Assembly (NCBI RefSeq): GCF_000311845.1
Contig: NZ_HE978574.1
Coordinates: 1,269,248 to 1,333,247 of the forward strand
Direction of reading: 5' to 3'
Length of the DNA stretch: 64,000 nt
Origin: Enorma massiliensis phI
GTDB taxonomy: Bacteria > Actinomycetota > Coriobacteriia > Coriobacteriales > Coriobacteriaceae
Shown: positions 1 to 64,000 of the stretch, piece by piece
Layout: each line of letters opens with the position of its first letter
Numbering within the stretch: position 1 is the stretch's first letter
Program-made: the position numbers and the translations under genes
The notes under the pieces: model-generated
Told to the model about the DNA's origin: nothing
Database searches by the model: none
What the model saw: the letters and a program-made list of their open reading frames with translations, nothing else

Positions 1-249
1 CCCATAGGACAATCCAAGTATTGGAATCTCCTGATAGCCGACGATGCGCGCAGCCCGCAGAAGCGTGCCATCGCCGCCAAGGGAGATAACAAGGTCCGAG
101 CCCTCAATATCGGGAGTCGAGACGATCTTAGAGCGTTGATCTGCCGCCCATGCCACCTCATAACCCTGGCGCGAAAGCCAGAGCTCGAGCGCCAGGCCGC
201 TCTCGACCGCCTCGTTTTTATAGTAGTTCGGCACGAGAAAGACCTTCAT
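1..249 (-). CDS. nadK: NAD kinase (N-terminal part, cut by window edge)
   Basis: Phosphorylates NAD to NADP in the cytosol. The 83 visible residues start MKVFLVPNYYKNEA and contain the family's nucleotide-binding motif GGDGTLLRAAR, followed by the IPILGLSYG strand just before the edge. The ATG overlaps the tlyA stop as ATGA (246-249), so the two are translationally coupled. The order tlyA-nadK is common in Gram-positive bacteria, often followed by recN. The C-terminal catalytic domain lies outside the window. Confidence 0.93.
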   Translation of the reverse strand, partial: MKVFLVPNYYKNEAVESGLALELWLSRQGYEVAWAADQRSKIVSTPDIEGSDLVISLGGDGTLLRAARIVGYQEIPILGLSYG

Positions 250-1049
250 GCGCCCACCACCCCTTCGATGGATGAGAGAACCCGTTCGCGCGCCGCGGCA
301 ACCTCAGTTTCACCGCCGGAGCCCAGACGACCAAGGAGAAAGAACTCAACGTTACCCTTCGTACCCGTTATGGGCGAGGTGCACACACCCTCCGGCGTGA
401 GGCCGCGCCCGGAGAACAGGTCTACCGCTTGCTCGAGTACGCGACGACGTACGTTCGGATCGCGCACGATCCCTCCTTCACCGACCTCAGAGGCAGGTGC
501 CTCGAACTGGGGTTTAACGAGCGTGAGAAAGCGGCCGCCAGGAACGAGCAAGGCGATGACGGCATCGATAATGTGCGCAATGCTCGTAAAGGAAACGTCG
601 CAGACGACCAGATCGCAGCAGGCGCGATAGCCCAGCGAGGGCAGATCGACCACATTCGTCCGCTCTAGGAGCGTGACGCGCTCATCGTTTCTCAGCGACC
701 ATGCGAACTGCGCTCTACCAACATCGACTGCAATAACCGAGGCAGCACCGCGCTTAAGAAGGCAATCGGTAAAGCCGCCAGTCGAGCACCCGATATCTCC
801 GCACGCAAGGCCGGAAGGATCCACGCCGAAGGCATCGAGCGCGCCCTCGAGCTTAAGACCTCCCCTCCCAACATAGGGAAGACGCCCCTTGACATGCAAA
901 GGAAGGCCGGGGTCGACCATCATGCCGGGTGAGGTGAGACGTTCTCCCCGCGCAGAGACATCACCGGCCATCAAGGTGCGCAGGGCATCCGCGCGATCAA
1001 CGCAGATGCCCTGAGCAACGAGTTCATCATCGAGGCGTACGCGCTTCAT
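246..1049 (-). CDS. tlyA: TlyA-family rRNA (cytidine-2'-O)-methyltransferase
   Basis: 267 aa. An N-terminal S4 RNA-binding domain (about residues 1-60, KRVRLDDELVAQG) is followed by an FtsJ/RrmJ-type methyltransferase fold with the SAM loop GCSTGGFT (about 87-94), the VVCDVSF strand and the LVKPQFE strand. The family 2'-O-methylates 16S and/or 23S rRNA, which sensitises ribosomes to capreomycin; older databases call it hemolysin A. The ATG at 1049 is preferred over an in-frame TTG at 1058. It follows xseB by 12 bases and overlaps nadK, so it is part of the nusB-xseB-tlyA-nadK run. Confidence 0.93.
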   Translation of the reverse strand: MKRVRLDDELVAQGICVDRADALRTLMAGDVSARGERLTSPGMMVDPGLPLHVKGRLPYVGRGGLKLEGALDAFGVDPSGLACGDIGCSTGGFTDCLLKRGAASVIAVDVGRAQFAWSLRNDERVTLLERTNVVDLPSLGYRACCDLVVCDVSFTSIAHIIDAVIALLVPGGRFLTLVKPQFEAPASEVGEGGIVRDPNVRRRVLEQAVDLFSGRGLTPEGVCTSPITGTKGNVEFFLLGRLGSGGETEVAAARERVLSSIEGVVGA

Positions 1050-1061
1050 GGCACGCAAGCC

Positions 1062-1358
1062 CTATTCAGTTGGAGGCGCTGCATCGGCGCCCGCATCGGA
1101 AGCCGAATCGGACCCATCCTGGGCCGCAGCATCGAGGGAGGTGTCGTCGGCACGAGCCGCCTGATCGAGCTGTGCTGCCTCCTCAGGGCTCAGATCGAAG
1201 CTATCGACGAGCTCTGCAGCACGAGACCCAAGCTCGATGGCCTCGTCATACAGGTCGAGGCTGCGCTCGAGCGACGTGTCCTTCGAGCGCACGACCGAGA
1301 TGATTTCGTCCAAGCGCTCCGTAATATCGGCGAAGCTGTTCGGGGCGATCTCAGCCAT
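1062..1358 (-). CDS. xseB: Exodeoxyribonuclease VII small subunit
   Basis: 98 aa. The N-terminal two thirds match the XseB helical hairpin (SFADITERLDEIISVVRSK, then SLDLYDEAIELG). The C-terminal 35 residues are a low-complexity Asp/Ala/Ser tail. XseB binds the large catalytic subunit XseA to form exonuclease VII, which degrades single-stranded DNA to acid-soluble oligonucleotides. It starts 2 bases after the nusB stop. The usual upstream partner xseA is absent here: nusB ends directly in front of xseB, so XseA must be encoded elsewhere or be missing. Confidence 0.88.
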   Translation of the reverse strand: MAEIAPNSFADITERLDEIISVVRSKDTSLERSLDLYDEAIELGSRAAELVDSFDLSPEEAAQLDQAARADDTSLDAAAQDGSDSASDAGADAAPPTE

Positions 1359-1360
1359 AC

Positions 1361-1924
1361 CTAGCAGCCCTCACTCGACACGGGAGCTTCGGCAGCGGGC
1401 GGCTCAGCAGCCTCAACGGCATCCGTCGCCTGTGCGCCCAAGGCGGGCGCAGCCGAGTCCTCCGCAGGCGTGGAATCAACGGGGCGCGGGAAGATGCGGG
1501 AATCGCGCACCACGCGCCCAAGCACGCCGTTAACAAAGCTTGCCGATTCATCGGTGCCGTACGCCTTGGCAATCTCAACGGCCTCGTTGATCACCACGGC
1601 ATCATCGACGCGCTCTGGCGAGAACCGCAGCTCGTAGACGGCAAGGCGCAGCAGATTGCGGTCCGAGCCGGGCATGCGGTCAAGAGCCCAGTTCTCCGAA
1701 ACCCGGGCAAGGCCTCGGTCGATCTCGCCGATATGCGCATAGCAACCGCGCGCCAGCTCGGCAGCGTAAGGAACGAGCGGGCTTGCCTCCTCGGAGGCGC
1801 GCGCCAAAAGATAATCGCCTGCGAGCACATCGTCGACGGTGCGCCCGAGAATCTCGGCCTGGAAGAGGAGCTGAAGGGCCTGGCTGCGGGCAAGCGTGCG
1901 CCCGCGTTCTACTTTGAGGCTCAC
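1361..1924 (-). CDS. nusB: Transcription antitermination factor NusB
   Basis: 187 aa from a GTG at 1924, chosen because AAGGAG lies 5 bases upstream and because longer reading would overlap the previous gene. Residues about 8-145 match NusB (RTLARSQALQLLFQAE, ISxxWxLDRM-type segment SENWALDRMPGSDRNLLRLAVYE, then EAVEIAKAYG). NusB binds boxA RNA with NusE/S10 to support rRNA antitermination. An acidic, Ala/Pro-rich tail of about 45 residues extends beyond the conserved domain. The gene lies between the asp23-like gene and xseB. Confidence 0.92.
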   Translation of the reverse strand: MSLKVERGRTLARSQALQLLFQAEILGRTVDDVLAGDYLLARASEEASPLVPYAAELARGCYAHIGEIDRGLARVSENWALDRMPGSDRNLLRLAVYELRFSPERVDDAVVINEAVEIAKAYGTDESASFVNGVLGRVVRDSRIFPRPVDSTPAEDSAAPALGAQATDAVEAAEPPAAEAPVSSEGC

Positions 1925-1926
1925 TA

Positions 1927-2286
1927 CTACTCCTTGGGGAAGACGAGCCCGTCGATGCACACATCGACGCGCGCCACGGAAACGCCCACCTGGGCATCGA
2001 TAGCGTGGACGACCGCCTCGCGCACGACCTCGGCGAGCTTCTTGAACGGATAGCCGAAGAACACGACAAGGTGCACCGTGATCGCAAGCTGGTCATCTAC
2101 GACCTCGGTCTCGACCGCAGGAGCGGCGGCGGTGCTGCGCGCAGAGAGCATCGAGACGAGGTTGGTGGCGAGGTCCTTCACGCCGACCGACGCGATGCCC
2201 TCGATCTCCTCGACGGAGCGCGAAACGACCGCAGCGAGAACCTCCGGCGCAATGCCGATACCGGAAATGTAGATCTCCTGAGACAT
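1927..2286 (-). CDS. Asp23/Gls24 family envelope-stress protein
   Basis: 119 aa, start ATG at 2286 with GGGGGA upstream. Asp23-family pattern: a short N-terminal strand (EIYISGIGIAPEVLAAVV), a central VVDDQLAITVHLVV strand and a C-terminal VSVARVDVCIDGLVF strand. Members associate with the membrane in Gram-positive bacteria; one commonly sits between efp and nusB, as here. Role in envelope homeostasis is inferred from the family. A second, separate family member is at 60442-60795. Confidence 0.85.
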   Translation of the reverse strand: MSQEIYISGIGIAPEVLAAVVSRSVEEIEGIASVGVKDLATNLVSMLSARSTAAAPAVETEVVDDQLAITVHLVVFFGYPFKKLAEVVREAVVHAIDAQVGVSVARVDVCIDGLVFPKE

Positions 2287-2319
2287 GGGGTCCCCCAAAT
2301 ACGTACGATGGAGCAGAAA

Positions 2320-2883
2320 CTAGACGCGGGAAACGAACTTGCCGTCGCGCGTGTCGACCTTGATCATCTCGCCCTCGTTGAGGTACATGGGCACCTGGAC
2401 AACTGCACCGGTCTCGATGGTGGCAGGCTTGGTGGAACCCTGAACGGTGTCGCCCTTGAAGCCCGGATCGGTCTGGGTGATCTGGACCTCGATGAACATC
2501 GGCGGGTTCACGCCCATAAGATCATCGTCGGCGTAGAGAAGCTGGCAGACGTCGTTCTCCTTGAGCCACTTAGCGTTGTCGCCGATGAAGTCCTCGGGCA
2601 CGGGAACCTGCTCATAGGTCTCGTTGTCCATGAAGATGAAGTCGTTGCCGTCGTTGTAGAGGTACTGCATCTCACGGGTGGAGAGCATGACGCTTTCGAA
2701 CTTGGTGCCGGCGTTGCAGGTGTTCTCGACCACGCGGCCGGTCTTGATGTCCTTGGTCTTATAGCGCACGAACGCGCCGCCCTTGCCCGGCTTGACATGC
2801 TGGAACTCGACGATGGTCACGACCTTGTCCTTGATGCGCAATCCGATGCCGTTCTTGAAATCGGCGGTGGTGATGGTTGCCAT
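2320..2883 (-). CDS. efp: Translation elongation factor P
   Basis: 187 aa, full family length. Three beta-barrel domains: KOW-like domain I with the tip loop HVKPGKGGA carrying Lys34, then OB domains II and III ending VDTRDGKFVSRV. EF-P enters the ribosomal E site and relieves stalling at polyproline. Lys34 is the residue modified in many bacteria; no modification gene is seen nearby. SD AAAGG precedes the ATG. It has its own likely promoter (2948-2953) and leads the efp-asp23-nusB-xseB-tlyA-nadK run. Confidence 0.97.
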   Translation of the reverse strand: MATITTADFKNGIGLRIKDKVVTIVEFQHVKPGKGGAFVRYKTKDIKTGRVVENTCNAGTKFESVMLSTREMQYLYNDGNDFIFMDNETYEQVPVPEDFIGDNAKWLKENDVCQLLYADDDLMGVNPPMFIEVQITQTDPGFKGDTVQGSTKPATIETGAVVQVPMYLNEGEMIKVDTRDGKFVSRV

Positions 2884-2947
2884 GTGCTACCTTTCTTGCT
2901 TGTCTGCCACGCAGAGACCTGCGCTGCATTGATGCATGAACGTACAA

Positions 2948-2953
2948 AGTATA
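2948..2953 (-). promoter_or_regulatory. Likely -10 element of efp
   Basis: TATACT on the minus strand, about 65 bases before the efp ATG. No good -35 is visible. The context TATACTTTGTACGTT closely matches the one before alaS (TATACTTTGTGCGTT, 14885-14890), which supports both as housekeeping promoters. Confidence 0.5.
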
Positions 2954-3031
2954 CGCTTTCCCGCGCCTTTACGCAGGTGCAAGCGCAACTATCCACAGAG
3001 CGAGCGTCGAAGCGCCCGCCTCTCGACGAAG

Positions 3032-3068
3032 CAGCCTGGCAGCGACGCGATGGGTGCGAGCCAGGCTG
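3032..3068 (-). terminator. Stem-loop after pepP
   Basis: A 9-bp perfect stem (CAGCCTGGC / GCCAGGCTG) with a 19-nt loop lies 23 bases beyond the pepP stop and before the efp promoter. There is no clear U-run, so termination is inferred from position. Confidence 0.4.
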
Positions 3069-3090
3069 AACCAAAGGGAGCTTGTATCTC

Positions 3091-4221
3091 CTAGCAGTCG
3101 ATGACCTGAAGGTCATGCGGGCTCTGGGTGAAGGGGACGAAGCCCTGGGCGGTCACGAGACCGCAGTCCTCAAGGCGAACGCCGAACTCACCGGGCAGAT
3201 ACACGCCCGGCTCGATCGTGACGACGGAGCCCTCCCCCACCGTATTGTGCGTGCGCCCAAAATTGGGGAGCTCATGGATGTCGATGCCCACGCCGTGGCC
3301 AAGGCCGTGGCCGTAGTACTCGCCGTAACCGGCATCGCCGATAATCTTCCGCGAAAGCTCATGGATCTCGTTACCGTCCACGCCGGCATAGACCGCCTTA
3401 GCGCACTCCTCATGCGTGCGCTGCACGAGGTCGTAAATCTCGCGCATCTTCGCCGAGGGCTCGCCCACGGCAACCGTGCGGGTCATGTCGGAATCGTAGT
3501 CGTGGTAGCGCGCGCCGTAATCCATGAGAACGAACTCGCCCTTCTGCACAGGGCGATCGCTCGGGATGGCGTGCGGGTTCGCCGCATTAGGGCCTGCAGC
3601 GACGATAGAGCCGAACGCAAGGCCGTCGGCTCCGTTTTCGAACATGAAGTTCTCGAGCTCGAGCTTTATCTGCTTCTCGGTGAGACCGGGACGAATAAAC
3701 TCAAGCATGTGCGCAAACGCGGCGTCGGTGATTGCCTGGGCCCGCTTCATGAGGGCGATCTCCTCTTCGTCCTTCACCGCGCGCATGAGGCGAAGGTCCC
3801 CATGCATCTGCGGAAGCAGGGCACCGATGGAAAGATCCCCGAGTCCACGGACCAAACCGTCATAGAACGAGAGCTCCATGGTGTCCTCAACGGCAACGAC
3901 GCGACACTTGGCATCGCGAGCACGCTCGGCAGCCCAACGCGGAATACCGATGACCTCCATATCGAGGACCCAAGGGCTATCTGCCGGAAGATGCTCGATG
4001 AAGCTGTTGTAGTAGCGAGAATCGGTGTGCAGGAACGTATTCGACGCGGTGATGAACGCAGCGTGCGGCAACTCGCCCGTATAGTCGAACACGCCTTCGG
4101 CGCCGGTCAACCAGCGAAGATTCGCCTCATCGCGAATAATGACGGCATCGTAGCCGCGCTCGTCCATGAGCTCGCGAACACGCTCGATGCGACCGAGCGG
4201 GCCAGAAGCATGTGAGGACAT
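3091..4221 (-). CDS. pepP: M24-family Xaa-Pro aminopeptidase
   Basis: 376 aa. An N-terminal creatinase-like domain (about 1-140) precedes a pita-bread M24 peptidase domain. The metal-binding residues can be followed: Asp in LMDYGARYHDYDSDMTRT, His in YYGHGLGHGVGIDIHE, Glu in TIEPGVYLPG and Glu in VRLEDCGLV. It releases N-terminal residues preceding proline in the cytosol. It sits directly upstream of efp, a very common pairing, but the 207-base gap with a hairpin and promoter suggests separate transcription. SD GAAGGGG precedes the ATG. Confidence 0.93.
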   Translation of the reverse strand: MSSHASGPLGRIERVRELMDERGYDAVIIRDEANLRWLTGAEGVFDYTGELPHAAFITASNTFLHTDSRYYNSFIEHLPADSPWVLDMEVIGIPRWAAERARDAKCRVVAVEDTMELSFYDGLVRGLGDLSIGALLPQMHGDLRLMRAVKDEEEIALMKRAQAITDAAFAHMLEFIRPGLTEKQIKLELENFMFENGADGLAFGSIVAAGPNAANPHAIPSDRPVQKGEFVLMDYGARYHDYDSDMTRTVAVGEPSAKMREIYDLVQRTHEECAKAVYAGVDGNEIHELSRKIIGDAGYGEYYGHGLGHGVGIDIHELPNFGRTHNTVGEGSVVTIEPGVYLPGEFGVRLEDCGLVTAQGFVPFTQSPHDLQVIDC

Positions 4222-4246
4222 AAGTACCCCTTCTTTCTAAATCGTT

Positions 4247-4332
4247 TGACTCACAGACACCGGGTGTCTGTGAGTCATTTCCGGGTGTCTGTGAGTCATT
4301 TGAATCGCCAACACCGGGTGTCTGTGAGTCAT
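4247..4332. repeat. Palindromic repeat cluster, GACTCACAGACAC family
   Basis: Between aroB and pepP. A perfect inverted repeat of 14+3+14 (TGACTCACAGACAC / GTGTCTGTGAGTCA, 4247-4277) overlaps two exact tandem copies of a 21-bp unit (4260-4280 and 4281-4301, starting CCGGGTGTCTGTGAGTCA). A third copy at 4314-4332 is preceded by a different half-site, GAATCGCCAACAC. A related element is at 24491-24519. No coding function. Confidence 0.9.
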
Positions 4333-4408
4333 CTGACATCCAGGATCCGCAGTAAAGCATACTGCAAGTACGCTGAGCGAGCACCGGTTAGGAGAAATCA
4401 ATCGTTCG

Positions 4409-5509
4409 CTATGCCACGAGCTCCGCACGCGAAGCAACATAGGCACGCGCATGGCGCACGAGCACATCGTCGGGAACGGCCGTTAGCCGAATGGTGCCCA
4501 CCGATTTGGGAAGCGGGAGGAGGAAACGGTTAGACCGGCGCGCATGCTCCTCCTTGAGGGCGCGCACGAAGCCCTCGGCATCGAGCGAGAATCCATATTC
4601 CTCGATGCCGAGGTCTTCAAACAGATCATCCTGATCAAAGACGATATCGGCATCGAGGCCAGCCGCCTCCACAGCAAGACGGGCTTCGAAGCGCATGCCC
4701 TCTGACAAAAGCGCCCAACCAGGGGCTTCGGGCCCCAGACAACGTGCGAGCGCACGAGCCGTCGCGCGTCCATAGGACAGCGCATGCCGGGCAGAGGGGT
4801 TTGCGGCCTTAACGACGTTGCGACGCGCCTGCTGCACCGGTCCAAAGACCTCACTGAATGCAACGGGCTCATCGGCAGCGATGAGAGGAGCGCTCTCGAC
4901 CAGCTGCTCCCAGACGCGCTTCCCCTCTGCAAGGGCGGCGCCGAGCATAAGAGCCCTGCCCTCGAGACGTGCTTCGAGCGGCATGTCGGCGATAAGATCG
5001 AAGTCGCAAACGACCATAGTAGGCATCGGCCTGAGCGACACCATATCAGGAGCCTCTGGAGTAGCAAGCGGATGCATCTCGGTGGGCAGCGTGACCATCG
5101 CGTCGAGGGTGGTGGGAATCAGGGTGCACGGAACGCCCCCGCACCAAAGCTGCGCGGCGAGAAGCGCCGAAGAGCAAAGTTTCGCATCGCCGAGAGCGAG
5201 CATGAGGTCGTCGGCGGTAAGAGCGGCACGAGCGCATCCAGCGAGCACCTCGGTAGCGCTCGAGAGCGTGGCAGGATCCGTCTCGCGAGGGAACACGCAT
5301 TCCTCCGTCGAGAAACCGGCGTCGATAAGTGCCCTGCGCACCGCATCGCCGTAAGCCGTATATGCATCGTCAGTTGAAACGAGTAGGGCGCGCTTAGGCA
5401 TGCCGACCGCTCCCGACACGATGCGAGGAAGCTCCTCGAGCGCACCGGATCCCGAACGGACATCGATGCTCTTCTGACTGATGTTGAGGAGTTGACGCTT
5501 GATCGTCAC
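4409..5509 (-). CDS. Degenerate 3-dehydroquinate synthase (AroB) homologue
   Basis: 366 aa, family length. The overall AroB layout is recognisable (N-terminal Rossmann-like half, VPCTLIPTTL segment, DADIVFDQDDLFEDLGI, C-terminal SVGTIRL), but the catalytic signatures are gone. The NAD-binding GGGVxGD is GDAKLCS (107-113). The PTTLLAQxDxxxGGK region reads PTTLDAMVTLPTE (132-144), with no lysine. The zinc-histidine motifs LNFGHTxGH and LHGE read LSYGRATAR (244-252) and LLSEGM (267-272). It is therefore unlikely to make dehydroquinate. The frame is intact and the GTG start overlaps the aroK stop, so it is maintained and coupled to aroK. Confidence 0.8.
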   Translation of the reverse strand: MTIKRQLLNISQKSIDVRSGSGALEELPRIVSGAVGMPKRALLVSTDDAYTAYGDAVRRALIDAGFSTEECVFPRETDPATLSSATEVLAGCARAALTADDLMLALGDAKLCSSALLAAQLWCGGVPCTLIPTTLDAMVTLPTEMHPLATPEAPDMVSLRPMPTMVVCDFDLIADMPLEARLEGRALMLGAALAEGKRVWEQLVESAPLIAADEPVAFSEVFGPVQQARRNVVKAANPSARHALSYGRATARALARCLGPEAPGWALLSEGMRFEARLAVEAAGLDADIVFDQDDLFEDLGIEEYGFSLDAEGFVRALKEEHARRSNRFLLPLPKSVGTIRLTAVPDDVLVRHARAYVASRAELVA

Positions 5510-6060
5510 AGCAAACCACGCTCCAAAAGCATATCGGCACAGATATAGGACACGTCTTCGAATGAGCGGCCGCGAATATCCACCGTCAAATCCGCCGCCG
5601 AACGGTATAGCGGGCGACGATGCTGGTAGAGGCGATGCGCGTGCTCGCGCGAACGGAAATCGGGACGACTCGCAAGCGAGCGAATCTGCCGAAGCGAATC
5701 ATCGAATTCACCGTCTAGGTATACGCACACGCCCATCTCGTGCATAAGCTCGATGTTACGCGGTGTCTCCACGATACCGCCCCCGCACGAGACCAAGAGG
5801 CTGCGTTCGCTCGCAAGCGATTCAAGCGCCTTGGTTTCAAGCTCTCGAAACGAAGCTTCACCCTCGTTGCGGAAAAGGTACGAGATCGAATGCCCCGCCC
5901 TGCGCTCAACGAGACGATCGGTATCGAGATAGCGGCGCTTGAACATTCGGCCGAGGTTCCTTGCGAGCGTTGACTTGCCCGCACCCAGAAAACCAATGAA
6001 GAAGATATGGTCGCACCCGTGCTTCGAAGCAAGGACGCGACCGCCTTCGGATCCCCCCAT
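5506..6060 (-). CDS. aroK: Shikimate kinase
   Basis: 184 aa. P-loop kinase with Walker A GFLGAGKST (23-31), shikimate-binding DTD (46-48), FRELE with the conserved Arg72, the SCGGGIV loop (91-97) and a RRPLY lid-end motif. Converts shikimate to shikimate-3-phosphate. In contrast to the neighbouring aroB-like gene all motifs are intact. SD AGGAG precedes the ATG; 6 bases separate it from the upstream yqeG-like gene. The first about 17 residues lie before the usual start of the family. Confidence 0.9.
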   Translation of the reverse strand: MGGSEGGRVLASKHGCDHIFFIGFLGAGKSTLARNLGRMFKRRYLDTDRLVERRAGHSISYLFRNEGEASFRELETKALESLASERSLLVSCGGGIVETPRNIELMHEMGVCVYLDGEFDDSLRQIRSLASRPDFRSREHAHRLYQHRRPLYRSAADLTVDIRGRSFEDVSYICADMLLERGLL

Positions 6061-6066
6061 GCGCCG

Positions 6067-6564
6067 TTACTCCTCGCACGTAAGGTTGCGAAGCGCGCGC
6101 CGCTCGAAGATGCGGAAGATCTGCGTATACCAGAGGTCGGCTGTTGCCTGCGGCTTCACGAGAATCGTATCGATGCCGGCAAGGTTACCTGCCCACACAT
6201 CCGTATAGAGCTGGTCTCCCACCATGACTGCCTCATCCTTCGAGACGCCGGTTCGTTTGAGCCCGGCATTGAGCGCGAAGGGAGCGGGCTTCATGGCGTG
6301 GCTTATCGCCTCGAGACCGAGCTCGCCCGCCGAGCGCATAACTTGGTCTCTATGCCAGTTATTCGAAACCATGCAGAGCCTAAACCCCAAGGCCTTCGCT
6401 CGATCGAGCCACGCGGCTACCTCGTCTGGTGCGGTCGCGCGATCGCGCGGCACGAGTGTGTTATCACGGTCAAGCAAGATAGCGCGCTTGCCCTGAGCGA
6501 AAAGCTCTTCAAGGTCGATACGGTCGACAGATGCTACATAACGCGTGGGTGAAAAGAGGCTCAT
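6067..6564 (-). CDS. YqeG-family HAD phosphatase
   Basis: 165 aa. HAD superfamily class IIIA: motif I DRDNTLVPRD, motif II VSNNWH, and C-terminal VGDQLYTDVWAGN. This matches the YqeG/YqeG-like family, some members of which act as phosphatidylglycerophosphate phosphatases; the substrate here is not determined by the sequence. In Firmicutes yqeG neighbours aroE, and here it neighbours aroK. Its ATG overlaps the mltG stop (ATGA, 6561-6564). Confidence 0.87.
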   Translation of the reverse strand: MSLFSPTRYVASVDRIDLEELFAQGKRAILLDRDNTLVPRDRATAPDEVAAWLDRAKALGFRLCMVSNNWHRDQVMRSAGELGLEAISHAMKPAPFALNAGLKRTGVSKDEAVMVGDQLYTDVWAGNLAGIDTILVKPQATADLWYTQIFRIFERRALRNLTCEE

Positions 6565-7844
6565 GATTGGGAATCCCGATACTCCTGCACGTTCGCTTGG
6601 AACTCGTCGTAGGTTTCACTGAACTTGTGCGAACCATCGCCCGCACTCGAAAGCACATAATACAGGTAATTGGTGTCATCGGGGTTGAGAGCGGCCTGAA
6701 TGGACGAAACACTCGGAGAGCAAATGGGCCCGGGCGTGAGGCCGGTGTTCTGGTAGACGTTGTACGGCGAATCAATCTCGAGGTCATCATAGGTTACCAT
6801 GCCGGACCCGCCACCGCGCGCATAGACGATCGCGGCATCGATCTGGAGCGGCATGCCCTCGTCGAGGCGGTTATAAATGACGCTCGCGATGGTCGAGCGC
6901 TCGCTTTCCACCGAGCTCTCGCGCTCGATGAGCGAAGCCATAGTCACGATCTGCTGCGCCGTGAGCCCATTGGCACCATCGGTCAGGTTGAGGCCTGCGG
7001 TCTCCGTCTCGAATTGATCGAGCATCGCGCGAATAACCTCGTCTGCCGTGGGATCATCCTGGAACGAATAGGTCTTGGGATAGAGATAGCCCTCGAGCGA
7101 ATCGTTATAAGCGCCTTCGAGGAAGGGATAATCCGAAACATAGTTCGAAGCCTTCGCCTGAGCGAGGAAGTCGTCGGCAGAGATGCCATACGTCTCCTGC
7201 ACGCGCTCGGCGGTCTGTTGGACCGTAAGGCCCTCGGGAATCGTCAACGTCACGCCCTCGACGTTCGGGCCATCGATAAGCTGCTGCACCACTTCTTCTG
7301 GGTCTTGCAGCGTGGTGAAGAGGTAGTCACCGGGCTTTAGCAGAGCATCGGCCTGCATGCTGCTGACCGTGGCGTAATACTCCTTGGGATCCTCGATGAT
7401 ATGGTTCTGCGAAAGAATGGAGGCGATCTGGTCGCCAGAAGCGCCCTGGGGAATGTTGATCTGGACCTCGATGCCAGCCTCGACCGCCGGTTCGTTCGAG
7501 CCGGAAATGAGCCGGCCAACAGCCGGAACGACGAACAGAACGATCGCGGCAATAAGCGCTACTGCAACAGCGCAGACGATAATGATGGGAACGATGGGCT
7601 TACGGCGAGCTTGAGTGGTCGAGCGGCGCTGGTAAGCAGGCTGGACGCCATGGCGGCCCTGCGGGCGACCATGCGCCGGGGCGGGCATGCGCCTCGCAGG
7701 TGCGCCTACGGTACGCGAAGGAGCTGCCTGAGGAGCGGTCCTGAACCTCGTACCCTGCGGACGGCCCTGCCCCGCAGCGGAAACGTTGCGGGCATGTGCC
7801 CGGCGAGCGGAGCGATGCGCCCCATCATCCCTAAGTTCTGCCAC
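6561..7844 (-). CDS. mltG: Endolytic murein transglycosylase MltG
   Basis: 427 aa from a GTG at 7844, chosen because GGAGG (7853-7857) lies 8 bases upstream; in-frame ATG 7865 and TTG 7916 have no SD. A cytoplasmic Arg/Pro/Gln-rich N-terminus of about 80 residues is followed by one membrane span (PIVPIIIVCAVAVALIAAIV), a LysM-like/YceG N domain and the YceG catalytic domain with the active-site region SLIERESSVESERSTIASV. It cleaves nascent glycan strands outside the membrane. It is the first gene of the mltG-yqeG-aroK-aroB-like run. Confidence 0.9.
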   Translation of the reverse strand: MAELRDDGAHRSARRAHARNVSAAGQGRPQGTRFRTAPQAAPSRTVGAPARRMPAPAHGRPQGRHGVQPAYQRRSTTQARRKPIVPIIIVCAVAVALIAAIVLFVVPAVGRLISGSNEPAVEAGIEVQINIPQGASGDQIASILSQNHIIEDPKEYYATVSSMQADALLKPGDYLFTTLQDPEEVVQQLIDGPNVEGVTLTIPEGLTVQQTAERVQETYGISADDFLAQAKASNYVSDYPFLEGAYNDSLEGYLYPKTYSFQDDPTADEVIRAMLDQFETETAGLNLTDGANGLTAQQIVTMASLIERESSVESERSTIASVIYNRLDEGMPLQIDAAIVYARGGGSGMVTYDDLEIDSPYNVYQNTGLTPGPICSPSVSSIQAALNPDDTNYLYYVLSSAGDGSHKFSETYDEFQANVQEYRDSQS

Positions 7845-7913
7845 GGCATCGTCCTCCGGAATCATATCGAGGGGTAAAACTGTCGATCCCCGATAGTGTA
7901 CCGCAGGAGCGCC

Positions 7914-7949
7914 CAAACCTTAAAGTTTTCATCGAACCTTGAAGGTTTG
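7914..7949 (-). terminator. Stem-loop after the PTS operon
   Basis: An interrupted stem (CAAACCTT, mismatch, AAG / CTT, mismatch, AAGGTTTG) lies just beyond the DUF956 stop at 7961. No U-run follows, so it could instead be an operator for mltG. A possible mltG -10 (TACACT) follows it. Confidence 0.35.
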
Positions 7950-7960
7950 ACACCTATTGT

Positions 7961-8335
7961 TTAACCGCGATGAATCAGATGCAGAATGCCGCGCTTTATG
8001 ACGCCGAAGAACGTGGGAGAACGAAGCAGGCGGTCGGCAGGGATGTATTCGCGGATCGCGCGAAGGGTCTGCTTATTTCTCCTCGTGGAGAACGAAAAGG
8101 TACCGTTTTGCTTGGTGAAGATAGCGAATCGCGGAATGAGCCGGCCGCCGAACATAACCGACGCCGCGATATGGTCGACCTCGGCCCAGGGAATCTGAAT
8201 GTAATCCTCTGGGTTTCGCTCGTTGTAGAACTCGAAAGCGCGATCCCCAATCATGACGTCGCCGTATTTAGACAGCCCCATGAACATGGTGCCCCGCGTC
8301 GTGAGGTCCAGTTTCGTGTTCAGAGACTGCGCCAT
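7961..8335 (-). CDS. manO: DUF956 family protein of the mannose PTS operon
   Basis: 124 aa, small and cytosolic, with no signal or membrane span. Matches DUF956 (ManO-like): LDLTTRGTMFMGLSKYGDVMIGDRAFEFYN near the N-terminus in the family's arrangement, then QIPWAEVDHI and FSTRRNKQTLRAIREYI. DUF956 genes almost always close mannose-family PTS operons in Gram-positive bacteria; ManO has been linked to their regulation, but the mechanism is not clear from sequence. SD GAGGAAGG. 118 bases separate it from the EIID gene. Confidence 0.85.
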   Translation of the reverse strand: MAQSLNTKLDLTTRGTMFMGLSKYGDVMIGDRAFEFYNERNPEDYIQIPWAEVDHIAASVMFGGRLIPRFAIFTKQNGTFSFSTRRNKQTLRAIREYIPADRLLRSPTFFGVIKRGILHLIHRG

Positions 8336-8453
8336 AGCGTCACCTTCCTCGTAAGTAATGCCCGTACAGAGCGCGGGGCCGCGCTACCGGCTCGAAAACC
8401 GAGCACAGTCCGCGACCCCGCACACAAAGCGCCATTACCGGCGCAAAACTGCT

Positions 8454-9398
8454 TTAGAGCAGGCCGATATAATGACCAGCGATACCGACAATGAACATGC
8501 CGACGATGATGGCGATCGGGGAAACCTTCTTCTTAAGCAGCCAGCAGCACAGAAGCGTCACGCCCACGGCGGCGAGGCCGGGGATGAGCGAATCGAGATT
8601 CGCCTGAAGGGTCGTGACCTTATTGACCTCGAGGCCCGTGGCGCCGAGCGACGAGTACTGGGAAAGTGCGCTATGAATAGCGTCTGCCACACCCTGGCCA
8701 CCATTGCTCGCGGTATCAGCAATGGCATTCCAGTCAATGTAGGCACCCTCAGACTGCGTGACCGTGGAAACGGTCGGAGCAAACGAGATGGAGACCCAGC
8801 GCTCAACGAGCGAGCCGATCACGAACATACCGAGAATCGAGGCGCCCTCGGTGATCTTGCCCATGAGGCCGCCGGAAAGGTCCTTCGTGATGGAGGTGCC
8901 CAGCTGGTAGCCGAACTCCTGCGTGTACCACTCGAACGCAAGACGAATCACGTTCCAGGCAACGAAGAAGAGAAGCGGGCCCATGATGTTGCCGCTCATA
9001 GCGAGCGAGGCGCCCAGGGCACCGAGAATCGGGCGAAGGGTGAACCAGAAGACGGGGTCGCCAACACCGGCGAGCGGGCCCATCATACCGACCTTCACGC
9101 CCTGGATGGCGGCGTCCTCGACGGGGGTGCCGTTGGCACGGTCCTCCTCAAGAGCGAGGGTTACGCCGATAACGGGCGAAGAAACGTACGGATGGGTGTT
9201 GTAGAACTCCATGTGACGCTTGAGCGCCGCAATCTGGTCATCCTTGTTGGGGTAGAGCTTCTTGATGGCCGGAACCATCGAGAAGCACCAGCCGCCGTTC
9301 TGCATACGCTCGTAGTTCCAGGAGCCCTGCAGGTACTGATGACGGAACCAAACCTTGAGACGATCGCTCTTGGAAAGGGTGATCTTGTTCTCTGCCAT
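8454..9398 (-). CDS. manN: Mannose-family PTS component IID
   Basis: 314 aa. EIID family: soluble N-terminal part with the conserved SWNYERMQNGGWCFSMVPA, GDPVFWFTLRPI and GPLLFF segments, and hydrophobic C-terminal helices ending in AIIVGMFIVGIAGHYIGLL. With EIIC it forms the membrane channel that moves and lets EIIB phosphorylate the sugar. Strong SD GGGAGGAG. It follows manM by 18 bases. The substrate is probably mannose, glucose or another hexose; sequence cannot separate these. Confidence 0.93.
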   Translation of the reverse strand: MAENKITLSKSDRLKVWFRHQYLQGSWNYERMQNGGWCFSMVPAIKKLYPNKDDQIAALKRHMEFYNTHPYVSSPVIGVTLALEEDRANGTPVEDAAIQGVKVGMMGPLAGVGDPVFWFTLRPILGALGASLAMSGNIMGPLLFFVAWNVIRLAFEWYTQEFGYQLGTSITKDLSGGLMGKITEGASILGMFVIGSLVERWVSISFAPTVSTVTQSEGAYIDWNAIADTASNGGQGVADAIHSALSQYSSLGATGLEVNKVTTLQANLDSLIPGLAAVGVTLLCCWLLKKKVSPIAIIVGMFIVGIAGHYIGLL

Positions 9399-9416
9399 AG
9401 TCTCTCTCCTCCCTTC

Positions 9417-10232
9417 CTACTCGTAGTCGTCCAGGATGTCGCCGAGCGGGTCGCCCGAGCCGCCACCCATGCCGCCGCCCTGCTTGGCAAGCTCCTTGAG
9501 GCCCAGATAAATGAGGGCAAGGGAGATGCCGATGACACCAAGGGCGATAAGGGTGAGCTCGGAGATGGCAGCAAGGCAGAAGCCGAGCGCGAAGAACGGC
9601 CAGACCTCCTTGGTCGCCATCATGTTGATGACCATGGCGTAACCAACGGCAGCAACCATGCCGCCGCCGATGGCCATGCCATCGGAGAGCCAGGCGGGCA
9701 TCATGTTCAGGGCGCCCATGACGGCGTCGGACGGGATGAAGCAGAGGGCAGCTGCCGGAATGGCGATACGGATGCCCTGCATGCAGATCGCGACGATCGA
9801 CCAGAAGTCGATGGCGGCGAAGTTGCCCTTAGCGGCAGCGCCGTCCATGATGTGGACCACCGGAATGGCGAGCGTACGCACGATCATGGTAAGGAAGAGG
9901 CCAGCCACGGACAGCGGCACGGCCACGGCGATGGCCGTGGAGATAGCGGTGCTCTGGTCGGCGCCGTTACCAACGGCGATGACCATGAGAATTGCCGATG
10001 CGACCGACGCGAGTGCGGCGTCGGGGGCGACGGCAGCACCAACGTTAGCCCAGCCAAGGGCCATCATCTGGAGCGTACCGCCCAGGATGATGCCAGCCTC
10101 AAGCTGACCGCTCACCAAGCCGATGAGCGTGCATGCGACCAGCGGCTGGTGGAACTGCCACTGGTCCAGAACGCCTTCCATGCCGGCAAGGAAGGCAACG
10201 ATGACAATCAGGATGATTGTGAATGCCGACAT
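9417..10232 (-). CDS. manM: Mannose-family PTS component IIC
   Basis: 271 aa integral membrane protein of the PTS_EIIC mannose/sorbose superfamily, with family features FLAGMEGVLDQWQFHQPLVAC at the N-terminus (only segments quoted), LGGTLQMMALGW and NVGAAVAPDAALASVAS. The tail is a Gly/Met-rich, acidic segment after the last helix, which is longer than minimal family members. It contains the sugar-binding pore with EIID. SD AAGGAGGG; 13 bases from manL. Confidence 0.93.
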   Translation of the reverse strand: MSAFTIILIVIVAFLAGMEGVLDQWQFHQPLVACTLIGLVSGQLEAGIILGGTLQMMALGWANVGAAVAPDAALASVASAILMVIAVGNGADQSTAISTAIAVAVPLSVAGLFLTMIVRTLAIPVVHIMDGAAAKGNFAAIDFWSIVAICMQGIRIAIPAAALCFIPSDAVMGALNMMPAWLSDGMAIGGGMVAAVGYAMVINMMATKEVWPFFALGFCLAAISELTLIALGVIGISLALIYLGLKELAKQGGGMGGGSGDPLGDILDDYE

Positions 10233-10245
10233 GTTTCCCTCCTTC

Positions 10246-11238
10246 TTACGCTTGCGCGGCCAGCTCGGACTTGGCCTTCTTCATCATGGAGTCGAAGTTC
10301 TCCGGGGAGTCCGCGGGAACCTTGCGCACGTCGAACTCGACGCCCTTGGCCGCGAGGGTCTCGAGGCACTCCACATCGGCCTGATCCATAGCGATCGCGT
10401 TGGTGACGACGACCTTGCCCACAGAGTGAGCCATAGAACCGAGGTTCACCTTCTTGATGTCCACGCCACCCTCGATGCACTTGAGCAGATCCTGCGGCGT
10501 CTCGAAGAGGAGCATCGCCTTGGTCGCACCGAAACGGGGATCCTTGGCGACGTCAATCATCTTCTGGATGGGGACGACGTGAGCCTTGACTCCCGGAGGG
10601 GCCGCCTGCTGGATCATGGTCTTGCGCAGCTCGTCATGAGAGACGGCGTCGGAAACCACGATGATGCGGTCGGGACCGGTCTGCTTGGTCCAAGTGGTTG
10701 CCACCTGGCCGTGAAGCAGGCGGGTGTCCACGCGGCAGAGCACGAACTTGATGTGGCCATCGCCCAGAACCGTTCCCTCGGGGATGGAGCCCGTCGGGTG
10801 GGCCGGAGCAGCCTCAACGGCCTTCGGGGCCTCGGGCTCGAGGCTCTCGGGCTTCACGCGCACGCCATCACGGGACTCCTGGATGAGCCCAGTCGCAATC
10901 TCGTGTGCCGTGGCCTCGGGGTTCATGCGCAGCGTGTACGCCGTGATGACCATGGGGAGGTTCATACCCGTGACGGCAGCCCACGTGGGATGCCCGTCGA
11001 GCAAACCGTTGATCTGGTTGAACGGCGTGCCGCCCCACAGGTCGACGAGGAAGAGCACCTGCTCCTGATCGGAAAGCGTTGCCACCTCCTTCTCGATCTC
11101 CGCCCTAAGGTCATCCGGACCCATGCTAGGTTGCAAGCTGACGGAAACCACGTCCGGCTGGTCGCCGAAGACCATGGACGCCGTCTGCTTGATGCCCTGC
11201 GCGAGGTCGCCATGACTTGCGAGGACAATTCCTACCAT
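10246..11238 (-). CDS. manL: Mannose-family PTS component IIAB
   Basis: 330 aa fused EIIA-EIIB. EIIA (about 1-125) carries the phosphoacceptor His9 in ASHGDLAQG and the LWGGTPFN motif. A Pro/Glu/Ala-rich linker (about 128-158) leads to EIIB with the phosphoacceptor His176 in CRVDTRLLHGQV. It relays phosphate from HPr to the incoming sugar. It is the first gene of manLMN-manO. SD AAGGAGGT is very strong, fitting high expression. No dedicated regulator gene (ManR type) is next to it. Confidence 0.94.
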   Translation of the reverse strand: MVGIVLASHGDLAQGIKQTASMVFGDQPDVVSVSLQPSMGPDDLRAEIEKEVATLSDQEQVLFLVDLWGGTPFNQINGLLDGHPTWAAVTGMNLPMVITAYTLRMNPEATAHEIATGLIQESRDGVRVKPESLEPEAPKAVEAAPAHPTGSIPEGTVLGDGHIKFVLCRVDTRLLHGQVATTWTKQTGPDRIIVVSDAVSHDELRKTMIQQAAPPGVKAHVVPIQKMIDVAKDPRFGATKAMLLFETPQDLLKCIEGGVDIKKVNLGSMAHSVGKVVVTNAIAMDQADVECLETLAAKGVEFDVRKVPADSPENFDSMMKKAKSELAAQA

Positions 11239-11305
11239 ACCTACCTCCTTACTATTGAGAGGTTACCTACGTGTGTGCACTGACCTTCTTACGCACACAG
11301 TGGAA

Positions 11306-11311
11306 ATTATA
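11306..11311 (-). promoter_or_regulatory. Likely -10 element of the PTS operon
   Basis: A consensus TATAAT on the minus strand, 68 bases before the manL ATG, in an AT-rich island within GC-rich DNA. The -35 position has no recognisable match, suggesting help from an activator or an upstream element. Confidence 0.55.
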
Positions 11312-11361
11312 GACAAAATGTGATGGGATGGTAGAGGAACCGTGATGAAATCTTGCATTAA

Positions 11362-11382
11362 GGTATACGCATTGCGAATACC
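11362..11382. promoter_or_regulatory. Imperfect palindrome upstream of the PTS promoter
   Basis: GGTATACGCA and TGCGAATACC face each other across one base (9 of 10 pairs). The centre is about 63 bases upstream of the man -10 element, a typical activator position. The binding protein is unknown. Confidence 0.45.
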
Positions 11383-11472
11383 TCGAGGTAGAAGCTGATT
11401 TTAATTTCCTGAGAACACGAGCGGAACGCACGGGCAACGCAAGGGCGTCACGCCGGTGCCGCAAGGCGCTCT

Positions 11473-11729
11473 TGGGCGCATTCCGGACGGCCCGGGCCTC
11501 TCAGGCGTCTTCTGGACGCTGCCACTGTCTTCGGGCGACATTCGGACAACCGCGGGCTTCTCGGGCGACATTCGGACAACCGCGGGCTTCTCGGGCGACT
11601 TTTGGACACTAAGCAGTCGAAAAACGTACCAAAGTCGCCCGAAAACGAAATGAGTGTCCAATTATCGCCCGAGAACGAGGATGCGCGCTGATTGTGCCAG
11701 AACACAGAGAGAACGTCCGAATGTCGCCC
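11473..11729. repeat. Repeat cluster, GGGCGACATTCGGACA family
   Basis: Between ruvX and the PTS operon. Two exact tandem copies of a 30-bp unit (11531-11560 and 11561-11590) that begins TCGGGCGACATTCGGACAAC, plus a partial third (11591-11608) and two diverged copies at 11473 and 11503. Three copies lie in the opposite orientation (11633-11641 partial, 11654-11672, 11714-11729). 11593-11640 can fold into a 12-bp stem. The open frame through it repeats PEKPAVVRMS only because of the tandem units. Confidence 0.88.
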
Positions 11730-11768
11730 AAAACAGAACGCGAGAGTGAAGCTCAAACTGAGCCCGAA

Positions 11769-12182
11769 TCACTTATTTCGCACATCAAGCCAAGTCTGAA
11801 GGAAAAGACTTGCGGCAACGCTATCTACCTTGCCGCGCATTTCGCGCTCCGAAAGCCCCTGTTCTCGCAGAATCCGCTTCGCTTCGCGTGAGGAGAGGCG
11901 TTCGTCTATGAACTCAAGGGGAAGACCGGTTGCGAGCGCGATCTTCTCCGCCGCATCTATAACACGCTGGGCTTGCGGGCCGTCCTCCCCTGCCAGGGTC
12001 TCAGGACGGCCGCAAACGAGCACCTCAGGCTCATAATCTTCGATGATATAGCGGAATGAGCGCGCGTTGCCTAGGACCTCCTGCGCAGGCAGGACCTTCA
12101 CCGGCATGGCAAGGGTCCCCGTAGCATCAGACACGGCAATGCCAACGCGCGCTTCCCCGATGTCAAGTGCGAGCGCGATCAT
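11769..12182 (-). CDS. ruvX: RuvX/YqgF-family Holliday junction resolvase-like nuclease
   Basis: 137 aa, family length. RNase H-like fold with the N-terminal LALDIGEARVGIAVSD (catalytic Asp7), VCGRPETLAGEDG, and the C-terminal FIDERLSSREA and KVDSVAASLFLQTWLD (Asp near 125). YqgF proteins process the 5' end of pre-16S rRNA and/or resolve recombination junctions. The gene follows alaS by 3 bases; alaS-ruvX-(mltG) is a standard Gram-positive order, here interrupted by the PTS operon. Confidence 0.93.
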   Translation of the reverse strand: MIALALDIGEARVGIAVSDATGTLAMPVKVLPAQEVLGNARSFRYIIEDYEPEVLVCGRPETLAGEDGPQAQRVIDAAEKIALATGLPLEFIDERLSSREAKRILREQGLSEREMRGKVDSVAASLFLQTWLDVRNK

Positions 12183-12185
12183 GGC

Positions 12186-14843
12186 CTATGCAGAAAGTGC
12201 GGCGCGCGCGGCTTCGAGCGCAGCGGGGATGCCGCTCGCGTCCTTACCGCCAGCCTGCGCCATCTGCGGACGCCCGCCACCGCCACCGCCCACGAGCGGA
12301 GCGATCTGCTTGATGATATCGCCAGACTTGAAGCCAGCCGCGACCGCCTCGTCGGTGGCACCGGCAAGAAGCGCCGGCTGGCCCTTGCTCGTCACCGTAG
12401 CAAGTACGCACGCAACCGGCTCATGAAGCTTCCGGCGAATGGTGTCCCACACGTTGCGGAGGTCTGCAGCCTCAAGGCCCTCAAGCTGTGCGACAACGAG
12501 CTTATAGGCACCAAGATCCTCTGCATGGGCGATGGCATCGTCGATGGCGTTGGAGCCGCCGCCGGTAAGCGCGTTCTTGAGCTTCTGAGAGGTCTCGCGA
12601 AGCTCCTTCTGGAGCCCGGTGATACGGCCTGCCACCTCATCAGGACGGCACTTGAGCTCGGATGCGGCGGCATCGAGCATGCGTGCGCGCTCCTCAAGAT
12701 ACGCGATGGCGCCCTCGCTCGTTACCGCTTCGATGCGGCGGACATTTGAGCCCGTCGAAGACTCGGAAACGATCTTGAAAAGACCGATCTCTGCCGTGTT
12801 TGCAGCATGGGTACCACCGCAGAGCTCGCGCGAGAACGGGTGCTCCTCGGCGCCGACCGAAACCACGCGGACAACGTCGCCGTACTTCTCGCCGAAAAGC
12901 GCCACAGCGCCGGCGGCCTTGGCCTCGTCGATAGCCATCACACGGGTCACAACGGGCTTGGCAGCGAAGATCTGGTCGTTCACGAGGCGCTCGATCTGTG
13001 CAAGCTGCTCGGAAGACAGCGCCTCGAAGTGCGTGAAGTCAAAGCGCAGGTGCTCGGGGGCAACGAGCGATCCAGCCTGGTTCACATGGTCGCCGAGCAC
13101 GTTCTTAAGGGCAGCGTCAAGCAGGTGCGTCGCGGTGTGGTTGCGGCGCAGGAGCGCGCGGCGATGATGGTCGACCGCCGCGTTCACGATAGCGCCTTCC
13201 GCAAGCTCTCCCTCCTCGACGACCGCGCTGTGCGCATACATGCCGTTGTGAGCCTTGGTGTCACCCACGGTAAGGCGCACTCCCTCGGCCGACAGCGTGC
13301 CCGCATCGCCCATCTGTCCGCCCATCTCGGCATAGAACGGGGTGCGATCGAGCACGACCTCGACCTTCTGGCCAGCGCCGGCATGAGCTACGCGCTCGCC
13401 GTCAACGACAAGCGCAAGCACCTTAGCACCCTCAAGCTCTTCATCCTCGTATCCAGCGAACTCGGTTGCGGAAACGGAATCCGAGAGCTCCGTCCAAACA
13501 TCGTTGAACGAACCCCAGGCATCGCCCTTCACGTTCGCACGGGCGCGCTCGCGCTGCGCCTCCATCTCGCGGTTGAAGCCGTCGATGTCAACGGCATGGC
13601 CCGCGCCCTCGGCGATCTCGACGGTGAGGTCGATCGGGAAGCCGAAGGTATCGTGCAGCTTGAAGGCGGTGGCGCCATCGAGCACGGCGCCGTCTGCAAG
13701 GCCGCCGAGCGCCTCGTCGAGGCAGACGCGGCCGGTGTCGAGCGTGCCCGAGAAGCGCTCCTCCTCCGCATCGACGATACCCTTGACCAGGGCGACGTTC
13801 TTGAGAAGCTCAGGGTAGGCGTCACCCATGAGCTCGTTTACCTTATCGATGAACCGGCCAAGGAACGCCCCCTCGATGCCGATCAGGCGTCCGTGGAAGA
13901 CCGCGCGGCGCAGCAGGCGGCGCAGCACGTAGCCGCGGCCCTCGTTGCCGGGCAGCACGCCATCGGAGATCAGGAAGTCGACCGAACGGGCATGATCGGC
14001 GATGATGCGGAGCGACCTGCTCTGCCCCTCGTAATCGTCGCTCACGTACGAGACGCCCGAAATCTCCTCGCCAAGCCCGATGAGCCCCTGCATGACATCG
14101 CTGTCGAAGAAGGACGACTTTCCCTGCATGATGGCGCTCATGCGCTCGAGGCCCATGCCCGTATCGAGGTTGCGATGGGGCAGCTCGGGCATGGAGCCGT
14201 CCTCTTGGCGGTCGAACTGCGTGAACACGAGGTTCCAGTACTCGAGGAAGCGGTCGCAGTCGCACCCGGGCGCGCAATCAGGACGCCCGCATCCCACATC
14301 CTCGCCCATGTCGTAATAGATCTCGGAGCAGGGGCCGCACGGGCCGGTGGGGCCGGCCGCCCAGAAGTTATCGTCCTCGCCGAGACGGCTGATGTGACTC
14401 TCCTCCACCCCGAGCTTCTTCCAGATCTCGAAGGTCTCGTCGTCATCGGTGAACACCGTGAAGTAGAGGCGCTCGATCGGCAGATGGAACACCTCGGTCG
14501 AGAGCTCGAGCGCCCATGCGCATGCCTGCTCCTTCGAAACGCCGCCAAACGAGAAGTTGCCGAGCATCTCGAAGAACGAAGCGTGGCGCCCATCGGAACC
14601 GATGATGTCGATATCGTTCGTGCGCACGCACTTCTGGCACGAGGTCGCGCCGATCTCGCGCATGGTCTTCTTGCCCTGATAGTACTGCTTGAACTGGTTC
14701 ATGCCCGCATTCGCGAGAAGCAGCGAGGGGTCGTCGGGGATGAGCGAGGAGGACGGGAAGAGCTTGCACCCGCGCTCCTCGAAGAAGGTGAGGAACGCAG
14801 AGCGAATCTCAGCGGTGGTCATCGAGGGAACATCTGCTGCCAT
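12186..14843 (-). CDS. alaS: Alanyl-tRNA synthetase
   Basis: 885 aa from the ATG at 14843, with AAGGAG 8 bases upstream; an earlier in-frame start at 14900 has no SD. Aminoacylation domain with TTAEIRSAFLTFFEERG and GMNQFKQYYQG, editing domain zinc motif HTATH and CGGTH, a coiled segment, and the C-Ala domain with the GGGGGGRPQMAQAGGKD motif near the C-terminus. Charges tRNA-Ala and clears Ser/Gly mischarging. A Cys-rich insert (CGRPDCAPGCDCDRF) typical of many bacterial AlaRS is present. Confidence 0.97.
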   Translation of the reverse strand: MAADVPSMTTAEIRSAFLTFFEERGCKLFPSSSLIPDDPSLLLANAGMNQFKQYYQGKKTMREIGATSCQKCVRTNDIDIIGSDGRHASFFEMLGNFSFGGVSKEQACAWALELSTEVFHLPIERLYFTVFTDDDETFEIWKKLGVEESHISRLGEDDNFWAAGPTGPCGPCSEIYYDMGEDVGCGRPDCAPGCDCDRFLEYWNLVFTQFDRQEDGSMPELPHRNLDTGMGLERMSAIMQGKSSFFDSDVMQGLIGLGEEISGVSYVSDDYEGQSRSLRIIADHARSVDFLISDGVLPGNEGRGYVLRRLLRRAVFHGRLIGIEGAFLGRFIDKVNELMGDAYPELLKNVALVKGIVDAEEERFSGTLDTGRVCLDEALGGLADGAVLDGATAFKLHDTFGFPIDLTVEIAEGAGHAVDIDGFNREMEAQRERARANVKGDAWGSFNDVWTELSDSVSATEFAGYEDEELEGAKVLALVVDGERVAHAGAGQKVEVVLDRTPFYAEMGGQMGDAGTLSAEGVRLTVGDTKAHNGMYAHSAVVEEGELAEGAIVNAAVDHHRRALLRRNHTATHLLDAALKNVLGDHVNQAGSLVAPEHLRFDFTHFEALSSEQLAQIERLVNDQIFAAKPVVTRVMAIDEAKAAGAVALFGEKYGDVVRVVSVGAEEHPFSRELCGGTHAANTAEIGLFKIVSESSTGSNVRRIEAVTSEGAIAYLEERARMLDAAASELKCRPDEVAGRITGLQKELRETSQKLKNALTGGGSNAIDDAIAHAEDLGAYKLVVAQLEGLEAADLRNVWDTIRRKLHEPVACVLATVTSKGQPALLAGATDEAVAAGFKSGDIIKQIAPLVGGGGGGRPQMAQAGGKDASGIPAALEAARAALSA

Positions 14844-14884
14844 GGCGGTATCTCCTTGGGAGTCAACGAATCTCAAACGCACAA

Positions 14885-14890
14885 AGTATA
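14885..14890 (-). promoter_or_regulatory. Likely -10 element of alaS
   Basis: TATACT on the minus strand, 42 bases before the alaS start, in the context TATACTTTGTGCGTT also seen before efp. No clear -35. Confidence 0.5.
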
Positions 14891-14961
14891 TATGAAACAA
14901 GCGGCGAGCGGGTGCGCGCAGCTCGTCTGCGCTGCAAAATCAGGTCACCGAACACACTCGA

Positions 14962-15089
14962 GGCTCGAATCGGAAGGTTTTTGAGATCCGTAGAGCAGTC
15001 GCACCCCTCAAAATCACACGACCTGCGGTTTTGTGAATGCATTTGGGCTGACTACTCAGCGGGTCGACAAAAACCTTCCGATTCGAGCC
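14962..15089. repeat. 128-nt element with 22-bp perfect terminal inverted repeats
   Basis: Upstream of alaS. The left arm begins GGCTCGAATCGGAAGG (14962-14983) and the right arm (15068-15089) is its exact 22-bp reverse complement; the 84-nt interior is non-coding. The interior contains GTAGAGC 6 bases inside the left arm and GACCTGCGGTTTT at its centre, both also found in the element at 43626-43763. No obvious target-site duplication. Could be a small non-autonomous mobile element or a structured RNA. Confidence 0.8.
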
Positions 15090-15132
15090 CTGAACGTTAC
15101 GCGACTTGGCAAATGTCGCCCTAACTCGACTC

Positions 15133-15178
15133 ATGCAATCGCCCTAAGAAGCAAGAAAAGTTAACGGCGGGATTGCAT
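15133..15178 (-). terminator. Stem-loop at the end of the AI-2E-type gene
   Basis: An 8-bp stem (ATGCAATC / GATTGCAT) extended by GCC/GGC closes a loop rich in A and G and overlaps the stop codon at 15178. No U-run; function inferred from position. Confidence 0.35.
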
Positions 15179-16509
15179 CACTTATCGCTAGGACGATGAA
15201 GGAAGGCGAGCTTGCTCCATGGGTTCTCAAGCTCAGCAGGGCGCGGAACAGCCTCGCCCGTGGGTGCAACATCGTCGCTGATGAGCTCCGACTCTGCAAC
15301 GAAACTGTCGTCGCCGAGCGCATCGAACGCAGGAACCGGGGCACCGTCCGCGTCGCGGTACGGCGTTCCCTGGAAGATGGCGCCATCGTAAGAAACGAGC
15401 GCTCGACCCGTCTCCTTCTCGAAGTAGAACACGAAAAGCCCCTTGAGCGCGGCGCACAGCGGAATGGCGATGACCATGCCGAGCGGCCCCATGAGCGTGG
15501 AGCCGACCACGAGCGCAGCAAGGTTCATGGCAGGATGAATCTTGACCGAGCTCTGCATAACCTTCGGGCTGATGACGTTGTCGGTAACGTTTTGAGCAAC
15601 CATGGTGATCACGAGGGTCCAGATGGCAAGCACCGGACCATAGAAGACCGCGAGAAGCGTTGCTGCAAACGAAGAGATCCAGGAGCCGAGCACGGGAACG
15701 AGATGCATGACGCCGGTGAGAACGCCCATGAGCGCCGCATACGGATGCCCCACGATCGCAAGGCCGACGAAGGCGAGCACGCCGTTCACAAACGACGTGA
15801 TCACCATGCTGCGCATATAGCCGCCGACGGAACGCGAGAGGATCGCGACCATAAACCGGTAGCTGGTCTCGCGCTCCCCTCCCACGATGATGCCGATCTC
15901 GCGGTGGATGCGCGGATAATCGAGCGCAAGCCAGTACGCGAGAACGATCCCAAGAAAGACTATGAAGAGCTGTGAGGTAAAAGACGATATGAAGGGGAAA
16001 ATGCCCGCGCCAAGGCCACTCGCCAGCTGAGTTATATAGGTAGAGGCCACATCTGCGATCGAGCGAAGCGCCTCATCGAACTGGCTTGCCCACGACGACT
16101 GCGAGAGCGCCTCGAAATCACGAGATACCTGGATCGCCCAATCTCCAAGACCGCGCAGTTGCTGCGGAAGCCGGGAGAGCACTTCCATGATCTGCTCGGC
16201 GAACACCGGCCCAATCACCATGAGAACGCAGAGAATGACTGCAACGACAGCGACAAGACCTATGAGCGCGCCCACCGAGCGCGGAACACCCTTGTGCTCA
16301 AGGGCGTTCACGATCGGCGATTCGATGAACGCGATGAGCGAGCCCACCGCAAGGAACTCGATCACCGGGGCGAGGACGCCCATCACGTTCAGAATCGCGA
16401 CACCGACGATGATGGCGCCGACCACTGACCACACGCGGAGCGCGATGAGGCGGGCGCCGGGAAGCTTCGCCTCCGCCGCCTCGTGCCTGTTAGCCTTATT
16501 TGTCATCAT
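15178..16509 (-). CDS. AI-2E family membrane transporter
   Basis: 443 aa with about seven or eight membrane spans and the family's cytosolic helical middle (residues about 115-185). Family segments include VEFLAVGSLIAF-type N-terminal helices, GVLTGVMHLVPVLGSWI and NLAALVVGSTLMGPLGMVIAIPL. The acidic C-terminal tail of about 75 residues is not conserved. Members have been proposed as autoinducer-2 exporters or Na+/H+ antiporters; substrate unknown here. Its ATG overlaps the sigma factor stop (ATGA), placing it last in the sigma operon. Confidence 0.85.
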   Translation of the reverse strand: MMTNKANRHEAAEAKLPGARLIALRVWSVVGAIIVGVAILNVMGVLAPVIEFLAVGSLIAFIESPIVNALEHKGVPRSVGALIGLVAVVAVILCVLMVIGPVFAEQIMEVLSRLPQQLRGLGDWAIQVSRDFEALSQSSWASQFDEALRSIADVASTYITQLASGLGAGIFPFISSFTSQLFIVFLGIVLAYWLALDYPRIHREIGIIVGGERETSYRFMVAILSRSVGGYMRSMVITSFVNGVLAFVGLAIVGHPYAALMGVLTGVMHLVPVLGSWISSFAATLLAVFYGPVLAIWTLVITMVAQNVTDNVISPKVMQSSVKIHPAMNLAALVVGSTLMGPLGMVIAIPLCAALKGLFVFYFEKETGRALVSYDGAIFQGTPYRDADGAPVPAFDALGDDSFVAESELISDDVAPTGEAVPRPAELENPWSKLAFLHRPSDK

Positions 16510-17297
16510 TGCCGTGCCATCACGCCGTCTGGGTCGATCTTATCCTGGATCTTCTTAAGGGTGCGACGCAGCAGGCGAGAAACCTGCACCTGGGAGATAC
16601 CGAGCTGCTCGGCGATCTCGATCTGCGTCATGCCCTTCAGGAACCGCAGCTCGATAACCTCGCGCTCGCGTGGCGAGAACCCCTTGAGCGCCTCCTCGAT
16701 GACCAGGCGATCATCGGTGAAAGCGAGCTCATTGTCTTCGCTGCCATAGCGATCGATCACCGATGGGGCGTCGTCGTTCTCAGAGCTGCCCGTACCCTCG
16801 AGCGGAACGGAGCTGTACGCACTCGAAGACTCCATGGCCTCGAGCACCTCGTCTACCGACGCATCAAGGTAATCGGCGATCTCCTGGATGGTAGGCGAAC
16901 GCTGGAGCTGGGTGGTCAAGGTATCGGTAGCCTGGTTGACCTTGGCGGAGAGCTCCTGCAGGCGGCGCGGAATGCGCACGCTCCAGCCCTTGTCGCGGAA
17001 GTGGCGTTTGATCTCGCCCAAGATGGTAGGGGTCGCATAGGTGGTGAACTCGAGCCCGCGGTCGGGATCGAATCGGTCTATCGCCTTAAGAAGGCCAAGA
17101 TAGCCAACCTGAACCAGGTCGTCCAAGGGTTCGCCGCGGTTCTTAAATTTGTTCGCGAGGAAGCGCACGAGGTTGAGATGGGACATAACCAGTTGCTCAC
17201 GAGCTTCCATGTCGCCATCTTCCTTGTAGCGACGGAAGAGCTCGCGCGTCTTCTGCTTGTCCCAAGCCGATTTACTCGACGAGGTCTTTTCTGTCAT
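16506..17297 (-). CDS. SigB/SigF-family RNA polymerase sigma factor
   Basis: 263 aa from ATG 17297 (AAGGCGG about 9 bases upstream); ATG 17306 is also possible. Region 2 (LVMSHLNLVRFLANKF, PLDDLVQVGYLGLLKAIDRFD, GLEFTTYATPTILGEIKRHF), region 3 with RIPRRLQEL, and region 4 (LKGMTQIEIAEQLGISQVQV) are all typical of the general-stress/sporulation SigB-SigF-SigG group. A 40-residue acidic Ser/Asp-rich stretch sits between regions 3 and 4. It is preceded by an anti-sigma-like gene. No anti-anti-sigma gene is in the cluster. Confidence 0.92.
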   Translation of the reverse strand: MTEKTSSSKSAWDKQKTRELFRRYKEDGDMEAREQLVMSHLNLVRFLANKFKNRGEPLDDLVQVGYLGLLKAIDRFDPDRGLEFTTYATPTILGEIKRHFRDKGWSVRIPRRLQELSAKVNQATDTLTTQLQRSPTIQEIADYLDASVDEVLEAMESSSAYSSVPLEGTGSSENDDAPSVIDRYGSEDNELAFTDDRLVIEEALKGFSPREREVIELRFLKGMTQIEIAEQLGISQVQVSRLLRRTLKKIQDKIDPDGVMARQ

Positions 17298-17298
17298 A

Positions 17299-17682
17299 TC
17301 AGACATCCGCCTTGAGTTCGAGATGGAGTCGTGCGGGGGCGTCGGTCTTCTCGTATGCGTCGCAAACCGCCGTGAGGATAAGGCCCGCATAGGCCGCGGG
17401 GCTATCGGGTTCAGGATCGGCGACGGCACCCTCGCCAAGATCGACGTCGAGAGCAACATGCTCGTCGTCGACGGTGAAGATGAGCGAGACGCACTCCCCT
17501 GCATCGACCGAGCAAGCAAAGATGAACGCTTCCTCGGCGGCCATGCGCAGATCTTCCACGCGGTCGACCGACATCGACGAAAGGGCAGCCACGTTGGCAG
17601 CCGTCATACGAACGAGCCGCGCCAACCGCGGGTCGGCAGCGACCGTAAGAACGATGGGATCGAGTGCCTGGGTCTTAGTCAT
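17299..17682 (-). CDS. Degenerate RsbW/SpoIIAB-like anti-sigma protein
   Basis: 127 aa. Placement before a SigB-type gene, length and layout match the HATPase_c anti-sigma family: N-box region VEDLRMAAEEAFIFACSV and G1-like box DVDLGEGAV (79-87). The N-box Asn that binds Mg-ATP in RsbW/SpoIIAB (E-A-x-x-N) is replaced by Phe55, and the C-terminal G2 region is not clear. It may bind sigma without ATP or have another role. Start ATG 17682 with GGGAGA; it overlaps the upstream gene by 8 bases, and the sigma gene follows at once. Confidence 0.7.
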   Translation of the reverse strand: MTKTQALDPIVLTVAADPRLARLVRMTAANVAALSSMSVDRVEDLRMAAEEAFIFACSVDAGECVSLIFTVDDEHVALDVDLGEGAVADPEPDSPAAYAGLILTAVCDAYEKTDAPARLHLELKADV

Positions 17683-18295
17683 TGGTGGAATCTCCCTGGT
17701 TCGAAGGGACGGAATCGGCAGCAGCGGTCTCTGCTTCTGAAGAAGCGGAAGACGGCTCGGAGTCGTAGGTGTAATAGCGCGGCGCGGGCGCGGGCGCGGG
17801 TGCCTCAGCGGGAGCATCCTCAGGGGCGCTCGTCGAAACAGCCTCGCGAGAGGAATCCGACCCCTCGTTGAGCGCGCGCTCGGGATCGGGCGAGCCGGGT
17901 TTGAACTTCCCGAGCAACTTCTGGACCGCCTCCGATGCCGAGTCGGCGACGCCCGAGACAGCATTGCCGGCATTCGCCGCGGCGCCCGTTACCGTAGAGA
18001 CATCGCGCACGACGGCCTCAACTTCGATAAGGTTCGACGTCAACGCGTCGACCGCAACGTTCGCAGACTTGAGCAGCGGCTCGACCTGCGTGAGCGCAGG
18101 CTGCAGCTCGTCGATGGCGCCATCGAGCTTGGCAACGACCGGACGGGTCTCGGCAAGCATGTCGTTCACCTCGCCCATGGTCTTGTCGAGCGAGTCGACC
18201 GTAGTCCGCGCGCGGCGGATGGTGAGAGCGAGCTCGATCACCGCCCATATTCCAGCGATGACGAGTAGAACGAGTAGGATATGGAGGGGATCCAT
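17675..18295 (-). CDS. DUF948-like membrane protein
   Basis: 206 aa from ATG 18295 with AAGGAGG. One N-terminal membrane span (DPLHILLVLLVIAGIWAVIE) followed by helical repeats of the type seen in DUF948/YtxG general-stress proteins (VDSLDKTMGEVNDMLAETRP, LDGAIDELQPALTQVEPLLK) and a Pro/Ala/Ser-rich tail. In Firmicutes such proteins belong to the SigB regulon; here it is the first gene of the operon containing the SigB-like gene. Function unknown. Confidence 0.72.
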   Translation of the reverse strand: MDPLHILLVLLVIAGIWAVIELALTIRRARTTVDSLDKTMGEVNDMLAETRPVVAKLDGAIDELQPALTQVEPLLKSANVAVDALTSNLIEVEAVVRDVSTVTGAAANAGNAVSGVADSASEAVQKLLGKFKPGSPDPERALNEGSDSSREAVSTSAPEDAPAEAPAPAPAPRYYTYDSEPSSASSEAETAAADSVPSNQGDSTND

Positions 18296-18333
18296 TGAGC
18301 CTCCTTGAGCTGGCCAGAAACACATATGTGATG

Positions 18334-18339
18334 ATTCTA
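18334..18339 (-). promoter_or_regulatory. Likely -10 element of the sigma operon
   Basis: TAGAAT on the minus strand in the context GGGGTAGAATCAT, 38 bases before the DUF948-like gene. The same context (GGGGTAGAATCAG) precedes acpP at 52743-52748. No clear -35. Confidence 0.45.
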
Positions 18340-18397
18340 CCCCATCGCATGACGTTCTTACCCCCTACGCGTTGTTGTCACAAACGCGCGCGGAGAA

Positions 18398-19747
18398 CTA
18401 CGCCTGCCCGCCGCCACCCCTCGAACAGGGCCCCTGCTCGAACCGGTACTGCTCCCAGCCACGCCCATCGGGGCTCCAGAAGCAGCCACGCTCCAAACCG
18501 TCGGGAAGATAGCGCTGCTCCACCCAGCCCTCAGGATAGTTATGCGGATAAAGGTACTCTCCGTATTCATCTGAACCGGGCCGATGCCTGTCGCGCAGAT
18601 AGCTCGGCACCTCGCGCTGCCCACTCGTCCGAACGTCTGCAAGCGCCGCGTCGATCGCCGCCTCTGCAGCATTCGACTTGGGTGCAAGCGCGTTATAGAT
18701 GGCAGCCTGCGCAAGATTAATGCGGCACTCGGGGTATCCGATCACCTCCGCGGCCTTGAACGCGGCTTCGGCAACAAGGAGCGCCTGGGGATCGGCGTTC
18801 CCGATATCCTCTGAAGCGGCGATCATGATACGCCGGGCGATAAACTTCGGGTCTTCGCCGGCATCGATCATGCGGGCAAGCCAATACACCGCGGCATCCG
18901 GGTCGCTGCCGCGCATCGACTTGATGAACGCGGAGATGATGTCGTAGTGCATATCGCCGTTCTTATCGTATGAGAGCCCGCGGCGAGGGTTCGCCATCTG
19001 AACATCTTCAATCGTGATGACGTACGCCTCCCCCTCGCCAGGCTCCGACGTGCCCTCGGTATCTGGCCGCGTTACGGCAATCTCGCTCGCAAGCTCAAGG
19101 GTTGTGAGCGCAGAGCGGGCATCGCCCGCGGCGAGCGTGCATATTGCAGAAACGACCTCATCCGATGCCTCGAAGCGGCGATCGAGCCCCTCGGGGGCAG
19201 TGAGCGCCCGACGCACGAGCACAGTTATGTCGTCGTCTGTAAGGTGCTCAAGCTCAACGACGCGAGAGCGCGAAAGCAAGGCGGCGTTTACCTCGAAGTA
19301 CGGGTTTTCGGTCGTAGCTCCAATGAGTACGACGGTGCGGTTTTCAACTGCATGGAGCAGCGCATCTTGCTGGGAACGGCTGAAGCGGTGAATCTCGTCG
19401 ATGAACAGGATGGTGCGGCGGTCGAACGCCATGAGCCTGCGCTCGGCCTCATCGATCTCGCGGCGAAGATCCTTGACCGAACCAGTGACCGCAGAAACCT
19501 CGACGAACTCGCTGCGCGTATGCGATGCGATGATATGCGCGAGCGTGGTCTTGCCCGTGCCGGCAGGCCCGTAGAGAATCACGCTGGAAAGCACATCATG
19601 CTCAATGGCGGAACGAAGCCATGAACCGGGCCCCACCGCCTTTCGCTGGCCCACATATTCATCGAGCGTGCTCGGGCGCATGCGCACGGCAAGCGGGGCG
19701 TTCTTGAGCTTCTTCTCCTTCTCGACCTGCTTGAAGAGGGTTTCCAT
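18398..19747 (-). CDS. rarA: RarA/MgsA-family replication-associated AAA ATPase
   Basis: 449 aa. Family start LAVRMRPSTLDEYVGQ, Walker A GPAGTGKTT, Walker B ILFIDEIHRF, sensor GATTENPYFEVN, and the C-terminal MgsA domain (LSYDKNGDMHYDIISAFIKSMRGSD, DP-A-YWLARMI, YLYPHNYPEGWVEQ). It acts at stalled replication forks. ATG 19747 is chosen; a TTG at 19756 with AAGG 6 bases upstream is an alternative giving three more residues. It follows dgt by a few bases. Confidence 0.93.
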   Translation of the reverse strand: METLFKQVEKEKKLKNAPLAVRMRPSTLDEYVGQRKAVGPGSWLRSAIEHDVLSSVILYGPAGTGKTTLAHIIASHTRSEFVEVSAVTGSVKDLRREIDEAERRLMAFDRRTILFIDEIHRFSRSQQDALLHAVENRTVVLIGATTENPYFEVNAALLSRSRVVELEHLTDDDITVLVRRALTAPEGLDRRFEASDEVVSAICTLAAGDARSALTTLELASEIAVTRPDTEGTSEPGEGEAYVITIEDVQMANPRRGLSYDKNGDMHYDIISAFIKSMRGSDPDAAVYWLARMIDAGEDPKFIARRIMIAASEDIGNADPQALLVAEAAFKAAEVIGYPECRINLAQAAIYNALAPKSNAAEAAIDAALADVRTSGQREVPSYLRDRHRPGSDEYGEYLYPHNYPEGWVEQRYLPDGLERGCFWSPDGRGWEQYRFEQGPCSRGGGGQA

Positions 19748-19757
19748 GGTATCCAAT

Positions 19758-21029
19758 CTATGCCTTGGGCTCGTGCTGACCTATGGGCTCGTTGATATAG
19801 GTGCGTTTGGGGAAGTGAATCTGGGGGAAGAACTTGCTCGCAAGCTCGGCAAAATAGCCGTCGGTCATGCTCGCGATGTAATCGACCACCGTCTGCTCGG
19901 GGTCGCTTTGCCAATCGTAGGTACGGCCGTAATGCGCAAGCTGCTCCTCGATGCGCGTAATATGGTGGCGGAAGATAAAACTCGATTCGTCGCGCTTATG
20001 GAGGTCGTCGAGGCAGCGCTCGTACATGAGCTCGAATGCACGTGCGAGAACCTCCGCACGCTCCCCTTCGATCCCGCTGGATCGATAGATCTTGGCATAG
20101 TTTTCCGCTTTGGCGCGGCGAATCTCCGCAAAGAGCTCCTCGCTCATCTCGATACGGTCCTTGCCGTAGCTGTGCTCGATGATATCGGCCGATGCATGCG
20201 TCAAGATCCACGAGTTGTACGCACCGCCCAAGCCATCTTCGAACGCGTCGCCGGTAAGCAGGCCCGCCTCTATGGCATCTTGGCGGTCGCGACCAACGTA
20301 GGCGATGATGTCCGAGATGCGCACCACGCAGCCCTCGAGCGTCATCGGCCTCAGATGTCCGATGACCGCGCCGCCGCCCGAAACGCATTCATCCACCACG
20401 CGGTCGAACTCGCCGAACGAGGAAAGGCCCGAGAGCTCAAATACGCGCTGCTCGTACTCGCCGTTATGGCAGAGCGCGCCGTCGAGCGTCTGAAGCGAGA
20501 TGTTGCGCCCATAGAGCTTGTCGAGCACGCGGACAGAGTGCACGTTATGGAAGAACCAGCGACCTGTGCGCTCATGGAAGACGTCATTTAAGCAGCGCTC
20601 GCCCGCGTGCCCGAACGGGGTGTGCCCCAGATCGTGCCCGAGGCCGATCGCCTCAATAAGGTCGCAGTTCAAACCCAGCGCATAGCCAATATCGCGTGCG
20701 ATGCGCGCCACGAGCTGCACATGAAGCCCGCGGCGTGAAAGGTCGTCGTTGCTTCTAAAGCTGAATACCTGCGTCTTGCCCGCATAGCGGTTGTAGGCGG
20801 GCATATGGAGAATCTTCTCGACATCGCGAACGAAAGCGGGCCGCCAGATGCTCGAACGGTCGGCGGGGCGCTCCTCGCGGCGGACTGCATCCTCGTCGGA
20901 GGTGCGATAGGGGTTTTTCCATCCCCGAGCGCGGTCATCGGACATGCGCTCGATGAGTTCATCGGAGAGCACATCGGGAATGGCATCCATGCGGGCGCGA
21001 ACCTGATCGCGCGTCAACGGTTCCTGCAT
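19758..21029 (-). CDS. dgt: HD-domain dGTP triphosphohydrolase-like protein
   Basis: 423 aa from ATG 21029, with AAGGAGG 6 bases upstream. HD superfamily: a first His in NRYAGKTQVFSF, metal motif GLGHDLGHTPFGHAGE, and Asp in ISDIIAYVGRDRQDA. Matches the dNTPase/deoxyguanosinetriphosphate triphosphohydrolase-like family, which hydrolyses dNTP to deoxynucleoside and triphosphate. In Actinobacteria and Firmicutes the gene often neighbours dnaG; here it is coupled to rarA, both relating to replication. Confidence 0.87.
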   Translation of the reverse strand: MQEPLTRDQVRARMDAIPDVLSDELIERMSDDRARGWKNPYRTSDEDAVRREERPADRSSIWRPAFVRDVEKILHMPAYNRYAGKTQVFSFRSNDDLSRRGLHVQLVARIARDIGYALGLNCDLIEAIGLGHDLGHTPFGHAGERCLNDVFHERTGRWFFHNVHSVRVLDKLYGRNISLQTLDGALCHNGEYEQRVFELSGLSSFGEFDRVVDECVSGGGAVIGHLRPMTLEGCVVRISDIIAYVGRDRQDAIEAGLLTGDAFEDGLGGAYNSWILTHASADIIEHSYGKDRIEMSEELFAEIRRAKAENYAKIYRSSGIEGERAEVLARAFELMYERCLDDLHKRDESSFIFRHHITRIEEQLAHYGRTYDWQSDPEQTVVDYIASMTDGYFAELASKFFPQIHFPKRTYINEPIGQHEPKA

Positions 21030-21107
21030 GACCGTCCTCCTTACCAGCATGAGTTGGTCATCCACTATCGTATCATCGCACATCGACAGGACACGAACAA
21101 GGGTTCG

Positions 21108-21545
21108 CTAACCAAATGAGGGGAGAAGGCCAAGGCAGATGAACGCGACGGCAAGAAACGGCAGGAGCGGAAGAGCCGGGCGATGCACCGCGATACCGGT
21201 AATCGCAAGACCGATCAGGGCGAGCGCGTAAGATATCACGCCTCGAACCGGAGCAGCGAGCACAAGGGAGAACAACGCCTTGATATCGCCAATCCCCTGT
21301 CCTGGTGCCCCGCGACGGGTTCTCCAAAACAATTCAAAGGCCAGGAGCATGCCGCATATGACAAAGGCAGCAAGCGCATTGAGGGCAAGCGCCTCCACGC
21401 CTCCCGATGCAAGCGCTGCGATGGCGGAGGCAGCAGCGAGCAATATGGCGAGAACGTTCGGAAGCCGGCGTTTGCGAGCATCGATTGTCCCTGCAAGCAG
21501 CAAGAGCGCATTCAACACCGCGAAGGCAGCCGATCGGTTGATCAC
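21108..21545 (-). CDS. Small A24-family prepilin peptidase-like protein
   Basis: 145 aa, almost entirely hydrophobic helices. It carries both aspartates of the A24 family: one in GTIDARKRRLPN after the first helix and the GIGDIKALF (GxGD) motif. It lacks the N-terminal methyltransferase domain, so it resembles CpaA/TadV-type peptidases. It would cleave type IV pilin-like leader peptides at the membrane. No pilin genes are in the window. GTG start overlaps the upstream stop as GTGA. Confidence 0.75.
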   Translation of the reverse strand: MINRSAAFAVLNALLLLAGTIDARKRRLPNVLAILLAAASAIAALASGGVEALALNALAAFVICGMLLAFELFWRTRRGAPGQGIGDIKALFSLVLAAPVRGVISYALALIGLAITGIAVHRPALPLLPFLAVAFICLGLLPSFG

Positions 21546-22939
21546 CTATCTACCACCAGACATCCCATGTTCAGACGTCCAGCGAACTCCCCGATCACCG
21601 CAGACTGGCCGCATCGCGTGAACACGCCGGCAAATCGGTTCCGGAAGAGAAAGAGCCCCTCCATGTTCATATAGGGCTCGAACGGCCGGCCGATACCGGC
21701 TGCCCCGCCCTCAACGTTTAAGGTCGCGTACGGCGTCACATACTCTTGAACCGTGCCACGGGTCTGCGCCATCTGGGCGAGAACCTCGGCCCATTCCTCG
21801 TCGGTGCAATCTTGGCCGGCACGCACACCAAGGCTGTTGTAGCCGTCGCGGGGCTTGGCGATCCAACGCGTGCGGTCCGCAAATCGCGTAAGGTCGCTCT
21901 GGCTATCGAGCATATAGGTAGCAGGCACGTGCTCGCGAACGAAGGCAAGCTCCTCCTCGTCGAGCACCTGTCGCGCCGCCGGGCTATGGAGCACGGCGAA
22001 TACCGTCTTGGTCGCACAGGGCCACGTCCGAAATCCACCTACGATGGGCACGACGCCATCGGCGGCACATGCCATGAACGCATCGGCGCCCGGACAGGGT
22101 TTCTCCAGCATCTCGGAGATAACGACGCGCCTCCATACGCAGTCGATAGGACCCACGGCATCGGTGAGCGCACCGTCCTCATAACGAAGGTCGCGGATGT
22201 CCGCAAAGCGCAGCCGCGCACCGTGCTCGGAGAACACGCGAGCGAATTCATCGATCTCCTCGCGGGCGATGCTCTCGGCATAATCGACGGCGGCCACCTC
22301 GGGCACGGCGGCTTTCCCGCCCGTTTCGCGATAGCAGTCAAGCACGGCGGAAGCGCATGCACCGTAAATGTCGAACGTTGAGACCGCGTGGCGCGATGCA
22401 AACGTCTTCCCCGTCTTGGTAAGCAGATTCGTCTTCGTGACCTCCTCGGTCACGAGCATGCCCGAAGAACCATCGGTGTTGAGCTCGCAGAACTTGAACG
22501 AGCCCGTTTCCTCGTCCAGAAAGATGTCGACGCGGGCAATGGGAATCTGCGTCCCGAAGGCATTGGGCATGCAGGCGAGACGTTCAATGCGCGGATCGAG
22601 CTCGAACGCGGCGCGAAAGCCCTCGTCCTCTACGAAGCGAAGCGTCACCTTGTCCATGATGCGCCCCATGGTCTCAGCAATCCACGCAAGATAGCCTAGG
22701 TCGCGGCGAGAGAACACCTTGGGAACAAAACTCCATTGCACGGGGCCGCCGTGATAGAGCGCATTGGTAGTGAGCAGGTGGGCATCACCCGCCACGTGAG
22801 ACGAGGCATCACCTTCGAGCTCGCGGGCGATATCGATGTATTCGGCCTGGAGCGAGCAGCTGCCCAAAGGTGCCGGATGGTCGCATGCGGGAGCAATGGG
22901 CGTTGCCGTGCGACCGTGGATAAGGTTTTGCTGCTCCAT
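21542..22939 (-). CDS. ATP-grasp-like protein, function unknown
   Basis: 465 aa from ATG 22939 (AAAGGAG 6 bases upstream). A conserved-looking core, FKFCELNTDGSSGM followed by WRRVVISEM, RTWPCATKTVFAVL and RWIAKPRDGYNSLGV, resembles circularly permuted ATP-grasp / glutathionylspermidine synthase-type enzymes, where the acidic ELN-D segment binds Mg-ATP. That suggests an ATP-dependent carboxylate-amine ligase, but substrate and partner are unknown. It overlaps the prepilin peptidase gene and lies 116 bases after a glycosyltransferase gene. Confidence 0.6.
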   Translation of the reverse strand: MEQQNLIHGRTATPIAPACDHPAPLGSCSLQAEYIDIARELEGDASSHVAGDAHLLTTNALYHGGPVQWSFVPKVFSRRDLGYLAWIAETMGRIMDKVTLRFVEDEGFRAAFELDPRIERLACMPNAFGTQIPIARVDIFLDEETGSFKFCELNTDGSSGMLVTEEVTKTNLLTKTGKTFASRHAVSTFDIYGACASAVLDCYRETGGKAAVPEVAAVDYAESIAREEIDEFARVFSEHGARLRFADIRDLRYEDGALTDAVGPIDCVWRRVVISEMLEKPCPGADAFMACAADGVVPIVGGFRTWPCATKTVFAVLHSPAARQVLDEEELAFVREHVPATYMLDSQSDLTRFADRTRWIAKPRDGYNSLGVRAGQDCTDEEWAEVLAQMAQTRGTVQEYVTPYATLNVEGGAAGIGRPFEPYMNMEGLFLFRNRFAGVFTRCGQSAVIGEFAGRLNMGCLVVDR

Positions 22940-23055
22940 AGGTGCTCCTTTCGATTGCCACATCAAGCACGCGATGGCTCGGGTTCGCAAGACGCTCAAA
23001 ACACCGCGCCCCTGCAAAAGCTTTGGCGCGCGGGCCCAGCCAGGTCATAAGCGGC

Positions 23056-24387
23056 TTAGCTCGCCTCGCCTACCACATCGTCAAGGGTGAGTGCGAGGCT
23101 ATGAGGGGTGGGCACCCAGTCGACCTTAAGGAAGAGCGCGGCCACGATGAGCGGGATGTAGGTGAACATGAAGATGGGGAACGTAAAGAGGTTCAAGACG
23201 ATGCGCCAACGCTGCGGGCAATGGATATGCTTGTACTCAAAGACGGTGGTGAGCAGCCCCAGCACGAAATACGTCTGGTACAGGGTGAAAAGCGTCATGA
23301 TGATCGACTCGAAACAGTTTTCGAGCTCAGCGTCGGTGGCAAGGAACCCATGGCTCAGCAGCCCTACGACGAGAAACGCGCCGTTTGCAAGAATCGAGAT
23401 GAGCGTTATGAGGTTGCCGGGCGCAACCGTCATGAGCATATCGTATGCGGCAAAATGGCGCCTGGTGAAAAGCGTCTTTACCAATCGTCCACCATAGGTG
23501 AAGAACACCTGGTAGAACCCCTTGGTCCAGCGCATGCGCTGCCTCCACGATGCCGCGAAGGTAACCGGCTGCTCGTCAAAGAACTCAGCGGGTGCATAGG
23601 CGATGCGCACCCCATGGACGGCGCAGAACGTGGAAAACTGGATGTCTTCGGTAAGCGAATGGAACTGCCAACCGCGCATGCCCTCGACGATCTTGGCAGA
23701 GATAAGGTATCCGGACCCCGAAACCGCACAGGAGGTCCCGCAGATCATGCGCGCGTTGTTGAGGAAGCGCGCCTCGCGCAAAAACGCGGTAGCATACGCC
23801 GCCGAGATCCAGGAGCTGCCGAAGTTCTTAGAGTTGCGATAGCTCGTCACCGCCATATAACCCTGGTCAAAGGCATCATTCATGATGCGGGTGTATTCAG
23901 GGCTAATCAGGTTGTCTGCATCGAAGATGAAGAACCCTTCGTGCACGCCCGGGTATTCACGCAGAATTCGCTCGAACCCGTAATCCATAACCCAGCTCTT
24001 GCCCTTGCGCGCAAGGTCGTTGCGCTCGTAAACGATGGCGCCGGCCTCGCGGGCCGCACGGGCGGTTTCGTCTGTGCAGGCATCGGCCACCACGAAGACA
24101 TCGATGAGCACCTGCGGGTAGTCTTGCTGCTTGATGGAGCGAACGAGGTTGGCGATGACCGCCTCCTCGTTATGGGCGGCGATGAAGTACGCATAGTGAT
24201 GGAGTGTCTTGGCCTTGGGATAGCGATATTCGCCCTTCACGATGCCGATGAAGAAGAAGACGATCTGGTAGAAAAAGATGACCCCGAACAGCACCATGAC
24301 GATCAGGTTGAACTTCACGATGGGCGTAGCGCTAAGAAACGCGCCGACGGGATCGTTAAGGAGGAATTGAAGCACGGCATTCTCCAT
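23056..24387 (-). CDS. Family 2 membrane glycosyltransferase
   Basis: 443 aa. N-terminal membrane span (about 25-50), a GT-A domain with FIAAHNEEAVIANLVRSI, the DxD motif FIFDADNLI, the acceptor motif SLTEDIQFS and QxxRW-type QRMRWTKGF, then at least three C-terminal spans. This is the cellulose synthase/NodC/poly-GlcNAc layout of processive transferases that make and export a surface polysaccharide. The sugar is unknown. No SD is visible before the ATG; a TAGACT -10-like element 26-31 bases upstream implies a short leader. Confidence 0.85.
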   Translation of the reverse strand: MENAVLQFLLNDPVGAFLSATPIVKFNLIVMVLFGVIFFYQIVFFFIGIVKGEYRYPKAKTLHHYAYFIAAHNEEAVIANLVRSIKQQDYPQVLIDVFVVADACTDETARAAREAGAIVYERNDLARKGKSWVMDYGFERILREYPGVHEGFFIFDADNLISPEYTRIMNDAFDQGYMAVTSYRNSKNFGSSWISAAYATAFLREARFLNNARMICGTSCAVSGSGYLISAKIVEGMRGWQFHSLTEDIQFSTFCAVHGVRIAYAPAEFFDEQPVTFAASWRQRMRWTKGFYQVFFTYGGRLVKTLFTRRHFAAYDMLMTVAPGNLITLISILANGAFLVVGLLSHGFLATDAELENCFESIIMTLFTLYQTYFVLGLLTTVFEYKHIHCPQRWRIVLNLFTFPIFMFTYIPLIVAALFLKVDWVPTPHSLALTLDDVVGEAS

Positions 24388-24490
24388 GGTCGCAATGCAT
24401 ACGTGTTGTTAGTCTAGTCGAGCGCCCACCACTGGTAAGCCCATCTCAAGGCATCTACACAGACATGCCAACGAGCGCCCCTCCCAAAAT

Positions 24491-24519
24491 GAATCGCAGA
24501 CACCGGGTGTTGGCGATTC
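24491..24519. repeat. Palindrome related to the 4247-4332 cluster
   Basis: GAATCGCAGACACC, one base, GGTGTTGGCGATTC: 12 of 14 pairs. The left half is a mosaic of the two half-sites seen at 4302-4315 (GAATCGCCAACACC) and 4248-4260 (GACTCACAGACAC). It lies 8 bases beyond the rluD stop and could act as its terminator. Confidence 0.8.
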
Positions 24520-24527
24520 ACGGAGCG

Positions 24528-25547
<1,020 letters not shown>

Positions 25548-25549
25548 GG

Positions 25550-26155
25550 TTAACGCCCCTTCCGCCCGCTCTTGCGTGAGGCGCGCCGCCGTATAGCGCT
25601 ATCGGCATGGGCGGTTCGCTCGGCTTCGGCGCGCTCCCGCGCAGCGAGGTTTGCGGGAGAGAGGAAAATGAAACCGATCAGCGCGACGGCGACGCCCACG
25701 GTGATGCCGATATCGGCAATGTTGAAAACGGGAAAATCGATGAAAGCTGTAGCGATAAAATCGGTCACAACGCCATGGACGACGCGGTCGATGGCGTTAC
25801 CCACCGCTCCGCCGCACACAAGCGCCAGGCCAACGACCTCCCAAGACGAGACGAGCGGGGCCCGCAAGAGGTAGATAAGCGACGCCATGACCATGATCAC
25901 AGCGAGTGTGACGAAAACGAGGGTGCAGCCCTCCCCCAGCCCGAACGCGGCGCCTTCGTTATAGACGAGCTCGAAATTGAGAATCCCGGGGATTACCTGG
26001 ACACCCACTGTGCCCGCAGGAGATAGCGCAACGCGCACGACCGCCTTGGAGATCTGGTCGAAGCACGCAACCGTGACACCGACCACCAAAAGCACGCCGA
26101 GCCTCCACAGGAGCGGCGGCTTGAACTCTTTGACGTCCACACGCTTCTTTGCCAC
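25550..26155 (-). CDS. lspA: Lipoprotein signal peptidase (signal peptidase II)
   Basis: 201 aa from GTG 26155 (GGAAGG 7 bases upstream), a start that removes a non-family N-terminus. Four membrane spans with the catalytic aspartates in VCGGAVGNAIDRVVHG and VFNIADIGITVGV. It cleaves prolipoprotein signals after lipidation, for example of the lipoprotein at 45807-47171. The basic C-terminal tail of about 30 residues (ending RRASRKSGRKGR) is longer than usual. Co-transcribed with rluD. Confidence 0.92.
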   Translation of the reverse strand: MAKKRVDVKEFKPPLLWRLGVLLVVGVTVACFDQISKAVVRVALSPAGTVGVQVIPGILNFELVYNEGAAFGLGEGCTLVFVTLAVIMVMASLIYLLRAPLVSSWEVVGLALVCGGAVGNAIDRVVHGVVTDFIATAFIDFPVFNIADIGITVGVAVALIGFIFLSPANLAARERAEAERTAHADSAIRRRASRKSGRKGR

Positions 26156-26209
26156 AACCAAACCTTCCAACTTGAACCAAGTGTCCAGGCACCATCCGCC
26201 TCGTTCAAC

Positions 26210-26242
26210 ATGAGACACTTGTGCCTGGCACAATTGTCTCAT
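26210..26242. repeat. 33-bp near-perfect palindrome, TGAGACA-TTGTGCC family
   Basis: ATGAGACACTTGTGCC faces GGCACAATTGTCTCAT across one T (15 of 16 pairs). The same half-site, TGAGACAGTTGTGCC, makes up the tandem array at 55866-55955. It lies between the ileS terminator and lspA. Confidence 0.88.
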
Positions 26243-26273
26243 GCGGGGCAAGGCGACCAGCACCCTGCCCCGC
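26243..26273 (-). terminator. Stem-loop after ileS
   Basis: Perfect 8-bp stem GCGGGGCA / TGCCCCGC, 15-nt loop, 7 bases beyond the ileS stop codon. Directly followed by the 33-bp palindrome rather than a U-run. Confidence 0.55.
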
Positions 26274-26280
26274 GATTGTC

Positions 26281-29118
26281 CTATTCGAGCGCGGCGGCGC
26301 AGCGGGAGCAGATGTGCTCGTGCTCGCCATGCACGCCGGTGTCCTCGCGATAGTTCCAGCAGCGATCGCAACGCTCGCCACGGGCGGCATCGACGGTGAC
26401 GGTGATGCCGTCGTCCTCAGCATCTTCGTTCTCCATAAGCGCAACCTCGGAGACGATGAAGAACTCGGCAAGGTCGATGCCGCGCTCACCGGTAAGGAGC
26501 GCAAAGTCCGAAGACGGAACCGTAGCGGAGATGCGAACTTCCTGGCTCTTGGTGAAGGTGCCGGCCGTGCGCGCATCCTCGAGCGCCTTGGTCACCGCGC
26601 CACGAAGGGTGAGGGCAGCGGTTAGGACCTCGGAATAATCATTGGCCTCTTCGACCGAGATGGGGGCCTGGTACCAATCGAGCATGGCCGCGTAGGTTTC
26701 ACCGCCGCGGCAACCAGCGGGCGCATAGGCCATGACCTCGTCGCAGGTGAAGGCAAGGATGGGCTGGAGATCACGCAGGAGCATGCTCAGCAGCTCGGAG
26801 AGCACCGTCTGAGCGCTGCGGCGCGCGAGCGAACCGGGCTTCTCGCAGTAGAGCCGGTCCTTCAGCGCGTCGAGGTAGACATTCGAGAGCTCCGTGACCA
26901 CGAAGTCGTAGAGCACGCGATAGGCGCGGTTGAACTCATAGCCCGCATAGGCTGCGTCGACCTCGGCCTGCACCTGCGTCAAGCGCGCGACCATGAGCTG
27001 GTCGAGAGCGGTGAGGTCGGAGAAAGGAACGCCGTCGGTCTCAGGCTCGAACTGCCCCTCAAGCTCACCCAGCAGGAAGCGGAAGGTGTTGCGGAAGCGG
27101 CGGTATGCATCGGAGGTGCGGGCAAGAATCTCATGGTCGATGGCGACGTCGGTCGAGGTATCGACGCTCGCAACCCAAAGTCGGATGATATCGGCACCCA
27201 TCTCGTCGCAGACCTTGTTGGGATCGATCACGTTGCCCAGGCTCTTCGACATCTTGCGGCCCTGGCCGTCGAGCGTGAAGCCCTGGCTCACCACGGCCTT
27301 GTACGGAGCCACGCCATTTGCGCCCACGCTCGTGAGGAGAGAGCTCTGGAACCACCCGCGATGCTGATCGGAGCCCTCGAGATACATGTCCGCCGGATAC
27401 TCGAGCTCCTCGCGGTTCTCGCAGACGGCCTTCCAGGAGACGCCGGAATCCCACCAGACGTCGAGGATATCGCGGTCCGCCTTGAGATGGTGCCCACCGC
27501 ACTTGGGGCACACGCAGGCCTCGCCCAGGTACTCCTCAGGCGCGTCAGTAAACCAGGCATCGGAGCCCTTCTCCTTGAAGAGGGCGATCACGGCGTCGAG
27601 CGTCGCGTCGTTCATGACCTTTTCACCGCAGTCGGCGCAGGTATAGCTCGGAATCGGCACGCCCCAGTTGCGCTGGCGGCTGATGCACCAGTCGGGGCGG
27701 CCCTCCACCATGGACCCAATGCGGTTCTTGGCGTGATCGGGGTACCACGTCACATGGTTGAGCACCTGATCGAGCGCCTCGCCGCGTAGATTGGTCTCGT
27801 CCATAGAAACGAACCACTGGTCGGTTGCACGGAAGATGACCGGGTTCTTGCAGCGCCAGCAATGCGGATAGCTGTGGTTGATCTTCTTCTCGGCAACGAG
27901 CGTACCGCGCTCGCGCAAAAACTCGATGATGTGCGGGTTAGCCTCATCGGTGTCCATGCCAGAGAAGGGACCGCCCGTTCCCAGGCCGTCACCTGCGTAG
28001 AAGTGGCCATCGTCATCAACCGGCATGATGATCGGCAGGTTGCAGCGCATGCCCGTGTAATAGTCGTCCACACCATGGCCAGGGGCGGTATGAACGCACC
28101 CGGTACCATCTTCAAGCGTAACGTAATCGGCCGTGACGATCCTGCCCTGCACATCCGAGAAGATCGGGTGCGTATAGGTGATGTCGACGAGCTCTTCGCC
28201 GTGGACGCTCCACGGTTCGGCGGCACCCTCGGGCACGTACAGGCAAGCATCCTCGATGCCGGCCACCCCATGGAAGACCTTCTCCCAGAGCGCCTTGGCC
28301 ATGATGCCCAAGCGGCCCTCTGCCTCGACGGCGATGTAGTCGGCGTCGGCGAGCAACGCCACGCCGGCGTTCGCGGGAAGCGTCCAAGGGGTCGTGGTCC
28401 AAATCACCACATCGACCGGCACACCCGCCGCACGCAGTGCCTCGGGCACGTCGATGAGTTCAAAGCGAACGAAGACAGACGGCGAGACCTCATCGGAATA
28501 CTCGATCTCGGCCTCGGCGAGAGCGGTATGGCAGTGCTTGCACCAATGGACCGGCTTGCGGCCGCGATAGATCATGCCCTTATCGAACATGGCCTTGAAG
28601 ACCTCGATATCCGCGGCATCGTGTTCATGATAGAGCGTGAGATACGGGTTATCCCAGTCGCCGAGCACGCCAAGGCGCTTGAATCCCTCGCGCTGCAGGT
28701 CGATGTTCTCAACAGCAAACTTGTTGCAGAGCTCGCGAATCTTTGCCGTGGGCGTGGCGTTGAACTTCTTGGTGCCGAGCATCTCCTCGACCTTATGCTC
28801 GATGGGCTGGCCATGGCAGTCCCAACCGGGCACATACGGCGTCTGCTCGCCCTGCATGGCGTGATACCGCATGATGATGTCTTTGGAGATCTTGTTCATG
28901 GCATGGCCGATGTGAATCGGACCGTTCGCATACGGAGGGCCATCGTGAAGGACGAATTTCTTGTGCCCTTCGTTTTTCTTCTGCAGCTGCTCGTATACAT
29001 GGTTCTCGTACCAAGCTGCCAGGCGCTTGGGCTCGTTCTTAGGAAGCCCGCCACGCATGGGGAAGCCCGTCTTGGGCAACTGCATCGTGTCGTTGTACTT
29101 ACTTTTCTCCTTCGCCAT
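26281..29118 (-). CDS. ileS: Isoleucyl-tRNA synthetase
   Basis: 945 aa. Class I signatures GPIHIGHAM and KMSKS (GRKMSKSLGNVIDP), the CP1 editing domain, anticodon-binding domain, and a C-terminal zinc site CDRCWNYRED ... CSRCAAAL. Charges tRNA-Ile and edits valine. SD GAGGAGG. It is preceded by a T-box riboswitch with an AUC specifier, so expression should rise when tRNA-Ile is uncharged. Confidence 0.98.
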   Translation of the reverse strand: MAKEKSKYNDTMQLPKTGFPMRGGLPKNEPKRLAAWYENHVYEQLQKKNEGHKKFVLHDGPPYANGPIHIGHAMNKISKDIIMRYHAMQGEQTPYVPGWDCHGQPIEHKVEEMLGTKKFNATPTAKIRELCNKFAVENIDLQREGFKRLGVLGDWDNPYLTLYHEHDAADIEVFKAMFDKGMIYRGRKPVHWCKHCHTALAEAEIEYSDEVSPSVFVRFELIDVPEALRAAGVPVDVVIWTTTPWTLPANAGVALLADADYIAVEAEGRLGIMAKALWEKVFHGVAGIEDACLYVPEGAAEPWSVHGEELVDITYTHPIFSDVQGRIVTADYVTLEDGTGCVHTAPGHGVDDYYTGMRCNLPIIMPVDDDGHFYAGDGLGTGGPFSGMDTDEANPHIIEFLRERGTLVAEKKINHSYPHCWRCKNPVIFRATDQWFVSMDETNLRGEALDQVLNHVTWYPDHAKNRIGSMVEGRPDWCISRQRNWGVPIPSYTCADCGEKVMNDATLDAVIALFKEKGSDAWFTDAPEEYLGEACVCPKCGGHHLKADRDILDVWWDSGVSWKAVCENREELEYPADMYLEGSDQHRGWFQSSLLTSVGANGVAPYKAVVSQGFTLDGQGRKMSKSLGNVIDPNKVCDEMGADIIRLWVASVDTSTDVAIDHEILARTSDAYRRFRNTFRFLLGELEGQFEPETDGVPFSDLTALDQLMVARLTQVQAEVDAAYAGYEFNRAYRVLYDFVVTELSNVYLDALKDRLYCEKPGSLARRSAQTVLSELLSMLLRDLQPILAFTCDEVMAYAPAGCRGGETYAAMLDWYQAPISVEEANDYSEVLTAALTLRGAVTKALEDARTAGTFTKSQEVRISATVPSSDFALLTGERGIDLAEFFIVSEVALMENEDAEDDGITVTVDAARGERCDRCWNYREDTGVHGEHEHICSRCAAALE

Positions 29119-29178
29119 GTGCCCTCCTCGCTACAGGCGGAACACTGGCGCGGCGCCCCGCCGTCGTGGGCGCCTAAG

Positions 29179-29540
29179 AAAAAGCGCCCGTCCCTTAAAG
29201 CTGGGACGAAGCGCTTCCAGAATCTCGCTGCCGCAGCATGTGCGGCCACAAGCTTAAAGCTCCTCGCTCTACCACCCAGCTTAGGTGCCCCTGCTGCCTG
29301 GCGACAGCCCGCACCCTTTACTCGGCTGGTCCATCACGGCGACCATCCCGGCGACGCCTACTGAAATGAATCAAAACGGGACGGGGTTGTTTTGCACACT
29401 CCGCCAAATCGGGCTCATTCGTTCGGGCCGCAGCTCCGGGGTGATTTTCGCTCGGTCGCACCGGCGAGCTTCTCAGCTACCGCTCGCTCTCTTAACAGTG
29501 CGGAGGCCGGCTACTCCTCCCCATCACAGCCATTGCGCGG
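29179..29540 (-). promoter_or_regulatory. T-box riboswitch controlling ileS
   Basis: Reading the minus strand: stem I with GAGAGCGAGCGGTAGCTGAGA; a specifier AUC (29445-29443) in the context AAAAUCACC, an isoleucine codon followed by A; the T-box bulge GGGUGGUA (29277-29270), whose UGGU can pair with the ACCA end of tRNA-Ile; and a terminator with arms 29203-29216 and 29182-29194 (CGUCCC / GGGACG core, extended by AAGCGC / GCGCUU) followed by U5. The T-box departs from consensus after UGGUA: AGAGCG instead of CCGCG. Confidence 0.9.
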
Positions 29541-29571
29541 TATTGTAGCACGTTTGCATGGCTGTGATGGG
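29520..29571. promoter_or_regulatory. 14-bp perfect inverted repeat flanking the ileS promoter
   Basis: CCCATCACAGCCAT and its exact complement, 24 bases apart, bracket the extended -10 element. The element also begins 20 bases after the stop of the LPQTG gene. It may be an operator over the ileS promoter, or the stem of a terminator for the upstream gene, though no U-run follows. Confidence 0.5.
29542..29550 (-). promoter_or_regulatory. Extended -10 promoter of the ileS leader
   Basis: TGCTACAAT on the minus strand (TGn plus TACAAT), just upstream of stem I. It lies in the 24-nt space between the two arms of a perfect 14-bp inverted repeat (29520-29533 and 29558-29571). Confidence 0.6.
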
Positions 29572-29591
29572 TGAGCGAGGACTCTTCACGT

Positions 29592-30416
29592 CTATGACTG
29601 CTTCTTCGCAAGCCCCATTCCTGCCAGAAGGATGATGGAGCCCGCGCCCGCAGCCAAAAGATAGACGGACGAATCGCCGGTTTGCGGGAGCTCCGGTGCT
29701 TCCGAAGATACCTTTTCGCGATTGCCGCCGGCTACAGGCGCCTCAGCGCTGGAAGTGGCGTCGGGAGCATCCGGCGTCGAATTGCCAGGCTCCGTCGGTG
29801 CAACCGGATCTTCTGGATTGGAAGGCGTTTCGGGTTGAACCGGACCGACCGGGTCTTCTGGACTCACAGGACCTGGGTCCTTGGGGTCGCCCGGCTCCTC
29901 GACCGCCTTCGTGTTGGTCACGTCGATGTACCCAGATAGCATATCCCCACTAAAGCCTTTCTCTATAGAGGAGGTATACCCGGAGGGAACATCGAGCTCT
30001 TCAGCCTCGATGCCTCGTATGCGCGAACCACCGGTAATCGTCTCTATCTGCACTTCCCAACCATTTTCCTCTGAGAGCACCAGGGTCCAGTCGTCGTCAG
30101 TTCCCAGAATCCCGTCCGGCCCCTCAGCCGACAGCTTATCATCGCTGCTTCCGCCGTTATGCGAGACGAGGGAGAAGTAATCGATAGGCTCATCGCTACG
30201 AGCCTCCACGGCGTCGATCTTCACACGCACCCTCACCGAATCAGGCCGCGCTCCGTCCTTATTATCAGAATCCTCCCATATCTTTTCTACCGTAATGTAC
30301 GATGAACCCGACTCCTCCTTTGCACGGGCAGTTGTTGGAAACGCTACCGGATACGTGGCCGCCGCGAGCGCGAGCGTCGCGATAGCAAGCAGCCCCCGCA
30401 TTATCGTTTTCTTCAT
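29592..30416 (-). CDS. LPQTG-anchored surface protein with a Cna B-type domain
   Basis: 274 aa from ATG 30416 (AAAGGG 9 bases upstream). Signal peptide (KKTIMRGLLAIATLALAAAT, cleavage near TTARA), one Cna-B-type domain (about residues 40-160: YITVEKIWEDSDNKDGARP ... SGYIDVTNT), a Pro/Glu-rich wall-spanning stalk with DPxxPxxP-like repeats, then the sorting signal LPQTGDSS, a hydrophobic span and a KKQS tail. Sortase would link it to peptidoglycan. No sortase gene is in the window. The single Cna-B domain suggests a small adhesin or pilus accessory subunit. Confidence 0.85.
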   Translation of the reverse strand: MKKTIMRGLLAIATLALAAATYPVAFPTTARAKEESGSSYITVEKIWEDSDNKDGARPDSVRVRVKIDAVEARSDEPIDYFSLVSHNGGSSDDKLSAEGPDGILGTDDDWTLVLSEENGWEVQIETITGGSRIRGIEAEELDVPSGYTSSIEKGFSGDMLSGYIDVTNTKAVEEPGDPKDPGPVSPEDPVGPVQPETPSNPEDPVAPTEPGNSTPDAPDATSSAEAPVAGGNREKVSSEAPELPQTGDSSVYLLAAGAGSIILLAGMGLAKKQS

Positions 30417-30789
30417 GAAGCCCATCCCTTTCTTGCGTCAATCGCATGCAGGTGAATGACCCAGCGCGAACATCCTTGCCGTGCCGGATGCAACCCAAGC
30501 ATCGAGGTGGACTTTACCGAGGAATCGCCCCACGGGCGTTCCTCGAACCGTCACGCGCGGCACCCGTCATGTGCAGGAACGATGGTTTCGCTAACAAATC
30601 TGTTAGAGGGTACGTTCGCAGCTGGGCCGCTCGGGAACATGTAGCCCTAGCCTTGTAACAATTCGAACCTCGGGCGCACCCAGGTGGAACGACTTAGGAA
30701 CGAATCTCGTACTCGCGCGTCATAGGCTCGAGCCCACCATAGATATCCAGCTCGCAATACATCGCGAGAACACACCGTCCAGCAAGCGA
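30417..30789. other. Divergent gap, 373 bases
   Basis: Between two divergently transcribed genes, so it should hold both promoters, but no convincing -35/-10 pair was found. The only small structure seen is the hairpin CTAACAAATCTGTTAG (30591-30606). No repeat family and no short gene recognised. Confidence 0.4.
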
Positions 30790-32136
30790 ATGGAAGCCAT
30801 CATGCAAACCCAGCTTTTATCACACTCCATCGGTAACGCTGCCTCTGCCCCGATGGAATACTGCGAGGCATCGCCCGTCGGAATCGTCCACTTTAGAGCA
30901 CGCGATTTCAGCATTGTCGGCTGCAACGAACAGGCATGGCGCATCGTGGGTATCGACTCAAGCGATGCAGGCCTTCGTGCTGCGGTAAGCGAAAGCATAG
31001 ATCGCCTCGTACCCTTAGCGGACCAGGGGCCGTTTCGAACGCTGCTCGAGGAGGCGGGCGCCGCCCAGCCACCAACCGAATTCGATACGCGCATCAGGCG
31101 TGCAGACGGAACCCCCATCGAAATCGCATGCTGGCTCTCACGCCTTCCCAACCTTGATGAACAAGGGGGCATCTATCAGCTTGTCATCGTGGATGTCACG
31201 CAAAAGCGCGACGCATCGCGCGCGAAGAGCCGCGCTCGCCGCGCCCAGGAGCTCGCGCTCATCTACGACACCGTTCTTCTCGTTGAACCGAATGAGCAGC
31301 GCGCCCGTTGCCTCAAGTTCGCTCAAGATGAACGCCTCGCGAGCTTGGGCACCCTGCGAGTAAGCCTATCCGATGCAGTCGACCAACTCATCGAGCATCT
31401 GCCCGCCGCGCAAGATCAAACCACTCTCAAGGCGTTCATCGAGGCAGCGTGCCATGCATATCGATGCAGCAAGCCGTTTGCCGCCGTCCCGCAACGAATG
31501 GTATTCGCCGGACGAAGTGAGCCGACCGGCAAGGCAGCAGATTACCGTGAAGCTATCCTTGTCGATGCAGACGGCGGGGCATTCTTCCTGTGTTCGCGCT
31601 TTATTGGAGCCATGAACGCCGCCCCGAACACGGCCGTTCCCGGCAAAACCTTACCGGCAGAAAGCCAGCAGACTTCGGGATTGAACCGGGAAATCGTCGA
31701 TACGATGCCCCGCATCGAGATCCGTACGTTCGGCTACTTCGACGTGTTTGTCGATGGTCGGCCTATCGCATTTCGAAGCGAGAAGGCCAAGGAGCTGCTC
31801 GCCCTGCTTGTTGACCGAAGGGGCGGTTATGTAACTTCAGCCGACATCATCACGGCGCTTTGGGAAGATGAGCCGATAACCGCCCAGACGCGTACTCGCT
31901 GCCGGAAAGTGGCCCTTCGGCTCAACCGAACGCTCGAAGCAAACGGGGCGGCGCATATCATGGAGTCGGTACGGGGGAAGCGCCGCATCGTGCCGGAGGC
32001 GGTCGCCTGCGACCTCTTTGATTTTCTTTCTCCCGTTCCAAACAGGAAAGCCGCCTTTAGAGGCAGCTATCTGAAGAACTATAGCTGGGCCGAGGCCACG
32101 CTGGCCGAGCTCATGCAAAACTACTATCGAAGCTGA
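30790..32136 (+). CDS. PAS-domain regulator with C-terminal winged helix
   Basis: 448 aa, one of few plus-strand genes. Residues about 22-140 form a PAS-like domain (SPVGIVHFRARDFSIVGCNEQAW ... YQLVIVDVTQKRDASRA, in segments). The middle (150-290) looks like a second sensor domain (LALIYDTVLLVEPNEQRARC). The C-terminus (about 315-430: IRTFGYFDVFVDGRPIAF, EKAKELLALLVDRRGG) is an OmpR/SARP-type DNA-binding winged helix. There is no receiver domain or kinase, so it probably senses a ligand or redox state directly. ATG 30802 (GGAAG upstream) is an alternative start. Target genes unknown; an FMN reductase gene follows. Confidence 0.7.
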   Translation: MEAIMQTQLLSHSIGNAASAPMEYCEASPVGIVHFRARDFSIVGCNEQAWRIVGIDSSDAGLRAAVSESIDRLVPLADQGPFRTLLEEAGAAQPPTEFDTRIRRADGTPIEIACWLSRLPNLDEQGGIYQLVIVDVTQKRDASRAKSRARRAQELALIYDTVLLVEPNEQRARCLKFAQDERLASLGTLRVSLSDAVDQLIEHLPAAQDQTTLKAFIEAACHAYRCSKPFAAVPQRMVFAGRSEPTGKAADYREAILVDADGGAFFLCSRFIGAMNAAPNTAVPGKTLPAESQQTSGLNREIVDTMPRIEIRTFGYFDVFVDGRPIAFRSEKAKELLALLVDRRGGYVTSADIITALWEDEPITAQTRTRCRKVALRLNRTLEANGAAHIMESVRGKRRIVPEAVACDLFDFLSPVPNRKAAFRGSYLKNYSWAEATLAELMQNYYRS

Positions 32137-32203
32137 ACGAAGGTCCGTCCGTCGATGCTTTTCAAAGATACGTGGGCGGACGCGTCATTCTGCGTCGATA
32201 TGG

Positions 32204-32230
32204 GGCATACGGTATGTAGCAATACCATGC
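32204..32230. promoter_or_regulatory. Imperfect inverted repeat before the FMN reductase gene
   Basis: GGTAT and ATACC, 6 bases apart, with outer GGCAT / ATGCC halves one base out of register, 36 bases before the SD of the FMN reductase gene. Candidate operator only. Confidence 0.3.
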
Positions 32231-32265
32231 CGCATGCCAAGAGCATCTAACCGAAAGGAATCGAA

Positions 32266-32820
32266 ATGCATATCGTCGCCATCGCAGGTTCCCTTCGCCA
32301 GGGAAGTATGAACCGCCAGCTCGCCGAGTCCGCAGGCCGCATCGTATACGAGCTCGACCCGGCCGTCCAGTTCACCCTGCTCGATTGGGCCGATGTGCCC
32401 TTGTTCAACGAGGACATCGAGCGGCCCGCACCGCCAGCCGTCGCGCGGGTGCGCGAGCAAATTCTCGATGCCGACGGCATCTGGTTCTTCACACCCGAAT
32501 ACAACCATTTCTTCCCTGGCCCACTCAAGAATCTGCTCGATTGGCTTTCACGCCCTGTGAGCGCGGCGCAAGGCCAGGTTCTCGACGGCAAGCCAGCGGC
32601 AATTAGCGGCATTTCTGCAGGAGGTTCAGGAACCGCCATTGCCCAGGATCATCTGGTTGCGCTCATCTCGTTCCTCAACATGGACGTTATGAACAAACCG
32701 CGCCTCACGATTCCGTTCGGCTTCTCAAAGATGAACGATGGGGTACTCGACCTGGGAGACTCGCTCCCCTATCTTGAACGGCAGGCCCAAGCCTTCTTGA
32801 AGTTTGTCGCTAGCCGCTAG
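32266..32820 (+). CDS. NADPH-dependent FMN reductase family protein
   Basis: 184 aa flavodoxin-like fold: GSLRQGSMNRQLAES is the FMN phosphate-binding loop, TPEYNHFFPGPLKNLLDWLSR (segment TPEYNHFFPGPLKNLLDWLS) is the family's signature helix start, and SGISAGGSGTA the second loop. Members reduce FMN, quinones, azo dyes or chromate with NADPH in the cytosol. SD AAAGGA. It follows the PAS/winged-helix gene by 129 bases on the same strand and may be its target. Confidence 0.88.
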   Translation: MHIVAIAGSLRQGSMNRQLAESAGRIVYELDPAVQFTLLDWADVPLFNEDIERPAPPAVARVREQILDADGIWFFTPEYNHFFPGPLKNLLDWLSRPVSAAQGQVLDGKPAAISGISAGGSGTAIAQDHLVALISFLNMDVMNKPRLTIPFGFSKMNDGVLDLGDSLPYLERQAQAFLKFVASR

Positions 32821-32901
32821 CCGCAAGGCGGCGAATGCCGCTTATATCATCGTTTGTGCTCGCATATCGGCACACCAACGACACGGTCGACGCGCCGCCA
32901 C

Positions 32902-33345
32902 TCATCCAAGTCTTGCGAATTCAGCTAGGAACTCATCCGGTTGCATGACGCACAAACCATGCTGCCGCAGAAGCCGAACGAACACTCCGCTGCCAGGAAC
33001 GAGCCGGCCTGAGAACGTACCGTCATAGACTTCCGAGGCGCCACAGGAAGGGCTGCGCGGCTGCAGGACCGCAAGGTCGCAACCGCCAGCAGCTTCAATG
33101 TGATCAAGCGCTCGCTTGGCACCAAGGCGAAACGCGGCATCCACGCTTTCCCCCGCCTGAGTGCGAACCTCACCGTGCACAATCTCGGCCGGAGGTCGCG
33201 GAATAGGAAGGCCACCGAGCACCTCGGGGCAAACCGGAATCACCTCATGGCCCGATAGCGCATCGACAAGCTCGGGGCATAGGTTGTTGCCCCCGCTATA
33301 CTTGCAATTCTCGCCCAACAGGCACGCGCTTACCGCAATACGCAC
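32902..33345 (-). CDS. DUF523 family protein
   Basis: 147 aa from GTG 33345 (GGGAGGT upstream). DUF523 signature: N-terminal VSACLLGENCKYSGGNN with two Cys, VIPVCPEVLGGLPIPRPPAEI, and VLQPRSPSCGAS near the C-terminus. The conserved cysteines suggest a metal or Fe-S site. Biochemical role unknown. It is convergent with the FMN reductase gene, 81 bases apart. Confidence 0.88.
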   Translation of the reverse strand: MRIAVSACLLGENCKYSGGNNLCPELVDALSGHEVIPVCPEVLGGLPIPRPPAEIVHGEVRTQAGESVDAAFRLGAKRALDHIEAAGGCDLAVLQPRSPSCGASEVYDGTFSGRLVPGSGVFVRLLRQHGLCVMQPDEFLAEFARLG

Positions 33346-33474
33346 AATGCTCGTACCTCCCAACCTGTGCTCAAGACGCACAAACTTACTTAAGCGCGCA
33401 CCCAGCACTTTTGACATGCAGGCGAACGCCGTTGGCGCCAGTGCATAACGCCTGCGCAAGAAAGACAATGCGTG

Positions 33475-33527
33475 AAAGTGCCCAAAAAGCATCTGGAGTA
33501 CCCAAGGATGCAGGTTTTGGGCACTTT
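33475..33527. repeat. Hairpin repeat, AAGTGCCCAAAA family
   Basis: A perfect 13-bp inverted repeat (AAAGTGCCCAAAA at 33475-33487, complement at 33515-33527) closes a 27-nt loop that has its own GCATC / GATGC stem. Same family as 33562-33701 and 43626-43763. Confidence 0.85.
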
Positions 33528-33561
33528 GAAGCCCAAAGCCGCAGCCTGTCCACTCCAAGAT

Positions 33562-33701
33562 TCAAGTTTTGGGCACTTCCGGACAGAACGTCAAAGTACA
33601 GACAAAAAAGCCTTCAAAGAAAGAGCAGCTCAGACAGCACGTCCCTTTCGCGAAATGAAAGGGCTACTCTAGATGAGCGACCGGAAGTGCCCAAAACTTG
33701 A
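33562..33701. repeat. 140-nt element with 21-bp perfect terminal inverted repeats
   Basis: Arms 33562-33582 and 33681-33701 are exact complements (core AAGTTTTGGGCACTTCCGG), with a 98-nt non-coding interior. On the minus strand the interior begins with GAGTAG-CCCTTTCAT, similar to GAGTAGAGCCGCTTTTGCAT in the element at 43626-43763, which carries the same type of ends. The rest of the 404-base gap before DUF523 holds only the hairpin at 33475. Confidence 0.82.
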
Positions 33702-33749
33702 GCGCACGTTCGATCAAGATCGTTCGGGACCTATGTGTTCAGCGATTTC

Positions 33750-34265
33750 CTAGAGCTTCGCGCCGCACGACATGCAGAACGCGTCGCCCTCGTTGACGGG
33801 CGCGCCGCATCCAGGGCACGTGGGGCCCTCGGCAGGAGCCGGCGCAGGAGCGGGAGCCGGGGCTGCAGGAGCCAAAGCAGCCTGTACCTCAGCCATGGGC
33901 TTGCCGCACCCCGCACAGAACAGGTCGGTCGCGCTCATGCGCGAATGGCAGAATGGGCACTCGATCTGCGCTGCAGCCTGAGCGGACTCAGCAGCCTGGC
34001 GCTCGATCTCATCGAGCTGCGCCTGGATATTCGAACGCTCCTGGTCGATCTGAGCGATGCCATCGTACAGCTGCTCGCGGCCTGCACGGAAGGATTCGTC
34101 ATCCTTCGTTGCCTCATACAGGCTTGCACCCAGCTGCGCAGCCAGCTGGGAACGGCGCTTGTTCGCATCGTTCAGCTGGCTCTTGAGCTTCATCGATTCA
34201 ACACCGCGGTTGGCGCCGGCAACGCCACGGTTAAGCGAAGCTTGAACATCGTCAAGAAATCCCAT
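33750..34265 (-). CDS. Coiled-coil protein with two zinc ribbons
   Basis: 171 aa from ATG 34265 (AAGGTGG upstream). An N-terminal alpha-helical part (residues about 1-95, GFLDDVQASLNRGVAGANRG then heptad-like helices) is followed by a CxxC...CxxC zinc ribbon (CPFCHSRMSATDLFCAGCG), a Pro/Ala linker and a second ribbon (CPGCGAPVNEGDAFCMSCG) at the end. Many gut Gram-positives have similar proteins of unknown function. No membrane span. Confidence 0.75.
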   Translation of the reverse strand: MGFLDDVQASLNRGVAGANRGVESMKLKSQLNDANKRRSQLAAQLGASLYEATKDDESFRAGREQLYDGIAQIDQERSNIQAQLDEIERQAAESAQAAAQIECPFCHSRMSATDLFCAGCGKPMAEVQAALAPAAPAPAPAPAPAEGPTCPGCGAPVNEGDAFCMSCGAKL

Positions 34266-34355
34266 GATTCCACCTTCTAACTCAAGCACCCATTGAAAGG
34301 CACCAATGAGAGATACCGATCGGGTTGCAAGGCACGGTGCCACGCATCCACGGCC

Positions 34356-34364
34356 ACTATACCA
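34356..34364 (-). promoter_or_regulatory. Extended -10 promoter of the zinc-ribbon gene
   Basis: TGGTATAGT on the minus strand (TGn plus TATAGT), 91 bases before the start codon. No -35 match needed for this class. Confidence 0.45.
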
Positions 34365-34432
34365 CGGCACTCAAACAGTGCGGTGGTGGCGCGGCCAATT
34401 AACACCGCGAACCACGTGCGCGAACACGCAGC

Positions 34433-35446
34433 TTACGATTCCTTGATGCGCAGATACATAGCCTTGGCACCCGAAGCGTTCGCGCGCTCATCGAACTCGT
34501 AGACGCCCATCGACTTCAGGAACGGACTAAGCTTGCGGTACCCGTAGTTACGCACGTCGAAATCGGGCAGGCGCTTGGGCAGCTCGCTACCGATAGTGCC
34601 GAGGAAGACCCATCCCTCCTCGTCGGAGAACTGGTCGATGACCGAATCGACCGCCGTGCGAATGCGCTTCATATGCCGCCGGCGCGCGGCGCGGCTAAGC
34701 TCGCTGAACTCTACATCGCCCAAGTCGGCCTCGGAGTCGGCTACCAGCGACGCATCGCCGCCCATATCGCCCGGGGAGCGCTTGGGGCGCACGGCCGCCT
34801 TTTCAGGTGCGGCCTGCTTATCCGCTAACTTCTCGACACCGGAGGACTTTGCCTTAGGCTTCTTCTGTGCCGCAGTGCCCTCGTCCTTGACGGTCTTCTT
34901 GGCCGTCCCCTTGCCGGCCTTTTTCTTGGCGGGCGCCTCGGCCGCAGTTTCCGCTTCGCGCTCCGCCTCGGCCTCCTCCTTCGCCTCCGCACGCTGCGCG
35001 GCATAGAGCAGGTCGAGGTACTTGAACTGGTTGCATGCGCTGATGAACGGCTCGGGCGTCTTCTGCTCGCCCATGCCGATCACCTGCATGCCGCTTTCGC
35101 GCAGGCGCGCGGCGAGTCGCGTGAAGTCCGAGTCGGAACTCACGATGGCGAATCCGTCCACGTTGCCGCTGTAGAGGATGTCCATCGCGTCGATGATCAT
35201 CGCGGAATCGGTCGCGCTCTTGCCGTAGGTATAGCTGTACTGTTGGATGGGAATGATCGAATTCTCGAGCAGGCAGTTCTTCCACGAAACGAGGCGCTGA
35301 CTCGTCCAATCGCCGTAGATGCGCTTGTACGTGGCAACGCCTGCGTTCGAAACCTCGTCGAGGATGATTTTGATGTACTTCTCCGAGATGTTGTCCGCGT
35401 CGATGAGGATGGCGAACCTGGGCTCGGAGCTGGTCTGAGCTGGCAT
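34433..35446 (-). CDS. NYN-domain protein with C-terminal OST-HTH/LOTUS domain
   Basis: 337 aa from ATG 35446 (AAAGG upstream). NYN/PIN-like nuclease domain, about residues 10-150: FAILIDADNISEKYIK, KSATDSAMIIDAMDILYSG and IVSSDSDFTRLAARLRE hold the acidic active-site residues. A charged Ala/Lys/Glu linker of about 90 residues leads to a LOTUS-type winged helix (about 270-335: SVIDQFSDEEGWVFLGTIGS, YGYRKLSPFLKSMGVYE). The NYN-LOTUS combination suggests an RNA nuclease with its own RNA-binding module. Targets unknown. Confidence 0.85.
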   Translation of the reverse strand: MPAQTSSEPRFAILIDADNISEKYIKIILDEVSNAGVATYKRIYGDWTSQRLVSWKNCLLENSIIPIQQYSYTYGKSATDSAMIIDAMDILYSGNVDGFAIVSSDSDFTRLAARLRESGMQVIGMGEQKTPEPFISACNQFKYLDLLYAAQRAEAKEEAEAEREAETAAEAPAKKKAGKGTAKKTVKDEGTAAQKKPKAKSSGVEKLADKQAAPEKAAVRPKRSPGDMGGDASLVADSEADLGDVEFSELSRAARRRHMKRIRTAVDSVIDQFSDEEGWVFLGTIGSELPKRLPDFDVRNYGYRKLSPFLKSMGVYEFDERANASGAKAMYLRIKES

Positions 35447-35477
35447 ACGGGCCTTTCTACTCGCAACGTATGCCCTC

Positions 35478-35483
35478 ATGATA
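35478..35483 (-). promoter_or_regulatory. Likely -10 element of the NYN gene
   Basis: TATCAT on the minus strand in the context GGGTATCATG, 32 bases before the start codon and right after the terminator of the upstream gene. A similar GGGTATCATG precedes ftsH. Confidence 0.4.
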
Positions 35484-35486
35484 CCC

Positions 35487-35534
35487 AAAAGTGCGCACTC
35501 CGCTGCAAAGCGGCTGCCGCGGGCCAGTGCGCAC
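35487..35534 (-). terminator. Terminator of the ECF sigma/anti-sigma operon
   Basis: A 9-bp perfect outer stem (GTGCGCACT / AGTGCGCAC) encloses an inner CCGCT-TTGC-AGCGG hairpin and is followed by U4. It lies 83 bases after the membrane protein stop at 35617. Confidence 0.75.
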
Positions 35535-35616
35535 GACAGCCGCCGGAGTACACGGTATGCATCATGCACGCGATGAGTCGACGCACGCATGAAACCGCCT
35601 AGACCTTCGTGTAGCG

Positions 35617-36492
35617 CTATGCAACTTCGCGCATGGTAAAGAGCGGCTCCCCGAGCTGCTGCTCTTCATCCGACTCCGCCTGTGCCTGGAGCTCTTGGTA
35701 GCGTTCCGCGATGTTCTCAACCGGTTGGATCTCATACGTGTGCGAGCTGGTGTTGCCCTCCGCGTCGGTTGCCTCGATCTCGATACGCGTACCGGCGATC
35801 TTTTGCGCGGCAAGCGCGTTAATCACGTAGAGGTCGCGTAAGGGGTCGTCCGTTGCGGCATCGACTTCGTCTTCCGGAATCACTACATCAAGGCTGTACG
35901 TACCCTCGATAGAGGAATCGCTCAGGGTGAACGTCTTGACGTCTTGGAATTCCGTGAGCTCGCCGTTGGTAGAAACGCTCCCGCGACTCTGCAGGAACCT
36001 AAACGTCGCATCGCCCTCAACGATGGAATACGTTATATCGCGAAACTCAGCATCGACGAGGGACAGATCCATATTCAGGTGCACCGAATAGCTGCGGTCG
36101 TCACCCTGATCCCAATCTACCGATGTTCCAAATGATGCCGGCAGAAGCACCGAACCGTCGGCTTGCTCGACACCCTGTGCATAGGCTGCGAGCACCGGGC
36201 CATCAATCGCAGCGGCACCGCCCGTGCGCCCGCTCCCCACCATGTTGCCGCTAACGACACCCGCAACCAGCACGACCGCCGCAACTGCCGCAGCTGCGAG
36301 CACGGCGCGCCGCGCCACAACACCTGCAGAGGGAAGCACCCCGTGGCGATGCATCACCACATGCTCGCTCGCGCTAACACGCGCCGCCGAGCGCTCGCGC
36401 TGCAATGCTTCCTGCAGTCGCTCTTGCCCCATCGATGTTGGGCCCACTTGTTTCATCTGCGTAATATACGAGGCAAACCCCTGTTGCTTCAT
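35617..36492 (-). CDS. Membrane anti-sigma factor candidate
   Basis: 291 aa. A cytosolic N-terminus of about 58 residues, one membrane span (AVLAAAAVAAVVLVAGVVSG) and a large extracytoplasmic part of about 205 residues resembling DUF4179-type beta domains, ending in a charged Gln/Glu segment. The topology and the ATGA overlap with the ECF sigma gene strongly suggest the cognate anti-sigma factor. The cytosolic part lacks the HxxxCxxC zinc motif of ZAS anti-sigmas. Confidence 0.7.
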   Translation of the reverse strand: MKQQGFASYITQMKQVGPTSMGQERLQEALQRERSAARVSASEHVVMHRHGVLPSAGVVARRAVLAAAAVAAVVLVAGVVSGNMVGSGRTGGAAAIDGPVLAAYAQGVEQADGSVLLPASFGTSVDWDQGDDRSYSVHLNMDLSLVDAEFRDITYSIVEGDATFRFLQSRGSVSTNGELTEFQDVKTFTLSDSSIEGTYSLDVVIPEDEVDAATDDPLRDLYVINALAAQKIAGTRIEIEATDAEGNTSSHTYEIQPVENIAERYQELQAQAESDEEQQLGEPLFTMREVA

Positions 36493-37058
36493 CGTATTAC
36501 TCCTGTCTGCTGAGAAAAGGACGGAACATCCGCGCTTTGCTGCTCACACTGCGCAACCATCATCTGCCTGAGCCGCGTCCGCGCCCGCCGTAACCGCACG
36601 CGCACCGCAACTTGCGTGCACGAAAGCGCCTCGGCAATCTCTGGGATTGAAAGCTCCTCGACGTATCGAAGATGCAGCACAGAGCGATCCGATTCCTTGA
36701 GCGCATCCATTGCGCGCCATACAGGGTGCTCCATCAGCAATTCAACCGCTTCGTCTTGCGTAACAGTTGAGCCCATATCGGGCTCGTCCACGACCTCGAC
36801 ACGTCGATGCCACGCCTGCCTTGCAAGATCGCGGCACTGGTTGATGGTTACGCGAAGTAGCCAGGCGCGCAGGTGATCGCTATCGCGAAACGGCACCTGC
36901 GAGCGCATAAGCTTGATGAACACATCCTGCATAACATCCTGCGCATCCGCCGTGCTCCGCGTTTGGCTCAGCGCCAGCCGGTACACGGCTCCTTGATGTG
37001 CTGCAATTGCCTCGTCCATGAACTCCTCGCTTCGGAGCTCGTTATTTGATTCCCGCAC
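36489..37058 (-). CDS. ECF-family RNA polymerase sigma factor
   Basis: 189 aa from GTG 37058, chosen because AGGGAGGTG ends 6 bases upstream; GTG 37067 and ATG 37019 are alternatives. Region 2 (VYRLALSQTRSTADAQDVMQ, FIKLMRS, LRAWLLRVTINQCRDLARQ) and region 4 (LKESDRSVLHLRYVEELSIP, EIAEALSCTQVAVRVRLRRA). No region 3, as expected for the group. It is co-transcribed with the membrane protein behind it. An ECF-like promoter lies immediately upstream, suggesting autoregulation. Confidence 0.92.
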   Translation of the reverse strand: MRESNNELRSEEFMDEAIAAHQGAVYRLALSQTRSTADAQDVMQDVFIKLMRSQVPFRDSDHLRAWLLRVTINQCRDLARQAWHRRVEVVDEPDMGSTVTQDEAVELLMEHPVWRAMDALKESDRSVLHLRYVEELSIPEIAEALSCTQVAVRVRLRRARTRLRQMMVAQCEQQSADVPSFSQQTGVIR

Positions 37059-37079
37059 ATCAATCACCTCCCTACCCTA

Positions 37080-37108
37080 TACACGTATGAGGGCATGGGT
37101 TTGTTACC
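37080..37108 (-). promoter_or_regulatory. Putative ECF-type promoter of the sigma gene
   Basis: Minus strand GGTAAC (37108-37103), 17 bases, CGTGTA (37085-37080). This resembles the GGAAC / CGTC layout of ECF-dependent promoters and would start transcription just before the SD. Confidence 0.45.
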
Positions 37109-37125
37109 GCATGGTACGAATTGAA

Positions 37126-37185
37126 AAATTGTCGTAATAATTGTAGGTTTTGCGTCTTGTTTTTCGATAATACCTACGACAATTT
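37126..37185. promoter_or_regulatory. AT-rich overlapping inverted repeats
   Basis: AAATTGTCGTA (37126-37136) is the perfect complement of TACGACAATTT (37175-37185), and ATTGTAGGT (37140-37148) can also pair with the ACCTAC part of the same right arm. The two pairings exclude each other. The tract is much more AT-rich than its surroundings and lies between the ftsH terminator and the ECF promoter. Confidence 0.5.
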
Positions 37186-37246
37186 CTCAGCACCTAGTGC
37201 GAGGGCATGCCTCACGAAAGCGCATGGCATGATGCCTCGACATGCA

Positions 37247-37280
37247 ACGGCCCGCACCAGAACAATCCGGTGCGGGCCGT
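37247..37280 (-). terminator. Stem-loop after ftsH
   Basis: 12-bp perfect stem ACGGCCCGCACC / GGTGCGGGCCGT with a 10-nt loop, 25 bases beyond the ftsH stop. Very stable, weak U-run. Confidence 0.7.
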
Positions 37281-37304
37281 AGCAAAGAAGCGATATGTGA
37301 ATGC

Positions 37305-39209
<1,905 letters not shown>

Positions 39210-39341
39210 AGGGCTACTCCGTTTCTTTGGGGCATATGCTGTGCATGATACCCCCTGCAGAGGACCCCTAAACGGACGAGCTTGATGCTCGGTGAAATCT
39301 AGTCGGCGGATGCCTTCGGGTAAATATCGGACACCGAGTTT

Positions 39342-39405
39342 TTCAGGCAAGAAATCTCAGAATTGGCAATTTAGCGCCCCGCTTTTCTTCGATTCCTTGC
39401 CTGAA
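39342..39405. repeat. 15-bp inverted repeat after the SpoU methyltransferase gene
   Basis: TTCAGGCAAGAAATC and GATTCCTTGCCTGAA pair with one mismatch across 34 bases. It lies 45 bases beyond the stop at 39450 and may terminate the thyA-folA-trmH operon or be another short repeat family. Confidence 0.6.
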
Positions 39406-39449
39406 TACCAAACAGAACGCTTGGCCCGCACCGCGTCGCGCCGACGAGC

Positions 39450-40355
39450 TCAGCCGTATATACCGTGCTGGTAGTGATAGCTATTCGATGCATGGGGGCA
39501 GAGCTGCCAGAAGGCGACGGCCGAGGCGGCGGCAACGTTGAGCGAATCCACCCCACGGGCCATGGGAATGCGAACGGTGAGGTCGGCGCCAGCGATCGTG
39601 CGGGCAGAGAGACCGTCGCCCTCGGTACCCATGAAGAGCGCCAAGCGCTCGATCTCGCCAAGAGAGGGGTCATCGAGCGAGCGAGAGTCGTCGGAGAGCG
39701 CCATGGCGGCGCAGGCGAAGCCCGCATCATGGAGCGTGGCGAGGCCGTCCTCAGGCCACGCGCGCGCCACAGACCCGAGCCTCGTCCACGGAACCTGGAA
39801 GACCGTCCCCATGGAGACGCGCACAGCGCGCCGGTACAGTGGATCGCAGCAGGTCGGGCTCACGAGGATGCCATCGACGTTGAGCGCCGCGGCACTGCGG
39901 AAGATCGCCCCGACGTTTGTATGGTCCACGATCCCCTCGAGTACGCACACGCGCACCGGGCGGCCCTCCGCATGGTTGACGATGCGGTCGAGGAACGCCC
40001 CCGCTTCGAGCATGGGCGGGCGCCGGAACGCCGCAAGGGCACCGCGCGTCACGTTGAAACCGGTGAGCTCCTCCATGAGGTCCATCGGCGAGATGAACGC
40101 AGGGACATCGAGCTCCGGGCGCGCGGCAGTAAGATCGTCGAAGAGCGGGACGAACTGATCGAGCCAGCGCTCCCCCATGAGGAAGCTCACCGGCTCCAGT
40201 CCGGCTGCGAGCGCCCGCTCGATCACCTTGGCGCTCTCTGCGATGAAGATCCCCTTCTCCGGCTCGAGCACGCTCCTCAGCTGACGCTCGGTCAGGCGCG
40301 TATAGGCATTGAGCCGCTGATCGGCAAGGGTATCGATACGGATAACCTCGACCAT
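39450..40355 (-). CDS. SpoU (TrmH) family RNA 2'-O-methyltransferase
   Basis: 301 aa. N-terminal RNA-binding part (VIERALAAGLEPVSFLMGER) and a SPOUT knot with motif 1 DHTNVGAIFRSAAAL, motif 2 LALFMGTEGDGL and motif 3 RIPMARGVDSLNVAAASAV. Methylates ribose in rRNA or tRNA; the site is not determined by sequence. Starts 1 base after the folA stop, so it is the last gene of thyA-folA-trmH. Confidence 0.9.
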   Translation of the reverse strand: MVEVIRIDTLADQRLNAYTRLTERQLRSVLEPEKGIFIAESAKVIERALAAGLEPVSFLMGERWLDQFVPLFDDLTAARPELDVPAFISPMDLMEELTGFNVTRGALAAFRRPPMLEAGAFLDRIVNHAEGRPVRVCVLEGIVDHTNVGAIFRSAAALNVDGILVSPTCCDPLYRRAVRVSMGTVFQVPWTRLGSVARAWPEDGLATLHDAGFACAAMALSDDSRSLDDPSLGEIERLALFMGTEGDGLSARTIAGADLTVRIPMARGVDSLNVAAASAVAFWQLCPHASNSYHYQHGIYG

Positions 40356-40356
40356 G

Positions 40357-40959
40357 CTAGCTCACCAGATGGTCGATGACGGTAGAGCCGAGATCGAGGA
40401 CGACGTCAAACCACGTGCCGCCGGAGCCCTCGTCGCTCTTTCCGGATTCCTGCCGCTCATAGGTCACGAATTCGAAAGCGACGCCCACATCACCCTCGCC
40501 CTGCTGGACCACGTATCCACCGTTCGTTGCGGAAACGCGCCAGGCGGGGTCATCGTCGAGGTTCGGGAAAAATGCGTCCGCAGCATGCGTGACGTGATTC
40601 TTCGTCACCACAACCTCTGCGCACAAGGGCAGGAGCTGCCGGTACACCTCGGCCCCGCCGATGACCCAGGCCTCGTCCTCGTTCGCCACGGCGCCGAGCG
40701 CCTCGTCGATGGAATGAACGACCTCCACGCCCTCGCGGGCGAACGACGCGTCGCGCGTGAGCACGATGTTGCGTCGGTCCTTGAGCGGGCGGCCGCCCGG
40801 GAAGCTCTCCAGGGTCTTGCGTCCCATGATGACGGCATGGCCCTTCGTGCAACGCACGAAATGACGCATGTCGGCACGGTTCGCCACGAGCATGTCACCG
40901 TCGCGGCCGATGCCCCAGTCGTCACACACCGCCACGATCGCCTTGAGTCTACACTGCAA
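40357..40959 (-). CDS. folA: Dihydrofolate reductase
   Basis: 200 aa from a TTG at 40959, supported by AAGGG 8 bases upstream; no ATG fits the family start. Motifs: LKAIVAVCDDWGIGRDGDM, the acidic active-site residue in ADMRHFVRCTKG, VIMGRKTLESFPGGRPL and WVIGGAEVYRQLLPL. Reduces dihydrofolate to tetrahydrofolate. The family's LPW is MLVAN here. A non-family tail of about 30 residues follows YERQ. The start overlaps thyA by 11 bases, matching the functional link between the two enzymes. Confidence 0.93.
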   Translation of the reverse strand: MQCRLKAIVAVCDDWGIGRDGDMLVANRADMRHFVRCTKGHAVIMGRKTLESFPGGRPLKDRRNIVLTRDASFAREGVEVVHSIDEALGAVANEDEAWVIGGAEVYRQLLPLCAEVVVTKNHVTHAADAFFPNLDDDPAWRVSATNGGYVVQQGEGDVGVAFEFVTYERQESGKSDEGSGGTWFDVVLDLGSTVIDHLVS

Positions 40960-41797
40960 TGGGGATTCCCTTCACCTGCGGGCCGGTCTGGTAGTTCTCG
41001 ACGATAAGGTCGTCGGTCGTGAAATCATAGAAGTTCGTAACCTCGGGGTTCAGGCGCACCGTCGGCGCAGGGAACTGCGGCCTCCCGATGAGCTCCCGCA
41101 CGATATCGACGTGCCGGTCGTAGATGTGCGCGTCCACGATCACGTGCAGAAGCTCGCCCGCGATCATGTCGACGGATTGCGCCACCATCATGAGCAAGAT
41201 GGCGTACTGGCACACGTTCCAGTTGTTCGCCGCAAGGATGTCCTGGCTGCGCTGCATGAGCACCATGTTGAGCGTGGGGCGCTCGTCGCCTTCGGCATGC
41301 GTGACGTTATAGGTGACGCTGTAGGCGCAGGGGTAGAGGTGCATCTCGGAAAGGTCGGCGAAGGTATACATGTTCGTCATGATGCGCCGCGAGTACGGCG
41401 TGTGCGTGAGGTCGTAGAGCACGCGATCCATCTGATCGAAGTCGCCCTCGGGATAGTGCGACTTCTGCGCGATCTGGTAGCCATACGCCTTGCCGATGGA
41501 GCCGGTCTCGTCGGCCCACTCATCCCAAATGTGTGAGTTGAGGTCGTGGATGTTGTTCGATTTACGCTGGTAGATCCAGAGAATCTCATCCATCGCGCTC
41601 TTGAGCGCCGTGCGCCGCAGCGTGAGGGCCGGGAATTCCTCGCGCAGGTCGTAACGAGCGGTCACCCCGAAGTTCTTGATGGTGTAGGCCGGCGTCCCGT
41701 CTTCCCAATGGGGCCGCACTTTCTGCCCCTCAGTTGTGGTGCCGTGGTCCAAGATATCCGTGCACATCCGCACGAAAAGCTGATCTGCCTTGCTCAT
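40949..41797 (-). CDS. thyA: Thymidylate synthase
   Basis: 282 aa from ATG 41797 (AAGG 6 bases upstream); ATG 41803 gives two more residues. Family features: FPALTLRRTALKSAMDEILWI, catalytic Cys in LYPCAYSVTYNV, the QRSQDILAANNWNVCQYA segment (QRSxD binds dUMP), IVDAHIYDRHVD, and the C-terminal KGIPIAV. Makes dTMP from dUMP and produces dihydrofolate, which FolA recycles. ThyA, not the flavin-dependent ThyX. Confidence 0.96.
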   Translation of the reverse strand: MSKADQLFVRMCTDILDHGTTTEGQKVRPHWEDGTPAYTIKNFGVTARYDLREEFPALTLRRTALKSAMDEILWIYQRKSNNIHDLNSHIWDEWADETGSIGKAYGYQIAQKSHYPEGDFDQMDRVLYDLTHTPYSRRIMTNMYTFADLSEMHLYPCAYSVTYNVTHAEGDERPTLNMVLMQRSQDILAANNWNVCQYAILLMMVAQSVDMIAGELLHVIVDAHIYDRHVDIVRELIGRPQFPAPTVRLNPEVTNFYDFTTDDLIVENYQTGPQVKGIPIAV

Positions 41798-41832
41798 GCG
41801 CATCCTTACGACTCGTCCAAAACGTCCACTTT

Positions 41833-41838
41833 ATTGTA
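41833..41838 (-). promoter_or_regulatory. Likely -10 element of thyA
   Basis: TACAAT on the minus strand, 35 bases before the thyA start, in an AT-rich patch. No clear -35. Confidence 0.45.
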
Positions 41839-41939
41839 CGCAATGCGGAGCATGTCCACGAAAGATGCGCTGCGTGGAGCTATCTCCATAGGGACGAGAC
41901 CGGATGGGGCGCCGCACAAGCACGGCCGACTACCGTGGT

Positions 41940-42626
41940 CTAGGCCTCGAGCGCCATCTCCTGAGGGGCTTCTTCGACTTCGGACCCATCTTTCCGACCG
42001 AACCCGACCACGAAATCGATGAGCGGGGACGAGATGAAGACCGTGATGAGCGAGAAGACGATTTTGCTCAACGGAATATAGGAAAGCGAAAGCAGGAGCA
42101 CCGACAGGTCCGTGAACAGGTAGCACCGCGAAAGCTTGAGCCCGAACACCTTATGGATCGAGAGCGCGAGCGCATCGTCTCCACCGGCCGACGCGTTGCA
42201 ACGCACGACGAGCCCAGCACCTACACCCACGAAGACGCCGCCCGCGATAGACGCGAGCAACGGAAACGCAGAGAGATCGGGAAACAGGTGCGGCAGGCTT
42301 TCCCACAACGCATAGAACAGGGCGAGGAGCACGCTCGATACGGCCGACCATCCGAGGAACCCCGCTCCCAGCACGAAGAAGCCGACGGTATAGCACACGG
42401 CGTCGAGAATGGGGGACGCGATGGAGGCGTCGATACCAAACCAATGGTTGAGTAACAGAATCCCGCCGAGCACACCGCCCTCGGTGATGCCGACGACCTG
42501 ATGGATGTTGTGCATCCCGAAGGTAAGGATGCCGCATCCAAGCGCGATCGTCGCGAACCGGCGGACCGTCGCCCAACTGCAAAGCGCGCCCACGCGCCGT
42601 CCGATTTCTTCCCTACTCAACTGCAT
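41940..42626 (-). CDS. YitT-family membrane protein
   Basis: 228 aa from ATG 42626, consistent with the mapped promoter; a longer open frame reaching 42722 would run through the promoter itself. Five to six membrane spans with YitT features: GCGILTFGMHNIHQVVGITEGG, GFLGWSAVSSVLLALFYALW and GAGLVVRCNASAGGDDALAL. The usual C-terminal DUF2179 domain is absent; the tail is a short acidic segment. Transport role unknown. Divergent from a MerR-family gene with which it shares a regulatory region. Confidence 0.85.
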   Translation of the reverse strand: MQLSREEIGRRVGALCSWATVRRFATIALGCGILTFGMHNIHQVVGITEGGVLGGILLLNHWFGIDASIASPILDAVCYTVGFFVLGAGFLGWSAVSSVLLALFYALWESLPHLFPDLSAFPLLASIAGGVFVGVGAGLVVRCNASAGGDDALALSIHKVFGLKLSRCYLFTDLSVLLLSLSYIPLSKIVFSLITVFISSPLIDFVVGFGRKDGSEVEEAPQEMALEA

Positions 42627-42669
42627 GGTTTTCAATTCCCTCTGAAACGCTCGCTTGATAACGGCCCAC

Positions 42670-42700
42670 ACGATAAACTCTGGTAACGTACCAGGGTCAA
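42670..42700 (-). promoter_or_regulatory. MerR-type promoter and operator of yitT
   Basis: Minus strand TTGACC (42700-42695), a 19-bp spacer, then TATCGT (42675-42670). The spacer is filled by a palindrome, ACTCTGGTA-ACG-TACCAGGGT on the plus strand (42677-42697, 8 of 9 pairs). A 19-bp spacer centred on a palindrome is the hallmark of MerR-activated promoters. Confidence 0.75.
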
Positions 42701-42720
42701 GAAAGGGTCCGTGATACGCC

Positions 42721-43590
42721 ATGAAATCTGCACAACCAAAACGCTATTACACCATCAGCGAGATCTCCCGCCTCTTTGGAATCGGCATCGATTCACTCAG
42801 ATATTACGAACGGCTCGGGGTCGTGACCCCGCAACGCGGCTCCAACGGCTACCGCCTGTATGACCTCGATGACATATACAAACTATCGCTCATCAAGGAT
42901 TTACGTCGACTCGATGTCCCTATGAAGCAGATTAAGGAACACTTGGACCATCAAACGCTCAAGGGAACGCTTGGCCTGCTTGAGCAGGAACATCATCTGC
43001 TCAGCGAGCGCATCGAGCAACTCGAAGCGGACCGAGCGTCCGTTCTTGCCCACATTAATGAGCTGCAATCGGCGCTCGCGAGGCCCGTCGACAAGGTTGA
43101 GCTACTTGAAAAACCGTACAGGCACTGCGTCCAGCTCTCCGCACGCATCGAACGGGATGCCGAGATGGACCTCCTTATCCAGCGCCTGCACCGACAGTAC
43201 GAACACATACTCCCCCACCTAGGCATGCTCGAGATAGGAGGCGCGCTTTCGGTCGAAGACCTCGATGCGGGCAGGGCGAATGTCTATCATTCGGTGTTTT
43301 TCGTTCTCGAGGGTCTTGAGGATGACGAGGATGCCCCGTGCGACTTCATGCTGGAAGGTGGCACCTACCTCGTCATGCGTTACCGAGGCCCCTATGAGCA
43401 GAACGGAGCAATCTACGAGCAGCTCTTGTCCTATGCCGCTCTGCACCGTCTTGAGATTGCGGGCCCGCCGTATGAGTTCTACGAGATAGACAATCGAGAT
43501 ACCGCAGATCCAGCAGAATTCCTCTCGCGCATTGAAATGAGGGTTGACGGTCCCGCTGTTGGGCATTCCATCTCTGGAAACGAAGCATAA
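42721..43590 (+). CDS. MerR-family regulator with GyrI-like effector domain
   Basis: 289 aa. N-terminal MerR helix-turn-helix and wing (YYTISEISRLFGIGIDSLRY, GVVTPQRGSNGYRLYDLDD), a long dimerisation helix (about 75-115) and a C-terminal GyrI/BmrR-like ligand-binding domain (about 130-275, with EGGTYLVMRYRGPYEQ and IAGPPYEFYEIDN). BmrR-type proteins bind lipophilic or cationic drugs and activate efflux genes. It starts 20 bases from the operator it should bind and is divergent from yitT, its likely target. Confidence 0.9.
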   Translation: MKSAQPKRYYTISEISRLFGIGIDSLRYYERLGVVTPQRGSNGYRLYDLDDIYKLSLIKDLRRLDVPMKQIKEHLDHQTLKGTLGLLEQEHHLLSERIEQLEADRASVLAHINELQSALARPVDKVELLEKPYRHCVQLSARIERDAEMDLLIQRLHRQYEHILPHLGMLEIGGALSVEDLDAGRANVYHSVFFVLEGLEDDEDAPCDFMLEGGTYLVMRYRGPYEQNGAIYEQLLSYAALHRLEIAGPPYEFYEIDNRDTADPAEFLSRIEMRVDGPAVGHSISGNEA

Positions 43591-43625
43591 GAGGGCCCTT
43601 GAGGCACTCACTTCATCTGCAATTG

Positions 43626-43763
43626 CAACTTTTGGGCACTCCAAGCCACTGCGCGTAAGTAGCCAGGCAGGCAACAGAATTAAAACCGCAGGTCAGGATG
43701 CCGGTGTCCTTCATGCAAAAGCGGCTCTACTCGTCGTTCGCTCGTTCAAGTGCCCAAAAGTTG
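43626..43763. repeat. 138-nt element with 15-bp perfect terminal inverted repeats
   Basis: Arms CAACTTTTGGGCACT (43626-43640) and its complement (43749-43763) bracket a 108-nt interior. On the minus strand the interior reads GAGTAGAGC near one end and GACCTGCGGTTTT in the middle, as in the element at 14962-15089, while the ends belong to the AAGTGCCCAAAA family of 33475-33701. It lies between merR and ffh and accounts for most of this 325-base gap. Confidence 0.8.
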
Positions 43764-43852
43764 AAACCGGGTTTCGCTCCGGAGAGGTAATCAGCGCTTT
43801 CTCCAGAAAAGGGGCCCGCGCAAAGCCCCTCTGGGCATAATCCGCAACGCAA

Positions 43853-43874
43853 AAGGCCCGGATTGCCGGGCCTT
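43853..43874. terminator. Terminator between ffh and merR
   Basis: Perfect 9-bp stem AAGGCCCGG / CCGGGCCTT with a 4-nt loop and, on the minus strand, a short U-run. It lies 42 bases beyond the ffh stop and can serve convergent transcripts of both strands. Confidence 0.8.
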
Positions 43875-43915
43875 CCACTGAATAAGAAAAAGAAGATGCG
43901 AACCACCTGAATCGA

Positions 43916-45409
43916 TTAGAACTTCTTGCCCTTCATCTGCTGCTCCATAGCGCGAAGCATATCCATGTCGGCGTTGCCGGAGCTGCCGCCCATGCCGGCA
44001 AACGGGTTGCCGCCCATGCCGCCGAGCGCACCCATGTTGCCCATTCCAGGAATGCCGGGCATGCGCATCTTCTTGCCGCGCTTGCCTTTCTTCCCCTTCT
44101 TGCCGCCCTGAGCCTGTTGGGCCATCGTGCGCATCTTACCCATCATCTTGTTCATCTCGCCCCACTGCTTCATGAGGTTGTTCACGTCGGCGGGGGTGGT
44201 GCCGGAACCGCGGGCGATGCGCGCGCGACGCTGCCCGTTGATGATCGAGGGCTTCACGCGCTCCTGCTTCGTCATTGACTGGATCATTGCCTCGATCTTG
44301 TCGAAGACCGAGTCATCGATGTTGCCGCCCATTTGGTTGAGCATGCGTTGGCCGCCCGGAAGCATGCCGAGAATGGACTTCATGCCACCCATCTTCTTGA
44401 GCATGCGCATCTGCTCGAGCATGTCGTTCATGGTGAAGCCGTCGCGCAGCATGCGCTCAGCGGCCTCGAGCTGCTCGGCATTGGCGGCCTCCTGGGCCTT
44501 TTCGATAATGCCAACGACGTCGCCCATGCCAAGGATTCGCTTGGCCATGCGGTCGGGGCTGAAGACCTCGAGGGAATCGGGCTTCTCGCCCATCGAGACG
44601 AACTTGATCGGCTTGCCGGTTACCGCGCGCACGGAGAGGGCGCCGCCGCCGCGAGCGTCGCCGTCGAGCTTGGAGATGATCACGCCATCGAAATCGGTGC
44701 GCTCAGCGAAGGTGGAGACGACGTTGACGATGTCCTGGCCGGTCATGGCATCGACGACCATGAGCACCTGGTCGGGCTTCACGGCGCGCTTGATGTCGAC
44801 GGCCTCCTGCATCATCTGCTCGTCGATCTGCAGGCGGCCGGCGGTGTCGACGATCACCACGTCGCGCATCTTATCGACGGCCTCGCGCACCGCGCCTTGG
44901 GCGATCTCGATGGGATGGGCGCCGTCGCCGCGGAACACCGGCACGCCGATCTCGCCGCCGAGCGTGGCGAGCTGGTCGGCGGCTGCGGGGCGGTAGACGT
45001 CGCACGCGGCGAGCAGCGGGCTCTTACCCTGCTTCTTGAGCAAGTAGGCGAGCTTCACGGCAGCAGTCGTCTTACCGGAGCCCTGCAGGCCTACAAGCAT
45101 GATGACGTTGGGGATTCGGCTCGAAAGCACGAGCTTGCTCTCCGTGGACCCAAGGAGCTCGACGAGCTCATCGAGCACGATCTTCACGACGTTCTGCGCC
45201 GGGGTGAGCGAATCCATGACCTCGGCCGTGAGGCAGCGCTCCTTCGTGGCGGCAACGAAGTCCTTCACGACCTTGAAGTTGACGTCGGCCTCGAGGAGCG
45301 CCATGCGGATGTCGCGCATCGCGCTCGTGATGTCGGCCTCGGTGAGCTTGCCCTTGCCGCGCAGGCGATCAAAGGTATCGTTGAGGCGGTCGGAGAGGTT
45401 GTTGAACAT
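43916..45409 (-). CDS. ffh: Signal recognition particle protein Ffh
   Basis: 497 aa from ATG 45409 (AGGAG upstream); the longer open frame has no support. N domain (FNNLSDRLNDTFDRLRGKG), G domain with GLQGSGKTT, VDTAGRLQ and SKLDGDARGGG, and the Met-rich M domain (MRMLKKMGGMKSILGMLPGG ... RIARGSGT), which binds SRP RNA and signal peptides. The C-terminal tail is unusually long and Gly/Met-rich (MPGIPGMGNMGALGGMGG). Works with FtsY (47259-48170) in targeting membrane proteins. Confidence 0.96.
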   Translation of the reverse strand: MFNNLSDRLNDTFDRLRGKGKLTEADITSAMRDIRMALLEADVNFKVVKDFVAATKERCLTAEVMDSLTPAQNVVKIVLDELVELLGSTESKLVLSSRIPNVIMLVGLQGSGKTTAAVKLAYLLKKQGKSPLLAACDVYRPAAADQLATLGGEIGVPVFRGDGAHPIEIAQGAVREAVDKMRDVVIVDTAGRLQIDEQMMQEAVDIKRAVKPDQVLMVVDAMTGQDIVNVVSTFAERTDFDGVIISKLDGDARGGGALSVRAVTGKPIKFVSMGEKPDSLEVFSPDRMAKRILGMGDVVGIIEKAQEAANAEQLEAAERMLRDGFTMNDMLEQMRMLKKMGGMKSILGMLPGGQRMLNQMGGNIDDSVFDKIEAMIQSMTKQERVKPSIINGQRRARIARGSGTTPADVNNLMKQWGEMNKMMGKMRTMAQQAQGGKKGKKGKRGKKMRMPGIPGMGNMGALGGMGGNPFAGMGGSSGNADMDMLRAMEQQMKGKKF

Positions 45410-45579
45410 GGGGGCTCCTATCGGCTCTCGACGCTCCGAGTGGGCTGCATGTCTGGACACCTCACTACCCAGACAGTCCTCGCCGCTCCGCGGCTGCGGA
45501 ACTCGCGATGAGCTGTGCAGGCATGCAGCCCTGCGCAGAAATCCGTACTCGTGGCGGGTACTCAAACGGCTTAATTGTA
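45410..45579 (-). promoter_or_regulatory. Structured leader of ffh
   Basis: A -10-like TACAAT (45579-45574, minus) gives a leader of about 155 nt. It can form a long-range 10-bp stem GGGCUGCAUG / CAUGCAGCCC (arms 45522-45531 and 45442-45451) enclosing a local 7-bp hairpin UGUCUGG / CCAGACA (45450-45475) and a GC-rich segment. It does not show the SRP RNA signature loop or any riboswitch class recognised here. The other part of this gap (45580-45806) upstream of the plus-strand gene shows no clear element. Confidence 0.45.
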
Positions 45580-45806
45580 CCGCAGGGGGTGACGATGGAA
45601 CCGTTCCTGATCCACATTTTGGTGAGGCGGGCAAGCCCTCGCAATCTTTCGGAACACACATCTCGTTATATCTCATGCCAGCATTACCGCTTGCCATGTT
45701 TAATCATCCGTTCACCGGTCATATAGAAAAGACTGGTATTAAGATTCAAGACAACGTATGCATACGATTAATAATCAAGGAGGTCTTCAGACTCAAGGAG
45801 GCACAC

Positions 45807-47171
45807 ATGCCCTCAATCTCACGCAGGTCGTTTATCGCAACAGGAGCGGCTGGCATGACCTTGGCTTTCGCCGGTTGTTCGTCTGACGCTGCGACAGGTT
45901 CGCAGGAGACTCCCTCGAGCAACGTGGGCGCAACCCAATTAATCGTCGTCGAAGGTTTTGATTGGGGTCCAAACGTCACGAAAACCGTGATCGATTTTGG
46001 TAACGAAATCGACCCTGAGACGATAAGCGCTGCTGCATTTACCGTCTCTGATCGCCGACAGGATTATGTCGATGATCCCGATGCTGCAGATGGCGTCGGC
46101 ATCGTGGAACACGATCGAACGGTTTCCGATGCCTACCCCAGCGATGAAAAGGGCAATAAGGTCGAGGAGGGTTCCCGCTATGTCACTCTGGATATGACAG
46201 TCGGACCTTCGGATGGCAACTGTCAGATTTGGCTCGACTCGAAGAGCATGAATTTCTGGAGCGATCCCTATGAGCTTAACATTGCGCTCAGCGATGACGC
46301 CGCCCTCGCGTTTGCTGATGGCACACCGGTAGAGACGCTTGAAGTCTCGACCGAAGGGCTCATCGATTCAATGTACTGCCCGGTCATGGATCTTTTCACG
46401 TCTGAGTCCTTCGAAGCAAGCGACGGAACAGCGCTCACCTACGCTTCCTTCGAACCCGAAGCGGATGATCTAAAGCACCCGCTCGTCATTTGGCTCCACG
46501 GCGCAGGCGGCGGTGGCACCGATGTGAGGATGGCAGTCTATGACACCAAGTGCACATCGCTCGTTCAAAATGACTTCCAGGAAAGCATGGGCGGCGCATA
46601 CATCCTCATTCCGCAATGCAATGGCTTCTGGCTCCAATATGAAGGGATGGGCGACGCTGACGTACTCGATAATCCCGGCACCGACTCGATCTGGAAGCCT
46701 GCAGTCCTGGAACTCATTGATACCTATGTGGAGGAGCATCCCGATATCGACCCTGGCCGCATCCTAGTAGGCGGTTGCTCGAACGGTGGTTACCTCACGC
46801 TCGACCTCGTTTTCGAGCGCCCAGACTATTTCGCTGCCGCCTTCCCCATCAGTGAGGCATACAGGGATTCTGGAATCTCTGACGAAATGATTGAATCGAT
46901 CAAGGATCTCCCGATGTGGTTCGTCTATACGCACGCGGACATCGTGGTCGACCCAACCGTCTACGAGGACCCGACAATCGAGCGGCTTAATTCAGTCGGA
47001 GCGTCAGACCTGCACGTCTCGGTCTACGACGACGCAACGATTCTCGATGGAGAATTCGCTGGGTATACCTTTGAACAAGGACACGAGGCATGGATCTATT
47101 TCTTCAACGATCAGTGCACCGATGAAGACGGACTGGATATGTGGGACTGGCTCGCAAGTACTGCCAAGTAA
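45807..47171 (+). CDS. Tat-exported lipoprotein with alpha/beta-hydrolase fold
   Basis: 454 aa from ATG 45807 (AAGGAGG upstream). The signal has twin arginines (SRRSFIATG) and a lipobox ending in FAGC, so it should be exported folded and lipid-anchored. Residues about 50-195 form an N-terminal beta domain; about 205-450 an alpha/beta hydrolase with VIWLHGAGGGGTD (oxyanion region), nucleophile Ser in GGCSNGGYL, a likely acid in THADIVVDP and His in EQGHEAW. Resembles esterase/PHB depolymerase-like or peptidase S9-like enzymes of gut Actinobacteria. Substrate unknown. It splits the ffh-ftsY neighbourhood. Confidence 0.8.
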   Translation: MPSISRRSFIATGAAGMTLAFAGCSSDAATGSQETPSSNVGATQLIVVEGFDWGPNVTKTVIDFGNEIDPETISAAAFTVSDRRQDYVDDPDAADGVGIVEHDRTVSDAYPSDEKGNKVEEGSRYVTLDMTVGPSDGNCQIWLDSKSMNFWSDPYELNIALSDDAALAFADGTPVETLEVSTEGLIDSMYCPVMDLFTSESFEASDGTALTYASFEPEADDLKHPLVIWLHGAGGGGTDVRMAVYDTKCTSLVQNDFQESMGGAYILIPQCNGFWLQYEGMGDADVLDNPGTDSIWKPAVLELIDTYVEEHPDIDPGRILVGGCSNGGYLTLDLVFERPDYFAAAFPISEAYRDSGISDEMIESIKDLPMWFVYTHADIVVDPTVYEDPTIERLNSVGASDLHVSVYDDATILDGEFAGYTFEQGHEAWIYFFNDQCTDEDGLDMWDWLASTAK

Positions 47172-47185
47172 GTGCACGCAATCCT

Positions 47186-47222
47186 AGCGCTGGGTGCGTG
47201 CGAGAAATGCGCACCCAGCGCT
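47186..47222. terminator. Bidirectional terminator between hydrolase and ftsY
   Basis: Perfect 13-bp stem AGCGCTGGGTGCG / CGCACCCAGCGCT with an 11-nt loop, between two convergent genes. Long U-runs are absent. Confidence 0.75.
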
Positions 47223-47258
47223 CAAGAAATCGGATCGAACAGAGAATAGCACGCGTCC

Positions 47259-48170
47259 CTACTCCCCCACGAGCGCGCGGCAGAAATCGTGAGCGTCGAA
47301 GTCCTGAAGGTCCTCGATGCGCTCGCCTACGCCCACGCGGAGAATGGGAAGCTTGAGCTTAGAGGCAACGGCGAGCGCGATTCCGCCCTTGGCAGTGCCG
47401 TCGAGCTTGGTCATGATGACGCCATCGAGCCCCAGGGCCTCGTTGAACTCGAGTGCTTGGTTGAGACCGTTCTGGCCGGTCCCGGCATCGAGAACGAGCA
47501 CCACGTGCACCGGCATGGGCCCCGCCTTGCACTTCTCGGCGCGCTTGCGGGTCACGTTCACGACCTTCGCAAGCTCGCGCATGAGGTCAGCCGAAGTGTG
47601 CAAGCGGCCAGCGGTATCGATAAGCACCAGATCAGCTCCCTGCGCGTCGGCCTCGTCGAGCACATCGTAGCAAACGCTCGCGGGGTCCGAGCCGCGGTCG
47701 CGCTTGACTACGGGCACGCCGGCGCGCTCTCCCCACACATCGAGCTGCTCGATAGCCGCGGCGCGGAACGTATCGGCCGAACCGATGACCACGCGCTTGC
47801 CCGCCTCGTGCGCGGCGGAGGCGATCTTGCCCACCGTGGTTGTCTTGCCCGCGCCGTTGATGCCCACGAAAAGCACGCACGACGGCGTATCGAAGAAGAA
47901 ATCGTGCTCGGGCTCAACGAACACCTCGGCCAAACGGTCAGCGAGCGCGCCGCGCAGCTGCTGGGCAGTCTTGAGGTTCTTGCGCGCCGCAAGATCGCGC
48001 AGGTCGTCGGTTACCTGCATGGAAATCTCGGCACCCATGTCGCCCATGACAAGGGTGTCCTCAAGCTCTTCCCAGAAGCCTTCATCGACCTCGCCGCCGA
48101 AGTAGAAGAGCTCATTTAAAGCCTCGCGGCTGCGCTCAAGTCCGCGCGAGAGGGCATCAAACAGACCCAT
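47259..48170 (-). CDS. ftsY: Signal recognition particle receptor FtsY
   Basis: 303 aa, a short form lacking the acidic A domain. N domain (GLFDALSRGLERSREALNEL), then G domain with GINGAGKTTTVGK, DTFRAAAIEQL, VLIDTAGRLH and TKLDGTAKGG. Docks Ffh-ribosome complexes at the membrane. Its ATG overlaps the smc stop by one base (TAATG), the common smc-ftsY pairing. Confidence 0.96.
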   Translation of the reverse strand: MGLFDALSRGLERSREALNELFYFGGEVDEGFWEELEDTLVMGDMGAEISMQVTDDLRDLAARKNLKTAQQLRGALADRLAEVFVEPEHDFFFDTPSCVLFVGINGAGKTTTVGKIASAAHEAGKRVVIGSADTFRAAAIEQLDVWGERAGVPVVKRDRGSDPASVCYDVLDEADAQGADLVLIDTAGRLHTSADLMRELAKVVNVTRKRAEKCKAGPMPVHVVLVLDAGTGQNGLNQALEFNEALGLDGVIMTKLDGTAKGGIALAVASKLKLPILRVGVGERIEDLQDFDAHDFCRALVGE

Positions 48171-51100
48171 TATGCGTTCACGACCTTTCCGGTTGCCCGA
48201 TCAAGCTTTTGACTCACGACGCGGCTCACGCCATCGGCCTGCATAGAGACGCCGTAAAGCACGTCCGCATCCTCCATGGTGCGCCTCTGATGCGAGACGA
48301 CCAGAAGCTGGGTAGTTTTTCGCAGCACATCGATGGCATCGAGGAGCTTCGAGAGATTGGAGTCGTCGAGTGCCGCCTCGACCTCATCCAGCACGTAGAA
48401 CGGCACCGTGCGCGTCTTGTACACGGCGAAGAGCAGCGCAAGGGCCGTGAGGCTCTTCTCGCCGCCGCTCATGAGCGTCATCTTGGTGATGCGCTTACCG
48501 CGCGGCTGCGCGATGACCTCGATGCCCGTCTCGGCGGGGTGCTCGGGATCGGTCATCTCGAGGTGCGCCTGCCCACCCGGGAAGAGCATACCGAAGATCT
48601 CTTGGAAGTTCTCGTCCACCTTGCTGAAGGTGGTGAGGAACGCAGAGCGCATCTTACGGTCGATCGCCGCGGTAATCTTGGTGAGGGCTCGGCGAGCGCT
48701 CTCGAGGTCGGCGAGCTGCTCCGCGATATAGTCCGCACGCGTGCGCAGGCGCTCGTACTCCTCCATAGCTACCTGGTTCACCGGGCCGAGGTTATTGATC
48801 TGCCGGACGAGGCCCGCAAGCTCGCGCTCCGCCGCCTCACGGTCCTCGGGCTCGGGAAGGGTGAGCGCTTCCTCGAGCACGGTGGTACCGTCGGCGGTGA
48901 TAGCGGAGACTGCGCTCTCCACCTGGACCTCGAGCTTTCCGCGCTCGACGTTGATCTCGTTCTGCGCGGCAACCGCCGCATCCACCTCTTGCTTGGCCGC
49001 AGCGACCTGTTCCTTGGCGTCTTCAATGGTCTTCTTGAGCGAGGCGGAATCAGCCTCCTCGAGAGAAGCCTGGTCACGCAGGCGAGCAGCCCATTCCATA
49101 GCGCGCTCAAGAAGGGCGGTGTAGCGGTCATGCAGCGGATCGACGCGCAGGCGGAGCACCTCGAGCGACCGCGCAGACTGCGTCGTCGCACGAATACGGC
49201 GGTCAAGCCCTTCAAGGCGACGCTCCAACTCCGGGACACGGCTGGTAAGCGAGCGCTTGCGCTCGAGCGCCTGCGCCCTACGGACCCGTGCATCGGCAAG
49301 TTCGCCGGCGGCATCGCTATCGGCACGACGAAGACGATCGAGCTCGTCATTCGCCTCGGCGATCTCGTCGGCTAGCTCGCCCGCGTGCGCACGCTCTTCG
49401 TCACGCGTGCGCTCAAGCTCCTGGGCGCGCGGTGCAGCCTCACGAGCCTGCTGGGCAGCTTGCTCGCGGCGAGCAGTCAGCTTTGCATGCTCGGCCTCCG
49501 CGTTGGCGAGCGTCTGCTCGAGCCGCCCGATTTCCTCGCGCGCAGAGCGCTGTTCGCCCTGAAGGCGCGCAATCTCACTCGAAGCGTCGCGTTCCTCAGC
49601 ACGCGCCACGTCGAGCGCCGCCTGCGCCTCGCTCACGCTCCGTCCAGCATCGTCGAAAACGGTGGAAAGGTCGGGTTCAAGGTCCTCGAGCTCACGAATG
49701 CGCCGCTTGCGCTCAAGAGCGCCGGCCTCGTGGTCCGCAGCGCTGCCAAGACGAACGATGCCGCCGTCGCGCACACGTGCCCCGTCGGGTGTCACATAGA
49801 GCACGCCCGGTACCGCGGGCGCTGCGAGGGCCTCTTCAAGCGAATCGACGAGATACACGTGCCCCAGCAAAGCCGCAACGGGAGCAGCATAGCCATCGAC
49901 CACGGAGAGCTGCTCGACCAAGCGCTTTCCCGCAGCCCCAGCCGCGGGCTCGGGCACATTGATATCGCGCGCGATCAAGGTGGCCTCCCCCGAAGAGGCC
50001 GCCCCTCCCTGCATCGAAGCACCAACCGCATTCAAGCCCTCGGCAGAATCCATGACGAGCGCTTCCAGGTCGCCGGAAAGCAGCTGCTCGACCAGGGGCT
50101 CCAGCGCCCTTGGGGCCTCGATAAGATCGCCCAGGCGCGCAGAAACCGCACCAGCATGTTCATGCGCGATGCGGGCGGCCAGAGGCGACGCATCCGCAAA
50201 GCGTTCATCGAGCTTCTTAAGGCTCGCGAGCTCGGAGCGAACCTCATTCAGGCGGTCGCGCGCATCGGATTCTCGCTTACGGAGCTCCGCCAAGGTGTCC
50301 TGAGAGGCTTCGATAGCATCCTTAGCCTCTTCCAATGCTGCTGTCGCATCTGCAAGCTCGGCATCGACTTCCTCGGCACGGACACGACGGGCCTCGAGCG
50401 CGGCGCGAACGTTATCCGCCTCATCGTCGATCTGTTCAAGGCGCGAGGCGAACATCGAGTCCTCGAGCTCGGCATTGGAGAGAGATTCCCGAACCTTTGC
50501 AAGCTCGAGCGTGGCCTCATCAGCCTTGCGCTGGGCCTCGCGCTGCTCTCGCGTGAGCGCACCGATGCGGCGGTCGAGCTCCTCGCGGCGTGTGCGCGAT
50601 TCCTGCGCCGCCGGCTCAAGGCGCGCGACGTCGTCTTCCGCCACCGCGAGCGCGGCGCCCACTTCTTCGAGCTTCTCGCGCGCCTCGGCGAGCTCGCTCG
50701 CCAAGCGCCGGCGCTGGTGCTCCGACCCGGAAAGCGTGCCCCGCATCTCGGAGAGGCGCGTCACCATGTTGTGGCCCTTTTCCTCAAGCAGGCGCATGTC
50801 CGAGTTGAGCCTGCCGATCACATCCTGCATGCGGCGGCGCTGCTCCCCAAGGTCGCCCACGAAGAGCCCTTTTTCCTCGAGCATGACCTGAAGCTTTTCG
50901 AGCTCGCGTTCCTTTTCGCCCAAGCGATACTGCGCGAGTTCGAGCGCGGCCGCGGCCTCCTTGGCGCGATGCTCGCACTCTCCCCAGGTTTTCTGCAGGC
51001 GGCGCAGCTCGTCCACGGCAAGTATCCGCGTGAGCTCGTTTGCTCGCTCGGTAAGGTCGCGATGTTTGCGGGCGCGGTCCACCTGGCGCTCAAGTGGGCG

Positions 51101-51706
51101 CAGCTGGCGCGTGATTTCGCGGCTGATGTCGCGGGCACGGGTGAGATGCTCATCCATGCTCTTGATCTTGCGCGCGGCGCGCTCTTTGCGGCGCTTGTGC
51201 TTGGAGATGCCCGCGGCCTCCTCGATAAGCGCGCGGCGCTCCTCCGGGCGGCTCTGAAGGATGGAGTCGAGCTTGCCCTGGCTGATGATGGAATGGGTGT
51301 CCTTGCCCAGGCCGGAATCGTGCAGGATGTCTTGGATATCCATGAGGCGGCACGGGCTCTGGTTGATGAGGTACTCGCTCTCACCCGAACGGTACATGCG
51401 CCGCGTGATGGCAACCTCGTTGAAATCGACGGGAAGCACGTGGTCGGAATTGTCGAGCACGAGCGAGACCTCGGCCACGCCCACGGGTTTGCGCGCCGAG
51501 GAACCCGAGAAGATGACATCCTCCATGGCCTGGCCGCGCAGCTGCTTCGCGCTCTGCTCGCCCAAAACCCAGAGGATGGCATCGGAGATATTCGATTTAC
51601 CCGATCCGTTGGGACCGACGATGACCGTGAGGCCGGGCTCGAAGACCATGTGCGCGCGGTCGGCAAACGACTTAAAGCCCTTCAAGGTGAGCGACTTCAG
51701 GTACAT
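48170..51706 (-). CDS. smc: Chromosome segregation ATPase Smc
   Basis: 1178 aa, full length. Head: Walker A VGPNGSGKSNISDAILW near the N-terminus and signature LMSGGEKSLTALALLFAVYK with Walker B FYVLDEVEAALDD near the C-terminus. Two long coiled coils (about 170-500 and 660-1010) flank the hinge (about 510-640). Compacts and organises the chromosome with ScpA/ScpB, which are not in the window. SD GGGGAG. Sits between rnc and ftsY. Confidence 0.97.
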   Translation of the reverse strand: MYLKSLTLKGFKSFADRAHMVFEPGLTVIVGPNGSGKSNISDAILWVLGEQSAKQLRGQAMEDVIFSGSSARKPVGVAEVSLVLDNSDHVLPVDFNEVAITRRMYRSGESEYLINQSPCRLMDIQDILHDSGLGKDTHSIISQGKLDSILQSRPEERRALIEEAAGISKHKRRKERAARKIKSMDEHLTRARDISREITRQLRPLERQVDRARKHRDLTERANELTRILAVDELRRLQKTWGECEHRAKEAAAALELAQYRLGEKERELEKLQVMLEEKGLFVGDLGEQRRRMQDVIGRLNSDMRLLEEKGHNMVTRLSEMRGTLSGSEHQRRRLASELAEAREKLEEVGAALAVAEDDVARLEPAAQESRTRREELDRRIGALTREQREAQRKADEATLELAKVRESLSNAELEDSMFASRLEQIDDEADNVRAALEARRVRAEEVDAELADATAALEEAKDAIEASQDTLAELRKRESDARDRLNEVRSELASLKKLDERFADASPLAARIAHEHAGAVSARLGDLIEAPRALEPLVEQLLSGDLEALVMDSAEGLNAVGASMQGGAASSGEATLIARDINVPEPAAGAAGKRLVEQLSVVDGYAAPVAALLGHVYLVDSLEEALAAPAVPGVLYVTPDGARVRDGGIVRLGSAADHEAGALERKRRIRELEDLEPDLSTVFDDAGRSVSEAQAALDVARAEERDASSEIARLQGEQRSAREEIGRLEQTLANAEAEHAKLTARREQAAQQAREAAPRAQELERTRDEERAHAGELADEIAEANDELDRLRRADSDAAGELADARVRRAQALERKRSLTSRVPELERRLEGLDRRIRATTQSARSLEVLRLRVDPLHDRYTALLERAMEWAARLRDQASLEEADSASLKKTIEDAKEQVAAAKQEVDAAVAAQNEINVERGKLEVQVESAVSAITADGTTVLEEALTLPEPEDREAAERELAGLVRQINNLGPVNQVAMEEYERLRTRADYIAEQLADLESARRALTKITAAIDRKMRSAFLTTFSKVDENFQEIFGMLFPGGQAHLEMTDPEHPAETGIEVIAQPRGKRITKMTLMSGGEKSLTALALLFAVYKTRTVPFYVLDEVEAALDDSNLSKLLDAIDVLRKTTQLLVVSHQRRTMEDADVLYGVSMQADGVSRVVSQKLDRATGKVVNA

Positions 51707-51715
51707 GGCGCTCCC

Positions 51716-52441
51716 CTATCCGTTCCGCGGCGAGACGATACCGCCGTCAGAGGTGTAGCCCATGCGCTCGAGCGCATCGAGCGCTGCGGCTGCCTCGGCC
51801 TTCTTCTTCGAAGGACCGGTTCCCTTGCCCTGGCGAGCGCCGTCCACGAGCACCACTGCGGTGAAGATGGGCTCATGAGCCGTTCCGCCGGTACCGACGA
51901 GCTTGTAGGCAGGCGGCTCATGATGGTCGCTCTGCACGCATTCCTGGAGGTAGGACTTAGGATTGCTCGGACGCTCGGCGCGATCGGCGGCGAGATGCGG
52001 CTCGAGGGTGCGGGTGATGAAGTCCTCGGCCGCGGCGCGCCCGCCATCGAGAAAGAGGGCGCCCACGAGCGACTCGTACACGTTCTCGAGCGCGGAGTGC
52101 AGGCCGCGCGCGCCCGTTCCCGTCTCGGAAGCGCCGAAGATGATGCACTGGTCGATGCCGAGCTCTTGCCCCACCTCAGAGAGCATCTGGCCCGAAACGA
52201 GCGAAACCTTGAGGCGCGTGAGCCTGCCCTCGTCGAACTGCGGGTAGGCTTGGTAGAGCGCGAGCGCAACGATGGAACCCAGGATGGAATCGCCCAAGAA
52301 CTCCAAGCGCTCGTATGAGGCCGTAACCGGCTGCCCCTCGACGGCGGAGGGGTGCGTAATCGCGCTCTGCAGCAGGTCACGGTCGTGGAACTTGTGCCCG
52401 CAGATCTGCTCTGCGAGCGCGAGTTTTTCTGAGATGAGCAA
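51716..52441 (-). CDS. rnc: Ribonuclease III
   Basis: 241 aa from a TTG at 52441, 4 bases after the acpP stop. Endonuclease domain with the signature YERLEFLGDSILG and the second acidic site ALENVYESLVGALFLDGG, then a double-stranded RNA-binding domain (SYLQECVQ ... GKGTGPSKKKAEAAAALDAL). Processes rRNA precursors and structured mRNAs. The TTG is accepted because no ATG/GTG lies between it and the conserved region. Confidence 0.94.
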   Translation of the reverse strand: MLISEKLALAEQICGHKFHDRDLLQSAITHPSAVEGQPVTASYERLEFLGDSILGSIVALALYQAYPQFDEGRLTRLKVSLVSGQMLSEVGQELGIDQCIIFGASETGTGARGLHSALENVYESLVGALFLDGGRAAAEDFITRTLEPHLAADRAERPSNPKSYLQECVQSDHHEPPAYKLVGTGGTAHEPIFTAVVLVDGARQGKGTGPSKKKAEAAAALDALERMGYTSDGGIVSPRNG

Positions 52442-52444
52442 GGC

Positions 52445-52690
52445 CTATGCCCCCTGCTGCGTTGCCTCGATGGCATCGATGGCATCCGCGACGGAGGCGA
52501 TGGCGAGCAGGCGCTCCTCGTCCATCTCGATATCGAACTCATCCTCAAAAGCCGTCACGAGCTGCAGACGGTCGAGCGAATCCGCATCGAGGTCGTCGAA
52601 GGTGGTCTCTTCGGTGATCTGATCGATATCGATACCGAGGACATCGCTCGCGATATCGGCAACCTTGTTGAAGATCTCTGTGCGATCCAT
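52445..52690 (-). CDS. acpP: Acyl carrier protein
   Basis: 81 aa from ATG 52690 (GAGGAG upstream). Helical ACP fold with the phosphopantetheine serine in LDADSLDRLQLVTAFEDEF and a second acidic helix (IEMDEERLLAIASVADAI). Carries growing acyl chains for fatty acid synthesis. Lies between plsX, which consumes acyl-ACP, and rnc. Confidence 0.96.
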   Translation of the reverse strand: MDRTEIFNKVADIASDVLGIDIDQITEETTFDDLDADSLDRLQLVTAFEDEFDIEMDEERLLAIASVADAIDAIEATQQGA

Positions 52691-52742
52691 GCTCGCATCT
52701 CCTCTCACCATGCCGGGCACGCCGGCCTCACTATGCGTTCTG

Positions 52743-52748
52743 ATTCTA
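52743..52748 (-). promoter_or_regulatory. Likely -10 element of acpP
   Basis: TAGAAT on the minus strand in the context GGGGTAGAATCAG, 52 bases before the acpP start; the same context precedes the sigma operon. Confidence 0.45.
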
Positions 52749-52816
52749 CCCCAGATAGCCGTGGGCTGCCGCCCGAGATCCCGCGCGCAATCACCGCCCC
52801 TGGTGACGCTTTCGCG

Positions 52817-53836
52817 CTACTTGACGATAGAATCCACCGAATCGATCACGTGCTGAATCAGGCCGGCTCGAACGGCATCTGCAGTGGCAAGGGTGCCGTT
52901 CTTCACCGCCTCGACGGAAGTTGCGCCATGCCCGATAAGCACCACGCCCTTGAGGCCGAGAAGGATCGCCCCGCCCTTGGCGTCGCCCGATAGCCTCTCC
53001 TTGATTGCGTTGAGCTCGCTTTTCACCAAAAGCCCCGCGATCTTGCCCTTAGTGGAGGAAAGCAGGGTGCTCTTGAGCTCCTGAAGGATGAGCTTCGCTG
53101 CGCCCTCGGTCGCCTTGAGCGCCACGTTACCGGCAAAGCCGTCGGCAACCACGACATCATAGGAGCCCGAGACGAGGTCCGAGCCCTCGCAGTTCCCCGC
53201 GAAACCGGTGAGCCGCTCCTTCATCAGCTTGAAGCACTCCTTGGTGAAATGCGAGCCCTTGGAGTCCTCGGTTCCGTTGGAGAGCAGACCGATTCGCGGG
53301 TTCTTGATATCGCAGACCACGCGGGCATACGCAGCGCCCATCTGCGCGAAGCGAAGCATGTCGCCTGGCTCCACATCGGGGTTGGCACCGAGGTCGCAGA
53401 AAACGGTGAGGCCGCCCGTGCGGTTAGGCAGCGCGGTGGTGATGCAGGGACGAATGGGGCGCTGCTCGCCCTCGTCCTCATATTTGAACGGCGTGACGTA
53501 GGCGGTCGCGGCGGCTGTTACCGCTCCGGTGGCACCAGCGGAGAAGAAACCCTGAACCGTACCCTTCTTGACCGCGCGGCACGCGACAACAATCGACGAC
53601 TTGCGCTTGCTCATGACCGCCTTGATGGGGTCGTCGCCCATCTCGATGGTATCGGGCGCCACAAGCGGCTCCACGCGATCGCGCTTCTGGGCAAAGGGGA
53701 CCACGAGCTCCTCGGGGCCCACGGCAAAGACGGTTAGCTCAGCATCGGCCGCAAGCGCGGCATCGATACCATCAAGCACGACCTGCGGCTCCTCGTCCCC
53801 GCCCATGACATCGACCGCAACGCACACCTTAGACAT
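52817..53836 (-). CDS. plsX: Phosphate acyltransferase PlsX
   Basis: 339 aa from ATG 53836. PlsX features: CVAVDVMGGDEEPQVVLDG at the N-terminus, GFFSAGATGAVTAAA, PNRTGGLTVFCDLGANPD, and the C-terminal LLGLKGVVLIGHGATS. Converts acyl-ACP to acyl-phosphate at the membrane surface, the first step of phospholipid synthesis with PlsY. It lies between rpmF and acpP, the classical order. Confidence 0.95.
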   Translation of the reverse strand: MSKVCVAVDVMGGDEEPQVVLDGIDAALAADAELTVFAVGPEELVVPFAQKRDRVEPLVAPDTIEMGDDPIKAVMSKRKSSIVVACRAVKKGTVQGFFSAGATGAVTAAATAYVTPFKYEDEGEQRPIRPCITTALPNRTGGLTVFCDLGANPDVEPGDMLRFAQMGAAYARVVCDIKNPRIGLLSNGTEDSKGSHFTKECFKLMKERLTGFAGNCEGSDLVSGSYDVVVADGFAGNVALKATEGAAKLILQELKSTLLSSTKGKIAGLLVKSELNAIKERLSGDAKGGAILLGLKGVVLIGHGATSVEAVKNGTLATADAVRAGLIQHVIDSVDSIVK

Positions 53837-53915
53837 GACATATCCTCTCAATAGCGAAATGGCCGACGCAAAGGCCGGCCATATCATGCAGCAACATACT
53901 TGCGATGCACCATCG

Positions 53916-54095
53916 TTACTCGGTAACGATGACTTCGCGATCCTTGTAGTAACCGCAGTTGGGGCACACATGATGCGGAAGCTTCACGGCGCCGCAACGG
54001 GGGCAGGTGGAACGAGAGGGGGCATCGATCTTCATATTTGCGGAACGACGGTTATGCGTACGGATGCGTCCCTGCTTTTGCTTAGGTACTGGCAT
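53916..54095 (-). CDS. rpmF: Ribosomal protein L32
   Basis: 59 aa: MPVPKQKQGRIRTHNRRS, then a zinc-binding type C+ centre, CPRCG ... CPNCG, ending YYKDREVIVTE. All four cysteines are present. SD AAGGAAGG. The DUF177-rpmF-plsX order is typical, and DUF177 proteins are linked to 23S rRNA maturation. Confidence 0.97.
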   Translation of the reverse strand: MPVPKQKQGRIRTHNRRSANMKIDAPSRSTCPRCGAVKLPHHVCPNCGYYKDREVIVTE

Positions 54096-54125
54096 GTTGA
54101 CCTTCCTTATTACTTCACCTTAAGG

Positions 54126-54156
54126 CACTGCTTACGCGCAAGCAGTGATAATAGCA
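54126..54156 (-). promoter_or_regulatory. Extended -10 promoter and stem-loop before rpmF
   Basis: TGCTATTAT on the minus strand (54156-54148) directly abuts a perfect 8-bp hairpin, CACTGCTT / AAGCAGTG with a 6-nt loop (54126-54147). The start site would fall inside the hairpin, so the stem forms only on read-through transcripts from DUF177, where it may attenuate. Confidence 0.5.
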
Positions 54157-54190
54157 TACTCGCTGCTCAGATGTATAGTGATTATTTGGA

Positions 54191-54745
54191 TTAGTCGTCA
54201 AGCTTGAGGTTTTTGAGCACGGCAAACGGGTTATCGTCGCTCATCGCACGCTCTTCTGCCTCGCGCTCAGCGCAGCCGCACGGCCCTTCGTTGAGATTGG
54301 CTCCGCACGTGGGGCACAGTCCCTTGCAATCGGGCCGGCAGAGCACCACGAACGGCGTGTCCATGATGACGGCATCGGCGATGGGGCCCGAAAGATCGAT
54401 GACGCGCTCAGGGCTCACGACCTCGAAGCCATCCTCATAGGCATCCGGATCGTCGGGCTCTTCGAAAAGGTAATACTCCTGAATCTCACCCGCGATATCG
54501 ATGTGCGCGGGTTCAAGGCAAAGGTCGCACGCGCCCGTGGCGCCAGCGCGCACGAGCCCTGTCACGAGGACGCCGTCACCCGTATGCGTGAGCACGACAT
54601 CATAGGAGATGCCGTCATCGAGCGCGAACTCCTTCTCTCCCACCGAATACGAGGGAGCGTCAACGGTGCCCGCAACGGGATAGCTGTCGCCGGGATTCTC
54701 GATATGGTCTGCAAGCTCGATGAGCACCGGATCGAAAAGCGCCAT
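54191..54745 (-). CDS. DUF177 (YceD) family protein
   Basis: 184 aa from ATG 54745. YceD/DUF177 pattern: a beta-rich N-terminal half with CDLCLEPAHIDIAGEIQEYY and the C-terminal CKGLCPTCGANLNEGPCGC cysteine motif. Family members are needed for 23S rRNA processing or ribosome assembly. It starts 2 bases after the stop of the coiled-coil gene, probably by coupling as the SD is weak. Confidence 0.88.
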   Translation of the reverse strand: MALFDPVLIELADHIENPGDSYPVAGTVDAPSYSVGEKEFALDDGISYDVVLTHTGDGVLVTGLVRAGATGACDLCLEPAHIDIAGEIQEYYLFEEPDDPDAYEDGFEVVSPERVIDLSGPIADAVIMDTPFVVLCRPDCKGLCPTCGANLNEGPCGCAEREAEERAMSDDNPFAVLKNLKLDD

Positions 54746-54747
54746 GA

Positions 54748-55251
54748 TTACCAAGCGCCGTTCTGGTTGCTGGTGTTCGCACCCTCGTTGAGCTGCTGGC
54801 GGCAACGAGCAACGGTGGAGGTCAGGCTCTTGAGGTTCTCCTCGAGATGCGTGAAGACCTGCTCCGCATAATCTTCGGCAGCGTAGCGCGTCTCGCGCTC
54901 GTACTGCTGAGCACGGTCGCGAATGTCGTCGGCCTGCTGCTGCGCGAGGCGAACGATCTCCTGCTCGCCAGCGATGGTGAGCGCCTGTTGCTGAGCGTCG
55001 GCGATGATGGAATCGGCTTGAGCGGCGGCAGATGCCAGAAGCTCGTCGCGCTCCTTGAGGATGCGACGCGACTTCTGCCACTCTTCGGGATAGCTCATGC
55101 GAATCTCGTCAAGAATGTTGAAGAAGACCTCAGTCTCAATCACCTTGAACTGCGCGTTCTTGCCGAACGGCGGCTTGGCCTCTTCGATGATGCCCTCAAG
55201 CTCATCGACCAGGCTCTCGATTCTCTCCCCCGGAAAGTTATCGCCCGGCAT
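54748..55251 (-). CDS. Coiled-coil protein, DivIVA/ATP synthase B-like
   Basis: 167 aa from ATG 55251 (AAAGGAG upstream). Nearly all alpha-helical: SLVDELEGIIEEAKPPFGKN, then a long Gln/Ala/Glu-rich coiled coil (ILKERDELLASAAAQADSII and EIVRLAQQQADDIRDRAQQY). Similar proteins between coaD and yceD occur in Actinobacteria and Firmicutes and are sometimes annotated as ATPases or DivIVA-like; there is no nucleotide-binding motif. Probably a cytosolic scaffold. Function unknown. Confidence 0.75.
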   Translation of the reverse strand: MPGDNFPGERIESLVDELEGIIEEAKPPFGKNAQFKVIETEVFFNILDEIRMSYPEEWQKSRRILKERDELLASAAAQADSIIADAQQQALTIAGEQEIVRLAQQQADDIRDRAQQYERETRYAAEDYAEQVFTHLEENLKSLTSTVARCRQQLNEGANTSNQNGAW

Positions 55252-55297
55252 TCGGTCTCCTTTCATAGGCTGCGAATAAACTGCGATTCAATTTCAC

Positions 55298-55306
55298 ATA
55301 GTACCA
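55298..55306 (-). promoter_or_regulatory. Extended -10 promoter of the coiled-coil gene
   Basis: TGGTACTAT on the minus strand (TGn plus TACTAT), 47 bases before the start codon, immediately after coaD. Confidence 0.5.
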
Positions 55307-55316
55307 CAGAGCGCGA

Positions 55317-55826
55317 TTATCGCTCTTTAAAGCGCTCTTTGAGCGCGGCGTCAACATTCGGTGTGACGAATTCCGACACATCTCCACCAAACGAGGCGAT
55401 CTGCCGCACGACCGACGACGAGAGATAGCCGTACTGCGGGCTGCTCATCACAAAGATCGACTCGAGGTCCGCGTCGAGACGGTAGTTGAGGTCTGCCTGC
55501 TGAAGCTCATACTCGAAATCGGTCATGGCGCGCAGGCCCTTAACCACGGCGCCGGCGCCCACTTCGCGAGCAAGATCCACGAGAAGGCCGGTAAAGGGCA
55601 CCACCTGAACGTCGTCAAGCCCTTCGCACAGGAGCGCCTCGCGCGCAAGGCTCACGCGCTCATCGAGCGAGAAGGTCGTGCCCACCCCGTTCTTACCAAG
55701 CGACTCGGCAACCGCCACCGTAACCTGCGGGCAGATGCGGCGCGCGCGGCGCACGACGTCAACATGACCATAGGTGATGGGATCGAACGTGCCGGGAACG
55801 AGCACATGGGTGATGGGATCGGGCAT
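55317..55826 (-). CDS. coaD: Phosphopantetheine adenylyltransferase
   Basis: 169 aa from ATG 55826 (AAGGAG upstream). Nucleotidyltransferase motif VPGTFDPITYGH at the N-terminus, KGLRAMTDFEYELQQADLN in the centre, and the YLSSSVVRQIA motif. Makes dephospho-CoA from ATP and 4'-phosphopantetheine. Lies after rsmD, with a repeat array between them. Confidence 0.96.
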   Translation of the reverse strand: MPDPITHVLVPGTFDPITYGHVDVVRRARRICPQVTVAVAESLGKNGVGTTFSLDERVSLAREALLCEGLDDVQVVPFTGLLVDLAREVGAGAVVKGLRAMTDFEYELQQADLNYRLDADLESIFVMSSPQYGYLSSSVVRQIASFGGDVSEFVTPNVDAALKERFKER

Positions 55827-55865
55827 GGAAGCTCCTTGAGAACGGAGGTACAGAACAGGCACGAA

Positions 55866-55955
55866 TGAGACAGTTGTGCCGGGTCATTTTGTCTCTGAGA
55901 CAGTTGTGCCGGGTCATTTTGTCTCTGAGACAGTTGTGCCGGGTTATTTTGTCTC
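55866..55955. repeat. Three tandem 30-bp repeats, TGAGACA-TTGTGCC family
   Basis: Units 55866-55895, 55896-55925 and 55926-55955 (starting TGAGACAGTTGTGCCGGG); the first two are identical and the third has one base change. Each unit begins GAGAC and ends GTCTC, so units fold into hairpins. The array runs into rsmD, supplying its stop codon. No spacers, so not a CRISPR. Related palindrome at 26210-26242. Confidence 0.92.
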
Positions 55956-56528
55956 ATCAACAAGCTGGAGGACATCGACCGCGGTGGTGCCATAGCGCTT
56001 CTCTCGCACGATCTCGAAGCCCTGCGGGTGCGCCCCAGGAAGATCGGATCGGTGCTCGAACAGGGCGATGGCGCCCGAAGCGAGCAGGTCGTGCGCCGCA
56101 AGCGCTTCGAGCAGCGCCTCCGCCGGCTCGGGCCCGAGCGCATAGGGAGGGTCTATGAGCACCGCGTCGAAGGGCCCGCCCGGCACGCGCCCGCGCGATG
56201 CTGCGGCGAGCACATCGCCCGTCACCACACGGTAGGTAGAGCGCTCCGCTTTGAGCCCCTCGAGGTTTCGGCGGACAAGCAAGGCGGCCTGCCGATCGCT
56301 ATCGAAGAACGTGGCATGCAACGCCCCGCGTGAGAGCATCTCGATGCCCAGCGCCCCGGACCCAGCGAACGCGTCGAGCACGCGCGCGCCGCCGATGCCC
56401 TCATCGAGGGCAGAATCGAGCACCGAAGCGCACGCCTCGCGCACGCGATCGGTCGTCGGACGCGTTACCTCGCGCCCCCGCGGCTCCTCGATGCGACGGC
56501 CTCGCCACATACCGGCAACGATCCTCAT
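55944..56528 (-). CDS. rsmD: 16S rRNA m2G966 methyltransferase
   Basis: 194 aa. RsmD family: MRIVAGMWRGRRI, RPTTDRVREACASVL, SAM motif VLDAFAGSGALGIEMLSRG and catalytic LIDPPYALG. Methylates the exocyclic amine of G966 in 16S rRNA. Its ATG overlaps the recG stop as ATGA. The last four residues (DETK) and the TAA stop are encoded within the 55866-55955 repeat array. Confidence 0.94.
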   Translation of the reverse strand: MRIVAGMWRGRRIEEPRGREVTRPTTDRVREACASVLDSALDEGIGGARVLDAFAGSGALGIEMLSRGALHATFFDSDRQAALLVRRNLEGLKAERSTYRVVTGDVLAAASRGRVPGGPFDAVLIDPPYALGPEPAEALLEALAAHDLLASGAIALFEHRSDLPGAHPQGFEIVREKRYGTTAVDVLQLVDETK

Positions 56529-58720
56529 CCACCGCTCACCTCCTTGAATACATCTCCATAGCGCCTGACGACCTCGATCCTCAAGGGCATCGTGGCCACC
56601 GACGCAAGGTCATGAGCATAGCGCAAGATCTCTTGCGCGTCATCGTGGGCAGCTTGGATAACCTCGACATCCGCCTCGAGGTCAACAAACCGAAGCGTCA
56701 CCCCGCCGTGCTGCCTAAGGCCCAAGATCTCGCCCTCATGGCGAAGGCGCAGATCGAGTTCGGCGAGCGCGAAGCCGTCGGAAGTGCGCTCTAAAGCCTC
56801 CAAGCGCTCCTGGGCGGTGCTTCGCGCGCCGGACTTCTTCGCATGCGTCATGATGAAGCAGCGCCCTGCATCGCGTCCGCGGCCCACACGACCGCGCAGC
56901 TGGTGGAGTGTTGCCAAGCCGAAGCGCTCGCCATCCTCGATGACCATCACGGTGGCCTCGGGCACATCGACGCCCACTTCGACCACCGTGGTAGAGACGA
57001 GTATCTGCACATCGCCCCGACGGAACGCGTCGATGACCGCATCCTTCTCGTGGTTCGGCATGCGCCCGTGGAGCGCCTCGACGCGCGCCGCGGGAAACGT
57101 TCTCCGCACGCGCTCGAGCTCGCGTTCGACGCTGTGCAGCCGAACCTTCGGCGCCGCCTTGCCATCATCCGCGTCGAGCGAGGGTGCCGACCCCGGCACG
57201 TCGTCGAGCTCGTCGGTAGAATCGCTCTCCGCCACGAGCGGGCAGATGATGTAGGCGCGCTGCCCGGCCTCGAGCGCTTCGCGCACGGCGCCATAGGCGA
57301 TATCCCGGTTCGATTCGGTGAGCACGCGCGTCTGGACCCCTGCCCCCGCAACGGGCCGCGTGCGAATAACGCTCGTCTCAAGGTCACCGTAAACCGAGAG
57401 CGCAAGGGTGCGCGGAATGGGCGTGGCGGTCATAACGAGCAGGTCGGCGCCGGGACCTTTAGCGCGCAACGCATTCCTTTGGTTCACGCCAAACCGGTGC
57501 TGTTCGTCGATGACCACAAGGGTGAGCCGCTTGAAGACGACATCTTCAGAAAGCACGGCGTGGGTACCGAAGAGCACCGTGAGCTCGCCCGAAGCGAGGC
57601 GCTCCTCGATGGACGCCCGCTCATCGGCCGGCGTCGCACCAGTGAGCAGCGCCCACGAGATCCCCGCCCGATCGAGCAGTGGGCCGCACTTCACCGCGTA
57701 CTGCTGAGCGAGCACGCTCGTAGGGGCCATCACGCATGCCTGGGTATGAGAGTCGGCGACCGCGGCGAGCGCCATGCACGCGACGGCCGTCTTGCCCGTA
57801 CCCACGTCGCCCAGAAGAAGCCGGTTCATGACATGACCGGCTTCGGCCATGTCGTTAAGTATCTCGCCCACGGCGCGCTCCTGCTCATCGGTGAAGGAGA
57901 ACGGCAGCGCGTCGCGCAAAGCAGCAACGCGCGCGCCAGGCACATGCGCGACGGGGTGAACGTCGAGCAGGTTGGCATCGTTGCGAAGGCGAAGCGCGAG
58001 CTGCAAGAAGAGGAGCTCATCATAGGCTAGGCGCTGCCGGGCCTCGTCGCGCTCATCGAATGAGGTCGGAAAATGAATGGAGCGGAGCGCGCGGGAGACG
58101 CTCATGAGGTGTCGGCGTGCACGGATGCGAGCGGGCAGAGCATCGACAAAGCCGTCGGTGCGCTCCAAGGCGCCCGAAACGATCCTCCGCATCCAGGCAA
58201 CGGAAATGCCCTCCCCCACCGGATGCACCGGCATGATGGAGCCCGACTGCGCGCGCTCGTCGAGCTTCTCGAAATGAGGCGAGCTCATCTGCTTGAACCC
58301 GTAGGCGAATTCGACCTTGCCCATGAGTGCGAGGCGATCGCCGGGCTTGATGTCGCGCGCAAGCCATGGCTGCTTGAAGAATGCCGCCTGGATCACGCCC
58401 GTTTCGTCGATAAGCGAAACCTCGACCACGCTGAGCCGCGGGCGCGGGTGCTTCTCCACCACGCGATCGACGGTAGCGACGATGGTCGATACCTCGCCAA
58501 GCGGGGCATCTTCAACGGTATAGGCATGTGAGAAATCGAGGTAGCGACGCGGTATATGGAGAAGGAGGTCGCCCACGCGTTCGATCCCCAAACGCCTGAG
58601 CGCCTCCTCGCGAGCTCCAGATACATATTTTAGGCGCGACACATCCTCATCGAGCGCGCTAGCCCGAAGCAGGCGCGCGTGCGCCGGCGACAAGGCATAG
58701 CTACGCTGAGGCGCGGCCAC
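56525..58720 (-). CDS. recG: ATP-dependent DNA helicase RecG
   Basis: 731 aa. N-terminal wedge/OB domain (GIERVGDLLLHIPRRYLD), then superfamily 2 helicase motifs: I LLGDVGTGKTAVA, Ia MAPTSVLAQQ, II VVIDEQHRFG, III TATPIPRTL, V STTVVEVGVDVPEATVMVIE, VI QLRGRVGRG. Regresses stalled forks and processes Holliday junctions. GTG start at 58720, 3 bases after the fakA stop, with a weak SD. Confidence 0.96.
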   Translation of the reverse strand: MAAPQRSYALSPAHARLLRASALDEDVSRLKYVSGAREEALRRLGIERVGDLLLHIPRRYLDFSHAYTVEDAPLGEVSTIVATVDRVVEKHPRPRLSVVEVSLIDETGVIQAAFFKQPWLARDIKPGDRLALMGKVEFAYGFKQMSSPHFEKLDERAQSGSIMPVHPVGEGISVAWMRRIVSGALERTDGFVDALPARIRARRHLMSVSRALRSIHFPTSFDERDEARQRLAYDELLFLQLALRLRNDANLLDVHPVAHVPGARVAALRDALPFSFTDEQERAVGEILNDMAEAGHVMNRLLLGDVGTGKTAVACMALAAVADSHTQACVMAPTSVLAQQYAVKCGPLLDRAGISWALLTGATPADERASIEERLASGELTVLFGTHAVLSEDVVFKRLTLVVIDEQHRFGVNQRNALRAKGPGADLLVMTATPIPRTLALSVYGDLETSVIRTRPVAGAGVQTRVLTESNRDIAYGAVREALEAGQRAYIICPLVAESDSTDELDDVPGSAPSLDADDGKAAPKVRLHSVERELERVRRTFPAARVEALHGRMPNHEKDAVIDAFRRGDVQILVSTTVVEVGVDVPEATVMVIEDGERFGLATLHQLRGRVGRGRDAGRCFIMTHAKKSGARSTAQERLEALERTSDGFALAELDLRLRHEGEILGLRQHGGVTLRFVDLEADVEVIQAAHDDAQEILRYAHDLASVATMPLRIEVVRRYGDVFKEVSGG

Positions 58721-58723
58721 GAT

Positions 58724-60394
58724 CTACTCGATCGAGAAAATCACCGGATAGAGCGGCTGCTCCCCACGGTGCGAATCGATCTCGAGGTCGGGCTGGGCCT
58801 CCTCGATGGCGGCGAGGATGTCCTCGAAATCCTCGTCGGAGAGATCCGCGCCAGCGAGAATGGTGAGCGAGTCGCCCTCCTCATCTTCCTGCATGCGGTT
58901 GATGCACTCAAGCGTAACCTGCTTGACGTCGGACCCGACCACATCGATCGACCCGCCGATGATGCCCATGACATCGCCAGCGTGGATGGGAGAGCCGTCG
59001 GACGCCTGGCTATCGCGCACGGCCGAGGTAACCTCGCCATCGCGCACATCCTCGAGGGCCTCGGTCATAGCCTCGACCGCATCCTCAAGCGAAGAATCCG
59101 GGAGCACGGCGAAGAGCGCCGAGAACGCCTGCGGCACGGTCTTCGTAGGAACGACCGCAACCTGCTTGTCGGTGCAGGCGGTCGCAGCGGCCTCGGCCGC
59201 CATGCGAATGTTGCCGTTGTCGGGCAGGATGATCACGGCCTCGGCGTTGACCTTCGAGACGGCATCGAGAAGGTCGGCCGTGCTCGGGTTCATGGTCTGT
59301 CCGCCCGAGACCACCACGTCGACGCCGAGCGACTCGAGGATCTCGGCCTCGCCGGAACCGGCCGCCACCGCAACGAAGCCGAGCGGCTTGGCAGGCTCTG
59401 CAGGCGCCGCATCCTGGTCCTCGTGGATCTTGGCGGTGCGCTCGCGCGACTCCATATCCATGTTGTGGATGAAGACCTCGTAGATCTGGCCGAGCTGCAG
59501 CATGTGCTCGAGCACGAGGTTCGGGGTATTGGAATGAACGTGGATCTTATAGTCGGGATAGGCGCCCACGAGAAGCTCGCAATCGCCCATGGACGCGAGG
59601 AACTGGAGGCACTCCTCCTCGTCGAAGGGGGCATCCGCCTTGAAGAGGAACTCGTTGCAGTACCGGTACTCAGAGCCCTCCCAGTCGTCGTTCGCTTCGA
59701 TCTTCACGCGATCGAGCGCACCCTCGCGAGCGCTATCGGCGGAGGCATCGAAGGTGGCGGCGAAGTCCTCGGTCTTGACAGCGGTGCGCCCGAGGGCGGC
59801 GGCCACGAAATTCTCAAGGAAGATGGCGAAGCCGAACGCGCCGGAGTCCACCACGCCGTTCTCCTTGAGCACGGGCAGCAGGTCGGGCGTGCGCGCGACG
59901 GACTGATACGCCTCGACCACGATGGCGTCGAGTGTATCCTCGACCGACTCGCGAGCCTTGGCGCAAGAATCGGCCTTGGTGGAGATATCGCGCAGCACGG
60001 TCAGGATCGTGCCCTCGACCGGCTTGCGCACCGCCTTGAAGGCGACCTTCACGGCGTTGCGGAGCGCAGCGGCCACATCGGCAGACGTCGCAGGGTCCGT
60101 CGCGTCGACGAGCCCCTCGGCAACGCCGCGCAGGATCTGCGAGGTGATGACGCCAGAGTTTCCGCGCGCGCCCATGAGCGAGCCGTGGGTGATGGCGCCG
60201 GCGATGGCCTCCATATCGGCATCGGCGGGAAGGCTGCTGAGCTCCTTCACCACCGAGGCGAGCGTGAGCGACATATTGGTTCCGGTATCGCCATCGGGCA
60301 CGGGGAACACGTTGAGCTTGTTGATGTCCTCTGCCTTGTCAGAGACCGCGGCGGCCGCAATGGGAAAGCAGGTTCGAATGGTCTTCGCAATCAT
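58724..60394 (-). CDS. fakA: FakA/YloV-family fatty acid kinase subunit (DAK2 domain)
   Basis: 556 aa from ATG 60394 (GGAG 9 bases upstream). N-terminal DAK2 kinase domain (about 1-200: KLNVFPVPDGDTGTNMSLTL, HGSLMGARGNSGVITSQILR) followed by the FakA central domain and a C-terminal DegV-like part (SGGQTMNPSTADLLDAV, ILPDNGNIRMAAEAAA). FakA phosphorylates fatty acids held by a FakB protein, giving acyl-phosphate that joins the PlsX product pool. No fakB here. It lies between an Asp23-like gene and recG, the yloU-yloV-recG order of Firmicutes. Confidence 0.9.
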   Translation of the reverse strand: MIAKTIRTCFPIAAAAVSDKAEDINKLNVFPVPDGDTGTNMSLTLASVVKELSSLPADADMEAIAGAITHGSLMGARGNSGVITSQILRGVAEGLVDATDPATSADVAAALRNAVKVAFKAVRKPVEGTILTVLRDISTKADSCAKARESVEDTLDAIVVEAYQSVARTPDLLPVLKENGVVDSGAFGFAIFLENFVAAALGRTAVKTEDFAATFDASADSAREGALDRVKIEANDDWEGSEYRYCNEFLFKADAPFDEEECLQFLASMGDCELLVGAYPDYKIHVHSNTPNLVLEHMLQLGQIYEVFIHNMDMESRERTAKIHEDQDAAPAEPAKPLGFVAVAAGSGEAEILESLGVDVVVSGGQTMNPSTADLLDAVSKVNAEAVIILPDNGNIRMAAEAAATACTDKQVAVVPTKTVPQAFSALFAVLPDSSLEDAVEAMTEALEDVRDGEVTSAVRDSQASDGSPIHAGDVMGIIGGSIDVVGSDVKQVTLECINRMQEDEEGDSLTILAGADLSDEDFEDILAAIEEAQPDLEIDSHRGEQPLYPVIFSIE

Positions 60395-60441
60395 GTGGGA
60401 TATCTCCGTTGGTTCTAGCCAGGGTACGTACCGCCCGGCGT

Positions 60442-60795
60442 TTAGCCGAGGTTCTTGAGCGCGTCGATATGGATGACGACCTTCAACTTGGCGGGGTCGA
60501 TCTCTGCGATCTCCTGCAGCGTGAAGGCGACCGCGCTGGAAAGGTTCTCGCACACGGACTTCATGTTCACGCCGCTCTCGAGCACCACGTGCAAATCGAC
60601 GGCGAGCCCCTCCTCGGTGTTGGAGACAAGCACGCCCTTGCGCAGGCGCTGGCCGGCAAGCAGGCGCACGCTCTCGGCACCCTGCAGCTGCTCGGCCATG
60701 CCAACCACGCCATAGCAAGACATGGCAGCGTAGCCGGCGATATCGGCAATGACATCGTTAGAAACGCTCAGGCTTCCGGACACTGTATCAGGCAC
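60442..60795 (-). CDS. Asp23/YloU family protein
   Basis: 117 aa from GTG 60795, chosen because AAGGAG lies 6 bases upstream; the longer frame has no SD. Asp23 pattern: SGSLSVSNDVIADIAGYAAM, VGMAEQLQG, LAVDLHVVLESGVNMKSVCE and KVVIHIDALKNLG. YloU-type genes regularly precede fakA/yloV. Likely cytosolic, role unknown. Confidence 0.88.
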   Translation of the reverse strand: MPDTVSGSLSVSNDVIADIAGYAAMSCYGVVGMAEQLQGAESVRLLAGQRLRKGVLVSNTEEGLAVDLHVVLESGVNMKSVCENLSSAVAFTLQEIAEIDPAKLKVVIHIDALKNLG

Positions 60796-60889
60796 GGGAA
60801 TCTCCTTATCTGATGCACAGCGCATCGGTTTCACGAGTAATCCCCTGTATCTTACTACGAGTTTGGAACCCATGCTGAAAATGCACGCC

Positions 60890-61055
60890 ATGCAAAATCA
60901 GGACAGAGGGAATATTGCAAAATCATGCAAAATCAGGACAGAGGGAATATTGCAAAATCAGGACAGAGGAAATTTCACCTCCCCTGCCCTCGCTGACGTA
61001 AAACCAGGACAGGGGAAATGTTACGTCCCCCGCCCTGGTTGTCTCATGATCTGCG
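60890..61055. repeat. Repeat cluster, CAAAATCAGGACAGAGG family
   Basis: A perfect 35-bp tandem duplication (60890-60924, 60925-60959; starts ATGCAAAATCAGGACAGAGG), a third diverged copy at 60951-60974 and a fourth at about 60999-61021 (AAAACCAGGACAGGGGAAAT). The last copy faces CCCCCGCCCTGGTT across a short loop, giving a stem with 12 of 14 pairs (61002-61040). It lies between the ABC exporter and the Asp23-like gene. Confidence 0.88.
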
Positions 61056-61059
61056 CCCG

Positions 61060-62874
61060 CTATTCCTCGGGCTCGCCATCCTCGAACTGCGAATTATAGA
61101 GCTCAGCGTAGAAGCCGTTCTTGGCAAGGAGCTCGTCGTGCGTGCCAGATTCCACGATGTCGCCGTCGCGCAGCACCAAGATTACGTCGGCATTGCGGAT
61201 GGTGCTCAAGCGGTGCGCGATCACGAAGCTCGTGCGGCCCTGCATGAGGGCGTCCATGGCGCGCTGGATGCGCTCCTCGGTGCGCGTGTCCACGTTGGAA
61301 GTTGCCTCGTCCAGGATGAGGATGGGGCGGTCAGCGATGAACGCGCGCGCGATGGTGAGAAGCTGCTTCTGGCCCTGGCTCACATTGGAGGCGTCCTCGT
61401 TGAGCTCGAAGTCGTAGCCGCCGGGGAGCGTCCGGATGAAATGGTCCGCGAGCGCGGCGCGCGCGGCAGCGTGCACCTCATCATCCGAGGCGGACGCCCT
61501 GCCATAGCGGATGTTCTCCATGATGGATCCCTTAAAGAGCCACGTATCCTGCAGGACCATGGCGAAGTTCTCGCGCAGGTCGTCGCGGGCGTAGTCGCGC
61601 AGGTCCACGCCGTCCACGGTAATGGACCCGGCGTTCACGTCGTAGAAGCGCATGAGAAGCTTCATGAGCGTGGTCTTGCCCGCGCCCGTGGGCCCTACGA
61701 TGGCAACGGTCTGGCCCGGCTCCACATGGCAGCTGAAATCGTGGATGATGGTCTTGTTTGGAACATACCCGAAGCGCACGTGGTCGAATGCGACCTCTCC
61801 GCGGCAGCGGGGCAGCTCGGGCGTGGACGCATCGGCAGATTCCTCGGGCTCGGCCAAGAACTCGAATACGCGCTCGGCTGCAGCCGAGAGCATCTGAAGC
61901 ATGTTCGACACCTGGCTAAGCTGCGTGATGGGCTGCGTGAAGTTGCGCACATACTGCATGAAGGCCTGGATATCGCCCAGGTTGATGGTGCCGGCAATAG
62001 CCAGGAATGCGCCTACGATAACCACCGCCACGTAGGCGAGGTTCGCCACGAAGTTCATGATCGGCTGCATGAGGCCGCTGAAAAACTGCGCCCGCCAGCC
62101 CGAATCAAAGAGGTTGGCGTTCTCCACATCGAAATCGGCCACGGCGCGCTGCTCGCGATTGAACACCTTGATGACGTTCTGGCCCGAGAAGCTTTCCTCG
62201 ATGATGCCGTCCACGCGGCCCAAGATGGCCTGCTGGCGGCGGAAATACCGCTGCGACGAGCGCACGACGACCACCACGAGCACGAGCGAGACGGGCACCG
62301 TGAGGAAGGTGAGGCCCGCGAGCGTCACCGAGACCGAAACCATCATGACGGCGACGCCGATGATCTGCGTCACCGAGGTGATGAGCTGGGTCACGCTCTG
62401 GTTGAGCGATTGGCCGAGGGTGTCCACGTCGTTGGTCACGCGGCTCATAACGTCGCCGACCGAGTTCGTCTCGAAGTAGCTGAGCGGCATGCGGTCGATC
62501 TTCTCGACGATCTCCCTACGCATGCGATAGCACACGCGCTGGGTCAGGCCGGTCATGATCCAGCCCTGGACGAAGTTCATAGCCGCACTCGTCACGTAAA
62601 GGCACAGGAGCCCGGCCAGAATGTAGCCGATCTTGATGAAGTCGATACCGCCCGTGCCGGTGACCTTCGCAGCAAGGCCCTGGAAGAGCTCGGTCGTGGC
62701 CTGGCCCAGAATGCGGGGGCCGAGCACGTTGAACACCACCGACGCGACGGCGCAGACGATAGCGATGATGAGCGCGATGCGCTCGTGCGCGATATAGGCG
62801 ACGAGCTTCTTGATGGTTCCCTTGAAGTCCTTCGCGCGCTCAGACGCGGGACCGCGTCCCATGGGGCCCGGCAT
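61060..62874 (-). CDS. ABC exporter half-transporter (canonical ATP site)
   Basis: 604 aa. An N-terminal six-helix exporter membrane domain (about 25-325) and an ATPase domain with Walker A GPTGAGKTT, Q-loop MVLQDTWLF, Walker B LILDEATSNVD with the catalytic Glu523, and H-loop IAHRLSTI. Its signature is VSQGQ (about 498-502) instead of LSGGQ. Starts with TGATG overlap to the previous ABC gene and SD AAGGAGGTGA, so the two are co-translated, as in heterodimeric multidrug or lipid exporters. Confidence 0.92.
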   Translation of the reverse strand: MPGPMGRGPASERAKDFKGTIKKLVAYIAHERIALIIAIVCAVASVVFNVLGPRILGQATTELFQGLAAKVTGTGGIDFIKIGYILAGLLCLYVTSAAMNFVQGWIMTGLTQRVCYRMRREIVEKIDRMPLSYFETNSVGDVMSRVTNDVDTLGQSLNQSVTQLITSVTQIIGVAVMMVSVSVTLAGLTFLTVPVSLVLVVVVVRSSQRYFRRQQAILGRVDGIIEESFSGQNVIKVFNREQRAVADFDVENANLFDSGWRAQFFSGLMQPIMNFVANLAYVAVVIVGAFLAIAGTINLGDIQAFMQYVRNFTQPITQLSQVSNMLQMLSAAAERVFEFLAEPEESADASTPELPRCRGEVAFDHVRFGYVPNKTIIHDFSCHVEPGQTVAIVGPTGAGKTTLMKLLMRFYDVNAGSITVDGVDLRDYARDDLRENFAMVLQDTWLFKGSIMENIRYGRASASDDEVHAAARAALADHFIRTLPGGYDFELNEDASNVSQGQKQLLTIARAFIADRPILILDEATSNVDTRTEERIQRAMDALMQGRTSFVIAHRLSTIRNADVILVLRDGDIVESGTHDELLAKNGFYAELYNSQFEDGEPEE

Positions 62875-64000
62875 CAGCGCTCACCTCCTTCCAAAGCGTT
62901 GGCTTCCAAGGCAGAGGTCTCGGTTGCCGCATCGTCGAGGCCAAGCTCCTTCGAAGAGAGCTGGCTCTTCGCGATCTCGAGGTACTCGGGGCAGGAGCGC
63001 AGAAGCTCTTCATGCGTGCCGCGGCCCACGATGCGGCCATCGTCGAGCACGAGGATCTCATCGGCGTGCATGATGGTCGCGATGCGCTGCGCCACGATCA
63101 CGATGGCGGCGTCTCCCGCGCGGTCGGCAAGCTCCTGGCGCAGCACGGAATCGGTCTTGTAGTCGAGCGCGCTGAAGCTGTCGTCGAACACGAGCACGCG
63201 CGGACGGATGGCGAGCGCGCGGGCGATGGAAAGGCGCTGGTTCTGGCCACCGGAAACGTTGGAGCCGCCCTGGCTGATGGGGCTCTCGTACGCATCGGGC
63301 TTGCCCTCGATGAACTCCGTCGCCTGGGCGATCTGAGCTGCCTCGACCATATCGGCATCGGGCATGGAGGGGTCGCCGTACTTGATGTTGCTCGCTATGG
63401 TGCCGCTGAAGAGCATGCGCTTCTGCGGAACGTACCCTATGGTGCGGCGCAGCTCCTCGAGGCCGATCCTTCTGATGTCCACGCCATCGAGCGTGATGGA
63501 ACCCTCCGTGACATCGTAGAGGCGAGGGATAAGCTGCACGAGGGTGGATTTGCCGCATCCCGTGGAGCCGATGATGGCGCAGGTCTTGCCCGGCTCGGCC
63601 GTGAAGCTGATGTGCTCCAAGGTGGGTTCCTCGGCATCAGGATAGGTGAACGTCACGTCGTTATAGGAGATGACGCCGCGCCACCCCTCGCCGTGCTCAC
63701 GAGACACGCGATCGGCGGGCGCGGGGTCCTCAATGCTGGAATGGCAGGCAAGGACCTCTTGGACGCGCTCCGCCGCCACGTCGGCGCGCGGCAGCATGAC
63801 CGAGATCATCGTGAGGATCATGAAGCTCATGATCACCTGCATGACGTAGTTGATATAGGCCATGAGGTCGCCCACCATGAGGTTGCCCGCGTCGACGCCT
63901 TGCCCGCCGAACCACACGATGCCGACGGTCGTGGCATTCATCACGATGAGCATCATGGGCATGAGCGCCGCCATGCACCGGTTGGTGAAGATATAGGTGT
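62874..64000 (-). CDS. ABC exporter half-transporter (degenerate ATP site; cut by window edge)
   Basis: The frame is open to the right edge, so the N-terminal membrane helices lie outside. Visible: the last membrane helices, then an ATPase domain with Walker A GSTGCGKST, Q-loop YVPQKRMLF, a canonical signature NVSGGQNQRL and Walker B VFDDSFSALD, in which the catalytic Glu is Asp. Together with the VSQGQ signature of its partner this makes one ATP site degenerate. C-terminus has an Ala/Glu-rich extension. Confidence 0.92.
   Translation of the reverse strand, partial: TYIFTNRCMAALMPMMLIVMNATTVGIVWFGGQGVDAGNLMVGDLMAYINYVMQVIMSFMILTMISVMLPRADVAAERVQEVLACHSSIEDPAPADRVSREHGEGWRGVISYNDVTFTYPDAEEPTLEHISFTAEPGKTCAIIGSTGCGKSTLVQLIPRLYDVTEGSITLDGVDIRRIGLEELRRTIGYVPQKRMLFSGTIASNIKYGDPSMPDADMVEAAQIAQATEFIEGKPDAYESPISQGGSNVSGGQNQRLSIARALAIRPRVLVFDDSFSALDYKTDSVLRQELADRAGDAAIVIVAQRIATIMHADEILVLDDGRIVGRGTHEELLRSCPEYLEIAKSQLSSKELGLDDAATETSALEANALEGGER

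Follow-up and report, generated by a model that had tools for sequence, protein, structure and literature searches.

An AroB homologue of Coriobacteriaceae and Atopobiaceae with a predicted 3-dehydroquinate synthase fold and without the catalytic residues

Proteins of the shikimate pathway have been put to other uses more than once. The fungal repressors QutR, GaaX and TanX derive from AROM domains (excerpts of PMC10512348). They resemble the protein described here, which we call pseudo-AroB, in that shikimate-pathway proteins became presumably inactive, ligand-recognising regulators encoded beside a partner. However, the QutR-type proteins, as those excerpts describe them, are fungal and multidomain, with shikimate kinase, dehydratase and dehydrogenase domains and no DHQ synthase, whereas pseudo-AroB is a single DHQ synthase fold of 366 residues in which no other Pfam domain was found, and it has neither a DNA-binding domain nor fused AROM domains of the QutA/QutR type. 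The shikimate kinase fold, once duplicated or fused, has taken on a role outside the shikimate pathway in plant SKL1 and SKL2 (PMC2593004) and in BzdR (PMC3602430), as the extracts of these papers report, and AroK of Escherichia coli has a second activity, connected with mecillinam sensitivity (Vinella et al. 1996, as cited in the extract of PMC2593004). On these extracts, SKL1, SKL2 and BzdR are parallels for AroK*, the kinase encoded beside pseudo-AroB, and not for AroB, and AroK* retains its catalytic and P-loop residues; in the E. coli case a protein of the shikimate pathway has a further role in the cell, but it is an active enzyme of another organism and not an AroB. None of the QutR-type, BzdR and SKL precedents is a DHQ synthase alone, and we take QutA to resemble the DHQS-EPSPS half of AROM. 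A search of the open-licence PubMed Central literature yielded no description of a DHQ synthase pseudoenzyme in bacteria, and the pseudoenzyme paper found in that search concerns, in the part available, TrpC-TrpF and not DHQ synthase.

The nearest enzyme is 3-dehydroquinate synthase itself (AroB; TIGR01357, PF01761/PF24621). Pseudo-AroB is like it in whole-length fold, in length and in its ancestral place beside aroK, but it has lost the NAD loop, the metal ligands and the catalytic lysines, and it scores far below the family cut-offs (18.8 bits against 24.2 for PF01761 in Pfam and 56.5 bits against 305 for TIGR01357 in NCBIfam). DHQ synthases are weak phmmer matches among PDB sequences (best E 2e-5). 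An AlphaFold model built with 47 relatives has a pLDDT of 96.4 and a pTM of 0.93, and its top PDB rows in VIA-align are again DHQ synthases, the best being 5eks (Z 41.4, rmsd 2.4, 352 residues, 16% identity). The model thus predicts the two-domain DHQ synthase fold, kept without the residues for its chemistry. Judged by NAD loop, metal ligands, substrate residues and family score, the protein would not be assigned to AroB. The coordinates within the window, by which we mean the whole stretch of 64,000 nucleotides of Enorma massiliensis phI that was analyzed, are collected in Table 1.

Table 1. Positions in the window of pseudo-AroB, its altered sites and its neighbours.
Feature	Coordinates	Strand	Remarks and basis
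Pseudo-AroB	4409..5509	(-)	366 aa, GTG start; DHQ synthase fold without NAD, metal and lysine residues
GTGA overlap, AroK* stop and pseudo-AroB start	5506..5509	(-)	4 nt
Former NAD-binding GGGxxGD loop, now GDAKLCS, residues 107-113	5171..5191	(-)	alignment; coordinates computed from residue numbers
Zinc ligand Glu194 position, now Leu187	4949..4951	(-)	alignment
Zinc ligand His271 position, now Arg248	4766..4768	(-)	alignment
Zinc ligand His287 position, now Gly264	4718..4720	(-)	alignment
Conserved C-terminal helix EGMRFEARL, residues 270-278	4676..4702	(-)	best kept segment of the family
AroK*, shikimate kinase paralogue, LID RPLL to RPDF, translationally coupled to pseudo-AroB	5506..6060	(-)	Pfam/NCBIfam, alignment
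yqeG-type HAD phosphatase, upstream neighbour in conserved cluster	6067..6564	(-)	Pfam; synteny
mltG-like gene, conserved cluster	6561..7916	(-)	synteny; name presumed
pepP (M24 aminopeptidase), downstream neighbour in conserved cluster	3091..4221	(-)	Pfam; synteny
efp (elongation factor P), conserved cluster	2320..2883	(-)	Pfam; synteny

The same genome (2.28 Mb, 99.9% complete) encodes a canonical AroB at C1:1260529-1261530, which scores 350 bits and lies about 13 kb from pseudo-AroB, just outside the window; the idea that pseudo-AroB is the sole AroB of the genome is thereby ruled out. The canonical aroB, aroC, aroE and aroA genes, which the earlier note proposed to look for, are all found in an aro operon that runs through DAHP synthase, TyrA, AroB, AroA, AroC, chorismate mutase-prephenate dehydratase (PheA) and an AroE-shikimate kinase fusion. 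Since this operon is complete and has its own shikimate kinase, the aroK*/pseudo-aroB pair in the window is probably unneeded for the pathway, and catalysis could be lost in pseudo-AroB because a canonical aroB with a full aro operon is present.

The residue losses were read from a 120-row alignment of 54 Coriobacteriaceae and 33 Atopobiaceae pseudo-AroBs, the copies in genomes G043 and G041, eight active AroBs at the native, aroK-linked place and 23 operon AroBs; identical sequences were counted once, and L065 (cut off at a contig end) and L127 and L119 (broken or fused) were left out. The residue numbers of the Aspergillus nidulans enzyme, and the ligand and catalytic roles of these sites, are those that we take to apply. 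The NAD loop GGGxxGD is G107-D-A-K-L-C-S113 in pseudo-AroB, D146 and K152 are T140 and H146, K197 is G190 and K356 is A323, and the zinc ligands E194, H271 and H287 are L187, R248 and G264, so that none of the three is kept. From what we assume to be the substrate residue set (K152, K161, N162, K197, K250, R264, N268, H275 and K356) only R264 survives, as R241, and one other position stays basic, K250 being changed to R229. These results, with the AlphaFold model and the structural match, bear out the observation that started this work, namely that an AroB homologue had kept its fold while its NAD loop and its zinc and lysine sites were gone. Both zinc histidines are indeed replaced, but the LLSEGM segment named for one of them sits a few residues past the H287 position, and the original residue list missed the loss of E194, the retention of R264 and the change of K250. 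AroB ligands conserved at shifted positions were not found in the 120-row alignment; the structural alignment gives ranges only and no residue-by-residue view.

All 31 functional-looking AroBs (23 operon-type and eight native) are intact at the NAD loop, at all three metal ligands and at ten other catalytic positions. In the 87 pseudo rows the ten further sites are kept 0 to 3 times, the four GGG and D residues are never all present (compared with 31 of 31 active rows), and the zinc ligands are kept as none in 78 rows, one in seven, two in two and all three in none. Cofactor residues are lost, to differing degrees, in every one of the 87; a loss of catalytic residues that is common to the whole lineage is beyond chance.

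The replacements display a pattern of their own. The position of D119 is Ser (S113) in 82 of the 87 rows, that of K250 is Arg (R229) in 84, R264 is retained in 85, the His275 position is Arg (R252) in 70, a former Tyr is W122 in all 87, and N327 is present in 83. Because the changes to S113, R229, R252 and W122, with R264 retained, are not random, a basic, metal-free pocket is possible. This pattern of newly fixed residues, several of them at old active-site positions, would also be expected if pseudo-AroB were a new enzyme whose old pocket had been rebuilt for chemistry without NAD or metal. However, G043 and G091 have not retained the pocket residues, conservation is lower in the N-terminal domain than in the other half, and no invariant cluster with a catalytic look was identified, and so we consider a new enzyme rather unlikely; the pocket arginines are also not all kept in G043, G065, G067 and G091. 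The suggestion in the earlier note that the protein might use another sugar phosphate is disfavoured if it is meant as a cyclase. The synthases of 2-deoxy-scyllo-inosose (DOIS), 2-epi-5-epi-valiolone (EEVS) and desmethyl-4-deoxygadusol (DDGS) have the same fold as pseudo-AroB (2gru, Z 36.5; 4p53, Z 33.6; 5tpr, Z 32.8), but they bind NAD and a metal in those structures, and pseudo-AroB has lost the same positions. It is this dependence on NAD and a metal, common to the known sugar phosphate cyclases, that speaks against a cyclase role. Simple binding of an anionic ligand may occur.

Pseudo-AroB is widespread in both families. In a search of 60 relatives, all 37 Coriobacteriaceae genomes (E of 3.3e-80 or below) and all three Atopobiaceae genomes had a pseudo copy. 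When 101 Atopobiaceae genomes were searched with a profile, 96 gave a match over the full length that scored 269 bits or more; 33 of the Atopobiaceae sequences were read and the remaining copies were judged by profile score only. The five exceptions are a frameshifted copy (G064), an interrupted one (G083), two divergent ones (G067 and G091) and G104, which has the operon AroB only and lacks both pseudo-aroB and aroK*. A scan of the genome contigs with the single protein as the query gave no match and one with the alignment gave 62 loci, of which those with titles belong to Coriobacteriaceae (Collinsella, Enorma and others), Atopobiaceae and one Coriobacteriia MAG; the assignment of the genomes to the two families rests in part on hits to these titled loci.

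An active-looking AroB occupies the same gene place in other Coriobacteriales (f2, f4, f7, f9 and f10), and the order yqgF-mltG-yqeG-(A24 peptidase)-aroK-aroB-pepP-efp-asp23-nusB-xseB-tlyA is shared, with gaps and losses, by 28 loci with pseudo and active native copies; the name mltG in the window is the one we take to be right. In a tree with no outside root, the Coriobacteriaceae, Atopobiaceae and G043 pseudo rows form one clade (99/98) and the operon AroBs form another (100/100); the copy of G043, a draft, is very divergent and is on a long branch. Pseudo-AroB is the old aroK-linked AroB of the Coriobacteriales, vertically inherited and still situated between aroK and pepP. Some genomes resemble intermediates. 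G051 (85% complete, with contamination possible) has a native and an operon AroB, each above the cut-off, and G041 has an operon AroB and a native copy that has kept the NAD loop but lost E194, K197, R264, N268 and H271. This native gene (L058 7292-8395) has no aroK beside it and is apparently a separate case of half-way decay.

The surroundings of the gene show several local peculiarities. In the window, three genes that by eye resemble those for mannose-type PTS IID, IIC and IIAB (8454-11238) lie between mltG and yqgF, unlike most of the relatives compared, where yqgF is immediately before mltG; between the PTS-like genes and yqgF a 30-nt unit occurs three times in tandem, with an incomplete last copy (11531-11608). 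In the gap between pseudo-AroB and pepP (4247-4331), CACCGGGTGTCTGTGAGTCA or a close variant of it appears three times in direct orientation, once within an inverted repeat, and CACCGGGTGTCTGTGAGTCA with up to 3 mismatches occurs five times in the window against 0 expected. A promoter scan gave 0 sites compared with 3.9 in shuffles. Elsewhere, a MAG (L119 10001-12205) has pseudo-AroB and PepP in one 734-aa reading frame, possibly by deletion or an assembly fault, and on a Collinsella vaginalis scaffold (L127 7415-15042) pseudo-AroB is split, mltG and yqeG are duplicated and undetermined bases lie inside, an arrangement that is probably a misassembly or a rearrangement.

The gene is under purifying selection. 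The median dN/dS, from 14 of the 62 loci, all of one Collinsella group, is 0.10 for pseudo-AroB (90 pairs), 0.03 for AroK*, 0.02 for PepP and 0.10 for MltG. Sixteen alignment columns are invariant across 47 relatives, down to 22% identity. One could still suppose that the gene is a relic in decay that survives only because the operon around it is tight; it does sit among tightly packed, partly overlapping genes, and it is lost or broken in G104, G083 and G064. Against this, its dN/dS equals that of mltG, and the invariant columns and the presence in every Coriobacteriaceae genome and at full length in nearly all Atopobiaceae would be very hard to explain, so that a relic is the least probable of the explanations considered here. 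A pseudogene is ruled out by the dN/dS of 0.10 and the conservation across the two families. With its fold kept, its catalytic residues gone and purifying selection acting on it, pseudo-AroB appears from its sequence to be what the earlier note took it for, a pseudoenzyme, that is, an enzyme homologue without catalytic residues that is kept by selection.

Where the selection acts has changed. The ratio of mean identity in residues 226-366 to that in residues 1-175 is 1.29 in Coriobacteriaceae pseudo-AroBs and 1.26 in those of Atopobiaceae, whereas native AroBs have 0.98 and operon AroBs 0.82. The higher ratio implies a shift of constraint away from the cofactor domain and towards the C-terminal domain. 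Five residues there (E270, R273, F274, D294 and H353) are common to the pseudo rows and to seven or eight of the eight native AroBs and occur in only 0 to 3 of the 23 operon AroBs; E270 and R273 are retained in G007, G043, G065, G067 and G091. The five common residues may serve the structure, as core or dimer contacts, instead of forming a docking face.

The protein is INDEPENDENCE from the pathway in G007 and G043, which lack DAHP synthase, AroE, canonical AroB, AroA and AroC, yet the pair is present. G007 is one contig and 99% complete and G043 is 94% complete; the only AroA match in G007 (77 bits) is of a type seen in nearly every genome, presumably MurA. Each has a single shikimate kinase, beside pseudo-AroB, and in G043 (L068 3059-3601) the GGG motif of this kinase is replaced by GDG. 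The same searches were positive for DAHP synthase and AroE in the window's genome, G040, G041, G048 and G056. G049 and G057 have lost both the pathway and the aroK*/pseudo-aroB pair, and hence the pair is not always kept. These genomes also bear on the idea that pseudo-AroB is a non-catalytic prozyme that forms heterodimers with the operon AroB. AroB is normally a dimer and both kinds of AroB are present in most genomes, but pseudo-AroB is kept in G007 and G043 without any operon AroB, and we consider this idea quite improbable.

Pseudo-AroB is likewise INDEPENDENCE from AroK* in six Atopobiaceae genomes of two genera (G077, G093, G103, G117, G129 and G145), which keep it without AroK* and have a single shikimate kinase, encoded in the operon close to aroC. 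At those of these loci that were read, the gene before pseudo-AroB encodes an A24 prepilin peptidase and not a kinase; it lies between yqeG and pseudo-AroB at L123 9442-9948 and L126 9393-9866, replacing aroK* in two genera, and a gene similar by eye is upstream of aroK* in L124 and L054. No kinase was detected in a seventh genome, G138 (88% complete), and neither a kinase nor aroC in G091 (94%), G065 (86%) and G067 (57% complete), where pseudo-AroB is kept between yqeG and pepP; because the last three are drafts, their missing genes may be assembly gaps. Pseudo-AroB outlives both the shikimate pathway and its AroK* neighbour, and therefore its present role needs neither. This role is something other than shikimate synthesis, nor is it limited to regulation of the AroK next to it.

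AroK* itself is a well-kept kinase with one conspicuous change. All 80 rows, three fragments having been left out of the kinase alignment, keep the P-loop Lys, D32, D34, R58, E61, GGG and R117, and to this extent the description of aroK as intact was accurate, the P-loop and shikimate-binding residues being kept. It does not extend to the LID, where all 80 AroK* sequences have Asp in place of the hydrophobic residue L119; six of six native kinases have Leu there, and 23 of 24 operon kinases have a gap. In the shikimate kinase of Mycobacterium tuberculosis this residue lines the shikimate pocket, according to the available part of PMC7144000. AroK* also carries an extra Arg right after the conserved Arg (R136) of the RxPLY motif, the conserved Arg being read by eye. 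An Asp at pocket residue 119 would imply that AroK* may have a substrate other than shikimate.

The two genes overlap by 4 nt in 79 of the 80 loci with a partner (ATGA in 55, GTGA in 24, different in one), and with the purifying selection this is in line with the expectation that pseudo-AroB expression is maintained. The same overlap, the strong constraint on AroK*, its lineage-specific D119 and additional Arg, and the fact that the pair stays together in pathway-less G007 and G043 would fit a dedicated regulator or obligate subunit of the kinase. The six Atopobiaceae genomes with only an operon kinase, and G091 and G065, which keep pseudo-AroB with no kinase found, are difficult to reconcile with this, and we judge such a dedicated role to be unlikely. 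For the same reasons, the six genomes having no adjacent kinase and G091 and G065 no detectable shikimate kinase or aroC, regulation of AroK, as the earlier note had put it, fails as a general function.

We therefore prefer, with a probability of roughly 0.6, to see pseudo-AroB as a vertically inherited pseudoenzyme with a retained non-catalytic role, a second role that the native AroB would already have had. A second, intact-looking AroB is present in a complete aro operon with an AroE-AroK fusion, and the old copy stayed in its place, lost its NAD, metal and substrate residues and is kept under purifying selection. The native AroB would already have had a second, non-catalytic role in its C-terminal helical domain (E270, R273, F274, D294 and H353), and only that role would have been kept after catalysis was lost. 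Today pseudo-AroB would dock a partner through its C-terminal face, an anion may bind in the remodelled pocket (R229, R241, R252, S113 and W122), and AroK*, where present, would be its coupled, ATP-dependent partner. Such a scaffold or ligand-sensing pseudoenzyme, with C-terminal docking, a possible anion pocket and AroK* as partner, is the mechanism that we infer to be most likely, although at slightly less than even odds. It is more tentative still to propose that an AroB-derived non-catalytic protein, coupled to a LID-altered kinase, has been a sensor or scaffold unrelated to aromatic synthesis through the history of both families, in a role that predates the loss of catalysis. The losses in G104, G083 (interrupted) and G064 (frameshifted) count against the preferred reading; pseudo-AroB can be lost.

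These results have some practical meaning. Going by fold or neighbourhood, one might take pseudo-AroB for a second AroB, an error that would mislead pathway reconstructions in Collinsella and its relatives. The genomes also represent a natural series from enzyme to pseudoenzyme, with one active native copy, two active copies, a partly decayed copy, a fully decayed copy and a copy kept after the loss of the pathway. The order-specific C-terminal residues make the question of whether AroB moonlights directly testable in species in which AroB is still active. In conclusion, gut bacteria of the Collinsella family and of its sister family keep an AroB without catalytic residues, some of them after losing the whole pathway, and this protein probably does a different job from shikimate synthesis.

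Follow-up and report, generated by a model that had tools for sequence, protein, structure and literature searches.

REPIN/RAYT systems are built from REP doublets and a REP-associated Y1 (HUH) tyrosine transposase (PMC3116915, PMC8266576). The elements that we describe here from Coriobacteriaceae resemble them in several respects: two inverted conserved repeats and a spacer are dispersed in intergenic DNA, conserved inverted ends enclose a variable interior, dozens of copies are present, and a partner gene adjoins elements at a position that is orthologous between species. However, the partner is predicted to be an AbiEi-like/PD-(D/E)XK protein rather than an HUH Y1 transposase, the elements possess fixed inner boxes and an asymmetric core with helical spacing, and by inspection their arms are mostly not palindromic REPs, which are recognized as a palindrome with GTAG at its foot. 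As the partner is not the enzyme that defines REPIN/RAYT, the Coriobacteriaceae system is a variant of that class and not a member of it.

Like MITEs, the elements are short, non-coding and dispersed, with terminal inverted repeats; unlike MITEs, they keep a constant core while their ends change between genomes, and neither a target-site duplication nor a parent IS was seen. In Tn7, TnsA works together with the DDE transposase TnsB. The partner protein is predicted to share the broad fold of TnsA (PDB 1f1z), a PD-(D/E)XK nuclease acting in transposition, whereas no TnsB-like partner was identified for the Coriobacteriaceae nuclease. Its C-terminal domain resembles I-Bth0305I and other Vsr-fold nucleases (PDB 3r3p) in predicted fold and in its conserved acidic and histidine residues, but it is fused to an AbiEi-like domain, occurs as multiple paralogs, is tied to dispersed palindromic elements and, as far as seen, is not intron-borne. 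AbiEi (PDB 6y8q) and actinobacterial DUF559/MTES_1575 proteins may be related, to judge by an N-terminal alignment to AbiEi and sub-threshold Pfam matches; the abstracts of the papers found on these proteins describe no role with repeats. We found no literature description of the element family in Collinsella.

The starting point was a palindromic element in the window, the whole 64,000-nucleotide stretch of DNA analysed here. An earlier note had reported it at 14962-15089 with perfect ends, and its ends are indeed complementary at 22/22 positions (14962-14983 against 15068-15089) with 84 nt between them. It had further claimed an internal core shared with a second element. Within the window, exact copies of GACCTGCGGTTTT are confined to 15020-15032 (+) and 43682-43694 (-); three of its four occurrences in the genome lie within such elements. 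The second element is real, but the bounds proposed for it (43626-43763) are better drawn at 43623-43766; its arms are then 18 nt long, with 94% complementarity. The supposed recurrence of GTAGAGC proved to be a coincidence of register once both elements were aligned on the core: relative to the start of the box, it begins 1 nt earlier in one element and 4 nt later in the other. The true left boxes are TAGAGCAG in the window element and ACGAGTAG in the second. With a third element, the features are as follows.

14962..14983, + strand: left arm, A type, GGCTCGAATCGGAAGGTTTTTG; ends complementary
14991..14998, + strand: inner box on the left, TAGAGCAG (consensus CCGAGTAG); distance to the core, 29 nt
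15020..15033, + strand: central asymmetric core GACCTGCGGTTTTG
15052..15059, + strand: inner box on the right, CTACTCAG (inverted CCGAGTAG); distance from the core, 26 nt
15068..15089, + strand: right arm, also A type, the left arm exactly inverted
43623..43766, - strand: second element, in the long version, with B arms TTTCAACTTTTGGGCACT and 40 nt between left box and core
43681-43694, - strand: core of the second element, with boxes at 43727-43734 and 43655-43662
33562..33701, - strand: third element, in the long version, with B arms TCAAGTTTTGGGCACTTCCGG and, at 33618-33631, the diverged core GAGCTGCTCTTTCT

The window also contains other repeats. An array of inverted CGGGCGACATTCGGAC / GTCCGAATGTCGCCC with variable loops at 11530-11732 represents another palindromic repeat family, and a related TGTCGCCC stretch lies at 15115. 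Copies of TGACTCACAGACACCGGG / CCGGGTGTCTGTGAGTCA form overlapping near-perfect hairpins at 4247-4331. A short GTGCCCAAAA...TTTTGGGCAC pair at 33477-33528, beside a B element and without box or core, is perhaps a decayed copy.

All elements follow a common plan, in which an outer arm is followed by 10-12 nt, an inverted box CCGAGTAG, the asymmetric centre (G)ACCTGCGGTTTTG, the inverted box again and the other arm. The outer arms, about 20 bp long, are genome-specific, and the two arms of one copy match each other. BLAST searches of the source genome (G000, 2.28 Mb) recovered about ten further dispersed copies with the A arm (AAGTTCGAGGCTCGAGTCGGAAGGTTTTT), which is also that of both elements bracketing the partner gene, and many with the B arm (TTTCAACTTTTGGGCACTT), for which TTTTGGGCACTT has 60 exact matches. 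The elements are dispersed, with dozens of copies per genome in Collinsella and its relatives, in varied intergenic contexts. Two loci, L106 (G000:C1:496500-511000) and L039, contain N runs of a few hundred bases, and the view of the genome is therefore incomplete. A model of boxes plus core, without arms, found matches in 64/65 Coriobacteriaceae genomes, with up to 47 per genome; the exception was the single-contig genome G007. When 84,980 species genomes were scanned for exact matches to the core with boxes, ten Collinsella contigs and one Gordonia contig came up, the latter probably by chance. The constant core within changing ends that the earlier note had perceived is a genuine feature, joined to inverted ends in many more copies, and does not describe a plain MITE family.

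The internal distances follow a rule. The left box precedes the core by 29 nt in 26 copies and by 40 nt in 11, and the core-to-right-box distance is 25/26 or 36 nt. Among the 19 B elements with exact TTTTGGGCACTT on both sides, ten span 130 bp and seven 119 bp between these sites, with single copies at 120 and 128 bp. A step of 10-11 bp corresponds to one helical turn of DNA. The spacing is conserved even in copies with diverged interiors. Agreement between the two boxes of a copy is no better than after shuffling of partners (324 observed against 324.8 in 36 copies; 899 against 889 +/- 13 in 81 copies). The arms of one copy agree at 88% of positions, versus 70% when redealt within a genome and 39% when redealt across all genomes. 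Since the spacing is either fixed or extended by 10-11 nt and the boxes do not covary, the element appears, from these sequence statistics, to act as protein-bound DNA and not as a structured RNA. The earlier note had offered, as one of two options, a structured RNA with a freely varying closing stem, and the long matched arms in every species, their better match within copies than on within-genome shuffling, and the folding of single strands as long hairpins would suit it; nevertheless, it now appears very improbable, as the boxes lack covariation, the spacing is quantised, Rfam has no match to the elements, and the arms, unlike free stems, are near-identical among copies of one genome. Terminators were also rejected, since on inspection the T runs of the A arms lie towards the loop.

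Arm types are usually limited to one to three per genome. In several genomes they are alike in the outer half and unlike in the inner half; in G011, for instance, CCCCCGTTTA is followed by CGGTTCGG or GGGGACGG. By inspection the arms are mostly not self-palindromic, and GTAG lies inside the inner box.

Clustering of the ORFs near elements revealed that one gene family adjoins elements of different arms in several genomes. A profile built from five members detected it in 63/64 Coriobacteriaceae family genomes, and it was not found in G007, the genome that also lacks the elements. An element-like hairpin lies within 500 bp of the gene at 33 of 41 analysable loci, against about three expected from the hairpin density of the window (5 in 64 kb), with about ten of the 41 being close orthologues and hence not all independent. 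Every locus with elements on both sides (12/12) carries the same arms on the two sides. Other paralogs have no element nearby. In the source genome the gene (C1:274451-275551) sits between two A-arm elements, and the window element thus carries the arms of that gene. The arms beside the gene match dispersed copies of their own genome in 8/8 genomes tested, with a single weak cross-genome match, and protein similarity correlates weakly with arm similarity (Mantel r 0.22, 8/2000 permutations). No cognate gene for the B arms, the most abundant type in the source genome, was found among the six paralogs detected there. In the congener G001 the arms of the gene at locus L227 start with GCAACTTTGG and resemble these B arms.

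The locus of the gene is orthologous, by its flanking sequence, in G000, G002, G003, G005 and the aerofaciens group, with about 80-94% identity on one side and less conservation on the other; gene and arms have changed there much faster than the flanks, and the arms differ between these genomes. An apparent inversion of the gene between its flanking elements was an artefact of loci being fetched in contig orientation. The same arrangement recurs outside Coriobacteriaceae at L264 and L265 (core GACCTGGGGAAA, box CCGAAGTAG) and at L347 and L348. It is hence likely that the AbiEi-like/PD-(D/E)XK protein is the partner of the elements. AbiEi/DUF559-like nucleases in general give 1-18 matches per genome in 165/197 Coriobacteriales genomes searched.

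The partner protein is about 350-410 aa long, and its C-terminus has sub-threshold Pfam matches to DUF559/MTES_1575 and none to Y1_Tnp. In the predicted model (pLDDT 90), residues 204-323 align with the EDxHD homing endonuclease I-Bth0305I (PDB 3r3p; Z 9.9, 2.6 A over 95 residues), with lower-scoring fold matches to TnsA (Z 7.0) and Holliday-junction resolvases. A weak sequence-profile match to I-Bth0305I (E 1.1e-5) agrees with the fold, and D252, E267 and H274 are invariant in 24 proteins. Taken alone, the N-terminal part gave a single, middling match to the AbiEi antitoxin (PDB 6y8q; Z 7.1 over 116 residues). Foldseek alone returned no match at E < 0.001 for either model. From these models the partner is predicted to combine an AbiEi-like N-terminal part with a DNA-cutting PD-(D/E)XK nuclease of the Vsr/EDxHD type. 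Its dN/dS between orthologues of about 0.12-0.18 indicates purifying selection. Phages yielded no match to it and plasmids two weak ones, both from Collinsella.

Comparison of orthologous sites bears on mobility. All four congeners compared (G001-G004) lack the window copy at the orthologous intergenic site, where the stretch is 79-170 bp shorter (134 bp in G001) and too diverged for the exact junction to be placed. At another site (L130/L284; G035:C45:20517) an element is present in nine relatives, in either of two versions that share the outer half-arm and differ in inner arm and interior. The best candidate empty site is in G072, which at this position appears to lack the element and retains TTCGGAAG, a state also compatible with deletion; L130 was discarded as a clean empty site in most relatives, the region being rearranged there. 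Beside one gene, close species likewise carry elements with different arms. The suggestion in the earlier note of a cassette with exchanged ends fits the occurrence of differently armed elements at orthologous sites. No target-site duplication is visible in the flanks of about 45 copies, and in the genomes compared we saw no instance of transposition, no excised form and no cleanly duplicated target site.

Elements maintained by the host as binding sites for the AbiEi-nuclease-like protein, whether as operators or as chromosome-organising sites, would be expected to show equally low mobility; having arisen by past transposition, they would now be regulated, marked or protected by that protein rather than moved. 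The helical phasing and conserved spacing despite diverged interiors, the AbiEi-like N-terminal part, the orthologous copies kept between species and the elements flanking the gene, which could be autoregulatory, are all consistent with this. Dozens of copies in varied intergenic contexts, the invariant catalytic residues and the lineage-specific presence of the window copy nonetheless make it unlikely. A homing-type selfish gene, whose nuclease cuts sites resembling outer arms so that repair inserts a copy of the element or gene, would explain why elements are swapped at orthologous sites with a common outer half-arm and why the candidate empty site in G072 retains its sequence, and the closest solved fold is that of a homing endonuclease domain; but the dozens of unrelated target sites and the single candidate empty site render it more doubtful still.

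Terminal inverted repeats, a length of about 130 bp and dispersed copies are also what ordinary MITEs of a conventional IS would display, the nuclease gene then being a passenger between two copies. Such an accident could hardly yield elements flanking or bracketing 33/41 gene loci with arm identity gene by gene, or the joint absence of elements and gene from G007. A conventional IS suspected between distant B arms (C1:505-509 kb) was rejected, as the 14.5 kb stretch examined there holds only separate elements and ordinary-looking ORFs. At the loci examined, the one gene-bearing unit with the same ends was the nuclease gene set between two whole elements. We regard the passenger explanation as highly unlikely.

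On balance, the elements and their partner probably constitute a REPIN/RAYT-like system with an unrelated, nuclease-type partner, and we infer that this nuclease moves or copies the elements. The matching ends suggest that a mobile repeat is paired with a nuclease dedicated to it, a combination not described before. On this reading the element is a miniature, non-coding, non-autonomous DNA element, each end of which combines an outer arm, as the paralog-specific site, with the inner box CCGAGTAG, placed symmetrically around an asymmetric core by spacings that keep all sites on one face of the DNA helix. The predicted nuclease may form a compact complex with arms, boxes and core, and cut at the element. 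Elements with matching arms would then be copied or moved in trans, while the gene stays at its vertically inherited locus. Joint change of arm and enzyme would leave each species with its own ends around a constant core.

Against this reading stand the B arms that lack a cognate gene among the paralogs found, the paralogs with no element nearby and the lack of any observed mobilisation; nor do we know of a transposase of the PD-(D/E)XK Vsr-type fold that moves such elements by itself. Tentatively, the system might represent a new class of mobile DNA: a vertically inherited AbiEi-PD-(D/E)XK nuclease would disperse miniature palindromic elements in trans with no DDE, HUH, tyrosine or serine recombinase involved, and enzyme and arms would diversify together across Coriobacteriia. 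If so, REPIN/RAYT-like domestication of repeats by a dedicated enzyme would have arisen a second time, with an unrelated nuclease, and the matched arm-enzyme pairs from many species would offer a ready series for the evolution of DNA specificity. The association ties the poorly understood AbiEi/DUF559-like nuclease family to a concrete, testable DNA substrate, and accounts for a large group of repeats that lie between the genes of common gut bacteria.
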